Below are positions 1 through 14,264 of a stretch of DNA of 14,264 nucleotides, one piece after another. The stretch spans positions 16,814 through 31,077 of the forward strand of contig JAOAHK010000002.1 of NCBI GenBank assembly GCA_026415275.1, in the 5' to 3' direction. Each line of letters opens with the position of its first letter. Positions within the stretch are counted from its first letter, which is position 1. The notes beneath the pieces are model-generated. The model was not told the origin of the DNA, did not search any database, and saw only the letters and a program-made list of their open reading frames with translations. A program made the translations under genes and the position numbers. The DNA is from Anaerolineales bacterium (GTDB lineage Bacteria > Chloroflexota > Anaerolineae > Anaerolineales > UBA4823).

Positions 1-1227
1 CATTGGGGTGGGAGGTGAAGCGGTCGGAGAGGGTTCGCTCTGTGGCGTTTCGGTGGGGGTCTCTGCGGCAGGAATAGGCGCACTCTCCGTTGAGGCTTGG
101 GCAGCTTGTTCGGCTGTCTCTGGAGCCCCGCCTAACACCCAGCGCTCCAGGATTTCGATCAGCTCCGGCTTCAGGGCTTTGGTGGGCGGCATCGGCCCGC
201 CGGCTTCAATTTCCTCGCGATGCACCATGCGGATCAGGTTCGATCCGAGATCACCCGGGATCACGTTCGGGGCGTGATCGCCGCTTTGCATCACCTCTTC
301 GTACGTGCGCATCAGGTAGTTATTGTTCTTTTTGCCTGGCACGTGGCAGGAGACGCAATAACGCTTGAAAATTGGCGCTACATGCACATCATAAGAGGGC
401 ACCTCACCCTCCTTTAGCGTGGGCATGGTGGCTGCCACCGTTGCCTCTTCGGGCAATTCGGCACGGTCATCCCAGGTGTAGCGCATGAATGTCACAATAG
501 CTTCAATTTCGGTCGGGCTTAGAGGACCGCCAAAGGCACGCCCGAAGGGGGGCATCCCTTGGATCGGTTGCCCCATGGCGATGATATTGTATAGGGTGTC
601 ATCGCTGAAAGGATACATCACATCTTGGTCGTTGATTGGCTTTAAGACTACCCCTTCTAAGCCGGGGACACCCTTGATCTCACCGCCTTCTCCTTCAACC
701 CCATGGCATTCGACGCAATGCAGGGCATAGAGTTCCTCTCCTAACGTCATTTGTTCGCTAATCGTGGTGGCAACAGATACTTCCGCTTGGGGGGGCGTGG
801 TAACGGCAGCTAGGATTGTAAGAACCACCATCCCAGTCACAATGGTGCCCATGATACCCAAGGCAACTTTGCGTTTAGACCAATGGCGGTGTGGGTTGCG
901 GTCAATGAAGGGCAGCAGAAACAGGGTGAGCACAGCTAAACCTGGAATAACCGCTGTGCCGATCCACTCGATTTGACCCGGGAAATATTTGAGCAGTTGA
1001 AATAAAAAAAGGAAATACCATTCAGGGCGGGGGATGTAAGAGGTATCGTTGGGGTCGGCTTTTGGTTCGTTGGGCACACCAACAAAAACAGCCAATCCGA
1101 TGAGCAAAATAAAAAGCCCAAAGGCGACCAACAAATCTTTATAGATGATATCGGGGAAAAATTTGACCCCTTTTTGCTTGGCGTTGGTGTACTTTTCTTT
1201 ATAGCGTTGTTTGAGTTCTTCGTTCAT
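1..1227 (-). CDS. qcrC: Cytochrome bc complex subunit IV fused to two cytochrome c domains (QcrC-like), partial at left edge
   Basis: An open frame of 409 codons starts at the ATG ending at 1227 and stays open to base 1, so the stop lies outside the window. An AGAGGA ribosome site sits 7 bases before the start. Residues 1-145 resemble cytochrome b C-terminal domain (subunit IV): membrane segments near 31-50, 88-106 and 122-142, and the quinol-site motif PEWY at 68-71. Then come two cytochrome c domains. The first has CVECH at 171-175 and probable axial Met225 in GMPPFG. The second has CVSCH at 291-295 and probable Met346 in PMPPTKAL. A Pro/Ser/Thr/Glu-rich tail follows from about 370. It lies 57 bases after the cytochrome b gene and completes the quinol:cytochrome c reductase, passing electrons from the Rieske centre to outside acceptors. 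Bacillus QcrC has the same fusion with one haem; here there are two. Confidence 0.9.
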   Translation of the reverse strand, partial: MNEELKQRYKEKYTNAKQKGVKFFPDIIYKDLLVAFGLFILLIGLAVFVGVPNEPKADPNDTSYIPRPEWYFLFLFQLLKYFPGQIEWIGTAVIPGLAVLTLFLLPFIDRNPHRHWSKRKVALGIMGTIVTGMVVLTILAAVTTPPQAEVSVATTISEQMTLGEELYALHCVECHGVEGEGGEIKGVPGLEGVVLKPINDQDVMYPFSDDTLYNIIAMGQPIQGMPPFGRAFGGPLSPTEIEAIVTFMRYTWDDRAELPEEATVAATMPTLKEGEVPSYDVHVAPIFKRYCVSCHVPGKKNNNYLMRTYEEVMQSGDHAPNVIPGDLGSNLIRMVHREEIEAGGPMPPTKALKPELIEILERWVLGGAPETAEQAAQASTESAPIPAAETPTETPQSEPSPTASPPTPM

Positions 1228-1284
1228 GATTTATCCTCTGCTTGCTAGTCTCTCCCAACCTCCAACTTCTCCTACCGAATTTTT

Positions 1285-1944
1285 TCAATCGTTCTCGTCG
1301 GGGATATGAGAAATTCCCAAGCGAATCACCAAATAAAGATGCAAACCGATGGTGGCAGCGATCACGGCCGGCAAGAACCAGATATGTACCGAGAAGAAAC
1401 GCGCCAAGGTAAGAGCGCTCAACTCAGAGCCACCCCGCATCACGCTGGTAATAAAGGGGCCGATAAACGGGATAGTTCCCGGAATTTGCGTGCCAACTGT
1501 GGTTGCCCAATATGCGCGTTGGTTCCATGGAAGAAGATAGCCGGTAAAGCCCATTCCCAGAGTAGCGAGCAACAACACGACGCCGCTTATCCAAGTCAAC
1601 TCGCGCGGGTATTTGTAGGCAGCGTAGAAAAATGTGCGCAGCATATGAATGAAAACCACCAGCACCATTAAAGTTGCCCCCCAATGGTGAATCCCGCGTA
1701 TCAGCCAGCCGAAGCGTACTTCGTTCATGATATATTGCACACTATCGTAGGCATGATCTGGGGATGGCACATAGTATACCGTTAAGAAAACACCAGTAAT
1801 CCCTTGGATCAAGAATAGAAAAAGACTTGCACTGCCAAGCGTAAACCACCAATTTACCTTTGGCACTTTTCGGTCTAATACCACGTCATGAATTGTGGTC
1901 AACCCAAGCCGTTCATCAAGCCATTGAAAAAGTCGTCTTACCAT
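1285..1944 (-). CDS. qcrB: Cytochrome b, b6-type N-terminal subunit of the quinol:cytochrome c reductase
   Basis: This 219-residue membrane protein has the length and layout of cytochrome b6 and QcrB: four membrane helices with haem ligands in helices two and four. Visible ligands are His86 and His100, His187 and His202. The spacing of 15 between the last pair is that of b6f-type proteins, against 14 in mitochondrial-type cytochrome b. Other family marks are GYLLPWNQ at 135-142 and RGGSELS at 170-176. Position 35, where b6 and Bacillus QcrB carry the cysteine that binds an extra haem covalently, is Thr in WWFTLGS. The gene starts two bases after the Rieske stop, with an AAGGAA ribosome site inside the Rieske end, so the two are probably translated together. 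The quinol-oxidation PEWY motif lies in the next gene, as expected for the split form. Confidence 0.95.
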   Translation of the reverse strand: MVRRLFQWLDERLGLTTIHDVVLDRKVPKVNWWFTLGSASLFLFLIQGITGVFLTVYYVPSPDHAYDSVQYIMNEVRFGWLIRGIHHWGATLMVLVVFIHMLRTFFYAAYKYPRELTWISGVVLLLATLGMGFTGYLLPWNQRAYWATTVGTQIPGTIPFIGPFITSVMRGGSELSALTLARFFSVHIWFLPAVIAATIGLHLYLVIRLGISHIPDEND

Positions 1945-1946
1945 TG

Positions 1947-2432
1947 CTAGGCTTCCTTGAGAAAGATAAACAAATTTCCATCTTCAATTTTGGTCTCATA
2001 CTCATCGAGCGAGCGTGGCTGCGGGCCGGATATGATTGAGCCATCGATGGCAAAATGGCCGTCGTGGCAGGGACAGATATATTCTTGCACTTCTTCTTTC
2101 CAAGTAACACGACAGCTCAAATGAGTGCAGACATTCGAAAATACACGCACTTCTGTTGGTGAGGTGCGTAAGACATAGACACCATAACTGGTTGTGGTTT
2201 TTTCCCAGCCATGTTTCTTGGTGCGGGTGAAGGTAAATAAAGTGGGTTGATTGAGAGGATAATTGTCCAGCGGGCCCAGCAGGATCCAACTTTCTCCTTC
2301 TTGTTTTTCTAGGGCCGGCGAGAGCAAATAGCCAATTGCAGGCAATCCTACGGCTGCGCCAATTAAGGTGCTAATTGCCGCTCCGATTACGGTAACAAAT
2401 TGGCGGCGGGTCAGATTGGGCGAATTATCCAT
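1947..2432 (-). CDS. qcrA: Rieske [2Fe-2S] protein of the quinol:cytochrome c reductase, Tat-exported
   Basis: This is the iron-sulfur subunit that takes the first electron from quinol in the bc complex. From the ATG ending at 2432 the protein has 161 residues. A twin-arginine signal (TRRQF at 8-12) leads into one hydrophobic anchor at about 13-38. The cluster-binding motifs are CTHLSC at 102-107 and CPCHDGHF at 120-127. Cys102, His104, Cys120 and His123 are the ligands, and Cys107 with Cys122 would form the stabilising disulfide. An in-frame start 18 codons upstream (2486) exists, but the start at 2432 has a GAGGG ribosome site and places the Tat motif near the N-terminus. It is the first gene of a minus-strand operon with qcrB and the subunit IV-cytochrome c gene, behind a good promoter at 2477-2505. 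Confidence 0.93.
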   Translation of the reverse strand: MDNSPNLTRRQFVTVIGAAISTLIGAAVGLPAIGYLLSPALEKQEGESWILLGPLDNYPLNQPTLFTFTRTKKHGWEKTTTSYGVYVLRTSPTEVRVFSNVCTHLSCRVTWKEEVQEYICPCHDGHFAIDGSIISGPQPRSLDEYETKIEDGNLFIFLKEA

Positions 2433-2476
2433 GACAATCCCTCGTGCATGCTTTGAAGAAGCGATTATTGAGAGAT

Positions 2477-2505
2477 ATTCTATCAAGATATACGATGTTT
2501 CTCAA
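2477..2505 (-). promoter_or_regulatory. Candidate sigma-70-type promoter of the qcr operon
   Basis: Read on the minus strand, TTGAGA (2500-2505) and TAGAAT (2477-2482) are separated by exactly 17 bases. Each matches the consensus in five of six positions. The site lies 45 bases upstream of the Rieske start at 2432. This is pattern matching only; the transcription start has not been shown. Confidence 0.5.
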
Positions 2506-2513
2506 GTCGAAAT

Positions 2514-2557
2514 GTGACATAAAAAAATCGGTGACATCCATCATGGAGAAATAATAC
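2514..2557 (+). promoter_or_regulatory. Divergent qcr-sdh control region: GTGACAT direct repeat and weak sdh promoter
   Basis: The heptamer GTGACAT occurs at 2514-2520 and again at 2531-2537, 17 bases apart start to start. The second copy contains GTGACA, a five-of-six match to a -35 box, followed after 15 bases by TAATAC (2552-2557). The short spacer makes this a weak promoter unless an activator helps. The repeats could be an activator or repressor site acting on either or both operons. This is inference from position. Confidence 0.25.
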
Positions 2558-2614
2558 CTTAAATGCAATGAATATCAAGTAGAATTAATTCCAACAAGTG
2601 AAAAGGAGTTGAAA

Positions 2615-3001
2615 ATGGCAGCGAAATTTCAAACCTGGTGGCAAGGATTGCGCTACCGTGGCGGTGGGACGATGGTTGCTTGGCTGCTGCATCGAATTGG
2701 GGGATTAGCGATGGTGATTTTTGTCGGAATGCATGTTTTTGCATCGTTTTTGACCCAACAATTTGGCAGCGGCTTTGGCACTACTCTCAATATCATCTAT
2801 CAATCGCCATATTTTCAAGCCCCACTTTATTTTTTCGTTATCTTTCATGCTCTGAACGGTTTCCGAATCATCCTCTTAGATACGTTCCCCAAACTCCTGG
2901 AGTATCAACGGGAGGTCACTTGGTTGCAATGGATGGTGTTTATCCCGCTATATGGCTTAGTGGTGTTCTTTATCATCGCTGGAATCGTGAGCGGGGAGTG
3001 A
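2615..3001 (+). CDS. sdhC: Succinate dehydrogenase membrane anchor, cytochrome b subunit
   Basis: The ATG at 2615 lies 6 bases after AAGGAG (2603-2608); a TTG two codons earlier overlaps that site and is unlikely to be used. The protein has 128 residues and three hydrophobic helices, at about 28-47, 70-88 and 106-126. Conserved marks are HRIGG at 26-30 and HALNGFRI at 78-85. His26, His40 and His78 are possible haem b ligands, with His78 the likeliest since it lies in the motif shared with the next subunit. It anchors the dehydrogenase at the cytoplasmic face of the membrane and helps form the quinone site. It is the first gene of sdhCDAB; the next ribosome site overlaps its stop. Confidence 0.88.
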   Translation: MAAKFQTWWQGLRYRGGGTMVAWLLHRIGGLAMVIFVGMHVFASFLTQQFGSGFGTTLNIIYQSPYFQAPLYFFVIFHALNGFRIILLDTFPKLLEYQREVTWLQWMVFIPLYGLVVFFIIAGIVSGE

Positions 3002-3013
3002 AAGGAGGTCGGA

Positions 3014-3436
3014 ATGCGAAATCGAACAGTTCCTCAACCAGCTATGAGCTTTGAATATATCATGTGGATGTTCACCCGCATTTCGGGCTTGGCGTTGCTC
3101 TTTTTGGGAGCGGTTAGCTTAGTAATGGCGTTCGTCATGGGCGCCCGTGAACTGTTGGATATGCCCACTTTAGCCCGCTGGACATTCTTTCCTAACCCCA
3201 ATCATGTGGTCAACAGTAAGATCCCCGATGTCACACAAGGTTGGGCAAACGCTTATTGGCAGATTATGCAAATCGTGATCGCCTTTTTTGGCATATCCCA
3301 TGGCTTGAATGGTTTACGGGTCATTATTGAGGATTACATTGGCAACACAATCTGGCAACCGATGCTGCGCGGCCTGATCTTTTTGGTTTGGTTGTTTTTC
3401 ACGATCATGGCTGTTTTTGTTATTTTGGCTTCTTAG
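3014..3436 (+). CDS. sdhD: Succinate dehydrogenase membrane anchor, second hydrophobic subunit
   Basis: This 140-residue protein starts at the ATG at 3014, four bases after AAAGGAGGTC, which itself begins on the last base of the sdhC stop. It has three hydrophobic helices at about 19-43, 82-105 and 117-138, joined by a polar loop of some 38 residues. HGLNGLRVIIED at 96-107 is the family motif and closely echoes HALNGFRIILLD of the preceding protein, so His96 is a likely haem b ligand. RISG at 22-25 corresponds to HRIGG of SdhC. Place in the operon and the motif identify it as the second anchor. Which of the two small subunits should be called C and which D is a convention. Confidence 0.83.
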   Translation: MRNRTVPQPAMSFEYIMWMFTRISGLALLFLGAVSLVMAFVMGARELLDMPTLARWTFFPNPNHVVNSKIPDVTQGWANAYWQIMQIVIAFFGISHGLNGLRVIIEDYIGNTIWQPMLRGLIFLVWLFFTIMAVFVILAS

Positions 3437-3461
3437 TATGTGGTAAAGGAGCAACAATCTA

Positions 3462-5258
3462 ATGAAAGTTCATCAATTTGATGTGGTAGTACTTGGCGCT
3501 GGCGGAGCAGGATTAATGGCAGCGTTATACGCGTCGAAAACGGCAACAACCGCAGTAGTTAGCAAACTATATCCCAGCCGCTCACACACAGGCACGGCGC
3601 AAGGAGGGGTTGGGGCAGCCCTAGGTAACCTTGAAGAAGACCATCCTGAATGGCATACGTTTGATACGGTCAAAGGCAGCGATTACCTTGGGGATCAAGA
3701 CGCCATTGAGTTCATGTGCAACGAAGCCGTGCGCGCCGTGTACGAACTTGAGCACATGGGCTTGCCCTTCTCACGCACACCCGATGGACGCATTGCGCAA
3801 CGTCCATTTGGCGGGCACACCAATAACATTACTGGCAAACCAGTGCGCCGTTCGTGTTACGCCGCCGACCGCACGGGTCACATGATCTTGCAAACCCTTT
3901 ACCAACAGTGCATCAAAAACAATGTCACCTTTTTCAATGAGTTTCAAGTATTGGATCTAATTCTGGTAAATGGCGTTGCTCAGGGCGTTGTAGCCATCGA
4001 GTTGGCAACCAGCGAGTTTCACATCTTTCACGCCAATGCAGTGATCATTGCCACAGGCGGGCATGGGCGCATTTGGAAGATCACTTCGAATGCCTATGCC
4101 ATGACCGGAGATGGCGTTGCGATTGCCTTGCGGCGTGGCATTCCAGCTGAGGATATGGAATTCTTCCAATTTCATCCCACTGGTATCTACAAGTTGGGAA
4201 TTCTGATCACTGAAGGGGTGCGTGGTGAGGGGGGTGTCCTGATCAATGGACAAGGCGAGCGCTTTATGGAGCGCTATGCGCCACGCGTCAAGGATTTAGC
4301 CTCTCGCGATGTGGTCAGCCGGGCAATGTATCTTGAATTGCGTGAAGGACGCGGCATAGACGGGAAAGATTTTCTATACCTCGATGTTCGCCCCGAAACT
4401 GTTAACAAGTTCGCAGCACTGGATGGCCGAACCCGCCCAGATGGCAGTCCCTACCGTGTGACAACCGAAGAGTTGCTCTTGAAACTGCCCGATATCATCG
4501 ATTTTTGTCGCACCTATTTAGGCATCGATCCCATCCAACAACCCATGCCCGTGCAACCCACTGCCCACTACGCCATGGGGGGCATACCAACGAACCGGTT
4601 TGGAGAGGTAGTGATTGACGAAAAGAATAAAGTCTTGCCCGGTTTATATGCTGCTGGCGAAGTATCTTGTGTTTCAGTGCATGGCGCCAACCGTTTAGGA
4701 ACGAACTCCTTGCTGGATTTGATCGTCTTCGGCAAACATGCTGGTTTGCGCGCCGCAGAGTATGCCTGCCAAACACAGTTCAAAACCCTTCCCAAAGACG
4801 CGGCTGACTTTGCCCGCGAGCAATTGGACAGCCTGCGGCGCTGCAAAGGGGAAGGCGAACGAGTTTCCGCCATTGCCGAAGAGATGAAAGAGGTGATGAT
4901 GGAACATGTAGGCGTTTTCCGCACCGCCGAAGGAATGGAACAAGCCCTGAAGAAACTGCAAGAGCTTAAGGAACGCTATCGTAACCTAAAACTGGATGAT
5001 TGTGGCACAGTGTTCAACACCGAATTGTTGAACGCCTGGGAAATTGGCAATCTGTTGGATTTGGCCATCGTGACCACTGCCTCGGCTTTAGCGCGCAAGG
5101 AGAGCCGCGGCGCCCACGCCCGCGAAGACTACCCCAAACGGGATGACAAAAACTGGCTAAAACACACCCTAGCTTGGCTGGAAGACGATGGCAAAGTTAA
5201 ACTGCGCTACAAACCGGTGGTCATCACCAAATATCCGCCAAAGGAACGAACCTACTAA
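3462..5258 (+). CDS. sdhA: Succinate dehydrogenase flavoprotein subunit
   Basis: This 598-residue protein oxidises succinate to fumarate in the citric acid cycle and passes electrons to the iron-sulfur subunit. The FAD-binding motif GAGGAG is at 12-17. His42 in SRSHTGTAQGG is the residue that binds FAD covalently in this family. Active-site segments are FHPTGIY (His238), TEGVRGEGG at 250-258, LASRDVVSR (Arg282, the proton-shuttle arginine), HYAMGG (His369) and HGANRLGTNS (His407, Arg411). The start ATG follows AAAGGAG by 10 bases. The length is close to the usual 570-600. Fumarate reductases share these motifs, but the pairing with two anchors and the nearby aerobic-type bc complex favour the succinate-oxidising direction. 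It is followed by sdhB after 11 bases. Confidence 0.96.
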   Translation: MKVHQFDVVVLGAGGAGLMAALYASKTATTAVVSKLYPSRSHTGTAQGGVGAALGNLEEDHPEWHTFDTVKGSDYLGDQDAIEFMCNEAVRAVYELEHMGLPFSRTPDGRIAQRPFGGHTNNITGKPVRRSCYAADRTGHMILQTLYQQCIKNNVTFFNEFQVLDLILVNGVAQGVVAIELATSEFHIFHANAVIIATGGHGRIWKITSNAYAMTGDGVAIALRRGIPAEDMEFFQFHPTGIYKLGILITEGVRGEGGVLINGQGERFMERYAPRVKDLASRDVVSRAMYLELREGRGIDGKDFLYLDVRPETVNKFAALDGRTRPDGSPYRVTTEELLLKLPDIIDFCRTYLGIDPIQQPMPVQPTAHYAMGGIPTNRFGEVVIDEKNKVLPGLYAAGEVSCVSVHGANRLGTNSLLDLIVFGKHAGLRAAEYACQTQFKTLPKDAADFAREQLDSLRRCKGEGERVSAIAEEMKEVMMEHVGVFRTAEGMEQALKKLQELKERYRNLKLDDCGTVFNTELLNAWEIGNLLDLAIVTTASALARKESRGAHAREDYPKRDDKNWLKHTLAWLEDDGKVKLRYKPVVITKYPPKERTY

Positions 5259-5269
5259 GCGAGGTGGCA

Positions 5270-5974
5270 ATGGAAATCAAAGTCAAAATTCTGCGTTTCA
5301 ACCCCGAAACTGATAAGCGTCCGCATTATCAAACTTTTCGTGTCGAAGCAGAACCCACCGACCGGGTCTTAGATTTGCTGGAGAAGATCAAAGGCTACCA
5401 GGATGGTAGCTTGGCTTTTCGGCGCTCTTGCGCACATGGCATTTGTGGATCGGATGCAATGCGGATTAATGGCATGAATCGCTTAGCCTGCAAGACATTG
5501 GTCAAAGACTTGAGCAAAGGCACGATTACCGTCGAGCCGCTTTTGGGTTTATCCCTTATCAAAGATTTGATTGTGGATATGGATCCTTTCTTTGAGCATT
5601 ACGAATCGGTGATGCCCTATCTGGTCAATGATGAGCCACCGCCGTTGAAAGAGCGTCTGCAATCCCCCGAAGAGCGTGAACGCTTCGACGATACGACCAA
5701 GTGTATTTTATGCGCTGCTTGTACCACTTCTTGTCCCTCGTTCTGGTCAAACGGCCGCTATGTCGGGCCTGCGGCGATTGTCAATGCTCATCGTTTCATC
5801 TTCGACAGCCGCGACCGCGCCGGAGCCGAACGCCTGCGCATCCTAAGCGACCAATTTGGCGTCTATCGCTGTCACACGATTTTCAACTGCACGCTCGCTT
5901 GCCCGCGCGAGATTCAGATCACCAAAGCGATTGGCGAGATAAAACGGGCAATTGCTACAGGAAGTTTGGATTAA
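5270..5974 (+). CDS. sdhB: Succinate dehydrogenase iron-sulfur subunit
   Basis: The protein of 234 residues carries the three iron-sulfur centres that take electrons from FAD to quinone. The plant-type [2Fe-2S] motif has Cys54, Cys59, Asp62 and Cys74, with Asp in the third place as in E. coli SdhB. The [4Fe-4S] and [3Fe-4S] ligands are in CILCAACTTSC at 145-155 (Cys145, 148, 151, 155) and CHTIFNCTLAC at 201-211 (Cys201, 207, 211). Two starts are close: GTG at 5264 and ATG at 5270. I chose the ATG because GAGG at 5261-5264 serves it with a 5-base gap and overlaps the GTG. It is the last gene of sdhCDAB. No clear terminator hairpin follows. Confidence 0.95.
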   Translation: MEIKVKILRFNPETDKRPHYQTFRVEAEPTDRVLDLLEKIKGYQDGSLAFRRSCAHGICGSDAMRINGMNRLACKTLVKDLSKGTITVEPLLGLSLIKDLIVDMDPFFEHYESVMPYLVNDEPPPLKERLQSPEERERFDDTTKCILCAACTTSCPSFWSNGRYVGPAAIVNAHRFIFDSRDRAGAERLRILSDQFGVYRCHTIFNCTLACPREIQITKAIGEIKRAIATGSLD

Positions 5975-6042
5975 GCCCATTGGGTATGGCTATGGAGTGA
6001 CTAGTTGCCAATCGAAGGGGGTGTGGTGTTAAGAAAACCGCA

Positions 6043-6051
6043 TGATATACT
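6043..6051 (+). promoter_or_regulatory. Extended -10 promoter of the DUF2203-MFS unit
   Basis: TGATATACT fits the extended -10 pattern TGnTATAAT with one mismatch. No good -35 is seen 16-18 bases upstream, which an extended -10 can tolerate. The expected transcription start near 6058 leaves a leader of about 20 bases before the GTG at 6081 and almost none before the ATG at 6063, which supports the GTG start. Confidence 0.4.
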
Positions 6052-6052
6052 T

Positions 6053-6064
6053 ATGATCGATCAT
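6053..6064 (+). promoter_or_regulatory. Perfect 12-bp palindrome, possible operator
   Basis: ATGATCGATCAT is its own reverse complement and sits one base after the -10 box, over the expected transcription start. A repressor bound here would block initiation of the DUF2203-MFS unit. The role is inferred only from symmetry and position. Confidence 0.35.
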
Positions 6065-6068
6065 GAAC

Positions 6069-6083
6069 AAGGAGCCTGTTGTG
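6069..6083 (+). promoter_or_regulatory. Ribosome binding site and GTG start of the DUF2203 gene
   Basis: AAGGAG at 6069-6074 is followed after 6 bases by GTG at 6081. The site lies inside the frame that would start at the ATG at 6063, which has no ribosome site of its own. This decides the start in favour of GTG. Confidence 0.6.
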
Positions 6084-6455
6084 CCGCGTTACTTTACTCT
6101 TGAAGAAGCCAATGATGTAGTCCGCCAAATCCAACCCCTGTTGAGCAAGATTTTAGAAATTCGGCAGCGCGTGTTGGAACGGCGGCCTGATCTGATCCCT
6201 ATTCTCCAAAAAGTTCGCGGCAATGGCGGCAGCCGCATGGCAAGTGAATTGGTCGATGAGTTTCGTCGTTTAGAAGCGTTGGTGGCTCAGATTCAAGCCA
6301 GCGGTGCGATTGTGAAGGACATCAACCGTGGATTAATCGATTTCCCTCACTGGCGAGATGGACGCGAAGTTTATTTGTGTTGGCAGTTCGGCGAGGACGA
6401 AATCCAGTACTGGCATGAAATTGATGCCGGTTTCGCGGGACGCCAACCCCTATGA
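6081..6455 (+). CDS. DUF2203 family protein
   Basis: Read from the GTG at 6081, this 124-residue soluble protein opens with PRYFTLEEAN, the usual beginning of DUF2203 proteins. It ends with the conserved block GLIDFPHWRDGREVYLCWQF and a Glu-rich stretch with YWHEIDAGFAGR. Between them the helices at about 14-90 look coiled-coil-like and rich in Arg, Glu and Leu. The function of this family is not known to me. Its stop overlaps the start of the next gene (ATGA, 6452-6455), so it is translationally coupled to an MFS transporter. The link may be functional, but nothing in the sequence names a substrate. Confidence 0.85.
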   Translation: MPRYFTLEEANDVVRQIQPLLSKILEIRQRVLERRPDLIPILQKVRGNGGSRMASELVDEFRRLEALVAQIQASGAIVKDINRGLIDFPHWRDGREVYLCWQFGEDEIQYWHEIDAGFAGRQPL

Positions 6456-7729
6456 GCAAATTCCCCCTTCAATCAAGTCACTTGACAATTGAAGCACAGC
6501 GAGAACGGATAAAGTTTCGCTTTGGGGGAACTTTTGCAGCTTTACGCCATCCTAATTATCGATGGTGGTTTTTCGGGCAATTGATCTCTTTGGTCGGCAC
6601 ATGGATGCAGAGCACAGCACAGGGGTTTTTCGTCTATGAATTGACCTCTTCACCGGCCTATTTAGGTTATGTCGGTTTTGCGGCTGGGCTGCCGACTTGG
6701 TTGTTCACTCTGTACGGTGGGCTTGTGGCAGATCGAATGCCACGCCGAACCCTGCTCATCCTCACTCAGAGTTCTATGATGCTCTTGGCAAGCATTTTGG
6801 CGTACTTAACCTTTACGGGGAGTGTCCGAGCTTGGCATATCGTGCTATTAGCTCTTCTCTTGGGCACAGCGAATGCCTTTGATGCGCCGGCGCGCCTTGC
6901 TTTTGTCATGGAGCTAGTGCCTCGCGAAGACCTGACCAATGCTGTGGCGCTTAATTCCACCATGTTCAATGCGGCTACCGCTGTTGGGCCGGCAGTGGCT
7001 GGAATAGCTTACGCAACCCTTGGGCCGGCGTGGTGCTTCACCATTAACGCGCTCTCTTTTATCGCAGTTATCTTTGCTCTGACGCAAATGCACCTCAAGG
7101 TTCTACCTAGAACCAGTTCTCGTGGACGGGCAATCGACGATATTCGACAAGGCTTTCACTTTGTCCGTTCTGATCTGATCGTGCGCACGTTAATCTTATA
7201 CTTAGCCGCAGTTAGTTTTTTAGGGATGGGCTTTGTGACCTTGATGCCGGCTTGGGCAGTGAAAGTTCTGGGTGGCGGAGCAACAACCAACGGATGGTTA
7301 CAGTCTGCACGTGGGATAGGCGCCCTGCTCGGGGCATTGCTTACAGCCTCTCTGGCACGACGGGATTTGCGGGGGAAATTGATCACGATCGGCACGTTTG
7401 CCTTTCCACTAGCCCTGTTTGGCTTTGCGCTCATTCGCTGGTTGCCTCTTTCCCTTGCGGCATTGGTGGTCATTGGTCTGAGTTTGATGATCTACATGAA
7501 TAATTCCAATTCAATGGTGCAGACGCAGACTCCAGACGAATTGCGCGGGCGCGTTTTGAGCATTTACTCGCTAGCCTTCTTCGGGTTGATGCCCTTAGGC
7601 TCATTGTTTGCTGGTGAGTTGGCAGCCCGAGTTGGCGAACCGCAGACGGTGATGATTGCAGCACTCTTGTTAGGTATTTGTTCCGGGGTGGTTTGGTTCA
7701 AGGCCCCTCAAGTGCGCCGGTTGGGATAG
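6452..7729 (+). CDS. Major facilitator superfamily transporter, MFS_3 (EntS-like exporter) group
   Basis: This 425-residue integral membrane protein has about twelve hydrophobic helices. After a 30-residue polar N-terminus, the first helix carries NYRWWFFGQLISLVGTWMQ, typical of the MFS_3 group that includes the enterobactin exporter EntS and putative drug exporters. The loop between helices two and three holds the MFS signature GGLVADRMPRR at 89-99, and a second such loop is TPDELRGRVLS near 364-374. Cells probably use it for proton-driven export of a small molecule; the substrate cannot be read from sequence. It is the second gene of a unit with the DUF2203 gene, sharing four bases. It converges with the diguanylate cyclase gene, and the 75 bases between them show no clear hairpin. 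Confidence 0.88.
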   Translation: MSKFPLQSSHLTIEAQRERIKFRFGGTFAALRHPNYRWWFFGQLISLVGTWMQSTAQGFFVYELTSSPAYLGYVGFAAGLPTWLFTLYGGLVADRMPRRTLLILTQSSMMLLASILAYLTFTGSVRAWHIVLLALLLGTANAFDAPARLAFVMELVPREDLTNAVALNSTMFNAATAVGPAVAGIAYATLGPAWCFTINALSFIAVIFALTQMHLKVLPRTSSRGRAIDDIRQGFHFVRSDLIVRTLILYLAAVSFLGMGFVTLMPAWAVKVLGGGATTNGWLQSARGIGALLGALLTASLARRDLRGKLITIGTFAFPLALFGFALIRWLPLSLAALVVIGLSLMIYMNNSNSMVQTQTPDELRGRVLSIYSLAFFGLMPLGSLFAGELAARVGEPQTVMIAALLLGICSGVVWFKAPQVRRLG

Positions 7730-7804
7730 AGGATGTCAAGATTGCACCCATCCCCTTACCCTGACCACCATTCTCCTGATCAGTATCCGCTCTTCTCGGA
7801 ATGC

Positions 7805-10057
7805 TTATGATTCTCCGACCCCAACTAAATTCCTCCCGCTCTGTTTTGCGTGGTAGAGAGCCTGATCGGTGCGCTCGATCAGCGATTTCAAGGTATCCTT
7901 GGGTTGAATTTCAGCCACTCCAAGGCAAATCGAGGTGCTAAGCATCTCTCCATTGTGAGGAAACCTTAAGCCTTCAACACGCAAACGCAAACGCTCGGCA
8001 GCTAGCAGTGCTTCTTGTAGGGTGGTCTCGGGTAAAAGGACTATAAATTCATCGCCGCCATAACGCGCCACAATATCCACTTGGCGTAGTTCCGCCTTGC
8101 AGTTTGCACTTACCGTGGCTAAAATCTTATCCCCCATCAAGTGACCATAAGTATCGTTGATCTCCTTAAAACGATCGATGTCAATCAGGATCATAGATAG
8201 AGGCCGATTGAAACGGTGGGCACGCAGCAACTCATGTTCAGCTAGGTCTAAAAAGCCGCGCCGGTTATAAAGACCGGTCAAGGGATCCGTAATGGCTTGT
8301 TGCTGCACAGCGGCATGCAGTTGGGCATTGCGCAAAGCGGTTGTTGCTGTGGCAGCAAAACTAACCAGCAAGCGCAGATCATCGGCAGTGAAGGCAACCT
8401 TGCGGCTTGAGCCAAGCGAAAGGGCGCCGTAGACGCGTTCTTCGGTGAGCAATGGGGCAACTATCAGAGACGAGATGTGAGGCATATTGGGGAAATCCGC
8501 CTCAGTACCAATTGAACTATCCAATTGCACATCTTCAACCAAGAACGGCCGGCGTTGGCGAACAGAGCGCGCCGAGTAACTATCCACCGATGTCGGCTTG
8601 AACAATCGAATGCGCGACTCTTCACCCCCCTGGGCGGCACGGACTTGGAGCTCTCCTGTCTCTGGCACAACCAAATGCAATAGTCCGGTTTCGGCTGCTG
8701 GGATGGCGCTAAGGGCAGCATCCAAAATCTGTCCCAGCAAGGTGTCGATATCCAGCGTAGAGAGCAAAGCTGTGGTTGCTTTCTGCAGCGCATCCAATTC
8801 TTTAGCGCGGTGTTGAGCAACTTCCAATGCATATTCTTTTGAGATCGCCAAGGCAATCTGGTTGGCAGCTTGTTCGCCGAAGGCTAATTCCATCGGGCTA
8901 AAAGCATGGTGAATACGATAGGAAATGAGAATGACCCCTAGTTTTCTCTCGTTGGCAATCAACGGCAATGCCAGCATACTTTGGCTTTCCAATCGTTCGA
9001 CCAAGCGGGGATTAAGCCATGGCGAAATGGAAGGCTCCGCAATGGGAATCACTCGCGCGCTGTTGACCAATGCGCTACCGAGCACCTTCAACGAAGGGTC
9101 TCTTAAGGGGCTGTTGATCCATTCAGCTTGATATCCATGCGCGTGATGGATAACGGGGAATTTTTGTTGTTCATCCCAAAGAGCAAAGAGACAGGTGTCT
9201 GCCGAAAAAAGCTGGCAGATTCGCTCATTGATGGCGATGATCATAGAATTGAAACCTCGCGCTTGCAACGCCTCGCGGGTGATCTGATTGAGCAACGCTA
9301 AAGACTGCTCGCGTTGAGCCAACTCGCGTTGACGTTGTTCAGCTTCAATCTGGCGTTGTTGTTGTTCCTTGTAGTGAAGCACATTTTGGAGGGAAATCGA
9401 AACCAAATTAGCAACTGCATAAACAACGCTTAGCTCGTCGGGAGTGAATGGACACCGGCGCTTACTCTCAATTACTAGATGCCCAAATTGAGCTGTTGTA
9501 TTCCGCAGGGGTGCCCGAATGCGAAGCGTTGTCGCCTCGCCCGGTGAAGAAGAGAATTTCGAGGGTTGGCCCTTTGAGTTTGAAAAAGATTCTTTTCGGA
9601 CGAATGTTGAATGGCTTGTTTTAGACTCTTGGGTTGTGTCCTTTGAGTGGGTGAACATTCGTTGTCGCCCAGTCGAAGGGTCTTGCAGAGCAATGTAAGC
9701 CCGCTCATAACCGAATTCCTGTTCGAGGGTTTGAATTGCAGCAGAACAAATGAGCTCTTCGTCCCGCAGGGTAGCAATTCTTGAACTCAAGTCGATCAAC
9801 GCCTTTTGATAACGAATGCGCTGCTCACTTTGGAGGATTTGCTCCTCAAGTTGTCGACTGAGCGAGAAAAATTTTCGATATCCATATTCAATAATTAGAA
9901 AGGCAACCACACTGCCGATCACCCAATGAGTCAAATGCCGCCAAAGCGACCGGTCGGCGAGATATTGGAAGAGCAAGCTTACACTTAGGATAAGAAGCAC
10001 GATGAATTGGGTGATATACTTCCAGCGCAGCCAATTTTTATGGTGACCGAAATTCAT
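7805..10057 (-). CDS. Membrane-anchored triple-GAF diguanylate cyclase (GGDEF)
   Basis: This 750-residue protein should make cyclic di-GMP from two GTP. Two hydrophobic helices (about 15-32 and 44-57) anchor it. A short coiled coil at 63-85 leads into three GAF-like sensor domains at about 86-220, 265-400 and 410-580, with a Gln/Glu/Arg-rich coiled coil between the first two. The GGDEF domain runs from DPLTGLYNRR (591) to the end. The active motif GGDEF is intact at 667-671, metal-site Asp626 is present, and the product-inhibition I-site RQVD at 658-661 has the correct five-residue gap. A longer frame would start at 10147 inside the upstream gene, but the ATG ending at 10057 has a strong AAAGGGGG site and follows the upstream stop by 25 bases. 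It is the third gene of the mutase operon. No EAL domain is present. Confidence 0.92.
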   Translation of the reverse strand: MNFGHHKNWLRWKYITQFIVLLILSVSLLFQYLADRSLWRHLTHWVIGSVVAFLIIEYGYRKFFSLSRQLEEQILQSEQRIRYQKALIDLSSRIATLRDEELICSAAIQTLEQEFGYERAYIALQDPSTGRQRMFTHSKDTTQESKTSHSTFVRKESFSNSKGQPSKFSSSPGEATTLRIRAPLRNTTAQFGHLVIESKRRCPFTPDELSVVYAVANLVSISLQNVLHYKEQQQRQIEAEQRQRELAQREQSLALLNQITREALQARGFNSMIIAINERICQLFSADTCLFALWDEQQKFPVIHHAHGYQAEWINSPLRDPSLKVLGSALVNSARVIPIAEPSISPWLNPRLVERLESQSMLALPLIANERKLGVILISYRIHHAFSPMELAFGEQAANQIALAISKEYALEVAQHRAKELDALQKATTALLSTLDIDTLLGQILDAALSAIPAAETGLLHLVVPETGELQVRAAQGGEESRIRLFKPTSVDSYSARSVRQRRPFLVEDVQLDSSIGTEADFPNMPHISSLIVAPLLTEERVYGALSLGSSRKVAFTADDLRLLVSFAATATTALRNAQLHAAVQQQAITDPLTGLYNRRGFLDLAEHELLRAHRFNRPLSMILIDIDRFKEINDTYGHLMGDKILATVSANCKAELRQVDIVARYGGDEFIVLLPETTLQEALLAAERLRLRVEGLRFPHNGEMLSTSICLGVAEIQPKDTLKSLIERTDQALYHAKQSGRNLVGVGES

Positions 10058-10082
10058 CGAGTTGCCCCCTTTATCAGCGTTC

Positions 10083-11168
10083 TTAACTCTCCTCCAGAGG
10101 CAAGAATCCTCGACCGAGAATTTCCTGCGCTGGGATAACCATGACAAAAGCTTTCTGATCGACTTTGCGGACAGAGGCTTTGAGTTGGTTGATTTCTGTA
10201 ATCGTCAATGCACAGAGCAAGATGCGGTGTTCCTTGCCTGTGTACATGCCGGTGCCGGCCATGGCAGTTACGCCACGGTGCATGTCCTTCAAGATGATTT
10301 CAGCAATCGCTTCCGCTTGGTCGGTGATGATCATAGCGACCAATTGTTTGCGACGACGCGATTGACGAAACCAAGGTTTGTTGGCTTCGGCGGTTGCCCG
10401 ACTGACCGGAATGCCGCGTGCCTCCTCCAAGTAGCGGGGCAAGACCTCTCCGGTCGCCTGTTGGAGAGAAGCGGTAGCTAAACTGATGGCAATCATCAGG
10501 AGGTAAAAAAGGACTCCGCCACTCAAGACCAATATGCCGGGAATGCTGCCAATTGCGGCTCTCTCCATCAGTTCATCCCAATGCTGGATCATCGTAGGGT
10601 ACATGATCAGTTTGGCCAACCAGGAGATGCCCAAGATCAGGTAAATCCATAAGTAATTTCGCCGCAGGCGCCGCCCAATTGCCTCCCACATCGAAATTGG
10701 GAAATCGGGGTGAAGCAGATTTTCGGCAAGGCTCTCTGCCCAATCGGCTGCAGGATGAAAGGGCGGAACGAGCATGGCGGCGTAGAAGTCGGTTTCCATC
10801 AAACGTACCCGATAAGACCATAACTCATAATAGCGATAGCGGCGGGCTTCAATGTAGAGGAACAGCGTGATTAAGAGCGTGTTTAGGATGATGACCCCAT
10901 GAAACCCGTCAGGGTCAAATGCTAACGCAATTGCCGCCCCTGTAGTGACCACTGCCCAATTGGTGGTTGTATCCAAGCGCTGGCGCCAGACATTGGCGCG
11001 TTGGATTTCGGCGCGGAAGAAATGCACCATCGCGGTCGTAAACTCGCTGGCTTTTAGTCGATAGCCGCGATAGGTCCATACCGCTTCTGAAGTCGCTGTG
11101 GATTCACTTGAAGAAGCGGATGGCTGGAAGGGCGTTTCTGCAGTTGAATTCTCCTCGTTTGGTGCCAT
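10083..11168 (-). CDS. DUF2270 membrane protein with a C-terminal DUF2179-like domain
   Basis: The protein has 361 residues from the ATG ending at 11168, 16 bases after the mutase stop. A frame from 11216 would overlap the mutase and has no ribosome site; that of 11168 is weak too. After a Ser/Thr/Glu-rich N-terminus of about 30 residues, residues 40-235 match the DUF2270 pattern: FFRAEIQRANVWRQRLDTTT, EARRYRYYELWSYRVRLMET, and LLHPDFPISMWEAIGRRLRR. There are four hydrophobic helices at about 70-84, 91-106, 172-189 and 209-231. Residues 275-355 resemble DUF2179, the cytoplasmic tail of YitT-type membrane proteins, with GVTAMAGTGMYTGKEHRIL. Function is unknown; DUF2179 has a small alpha/beta fold suggestive of ligand sensing. 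It sits between a CoA mutase and a diguanylate cyclase in one operon. Confidence 0.82.
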   Translation of the reverse strand: MAPNEENSTAETPFQPSASSSESTATSEAVWTYRGYRLKASEFTTAMVHFFRAEIQRANVWRQRLDTTTNWAVVTTGAAIALAFDPDGFHGVIILNTLLITLFLYIEARRYRYYELWSYRVRLMETDFYAAMLVPPFHPAADWAESLAENLLHPDFPISMWEAIGRRLRRNYLWIYLILGISWLAKLIMYPTMIQHWDELMERAAIGSIPGILVLSGGVLFYLLMIAISLATASLQQATGEVLPRYLEEARGIPVSRATAEANKPWFRQSRRRKQLVAMIITDQAEAIAEIILKDMHRGVTAMAGTGMYTGKEHRILLCALTITEINQLKASVRKVDQKAFVMVIPAQEILGRGFLPLEES

Positions 11169-11184
11169 CACTCTAAGATTGATT

Positions 11185-12864
11185 TTACACCCAAGTCGGC
11201 TCGCGGTATACCCCATATACAGTTTTCATCACGCCGATAATTTCGCCTAAGGTGGCATAAGCGCGTACAGCGTCCAGAATATAGGGCATCGTATTTTCGG
11301 TTCCTTGGCAAGCAATGCGCAGTCGGTCTAATGTTTGTCCAACTCGGCCGTTGTCCCGCTGCATCCGTAGCCGACGCAAACGTTCGATCTGGCGCGGGTA
11401 CCCTTGAGGGTCCATCTCTAAAATGGGGATCGTGATCGGCTTCTCGTCCTGATAGGCATTTACACCGACAATTATGCGGTCGCCGCGATCAATTTCCTGT
11501 TGATAGCGGTAAGCTGAGTCGGCAATTTCGCCTTGGAAAAAGCCTTTTTCAATGGCAGGAAGCACGCCGCCCAATGCCTCAATGCGCTGAAAATACTCAT
11601 AGGCTTGCTTTTCCAAACGATTGGTTTGCGCCTCGACAAAGAAGGATCCACCTAAGGGGTCAATTGTGTTTGCTACACCCGACTCTTCGGCGATGATCTG
11701 TTGCGTGCGGAGGGCAATGGTCACCGCTTGCTCGGAGGGAAGAGCAAGCGCTTCGTCCATGCTATTGGTGTGCAAAGATTGAGTGCCGCCCAAAACCGCA
11801 GCCAGGGCTTGGATAGCAACGCGCACAATGTTGTTTTCAGGCTGTTGGGCGGTGAGGGATACACCGGCAGTTTGGGTGTGAAAGCGCATCAGCCAGGAGC
11901 GCGGATTCTGCGCCTTAAAGGTCTGACGCATTTCACGCGCCCAGATGCGCCGCGCAGCGCGGTATTTGGCAATTTCTTCAAAAAAGTCGTTATGAGCGTT
12001 GAAAAAGAACGAAAGTCTTGGTGCAAAGCTATCGATCTCCAGCCCCCGTTTCAGCGCCCAACGCACATATTCCATCCCATCGGCAAGCGTGAACGCAAGT
12101 TCTTGAGCCGCTGTTGCACCGGCTTCGCGAATATGGTAACCCGAGATGCTGATCGGATTCCATTGGGGCAGGGTTTGCGCACCATATTCAATCGTATCAA
12201 TCACCAAGCGCATAGATGGCTCAGGAGGAAAGATGTACTCCTTCTGGGCGATATATTCTTTCAAGATGTCGTTTTGAATTGTGCCCCGCAATTGATCGGG
12301 GCGGACGCCTTGTTTCTCGGCCGTGGCGATATACATTGCCCAGATAACCGCTGCGGGTGAATTGATGGTCATACTGGTCGAGACCTTATCCAGCGGGATG
12401 CCATCCAGCAAGATTTCCATATCCTTCAAAGAAGAAACAGCTACCCCGCATTTGCCAAATTCCCCTTCAGCTTCAGGGGCATCGGTGTCATAGCCCATCA
12501 GGGTTGGCAGGTCAAAAGCAATAGATAACCCGGTCTGCCCTTGTTCTAAAAGATACTTAAACCGGGCGTTGGTTTCCTCGGCGGTGCCAAATCCGGCGAA
12601 CATGCGCATGGTCCACAGCCGGCCTCGATGCATCGTAGGATGAATGCCCCGCGTGTAGGGATACTCACCAGGTAAGCCCAAGTCCCGCAGGTAGTCGAGG
12701 TTCGCAACGTCCAATGGCGTGTAAAGCCGCTCAACAGTTTCAGAGGATGTGGTCATGAAGCGGGGATTGCGTTCCGGTAGTCGTTTGAGGCTTTCAGATA
12801 GGGTAGTCTCTTGCCAATTCTGAATAGCTTGGCTCAGCTCAGCCAGTTTCTCCCAATCGTACAT
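11185..12864 (-). CDS. Cobalamin-dependent acyl-CoA mutase large subunit, isobutyryl-CoA mutase-like
   Basis: This 559-residue protein is the substrate-binding large subunit of the methylmalonyl-CoA mutase family, without the fused B12-binding domain. The ATG ending at 12864 has a strong AAGGAGG site five bases away. Its numbering happens to coincide with Propionibacterium MutB: the CoA-contact residues Arg82, Thr85 and Arg87 (RLWTMR) and the catalytic His244 (SGYH) fall at the same positions. The two residues that hold the substrate carboxylate in methylmalonyl-CoA mutase, Tyr89 and Arg207, are Phe89 (RMFAGF) and Gln207 (YIAQKEY). The same pair defines isobutyryl-CoA mutase, which interconverts isobutyryl-CoA and butyryl-CoA. 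A methylmalonyl-CoA role is therefore doubtful. The small cobalamin-binding subunit is not in the window. It is the first gene of a three-gene operon with an extended -10 upstream. Confidence 0.9.
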
Positions 12865-12915
12865 CCCAACCTCCTTTGGCATGGTTCAAGGGGAGCGAAA
12901 CGAATGAACAAAGAA

Positions 12916-12924
12916 ATTATAGCA
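12916..12924 (-). promoter_or_regulatory. Extended -10 promoter of the mutase operon
   Basis: Read on the minus strand the sequence is TGCTATAAT, a perfect extended -10. No convincing -35 lies 16-18 bases further upstream. It is 51 bases from the mutase start, in a short gap between that gene and the decayed GGDEF gene. Confidence 0.55.
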
Positions 12925-12973
12925 CGGAGTAAAGCGCAAAATATTGAGAAGACGGAATTGCCAAGTTGGGCGC

Positions 12974-13616
12974 TTATGTAGACAAATTGTTACCTCGGTA
13001 GATTCGCACGCAATTTCGACCCTCTTGTTTTGCTTGATAGAGAGCAAAGTCTGCAAAGTAAATAAGCGTCTCTATGGAATCAATTTGTTGTTCTGTAACG
13101 GCAATACCGATGCTGGCAGTGACTTGGATTGAGATTTCCTCAATCCGAAAGATTTGGGCTTCAAACGTTTGACAAAGACGCCAAGCAACTTTCTCAGCCT
13201 CAGCAGCGTCTATGCCTGGCATAAGGATTGCAAATTCCTCTCCGCCATAACGACAAAGCAAGTCAATAGCACGTAAATTATTGCTCAGCCACAGACCAAT
13301 GGCATGCAGCAATTTATCTCCAACCCCGTGCCCGTAGTGGTCGTTTACATCTTTGAAGTGGTCAAGATCGAGCATCAACAACGCGATGATTATGCGCCCG
13401 TGCCAAATTAAACAAACCGCGGGCTAATCCAGCTTGATAAACAGAGCCCTCTTTCTCTTCACCAGCCAGTTGACATGCTTGCTGAGCAAACTGAATCGCG
13501 CGCGCCGGGTCGCTGAAACTCAGCTCAGCCGATAGCGCATTCAATAAGTCAACCCGTTGCTGGCGATCAGTGGTTAGCTCTAACCGGGATTCCAGAGAAA
13601 CAATACGCTGATTCAT
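12974..13616 (-). pseudogene. Decayed TPR-GGDEF diguanylate cyclase gene (internal deletion and frameshift)
   Basis: Two overlapping minus-strand frames are pieces of one gene. The first (13616-13362) begins MNQRIVSLESRLE and has TPR-like helices such as LSFSDPARAIQFAQQACQLA, ending in GLARGLFNLARAHNHR before it runs into unrelated codons and a stop. The second frame, from about 13381 to 12974, continues with LMLDLDHFKDVNDHYGHG. It carries an intact GGEEF motif, an I-site RAID five residues before it, and the domain end ALYQAKQEGRN. The DPLTGLxNRR opening of the GGDEF domain and the rest of the TPR region are missing, so a large internal piece was lost and the frame shifted near 13383-13390. 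The second frame has only a TTG start without ribosome site. An assembly error could explain the frameshift but not easily the missing region. Confidence 0.75.
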
Positions 13617-13633
13617 GGATTGTCCATGATCAA

Positions 13634-13639
13634 ATTATA
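13634..13639 (-). promoter_or_regulatory. Candidate -10 box of the TPR-GGDEF remnant
   Basis: TATAAT on the minus strand lies 17 bases before the ATG at 13616, so the transcript would start about ten bases before the start codon. No ribosome site is visible, which suggests near-leaderless expression or a chance match. No clear -35 is present. Confidence 0.3.
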
Positions 13640-13693
13640 CAACTCAATGATAGCGAAATTCCAGCGAACCCATTTTGAGGGGAAATCGCGAGC

Positions 13694-13703
13694 GACCTAG
13701 GTC
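13694..13703. promoter_or_regulatory. 10-bp palindrome upstream of the TPR-GGDEF remnant
   Basis: GACCTAGGTC is a perfect inverted repeat in the gap between the Fur-family gene and the remnant, about 55 bases upstream of the -10 candidate. It is short, and may be an operator or chance. Confidence 0.2.
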
Positions 13704-13734
13704 ATTCAATTTGCTCCACGATGGATGAGAATTT

Positions 13735-13757
13735 GGATTCTGTGGATTAGACGGATT
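13735..13757. repeat. Three GGATT units with a 9-base period
   Basis: GGATT occurs at 13735, 13744 and 13753, each exactly nine bases after the last, just downstream of the Fur-family stop codon. The four bases between units differ. The role is unknown. Confidence 0.3.
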
Positions 13758-13772
13758 TTTTGACTTAAGTGG

Positions 13773-14213
13773 TTAGATTCTTTTACGAGCCTGACACGCT
13801 TGACATTCCCCAAACAGTTGTAGCCAATGGTCGCCGATCTTATATCCACTGCGTTGGCTGATTTTTTGAATTAATGCATCAATCCCTTCTTCGTCCCCCT
13901 CGAAAAATTCAACTTTGCCGCACCCGCTGCAAACCAATAGGTGTTGATGCCCTTCAAACGCAGTGACAAAGGCTTGACAACCGCTAGGCTGGTGTACTCT
14001 TTGGATCAGATTTAGCTCTTCCAATTTCTCCAAGGTGCGATACACTGTAACGAGCCCAAGCTTGGGATAGCGTTGGTGCCCGCTCTCATAGACATTGAGG
14101 GGGGTTAGAGCGCGATCGCTGGCTGCCATAATTTCCACCACCACTCGGCGCGGATCGGTGATGCGATAGCCATTGCGCTGTAAGCAATCTAGCCATTCTT
14201 GGGCTTTGCTCAT
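13773..14213 (-). CDS. Fur-family metal-responsive transcription regulator
   Basis: The ATG ending at 14213 gives 146 residues, the usual length of the family. A good AAAGGAGGTC site lies about 11 bases upstream; a longer frame from 14255 would swallow this site. The winged-helix DNA-binding domain has TPLNVYESGH and the recognition segment LVTVYRTLEKLEEL at 54-67. The dimerisation domain has GHQHLLVCSGCG: His89 and His91 are likely regulatory-metal ligands, with His129 in GDHWLQL. The structural zinc site is Cys95, Cys98, Cys137 and Cys140. Family members repress iron, zinc or peroxide-defence genes. Cys79 lies where Zur proteins have a ligand, and the His-to-Cys spacing is one residue longer than in Fur, so I lean weakly to zinc uptake regulation. 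The target genes are not in the window. Confidence 0.92.
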   Translation of the reverse strand: MSKAQEWLDCLQRNGYRITDPRRVVVEIMAASDRALTPLNVYESGHQRYPKLGLVTVYRTLEKLEELNLIQRVHQPSGCQAFVTAFEGHQHLLVCSGCGKVEFFEGDEEGIDALIQKISQRSGYKIGDHWLQLFGECQACQARKRI

Positions 14214-14264
14214 GGTTGTTTTTTGACCTCCTTTTGTTGTCGAACCCGCCGCCAATCCCCTTGC

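Follow-up and report, generated by a model that had tools for sequence, protein, structure and literature searches.

The window, by which we mean the whole 14,264-nucleotide stretch of DNA that was analysed, carries on its minus strand a gene for the large, substrate-binding subunit of an acyl-CoA mutase, read from an ATG at 12864 to a stop codon ending at 11185 (Table 1). The Pfam search gave PF01642 (759.8 bits) as the sole match to its 559-aa product (hereafter the query), with no B12-binding domain, and TIGR00641 matched with 799.4 bits; both scores are far above the respective cut-offs.

Table 1. Features of the mutase gene and its immediate surroundings (positions in the window)
Feature	Position	Strand	Basis or remark
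Acyl-CoA mutase large (substrate-binding) subunit gene, isobutyryl-CoA mutase-type	11185..12864	-	Open frame, PF01642, TIGR00641
Ribosome-binding-site-like aaaggagg	12870..12877	-	Read directly; 5 bases upstream of ATG 12864
Phe89 codon	12598..12600	-	Tyr in methylmalonyl-CoA mutase, Ile in 2-hydroxyisobutyryl-CoA mutase
Ala116 codon	12517..12519	-	Asp in HcmA (4r3u)
Gln207 codon	12244..12246	-	Arg in methylmalonyl-CoA mutase
His244 codon	12133..12135	-	Alignment
DUF2270/DUF2179 membrane protein	10083..11168	-	Directly downstream; start 11168 assumed, frame open to ATG 11216

The gene is flanked by a truncated GGDEF gene and by the DUF2270/DUF2179 gene; the latter adjoins the mutase gene both here and in a related locus (L011), and no functional link between the two is known. 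The GGDEF frame (12974-13381, minus strand, upstream to about 13600) lacks the first ~35 positions of the domain, and a TPR-like stretch, recognized by eye, lies upstream of it in another frame and ends in a stop; together they may be what is left of a larger diguanylate cyclase gene. Farther away, positions 1-2486 of the minus strand read as genes of a bc-type complex, namely a Rieske protein, a short cytochrome b (219 aa) and a subunit-IV-like protein that runs on into two CXXCH haem motifs, and positions 2609-5974 of the plus strand read as succinate dehydrogenase genes for two membrane subunits, a flavoprotein and an iron-sulphur protein. Succinyl-CoA, the product of the methylmalonyl-CoA mutase pathway, leads to the substrate of succinate dehydrogenase. 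No Rfam family matched the window at the gathering threshold, and hence by this test it holds no cobalamin riboswitch.

Residues at the substrate site

In acyl-CoA mutases the barrel of the large subunit holds the acyl-CoA and the small subunit supplies adenosylcobalamin (AdoCbl), whose Co-C bond is homolysed to give a 5'-deoxyadenosyl radical, after which the CoA-carbonyl group migrates. Tyr89 and Arg207 of methylmalonyl-CoA mutase (MCM) touch the carboxylate of the substrate, and Phe and Gln at these places abolish that charge match. Reading from the ATG placed Phe89 (in the context WTMRMFAGF) and Gln207 exactly where the initial annotation had put them, and Arg82, Thr85, Arg87 and His244, which it had listed as kept, were all found in the query. 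His244, which we take to be the active-site histidine, was aligned in 122/122 relatives with the Phe/Gln pair (F/Q) and in 48/48 with Tyr/Arg (Y/R). Arg82 gives way to Lys in 42 of the 122 F/Q relatives and to Gln in two, and is hence not diagnostic. Both specificity positions of the query carry the Phe and Gln that the IcmA type of isobutyryl-CoA mutase requires, and not the Tyr89/Arg207 required of an MCM, which is the pair found in the human mutase. PMC7238569 credits Jost et al. (2015) with finding two sites that determine the specificity of acyl-CoA mutases, and assigns a protein with Tyr/Arg at both to MCM.

The pair is shared by the query and all 120 best-listed database relatives (the best 120 of 8000 scored) and by 79 of the 80 matches from named genomes, the lone exception (L088) being Y/R; its presence in the query is therefore beyond chance. 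Of the 225 aligned rows that shared 54% identity or more with the query across 400 or more columns, 167 were F/Q and 58 were Y/R, and neither F/R nor Y/Q occurred; the rows of one genome count twice here because it was included in duplicate. The earlier statement that Streptomyces IcmA is itself Phe/Gln was confirmed in 5/5 IcmA-type Streptomyces proteins checked (P0123, P0182, P0216, P0227 and P0240), some of which are named isobutyryl-CoA mutase by their source. Matches on Streptomyces plasmids were rejected as IcmA references, both of the fetched ones being Y/R.

Ten positions separated the F/Q from the Y/R set, and at nine of these the query group agreed with IcmA; the groups having been defined via residues 89 and 207, conservation at those two is no evidence in this comparison. 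The residues that IcmA shares with most of the query group include His75 (present in 107/122 F/Q relatives), Leu122, Cys139, Lys208 and Glu209. The query and Streptomyces IcmA are ~54% identical over 539 positions; they differ at residue 175, the tenth position, and, when compared with 4r3u, by an insertion near residues 425-440.

The warning that a database label of methylmalonyl-CoA mutase would be wrong would apply to the close relatives, which are F/Q and yet are mostly named methylmalonyl-CoA mutase, "...family protein" or "...N-terminal domain" by their sources; a single one among the best 120 listed is called acyl-CoA mutase large subunit family protein. Other combinations occur at the two sites in some further proteins. 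A Sphingobium plasmid encodes an acyl-CoA mutase with Leu/Asn on a very long branch (L130), whose substrate is possibly different, and a Sinorhizobium plasmid encodes one with Val/Gln and an HcmA-like Asp (L127), near genes for an aminotransferase, an enoyl-CoA hydratase and an AMP-binding protein.

Phylogeny

A tree of 57 proteins was built with columns 89 and 207 masked; IcmF, L126, L129, L130, L240 and some others were omitted. One branch (97/98) split 19 Tyr/Arg proteins from 38 Gln207 proteins, the latter made up of 34 F/Q, three I/Q and one V/Q. Placement of the query inside a clade of proven MCMs, named with the initial annotation as the outcome to be checked, was not recovered: the query fell outside the Y/R side. 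It grouped with L011, L012 and L021 (100/99) within a 15-row clade of Chloroflexota and Thermoplasmatota (100/99).

Forcing the query clade together with the Chloroflexota Y/R proteins lowered the log-likelihood by 44.7 and was weakly rejected by the AU test (p-AU 0.035). A topology with the query clade and all Y/R proteins on one side stood 5.6 log units above the free tree (p-AU 0.60), and the query clade may thus branch next to Y/R; a sister relation to Streptomyces IcmA was neither supported nor rejected (p-AU 0.39). Taken with the masked tree, these tests indicate that the query does not lie nested within the MCMs; more than one arrangement of the Gln207 subclades fits them. On an earlier tree, which had IcmF as outgroup and included long rows, the Y/R state needed two changes.

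The tree also bears on whether the query could be a 2-hydroxyisobutyryl-CoA mutase or another hydroxyacyl-CoA mutase. HcmA (4r3u) is its nearest solved structure by sequence (602 bits, 51% identity), and is likewise a standalone large subunit with Gln207; moreover, a haloarchaeal F/Q protein (L133) joined the HcmA clade together with I/Q and V/Q proteins (99/95), and so the F/Q pair on its own neither makes a complete signature nor fixes the clade. However, HcmA and its relatives from Methylibium PM1 (L123) and Xanthobacter Py2 (L124) are Ile89/Gln207 and form a clade of their own (100/99), separate from that of the query. At position 116 HcmA has Asp, as does L127, whereas the query and all 122/122 F/Q rows have Ala; this Asp presumably belongs to the signature of 2-hydroxyisobutyryl-CoA mutase. 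With both Ile89 and Asp116 missing from the query, we regard a hydroxyacyl-CoA mutase as very improbable, in agreement with the initial annotation, which had ranked it lower on the strength of residue 89.

Neighbourhoods of related mutase genes

The genes around some relatives point to four-carbon chemistry. In a Chloroflexi locus whose mutase is 78% identical to the query (L021), one strand carries genes for 3-hydroxybutyryl-CoA dehydrogenase, short-chain enoyl-CoA hydratase, acyl-CoA dehydrogenase, an Fe-S CCG protein and a metallo-beta-lactamase-fold protein, followed by the F/Q mutase, EtfB (by similarity cluster) and EtfA, which is a butyryl-CoA beta-oxidation cluster. An archaeal locus (L071) has EtfA, EtfB, acyl-CoA synthetase, acyl-CoA dehydrogenase and adenosyltransferase (by similarity cluster) before the mutase, and from the mutase on a B12 subunit, MeaB, and then a hydratase, a dehydrogenase and a thiolase (the last three by Pfam). 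The archaeal F/Q gene is broken into two frames in the assembly (L071:7914-9674). In an actinomycetotal locus (L082) the mutase lies among genes for thiolase, 3-hydroxybutyryl-CoA dehydrogenase, acyl-CoA dehydrogenase, hydratase, B12 subunit and ETF.

In the wide set, five of the 79 F/Q loci (L021, L064, L071, L082 and L089) had at least three of six beta-oxidation genes, as did 0/20 F/Q and 0/20 Y/R loci within the class of the window; the difference between 5/79 and 0/20 is not significant (p 0.58), and the absence in the class means that the neighbourhood there does not name the substrate. The 40 class loci had been picked for having the two large-subunit genes apart from each other, and a contig end truncates several of them; an epimerase gene lay within ~8 kb at 10/20 of the Y/R loci vs 1/20 of the F/Q loci (p 0.003).

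The F/Q pair also fits other uncharged acyl-CoA substrates, such as isovaleryl-CoA, pivalyl-CoA or a longer 2-methylacyl-CoA. IcmF-type proteins are F/Q as well, and PMC10481361 has IcmF acting on pivalyl/isovaleryl-CoA besides isobutyryl-CoA. The neighbours in L021, L071 and L082 form a four-carbon beta-oxidation set, which argues against such a substrate, and we hold it to be unlikely.

Gene complement of the host genome and of the class

The host genome (G000; 2.7 Mb in 480 contigs, 67% complete) contains two PF01642 genes, that of the window and a second (L002, contig C210). The protein of L002 has the same domain and His244 and is 59% identical to the query over 551 positions; it differs in being Tyr89/Arg207 and in having alongside it, as the next gene, one that matches the annotated methylmalonyl-CoA epimerase of Ilyobacter (L125). 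With a Y/R paralogue beside an epimerase, the two activities look divided between the paralogues. The separate B12-binding small subunit that the IcmA type requires is present on another contig than the mutase: one mutase-type small subunit of 139 aa was found, followed by MeaB (contig C333, L003). TIGR00640 had five matches in the genome, and the 139-aa subunit (180.5 bits) is the only one above the cut-off among the three listed; at 67% completeness a second small subunit is possible. A 3-hydroxybutyryl-CoA dehydrogenase gene beside a thiolase gene (C79) and two acyl-CoA dehydrogenase genes are also present.

We were able to follow this arrangement through a sample of 100 genomes of the class, in which those at least 90% complete and at most 5% contaminated are termed good. 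Standalone large subunits of the F/Q type occurred in 63 genomes (called by identity; 62 typed by sequence, G047 lacking the region), of the Y/R type in 74 (part typed by sequence, the rest by 54-67% identity) and of both types in 53. Exactly one standalone TIGR00640 small subunit was present in 37/39 good genomes with both large subunits, contig-end fragments (G078, G059) and fused copies (G067, G035, G096 and the IcmF of G094) not being counted as standalone. In G071 and G093 there were two, the additional one lying next to a third large-subunit paralogue of the Y/R type (L229, L230), and the sole small subunit of G012 adjoins this third paralogue as well (L231). When the six genomes with the third paralogue (G005, G012, G034, G048, G071 and G093), three of them good and with both large subunits, were left out, one standalone small subunit was found in 36/36 good genomes with both, a count in which G013, G020, G050 and G056, each with an extra Y/R copy, were kept. 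The third Y/R large paralogue, at 46-49% identity, was seen in L228-L232 and L239, with a small subunit nearby in L228-L231.

Among the good genomes with F/Q only, 6/7 had one small subunit and G035 had two; two of these seven (G074, G083) gave a second, low-scoring PF01642 match that was not typed. One small subunit was found in 14/14 good genomes with Y/R only, and of the 11 good genomes with neither large subunit eight had none and three had one. The small subunit thus accompanies either large subunit and, in genomes that hold both, a single one would serve the two, provided that no divergent small subunit escaped detection.

A different account of the same co-occurrence is that the query is after all an MCM, or a second large subunit within the MCM complex, in a heteromer of Y/R, F/Q and small subunits. 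This would agree with the usual presence of one small subunit per genome and with loci in which Y/R, epimerase, F/Q, B12 subunit and MeaB all lie together, as seen in at least 11 class genomes (L170, L172, L187, L194, L198, L201, L214, L215, L216, L219 and L220) and in L059. Against it, F/Q is the only PF01642 match in G045, G053 and G082 (94-96% complete), and a standalone small subunit is present in each. Furthermore, G067 and G035 possess a MutA/MutB-like pair (with the B12 domain fused in G067) and still keep F/Q and the standalone small subunit, many loci outside the Chloroflexota combine F/Q with a B12 subunit and have no Y/R in the stretch, and the F/Q pair itself is kept throughout the 120 best-listed relatives. 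We therefore consider the MCM or heteromer reading quite unlikely. For the Anaerolineae we lean towards one AdoCbl subunit and one MeaB held in common by the Tyr/Arg methylmalonyl-CoA and Phe/Gln isobutyryl-CoA mutases, an interchangeable B12 module that would partition a scarce cofactor between two pathways; gene content and the recurrent single-cluster arrangement suggest as much.

Methylmalonate-semialdehyde dehydrogenase (TIGR01722) was found in 17/63 F/Q genomes vs 11/37 others (p 0.82), and an inverse link of F/Q to classical valine breakdown was accordingly dropped; the test is a weak one because the family may also serve in inositol breakdown.

Discussion

The window gene probably encodes the large subunit of a two-component, IcmA-type isobutyryl-CoA mutase that shares its small subunit with the MCM of the genome. 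The proposal of an uncharged acyl-CoA such as isobutyryl-CoA/butyryl-CoA as substrate gains support from the substrate-site pair, which is that of IcmA and unlike that of MCM. Because Phe89 and Gln207 replace the carboxylate-holding Tyr/Arg, the pocket would be expected to accept an uncharged branched acyl-CoA. A separate AdoCbl-carrying subunit would pair with the large subunit, with the MeaB GTPase keeping order (both are encoded on the contig of L003), and isobutyryl-CoA and butyryl-CoA would be interconverted by a radical 1,2-shift of the CoA-carbonyl group. Valine-derived isobutyryl-CoA could thereby be linked to butyryl-CoA beta-oxidation or, if the reaction runs in reverse, branched primers could be formed; we infer the direction no less than the substrate. 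The small subunit of L003 would also serve the Tyr/Arg MCM encoded at L002.

This class of enzyme and its mislabelling are already known; the likely sharing of the B12 subunit is the point added here. In Streptomyces IcmA/IcmB (EC 5.4.99.13) the large subunit is likewise standalone and Phe/Gln at both sites, and the separate B12-binding subunit is IcmB. The query differs from that system in that its small subunit lies on another contig and is probably shared. A separate B12-binding subunit of isobutyryl-CoA mutase appears among the reference titles in PMC2847961. In Syntrophothermus lipocalidus TGB-C1 both isomerisation of isobutyrate and a matching four-gene cluster are reported in PMC5017805; the proposed isobutyryl-CoA mutase genes of that organism are clustered (Slip_0757-0760), whereas the organism of the window is uncultured and its gene stands alone. 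The open-licence literature searched yielded no paper on an acyl-CoA mutase in Chloroflexi; one paper there on methylmalonyl-CoA mutase and isobutyryl-CoA in Chloroflexi pools MCM, ICM and MeaA, and the consulted passages of open-licence papers on isobutyryl-CoA mutase, MCM and the small subunit made no mention of a small subunit shared between the two enzymes.

The F/Q gene is very common in the Anaerolineae (63/100 class genomes) and mostly bears methylmalonyl-CoA mutase names. Such a label would shift isobutyrate and valine chemistry into the propionate pathway, and would tally a carbon-fixation or propionate enzyme where none exists. If the sharing is true, the single B12 subunit of the two mutases would be a simple system in which to test the allotment of AdoCbl and its chaperone to different enzymes.

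Mislabelling of acyl-CoA mutases has been described for IcmF (PMC7764203). IcmF resembles the query in its Phe/Gln pair, seen in the fused proteins L225 (G094), L226 (G069) and L227 (G037); it is a single polypeptide with B12, GTPase and mutase domains, whereas the 559-aa query consists of the mutase domain only, is 38-39% identical to IcmF and scores 362.5 against an IcmF cut-off of 1500. In the class sample three genomes (G037, G069 and G094) had a full IcmF that exceeded the cut-off, and a fourth (G096) had a partial one. The standalone F/Q gene was missing from 4/4 of these genomes (p 0.017 when kinship is ignored; three belong to one family), a pattern that weakly fits the replacement of one isobutyryl-CoA mutase by another.
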